A stretch of DNA of 6,806 bases from Methanobrevibacter sp. (lineage in GTDB: Archaea > Methanobacteriota > Methanobacteria > Methanobacteriales > Methanobacteriaceae), in contig JAGCLR010000319.1 of the NCBI GenBank assembly GCA_017646885.1, forward strand, positions 1-6,806. The letters run 5' to 3'. The position numbers and the translations under genes are program-made. The notes beneath the pieces were generated by a model, which saw nothing but the letters and a program-made list of their open reading frames with translations, made no database searches and had not been told where the DNA came from. Within the stretch, counting starts at the first letter, position 1. Every line of letters begins with the position of its first letter. Positions 1-6,806 of the stretch are shown here, one piece after another.

Positions 1-1212
1 TATGCAAAAGCAGAAAATGCAGCTATTGTATACTCCTTAGGTATTACCGAACACTCTCACGGTGCAGACAACGTAATGTCCACTGCTAACTTAGCAATGT
101 TAACCGGTAACTTAGGTAAAATCGGTGGAGGAGTAAACCCATTAAGAGGACAAAACAACGTACAAGGTGCTTGTGATATGGGTGCATTACCTTCTGACTA
201 TGTTGGTTACCAAAAAGTTGCAAACCCTGAAATTACCAAAAAATTCTCAGAAGCTTACCAAATGGACTTACCAACCACTCCTGGTTTAACCTTAGTCGAA
301 ATGATGAACGCTGCTCACTCTGGTGACTTAAAAGTATTATACATCCACGGGGAAGACCCTGTACTCTCCGATGCAGATATTAAGCACACCAAAGAAGCAA
401 TTGCAAACTTAGAAATGTTAATCGTTCAAGAATTGTTCATGACCGATACCGCTGCTGAAGCAGATGTAGTATTACCTGCAGCAGGTTGGGGTGAACAAGA
501 AGGTACCTTCACTTCTGGTGAAAGAAGAGTTCAATGGTTACGTAAAGCTCAAGAACCACCTAAAGGTACTATGCTTGACTGGAAGATAATGGAAGAAATT
601 GCTGTAAGAATGGGCAGACCAAGAGAATTATTCCACTACGAAAATGCTGCTGAAATTTGGGAAGAAATCAGAGAACTCGCTCCTTCCTACTACGGTATTA
701 CCCACGAAAGATTACTCAAACCTGAAGGTGTACACTGGCCATGTCTTGACCCAGAAGATCCTTGTGAACCTTTAATGCACAAAGACAAATTCGCTCACCC
801 AGATGGTTTAGGAGTATTCCAAGCATTAGAACACAGAGGTCCTGTCGAAGTTGTTGATGATAAATATCCATTACTCTTAACTACTACCCGTATCTTGTTC
901 CACTATCACGCTGCAATGACCAGAAGATGTGAAACCTTAGATAAGGAAGTACCTACTGGATTCATCGAAATCAACACTGAAGATGCAGCAGAAAGAGGAA
1001 TTCTTAACAATGAAATAGTAAAAGCATACTCTAGAAGAGGAGAAATTGAAATTCCTGCTCGTGTAACTGACGACATTAAGAAAGGTATTGTAAACATTCC
1101 TATGCACTTTACCGAATGTGCAGCTAACATGTTAACCAACTCCGATTCTTTCGACCCTAAATGTAAAATGGTTGAATTAAAAGCTTGTGCTATTCAAGTA
1201 GAAAAATTATAA
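1..1212 (+). CDS. fdhA: Formate dehydrogenase (F420-dependent), alpha subunit, C-terminal part; 5' end outside window
   Basis: The reading frame is open from base 1 to the TAA at 1210-1212, giving 403 residues; a start at the ATG at 76 would cut a conserved region, so this is a partial gene. The full family is about 680 residues, so roughly the last 60% is present. Visible features (fragment numbering) are the molybdopterin-oxidoreductase motif [12 protein letters not shown] at 14-25, the pterin-binding [11 protein letters not shown] stretch at 47-57, the [14 protein letters not shown]...ERRVQ block near 155-177, and the C-terminal dinucleotide-binding domain from about 287 to the end. Known for the family: a cytoplasmic Mo/W bis-MGD enzyme that oxidises formate to CO2. 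The active-site Cys or Sec and the N-terminal [4Fe-4S] ligands lie upstream, so which residue is used cannot be told. Codon use is biased (TAC, AAC, CTC, CCA common), as in highly expressed genes. fdhB follows after 22 nt, so the two are surely co-transcribed. Confidence 0.96.
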
Positions 1213-1219
1213 GGTGAAT

Positions 1220-1225
1220 AAGGAG
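1220..1225 (+). promoter_or_regulatory. Ribosome-binding site of fdhB
   Basis: AAGGAG lies 9 nt before the ATG at 1235, in the 22-nt gap after the fdhA stop. It fixes the fdhB start and shows that no promoter is needed between the two genes. Confidence 0.7.
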
Positions 1226-1234
1226 TAGATTAAT

Positions 1235-2479
1235 ATGGCTATAAATGTAAATGATTTATTTTACGCATACTCTGCTAATGATGAAATTAAAGACAAAGGG
1301 GAATACGGTGGAGCAGTAACTACCATCATGAAATACTTACTCGAAGAAGGTATTGTTGATGCTGTTGTTGCTGTAGAAGAAGCAGCTGACTTATACGATG
1401 CTAAACCTATTCTCATCACTGACCCAGCAGATGTTATCAAATCTGCAGGATCCCTTCACTGTGGTACATTAAACTTAGCAAAATTCGTATCCAAATACTT
1501 AGACGGTGCAAGAGATATGAAAATTGCAGTTACCTGTAAACCATGTGACGCAATGACATTAAAAGAGTTAATGAGAAAACGAAAAGTTATCGAAGAAAAC
1601 GTTATCATGATTGGTGTAAACTGTGGAGGTACCATGCCACCTGTACCAACCATGAAAATGATTAGAGATGTTTACGAATTAGACCCAGCTGACGTCATCA
1701 AAGAAGAAATTGCTAAAGGTAAACTCATCATGGAAACTGCTGATGGTGAAAAAGCTATTTCCATTGACGCTCTTGAAAAAGACGGAATGGGTAGAAGAGA
1801 AAACTGTCAAAGATGTACCATGAACATCCCTACCAACGCTGATTTGGCTTTAGGTAACTGGGGAGTTATTGGTGACTTAGCAGGAAAAGCAACCTTTGTA
1901 GAAATCTGTTCTGAGAAAGGTGCAGACATCTTCAAGAAAGTAGTTGATGCTGGAGTAATCGTAGCTCAAGAACCACTTGAAAAAGGTGTAGAAATCCGTG
2001 CTAACATCGACAACATCATGGTAAATCAAGCTATGAAACAAAGAGAAATCGACTTTGCTGGAACCTCCGGTGACATTTTAGAAGTATTTGCAGAATACAA
2101 AGAAGAATTCTCCAAATGTATGAAATGTTACGGTTGCCGTGAAGCATGTCCTCTCTGTTTCTGTGAAGACTGCTGTCTCGAAGCTGAAGGTCCTGAATGG
2201 GTACCTGGTGGATACACTCCTGCAGCTCCATTCTTCCACTTAACTCGTATGGTGCACATGGTAGACGCATGTACCAACTGTGGTCAATGTAGTGAAGTAT
2301 GTCCTTGTGAAATTCCAGTATCCAAAGTATGGGCTACTGTAAACCAAAAAGTCAGAGACATCTTCGGTTACTACAGTGGTGTAGACAACGAAGAACCATT
2401 ACCATTCACTGAATTCGGAGAAAAATCCTACAAAGGATACTCTACTTTGTTATTAGAAGATTTATGGAAATTAATCTAA
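1235..2479 (+). CDS. fdhB: Formate dehydrogenase (F420-dependent), beta subunit
   Basis: Complete gene of 414 residues, near the usual length of about 400. It belongs to the FrhB/FdhB family, the flavin- and F420-binding iron-sulfur subunits that move electrons between the formate site in FdhA and coenzyme F420. The N-terminal two thirds show family Cys pairs (C101/C104, C191/C194) and the [11 protein letters not shown] stretch at 207-217. The C-terminal third is a two-cluster ferredoxin module: C295, C298, C301, C305 and C346, C349, C352, C356. Several further Cys lie beside it (C308, C310, C313, C314, C358), more than two clusters need. There is no signal peptide or membrane segment, so it is cytoplasmic. 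The start is fixed by AAGGAG at 1220-1225. In related methanogens FdhAB also docks onto heterodisulfide reductase complexes (established knowledge, not visible here). Codon use is as biased as in fdhA. Confidence 0.96.
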
Positions 2480-2535
2480 GTAGAGAAACTCCAAAACAAA
2501 ATTTAGTATATGGTATATAGAATAAATTTTAGTTG

Positions 2536-2608
2536 TTGTAAAACTGTGTAATGAGCATTTTGCTTATTATATTTGTTTTACAATTTTCTATTTTTATTCT
2601 CCTTTTTA
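2536..2608 (+). terminator. Nested hairpin plus T-rich tract ending the fdhAB transcript
   Basis: The outer arms TTGTAAAAC (2536-2544) and GTTTTACAA (2575-2583) pair perfectly over 9 bp. Inside them TAATGAGCA (2549-2557) pairs with TGCTTATTA (2561-2569) with one G-U pair and a TTT loop. The RNA then runs into a T-rich tract (2584-2608). It begins 57 nt after the fdhB stop. Archaeal termination depends mainly on the oligo-T part; the hairpin may also protect the mRNA 3' end. Confidence 0.6.
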
Positions 2609-2697
2609 ATTAAATAATTTTTAAAATAGTCACCTCTTATTCACTCATTTCTATGAAAAACTATTTTTTAAATTATTTTTTTAAAAACCATTGATTT

Positions 2698-2820
2698 ATT
2701 TTTAAATTTAATTTATTTATCTAAATTTATAGTCTGTTTTTTTGAGGATATTTTGATTTAGGGATAGTTTAATCTATGATTAAGGATATACTTTTATTTA
2801 GATAAATTAAATTTAAAAAT
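2698..2820. repeat. Long imperfect inverted repeat
   Basis: The left arm (2698-2726) is the reverse complement of the right arm (2796-2820) except for a 4-nt insertion in the left arm, so about 25 bp can pair around a 69-nt spacer. The arms are almost purely A/T, so chance and low complexity must be considered. It could form a long stem in RNA, or be the ends of a decayed small element; no coding content lies between. Confidence 0.4.
2769..2783. promoter_or_regulatory. Small palindrome, possible protein-binding site
   Basis: TTAATC-TAT-GATTAA is a perfect inverted repeat with a 3-nt spacer, about 110 bp before the mobB TATA-like box. Short palindromes are expected by chance in such AT-rich DNA; the C/G positions inside make it a little less trivial. 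No known regulator is assigned. Confidence 0.25.
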
Positions 2821-2855
2821 AGATAACAATTTGAAATTGATAAATTAAATTTAAA
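2801..2855. repeat. 17-nt direct repeat GATAAATTAAATTTAAA
   Basis: The 17-mer at 2801-2817 recurs exactly at 2839-2855. The first copy is part of the right arm of the inverted repeat, so the motif occurs about three times in 160 bp (two direct, one inverted with an insertion). It lies upstream of the mobB promoter. Confidence 0.45.
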
Positions 2856-2892
2856 GATTTTAAATTTTAAATGAGAATATTGCAATTAAGGA

Positions 2893-2900
2893 TTTTATAT
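2893..2900 (+). promoter_or_regulatory. TATA-like box of mobB
   Basis: TTTTATAT preceded by a purine-rich stretch (AATTAAGGA) resembles an archaeal BRE/TATA pair. Initiation about 25 nt downstream would fall near 2922, just before the GGTG at 2924-2927 that serves as ribosome-binding site 5 nt before the ATG at 2933. This fits a short leader. Confidence 0.45.
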
Positions 2901-2932
2901 CAAAATCAAGCAAACTGTTCAATGGTGTAAAA

Positions 2933-3640
2933 ATGAGAATTATTTCAATTGTAGGTTTAAAGAATACTGGCAAAACTTCACTTACAAGCAAAGTTATTGA
3001 AGAATTAACTAATAGGGATTTTAATGTAGCAAGCATTAAACATTCTCATCACAAAATGGAAATGGATCATGAAGGAACAGACACATATAAGCAAATGGAG
3101 TCAGGGTCTGATTTTGTTGTAGGGATTGGTGGAAGAACCTACTTCAACATTAATGATAGGCTTGATTTGGAACGTATATTATTCTTAATAAAACTTATAG
3201 AAAACCCTGATTTTGTAGTTATAGAAGGATTCAAAGCTTATCCTTATGCAAAAATAGCAACATGTCCTGAAGTGGAAGATGAATATACAATCAAAACAGT
3301 AAATTCATTTGAAATAACAGATGATGAAATATTGGAATTAGTTGACTTGATAGAAGAAAGGTCCTATGATATTTTGGAAACATTATTTGTTAGTGAATGC
3401 GGATATAATGATGCAAGTCTTATAGGTCAGGCCTTTGCACAAGGAAAAATGGATTACAATCCTGAAACTCAAGCTGAAGTCAACTTGGCTATTGATGGAG
3501 TGAATATCGGATTGAATAGATTTGTCAGCGATTATCTCAAGCAAACCATATTGGGAGTATTGACTCCACTTAAGATCAAGGAATATGGTGTGGAAAACTT
3601 TGATGATATTGACATAACAATTAAAAACAAAAAAGAATAA
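2933..3640 (+). CDS. mobB: MobB-type molybdopterin-guanine dinucleotide biosynthesis GTPase with extra C-terminal domain
   Basis: 235 residues. Residues 1 to about 140 are a MobB P-loop NTPase: Walker A GLKNTGKTS at 8-16, the MobB-type KHSHH at 36-40, DHEGTDT at 45-51, and a Walker B-like stretch VVIEGFK at 95-101. Known for the family: a GTP-binding partner of MobA in attaching the nucleotide to molybdopterin, giving the MGD cofactor that Fdh and Fwd both need. Residues 141-235 go beyond the usual bacterial MobB. They contain a helical linker and, at about 183-232, a domain that is repeated as a separate gene immediately downstream (23 of 50 residues identical in an ungapped alignment by eye). 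I do not know the function of this domain. The start is supported by the upstream GGTG and the Walker A position. Codon use is ordinary (many ATT, GAT, TTG), unlike fdhAB, suggesting modest expression. An ATG at 2922 stops at once and is rejected as start. Confidence 0.9.
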   Translation: MRIISIVGLKNTGKTSLTSKVIEELTNRDFNVASIKHSHHKMEMDHEGTDTYKQMESGSDFVVGIGGRTYFNINDRLDLERILFLIKLIENPDFVVIEGFKAYPYAKIATCPEVEDEYTIKTVNSFEITDDEILELVDLIEERSYDILETLFVSECGYNDASLIGQAFAQGKMDYNPETQAEVNLAIDGVNIGLNRFVSDYLKQTILGVLTPLKIKEYGVENFDDIDITIKNKKE

Positions 3641-3675
3641 TATAATAGTATTTAAGAAAATTTTATTATATTATT
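3636..3675 (+). repeat. Inverted repeat spanning the mobB stop codon
   Basis: AATAATATAAT (3636-3646) and ATTATATTATT (3665-3675) pair perfectly over 11 bp, extendable by one A-T. The stem is all A/T and so weak in RNA. It could be a transcript-end or processing structure between mobB and the next gene, or simply low-complexity sequence. Confidence 0.3.
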
Positions 3676-3710
3676 AAATTGTTTATTATAAATTTTATTT
3701 AGGTGATTAT

Positions 3711-3896
3711 GTGAGCGATGATCAAGATTTTGAAAACAAAGTCAAGTTAGTGATTAATGGAAATGATATTGAATTGAATAAATTCACTGATGACATCATC
3801 AAGGAAACAATTCTTGGATTATTGAAAGCTATTAAAACTTCTGAATATGGTGTAGATGAAGTTAAAAATGTAGAAATTTCCATTGATAATGAATAG
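3711..3896 (+). CDS. Small protein: stand-alone copy of the MobB C-terminal domain
   Basis: 61 residues, GTG start. The start is set by AGGTGA at 3701-3706, 4 nt upstream; there is no in-frame ATG nearby. The protein is acidic, with no Cys, signal peptide or membrane segment, so probably cytoplasmic. Residues 11-60 align without gaps to residues 183-232 of MobB 70 nt upstream. Shared positions include the pattern V-L-I-G--I-LN-F--D--K-TILG-L, EYGV, and a final I-I--N strand. This is direct evidence that it is a real gene and a paralogue arisen by duplication or domain release. I do not recognise a function. Given its place between mobB and moaA it may be a regulatory or assembly partner in Mo/W cofactor synthesis, perhaps forming hetero-oligomers with the same domain in MobB; that is inference. 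It may be co-transcribed with mobB, although the gap is AT-rich enough to hold its own promoter. Confidence 0.85.
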   Translation: MSDDQDFENKVKLVINGNDIELNKFTDDIIKETILGLLKAIKTSEYGVDEVKNVEISIDNE

Positions 3897-3965
3897 ATTA
3901 TTTTAAATTGAGTTTAATATTATATTATTTTTTTTAATGAATGAATTTTATTTTGGGGTTTATGG
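3897..3965 (+). promoter_or_regulatory. Gap before moaA: possible oligo-T stop and TATA-like box
   Basis: The gap has a TATA-like stretch (AATATTATATTA, about 3916-3927) directly followed by a run of T (about 3928-3935). The first could start a moaA transcript near 3945-3950; the second could end the upstream one. GGGG at 3955-3958, 7 nt before the ATG at 3966, is the likely ribosome-binding site. Which role applies cannot be decided by eye. Confidence 0.3.
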
Positions 3966-4898
3966 ATGAAAGATAAAATACGGGATGATTATGAGAGACC
4001 AATTATTTCACTTAGGATCTCCATCACCAATCGTTGCAATGTTGACTGCATTTATTGTCACCACGATGGGATGTTGGATTCCTCATCTGAAATGACTCCA
4101 GATGAAATTTATGAAATCTGCAGAATTGCAAAGAAATTAGGTGTTGAGAAAATACGTTTGTCTGGTGGCGAACCTTTAATTAGGCCAGACATAGTTGAAA
4201 TTGTGGAGAAGATAAATTCACTTGATTTCAAAGACATTTCAATCACTACCAATGGTATAAATTTGGACAAATTTGCCCAACCATTATATGATGCAGGATT
4301 GGACAGAGTTAATGTCAGTTTAGACACACTTAATGAAGAAACCTATAAAATAATTGTAGGGAAAAACGTTTTAAGCAGGGTCAAGGATGGAATTATTGAA
4401 TCTTGTGCAGTTGGTCTATATCCAGTCAAGATAAATATGGTAGTTATGAATGATATTAACCATAATGAGATTATGGACATGTTTGAATTTACAAAAAAAC
4501 ATGGTGTCATACTACAGCTTATTGAAATCATTGAGTCTGAAAGTTGTGATGATAATGACTTCAACTCCAAGTATCATTACCCACTTGCAGAATTTGAAAA
4601 GCACTTGGCTGAAATTGCAGATGAGATCAAGGTAAGGGAATTCATGCAGGACCGTAAGAAATATTTCATTGATGGTGGCGAGATTGAAGTGGTCCACCCT
4701 GTCGACAATACCAATTTCTGCAAGAATTGCACAAGACTAAGAATCACTCCTGAAGGAAAGATCAAACCTTGTCTTCTTAGAAATGACAATCTTGTAGACT
4801 TGGTGGAGTTCATTAGGGAAGGTGTCTCTGATGATGAACTTGTAGACATATTCCTAAAGGGAATCCATAATAGGGAACCTTATTATAAGGAAGAATAA
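3966..4898 (+). CDS. moaA: GTP 3',8-cyclase MoaA (radical SAM, molybdopterin biosynthesis)
   Basis: 310 residues, a normal length for the family. Known for the family: it carries out the first committed step of pyranopterin cofactor synthesis, turning GTP into 3',8-cyclo-dihydro-GTP by radical SAM chemistry. The radical SAM cluster motif is C24-x3-C28-x2-C31, followed by the SAM-binding GGEP at 67-70, SITTNG at 92-97 and NVSLDTL at 116-122. The second, substrate-binding cluster is formed by C252, C255 and C269 in the typical [20 protein letters not shown] stretch. The C-terminal double glycine of bacterial MoaA is absent; the protein ends in acidic residues. The ATG at 3962 stops after four codons, so 3966 is the start. 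It lies between the Fdh and Fwd genes, whose products both need the final cofactor. Codon use is ordinary, like mobB. Confidence 0.94.
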
Positions 4899-4946
4899 TA
4901 GCATATTTTTTGCTATTTTTTTATAATTTTTTTAATATTTTTCTCA
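4897..4946 (+). terminator. Hairpin and oligo-T terminator after moaA
   Basis: AATAGCA (4897-4903, overlapping the stop codon) pairs perfectly over 7 bp with TGCTATT (4911-4917) around a 7-nt T-rich loop. It is followed by a long series of T runs to about 4946. This is the clearest terminator in the window and separates moaA from the fwd unit. Confidence 0.65.
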
Positions 4947-5058
4947 CTATTTTTTCTATTTTTTATATTCATTTTCATTAATTTTTTTATATATTTTTAG
5001 TTTGTTTTTTAGTAATTTTTTCCATTTTTTCATTAGCTTTTTCCTTCAAAAATCCCTA

Positions 5059-5075
5059 TGTGTAGTTACTACACT
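5059..5075. promoter_or_regulatory. Operator-like palindrome, copy 1
   Basis: TGTGTA-GTTAC-TACACT matches TGTGTA-N5-TACACA at 11 of 12 arm positions. Its inner part GTGTAGT-T-ACTACAC is a perfect 15-bp palindrome. The centre lies 24 bp from that of copy 2, about two helical turns, so both sites would face roughly the same side of the DNA. Confidence 0.6.
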
Positions 5076-5082
5076 ACCTTTA

Positions 5083-5099
5083 TGTGTATTTAGTACACA
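5083..5099. promoter_or_regulatory. Operator-like palindrome, copy 2
   Basis: TGTGTA-TTTAG-TACACA is a perfect match, extended by A at 5082 and T at 5100 to 19 bp. It lies about 45 bp before the TATA-like box at 5145-5152. Confidence 0.6.
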
Positions 5100-5114
5100 T
5101 TTTTTTGTTTGACC

Positions 5115-5141
5115 TAAAAATTTTAAAAATTTTAAAAAATT
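5115..5141. repeat. Three 9-bp A-tract units
   Basis: TAAAAATTT occurs at 5115-5123 and 5124-5132, then TAAAAAATT at 5133-5141. Regularly spaced AnTn tracts can bend DNA, although a 9-bp period is a little shorter than one helical turn. It sits between the paired palindromes and a TATA-like box. Confidence 0.5.
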
Positions 5142-5144
5142 CGA

Positions 5145-5152
5145 TATAAATA
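5145..5152 (+). promoter_or_regulatory. TATA-like box, candidate distal promoter
   Basis: TATAAATA follows the A-tract repeat. A start about 25 nt downstream would give a leader of nearly 300 nt before the HTH-ferredoxin gene, or a separate short RNA. Another TATA-like box, TTTATATA, is at 5284-5291. Such boxes are frequent by chance in this DNA. Confidence 0.25.
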
Positions 5153-5219
5153 AACTTACATATTGGAGATATAATTTAGCTATTTTATGTTAAATTTTGA
5201 TAATTTTTATTTTATTTAA

Positions 5220-5344
5220 ATTAGTTTAAATTTAATAATTCAATTCAAAAATAATTATTTTAGTAAAAAAATAGATATTTATCTTTATATATTAGTTTAA
5301 ATAATTAAATATTTGTAATTTTTAAAACTAATTGTTTTAGTAAA
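5220..5344. repeat. Degenerate tandem duplication of about 71-77 bp
   Basis: ATTAGTTTAAAT at 5220-5231 recurs at 5291-5302. TAATTATTTTAGTAAA at 5252-5267 recurs with one change at 5329-5344. The two pairs keep their order and nearly their spacing (71 and 77 bp), which suggests an old duplication inside the leader rather than independent chance matches. The low complexity of the sequence limits confidence. Confidence 0.35.
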
Positions 5345-5363
5345 TTATCAATATTTTTATAAA

Positions 5364-5380
5364 TGTGTAAATAATACACA
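5364..5380. promoter_or_regulatory. Operator-like palindrome, copy 3, next to the proximal promoter
   Basis: TGTGTA-AATAA-TACACA is a perfect match to the pattern. It ends 3 bp before the TATA-like box at 5384-5392, where it would cover the BRE position; a protein bound here could block or assist TBP/TFB. A lone half-site TACACA follows at 5453-5458, just before the ribosome-binding site. Confidence 0.6.
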
Positions 5381-5383
5381 GTG

Positions 5384-5392
5384 ATATATAAG
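5384..5392 (+). promoter_or_regulatory. TATA-like box, candidate proximal promoter of the fwd unit
   Basis: ATATATAAG would place the start near 5411, giving a leader of about 58 nt. A second option is the ATATATAATATATATT stretch around 5431-5446, which would make the mRNA nearly leaderless. The neighbouring palindrome copy 3 favours the first. Confidence 0.4.
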
Positions 5393-5413
5393 TCTTCCGA
5401 CTTGAGTCTAAGT
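5390..5413 (+). promoter_or_regulatory. Short hairpin / dyad cluster in the leader
   Basis: AAGTC (5390-5394) pairs with GACTT (5399-5403) around TTCC, and the same GACT can instead pair with AGTC at 5405-5408; ACTT/AAGT arms extend this to 5413. It is a rare GC-containing island in the region and could be a second protein site or an initiator element. It does not match a riboswitch class known to me. Confidence 0.3.
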
Positions 5414-5459
5414 ATGTACCTTTTATAAGTATATATAATATATATTATAATGTACACAT

Positions 5460-5464
5460 GGTGA
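5460..5464 (+). promoter_or_regulatory. Ribosome-binding site of the HTH-ferredoxin gene
   Basis: GGTGA lies 4 nt before the ATG at 5469 and decides that start. The ATG at 5458 overlapping it opens a frame that stops after eight codons and is not used. Confidence 0.6.
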
Positions 5465-5468
5465 ATTT

Positions 5469-5927
5469 ATGCCAAAACATATAGTATCTGGACTAAAATA
5501 TTTAGAAAGTGTTGAGTTGAGAAAAAGAGGTTTGTCCCAAAAGGAGATTTCATCTCAAATTGGTGTTGACAGATCAACTATTTCTCACTACTTAAATGGT
5601 AGAAACATATCAATGGATTCTATCGAACTTGCTAAAACTATTTTAGAGTTAAGTCCTAAGGATTTTATATTAATAACAAAAGTTTTATTTGGAGATTATA
5701 AAGAAATTCGTCAAATCGTGACTATTTTTAATATGAATCATTATGACCCACAGATAAATGACGGATGTATTGGTTGTGGATTGTGTATAGATTTGTGTGT
5801 AGTGAAATCTATTAGTTTAGATTCACTTAAAGCAAAGATAAACCCCCGTTATTGTTGTGGCTGTCTTATGTGTGTTGAGAACTGCCCAACAAACTCAATT
5901 GAAATTTTGGAGGTAAAAAATGGTTAA
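5469..5927 (+). CDS. fwdH: Helix-turn-helix / 2[4Fe-4S] ferredoxin fusion protein, first gene of fwd unit (FwdH-like)
   Basis: 152 residues. Residues about 8-50 form a helix-turn-helix: the [11 protein letters not shown] helix-turn at 22-32 and recognition helix [10 protein letters not shown] at 33-42, as in Xre/sigma-like HTH domains. A helical linker follows (51-95), then a two-cluster ferredoxin: C100, C103, C106, C110 and C129, C132, C135, C139. The first motif ends in CV where most ferredoxins have CP, and C130 is an extra Cys. It is cytoplasmic, without a signal peptide. It overlaps fwdF by 8 nt. By position it corresponds to fwdH of the fwdHFGDACB operon described in Methanothermobacter; I assign that symbol from memory of gene order, not from alignment. 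A DNA-binding, redox- or metal-sensing regulator of this operon is the simplest reading, supported by the repeated palindromes upstream; an electron-carrying subunit is the alternative. It has no CTC among 16 Leu codons, unlike fwdF, suggesting low translation. Confidence 0.8.
5909..5914 (+). promoter_or_regulatory. Ribosome-binding site of fwdF inside the upstream gene
   Basis: GGAGGT, the strongest Shine-Dalgarno-like sequence in the window, lies 5 nt before the fwdF ATG and within the last codons of the HTH-ferredoxin gene. It allows fwdF to be translated at a higher rate than the gene before it. Confidence 0.75.
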
Positions 5928-6806
5928 CGTTAAAGAAATTGAAGGCAAAGACTTCAATATAAAAAGATCAGCAGAAGAAGACAGAATTTTGTCTTTCAAA
6001 GATCACGTTTGTATTGGTTGCGGCCTTTGTGAAGCAACTTGTCCTGTAGAAGCTATTTGTCTCGATGAAGTAGCTCCTATTGAACGTAAATACACAGAAA
6101 CCTATTTCAGTGGTCATGAAAAGATTGCACAAAATTACGCTCTTTTCAAAAACGACAATGAAGTTAAAGCAAAATTATGCATTGCTGAAGACAAATGTGT
6201 TCTCTGTGGTATGTGTAGTGGAGTATGTCCAGCAGGTGCATTAGACCTCACTATTGGTGGCGTCTCTATTAAAGAAAATGAAGCTTACCCAACTCTCATC
6301 GCATCAGCAGAAATCGATGAAGATAAATGTTTATTCTGTAAAAAATGTGAAGCAGCATGTCCTAGAGCTTCCATTACTATTGACAGAACTTTACCTAACA
6401 GAGCTGACTTAGTCACTGGTGAAATCGAAGTATGTGAAGATGAATGTATTTACTGTGGCGCTTGTGCTGAATTATGTCCAGCAGAAGCTATTGTAGTAGA
6501 CAAAACCACCGGTGAAGAAAGCATTGTTATTGACAAAGAAAAATGTGTATACTGTCTCGTATGTAAAAAAGCATGTCCTGTTAACGCTATTAAAGCAGTA
6601 TGTAGATCCTGTTCCTACGGTGAATATGACCTTGACCCTGCTAAAGCAGCTATTACCGGAAATGCAATTATTGATAAACAAACCTGTATTAAATGTGGAT
6701 GGTGTGAAGGAGTCTGTCCTGCAGACGCAGCAACTGTAAAACAAGCATTTAAAGGTACTCTCGAAATCGATGAAGAAAAATGTGGTACCTGTGGTGCATG
6801 TATTGA
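5920..6806 (+). CDS. fwdF: Formylmethanofuran dehydrogenase polyferredoxin subunit FwdF, 3' end outside window
   Basis: Open to the window edge: 295 codons plus 2 nt, so the C-terminus is missing. The start ATG overlaps the end of the HTH-ferredoxin gene and has GGAGGT 5 nt upstream. Seven CxxCxxC(xxxC) motifs are visible, beginning at C31, C93, C137, C176, C209, C256 and C288 (the last cut before its fourth Cys); the first six end in CP. Extra Cys are C47, C87, C172, C228 and C231. Known for the family: FwdF carries eight [4Fe-4S] clusters and wires electrons into the Fwd/Fmd complex, which reduces CO2 to formylmethanofuran. The missing part should hold the eighth motif. F420-reducing hydrogenase-type or Mvh polyferredoxins are the alternative, but an insert of about 50 residues between motifs 1 and 2 and the context favour FwdF. 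Codon use is biased (TAC 6 of 8 Tyr; CTC 6 of 16 Leu), like fdhAB. fwdG and other fwd genes are expected next. Confidence 0.88.

Follow-up and report, generated by a model that had tools for sequence, protein, structure and literature searches.

Conserved TGTGTA-N5-TACACA palindromes upstream of fwdH suggest an iron-sulfur autoregulator of the tungsten formylmethanofuran dehydrogenase operon in the Methanobacteriales

The window, which is the entire 6,806 nucleotide stretch of Methanobrevibacter sp. DNA analysed here, carries in order the end of fdhA, fdhB, mobB, a 61 amino acid piece, moaA, a 570 bp gap containing a set of palindromes, a HTH-ferredoxin gene and fwdF. The 61 amino acid reading frame (3711-3896), located between mobB and moaA, resembles the C-terminal part of MobB/FeS proteins and is possibly a paralogous fragment. 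The HTH-ferredoxin gene (5469..5927, + strand) encodes a proposed regulator, in which a HTH_3 domain (residues 17-54; 36.6 bits against a curated Pfam cut-off of 23) precedes a 2[4Fe-4S] ferredoxin (residues 98-145), whose domains were also found. It overlaps by 8 bp with the polyferredoxin gene fwdF (5920..6806, + strand), which is cut by the window end, and this partial copy matches NF042909 with an E-value of 3e-104 and 348.8 bits, the cut-off for the whole protein being 375. The accessible text of PMC3087415 gives the operon order fwdHFGDACB and enters FwdH as a subunit of the tungsten formylmethanofuran dehydrogenase. As the gene order in genome G148, where the ortholog is followed by frames resembling F, G, D, A, C and B (by inspection of size and sequence start), matches the order in that text, the window protein is taken as a FwdH ortholog and its gene, by its position in the operon, corresponds to fwdH. 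The full fwdHFGDACB order was seen by inspection in locus L175, and the FwdH ortholog in a Methanothermobacter-type fwd operon shares 53 % identity with the window protein. Among the Methanobrevibacter-type loci listed, a different order (B-, A- and C-like genes, by inspection) follows the fwdD-like gene, and fwdF follows fwdH in all 106 loci long enough to show the next gene.

Matches to FwdH were found in 171 loci, which represent 112 distinct orthologous genes once loci with an identical gene are collapsed (including L219, the second copy of G056, with the same gene as L200). The HTH motif RSTxSHY is present in all 112 ortholog rows, and two CxxCxxCxxxC motifs with their final CP are kept in 110, with CQ replacing CP in the orthologs of L225 and L229. 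The AlphaFold2 model of FwdH (mean pLDDT 91.7; only 70 and 68 in two of the five models) is helical throughout its N-terminal half and resembles a ferredoxin in its C-terminal part. A sequence search of the PDB found no chain matching the whole of FwdH, the matches covering the ferredoxin part or, in one instance, the HTH part, while a fold search of the PDB returned nothing below an E-value of 0.001, the best matches being ferredoxin-bearing proteins. Fwd entries exist in the PDB, yet FwdH is without a full-length relative there, and its absence from the crystals would be compatible with weak binding to the enzyme.

The preliminary description of this DNA placed three copies of the palindrome TGTGTA-N5-TACACA and one half-site ahead of fwdH, and all of its coordinates proved correct. 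The copies, for which no strand is assigned, comprise operator C1 (TGTGTAGTTACTACACT; 5059..5075, -410 from the fwdH ATG), which has a single mismatch in its last base, and the exact operators C2 (5083..5099; -386) and B (5364..5380; -105), and the start-to-start steps between them are the 24 and 281 bp originally given. Operator C1 forms a perfect dyad one base inward from either end (GTGTAG-TTA-CTACAC) and occupies the same place across the window's clade, in which C2 is also kept. The window was said to hold no other full copy, and further copies with up to one mismatch indeed number zero. None of 200 dinucleotide-preserving shuffles reaches the three matches found at this threshold (mean 0.03). 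With up to three mismatches there are seven window matches, a number not above chance (shuffle mean 4.83; 46/200 shuffles reach seven), so that the case for the motif in the window rests on the near-exact copies. The TATA-like box described next to the third copy was also confirmed as a TATA box (TATATAAG; 5385..5392, + strand), which lies 4 bp after operator B. The half-site TACACA by the start codon was also correctly positioned (5453-5458). TACACA occurs twelve times in the window, and a half-site alone therefore means little; it is better read as the remnant of operator A (5442..5458, no strand assigned; -27), a full site which many relatives keep at this place and which is decayed in the window. 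A ribosome-binding site GGTGA (5460..5464, + strand) comes next, with GGTGA or GGTGG found in nearly all orthologs displayed. Further upstream, a putative distal TATA-like element (TTCGATATAAAT; 5140..5151, + strand) is largely conserved in an alignment of eleven clade sequences. The block ACATATTGGAGATATAATT (5158..5176, + strand), which starts 6 bp after this element and is nearly invariant among the eleven clade sequences, the window included, is followed by poorly conserved AT-rich DNA, and is perhaps the start region of a distal promoter.

On the 112 oriented loci, most copies of the motif occupy one of three positions, counted from the start codon. For the site counts 105 of these loci were kept, seven with less than 440 bp upstream being dropped, among them L250, which lacks the fwdH start and was left out of the position counts. 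Site A lies at about -27 to -31 (up to two mismatches at -32..-26 in 68/105 loci), site B at about -104 to -109 (up to two mismatches at -110..-103 in 85/105 loci) and site C mostly at -350 to -365 (up to two mismatches in 74/105 loci), with two copies in tandem, at about -386 and -410, in the clade of the window. The window thus represents a variant with a decayed site A and a doubled site C. Some loci carry an additional copy near -544, and L161 has three tandem C-type sites in 23 bp steps (-408, -385, -362). Every one of the 55 loci having both sites keeps A and B 77, 78 or 79 bp apart, a result first obtained with sites chosen inside position windows and unchanged when any position in -200..-17 was allowed. 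Looping with a fixed helical phase is not supported, given a C-B spacing that varies between 244 and 306 bp.

The motif recurs upstream of orthologous operons, as the preliminary description would require, with an exact copy in 59 and a copy with at most one mismatch in 70 of the 80 non-redundant loci (window -440..-17). In the same loci, 59 other palindromes with the same arm letters attain at most zero exact matches and 4/80 loci at up to one mismatch. When spacers of 0-12 were tried, only a spacer of five yielded exact matches; at up to one mismatch a spacer of three occurs in 14/80 loci, and spacers of seven and twelve in two loci each. In sites A and B the arms are conserved and the centres vary, the right arm of B often being weak, while the centre of site C is mostly GTTAC. 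The Methanothermobacter-like site A, TGTGTG-N5-CACACA at -27, has changes in both arms which keep the symmetry, and degenerate copies with three mismatches each are found at -106 and -27 in G151, which harbours the most divergent ortholog. Several features of this distribution count against the proposed regulatory role of FwdH. No copy with up to one mismatch is found in the -440..-17 region of 10/80 non-redundant loci, the intact member among A, B and C differs by clade, and L005 has displaced copies only, with one or two mismatches. In L192 and 25 related loci an imperfect inverted repeat, TAATACTTT...TATTAC, is present about 60 bp after C and is conserved in many of the 26 aligned sequences.

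The genome-wide rate of the motif was measured in relatives, namely 150 genomes from across the order. Of these, 110 encode FwdH in complete or almost complete form, and one further FwdH was found in the phylum set (G151; 45 % identity). The exact motif occurs in 152 copies in 91/150 genomes, of which 123, spread over 80 genomes, lie within 700 bp upstream of fwdH. The remaining 29 copies compare with 26 for the reversed control pattern across all 150 genomes, and outside fwd the motif is thus present only at control frequency, contrary to the general scatter which the preliminary description had named as refuting its proposal. The 152 exact sites and the 26 control matches were tallied by hand, the former total agreeing with the summed per-genome motif counts; the coordinate of the second G071 site was taken from locus L196, and site distances are approximate for G042 (fwdH split over two contigs) and G081 (match starting at residue 30). 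The 110 FwdH-bearing genomes contain 145 exact copies against 14 control matches, while the 40 genomes without FwdH show no excess (seven copies against twelve control matches). Two of these seven belong to G092, on a short contig with mobB which ends 111 bp past a C-like site, so that fwdH may be missing from its assembly. Many of the genomes appear to be drafts, with numerous contigs, and absence of fwdH can therefore reflect incompleteness. Twenty consecutive genomes (G112-G131) are without FwdH and give no FwdF match at an E-value of 1e-60 or below. FwdF-like polyferredoxin genes, which probably represent a different polyferredoxin, occur in three genomes where FwdH was not found (L282, L283 and L284 in G036, G030 and G110, respectively).

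The co-occurrence of motif and protein bears on whether the operators instead belong to another DNA-binding protein, with FwdH being only an electron-carrying subunit that retains a HTH fold. The entry of FwdH as a subunit in the accessible text of PMC3087415 is in keeping with such an arrangement, the HTH function being inferred; the absence of an exact copy from 59/150 genomes, 25 of them FwdH-bearing, likewise counts against FwdH, and another regulator may have a similar phyletic range. However, the concentration of 145 of the 152 exact sites in FwdH-bearing genomes, the retention of RSTxSHY in every ortholog row and the lack of a full-length PDB match, with the best fold matches being ferredoxin-bearing proteins above the E-value of 0.001, make this explanation improbable. 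Binding of sites A, B and C by FwdH is considered very probable. Also counted in its favour are exact copies 105-157 bp from the divergent mobB start in seven genomes (G050, G063, G081, G082, G088, G092 and G095; loci L191, L192, L226, L231, L250, L264 and L217). MobB serves the synthesis of a pterin cofactor, and Fwd needs a pterin cofactor. In L191 a second copy near mobB, CGTGTAGTAACTACACG, comes after the first, and in L191 and L192 the mobB-side operator stands opposite a small ferredoxin and polyferredoxin pair.

The position of the sites relative to the promoter suggests how such binding might act. TATATA starts exactly four bases past B in 65/104 loci, compared to 1/1470 background windows, and only this fixed-offset count is used as evidence, because a loose TATA regular expression matches 103/104 loci but also 220/1470 background windows. 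The start site derived from the TATA position would place site A about 30 bp further on, within the transcript and close to the GGTGA ribosome-binding site. The fixed step from B to the TATA box would also fit FwdH binding the same sites as an activator, with B at the usual archaeal activator place and C, kept at a distance in 74/105 loci at up to two mismatches, as an enhancer-like module. Activation nevertheless appears less probable, in that site A is situated beyond the expected start, beside the ribosome-binding site, where a bound protein would block, and autoregulated first genes are more often repressors. Repression of fwd by FwdH is moderately favoured over activation, since the core promoter has A on one side and B on the other. 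The location of site A in the leader, its dyad symmetry with paired changes and its proximity to GGTGA could also reflect palindromes that act as RNA hairpins. However, B precedes the TATA box and C is more distant still, so that the proximal transcript does not contain every copy. In addition, the arms lack full self-complementarity in 30 of the 71 site A copies, and Rfam gives no match at an E-value of 1 or below in 4890-5480. A hairpin role is therefore highly improbable, and no known RNA element was found in this region.

A second type of palindrome accompanies site C. The window has a degenerate iron-box-like palindrome (TTTTGTTTGACCTAAA; 5103..5118, no strand assigned), with two mismatches to TTTAGG-N4-CCTAAA, which taken alone is not above chance (13/200 shuffles have two or more). 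Among the 77 loci with C, such a box with up to two mismatches starts within 14 bp of the C end in 61, against 5/1404 background windows and 0/77 loci for the reversed pattern, and it has zero mismatches in 21. The shorter TTAGG-N4-CCTAA exceeds its control in eighteen of the twenty genomes tried and falls below it in G002 and G008. In a hand-picked selection of loci, this box precedes feoA-feoB (L306, L308 and L313) and a FeoB-like gene (L307), and in L305 it lies where a DtxR-family gene begins, which includes a FeoA domain and is followed by a FeoB-like gene. These genes were assigned by eye, except for FeoA and FeoB of L306 and the DtxR-type protein of L305, for which Pfam provided confirmation. 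The box is common to iron-uptake genes and a DtxR-family gene in these selected loci, as in a DtxR iron regulon, and other picked loci point elsewhere or nowhere, for example to fdhD (L293) or a VWA-like gene (L311). The box beside C is most likely that of a DtxR-family iron regulator, judging from the shared TTAGG-N4-CCTAA pattern upstream of feoAB and at the DtxR-family gene. Unlike in those loci, the fwd box adjoins operator C and is separated from the proximal promoter by about 250-300 bp. In L293 (1501-1556) two TTAGG-N4-CCTAA boxes, at 1501 and 1543, stand just before the fdhD-type gene.

Taken together, FwdH is proposed, with a probability of roughly 0.6, to regulate its own operon as an XRE-type iron-sulfur protein, probably by repression and with an iron input at C. 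The palindromes would be the operators of FwdH, encoded by the first gene of the tungsten formylmethanofuran dehydrogenase (fwd) operon, and a FwdH dimer would read the two 6-base arms. Site B would touch the BRE/TATA region and site A would lie early in the transcribed leader, beside the ribosome-binding site. With both occupied, the core promoter would be bracketed, and autorepression would most likely result. The distal site C, beside the DtxR-type iron box, would probably form a second module, at which FwdH comes together with iron status; the adjoining box suggests a link of fwd control to iron, and the chances of an iron input at this site appear even. The ferredoxin part of FwdH suggests cluster state or ferredoxin redox state as the signal, and its two [4Fe-4S] clusters would report Fe-S supply or the ferredoxin redox state, a sensory role which is given a slight preference. 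In this manner the synthesis of a very Fe-S-rich, ferredoxin-fed enzyme might be matched to Fe-S/redox supply. A more specific version, in which the FwdH clusters exchange electrons with the reduced ferredoxin pool feeding the enzyme and the redox or cluster state of FwdH sets transcription of fwd, the CO2-fixing entry to methanogenesis, with a DtxR-type iron repressor docked beside it at C, is put forward tentatively as the less probable form. The constitutive formation of the Methanothermobacter tungsten enzyme, reported in the accessible text of PMC3087415, speaks against the proposed regulation, and on the same ground a strong tungstate or molybdate response is disfavoured. Autoregulation of the fwd operon by the HTH protein, the natural hypothesis of the preliminary description, nonetheless has strong comparative support in the conservation of the operators upstream of fwdH orthologs and their control-level frequency elsewhere.

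HTH proteins that control their own genes through dyad operators are well known, and as in XRE/HTH_3 autoregulators, dyad operators are present in the gene's own promoter and are conserved with the gene. Like the Cro/C1 (XRE) autorepressors, FwdH combines an HTH_3 domain with short dyad operators in the promoter of its gene, but differs in having a 2[4Fe-4S] ferredoxin as effector part and an archaeal TATA promoter. IscR-type Fe-S feedback regulators likewise bind a cluster, in their case [2Fe-2S], and their gene heads an operon that deals with clusters; given the unrelated folds and the 2[4Fe-4S] of FwdH, the resemblance would be one of analogy only. The FwdH of the Methanothermobacter fwdHFGDACB operon has the same first position, but is filed as an enzyme subunit, whereas the window FwdH is here read as a putative DNA-binding regulator. 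Tfx, according to the accessible text of PMC3087415, is a DNA-binding protein tied to fmdECB, which encodes the molybdenum isoenzyme, and so resembles FwdH in its link to a formylmethanofuran dehydrogenase operon, although the operon differs. FwdH was not identified as Tfx, with HTH_3 and ferredoxin rather than a Tfx domain among its Pfam matches. Among the open-licence literature matches listed, no title or abstract presents FwdH as regulatory or deals with the TGTGTA-N5-TACACA motif, and the fusion of an XRE-type regulator with a 2[4Fe-4S] ferredoxin at the head of the fwd operon appears to be new as far as the literature searched shows. The Methanobacteriales are major methane producers of the animal gut, and little is known about the control of their first CO2-reduction step. 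The proposed pair of regulator and operator would have almost a single target, its conservation reaches from Methanobrevibacter as far as Methanothermobacter-like genomes, and it is directly testable. If correct, a gene listed as an enzyme subunit would be reassigned to a regulator, and the arrangement suggests that electron or Fe-S supply, together with iron, is read at the fwd promoter.

Some exact copies lie away from fwd and mobB. A recurrent Methanothermobacter-like copy (G144, G148 and G149) is located inside what by eye is a methyltransferase-like reading frame and was set aside as coding, and the stray sites in L188 and L189 have no common target. In nine genomes (L185-L187, L258-L263) the sequence TGTGTAAGTTATACACA, or one variant of it, is located about 35 bp upstream of a VWA-domain gene, next to a small winged-helix-like gene. 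The VWA-like gene in L311, which is similar to that behind TGTGTAAGTTATACACA, has an iron-type box upstream.
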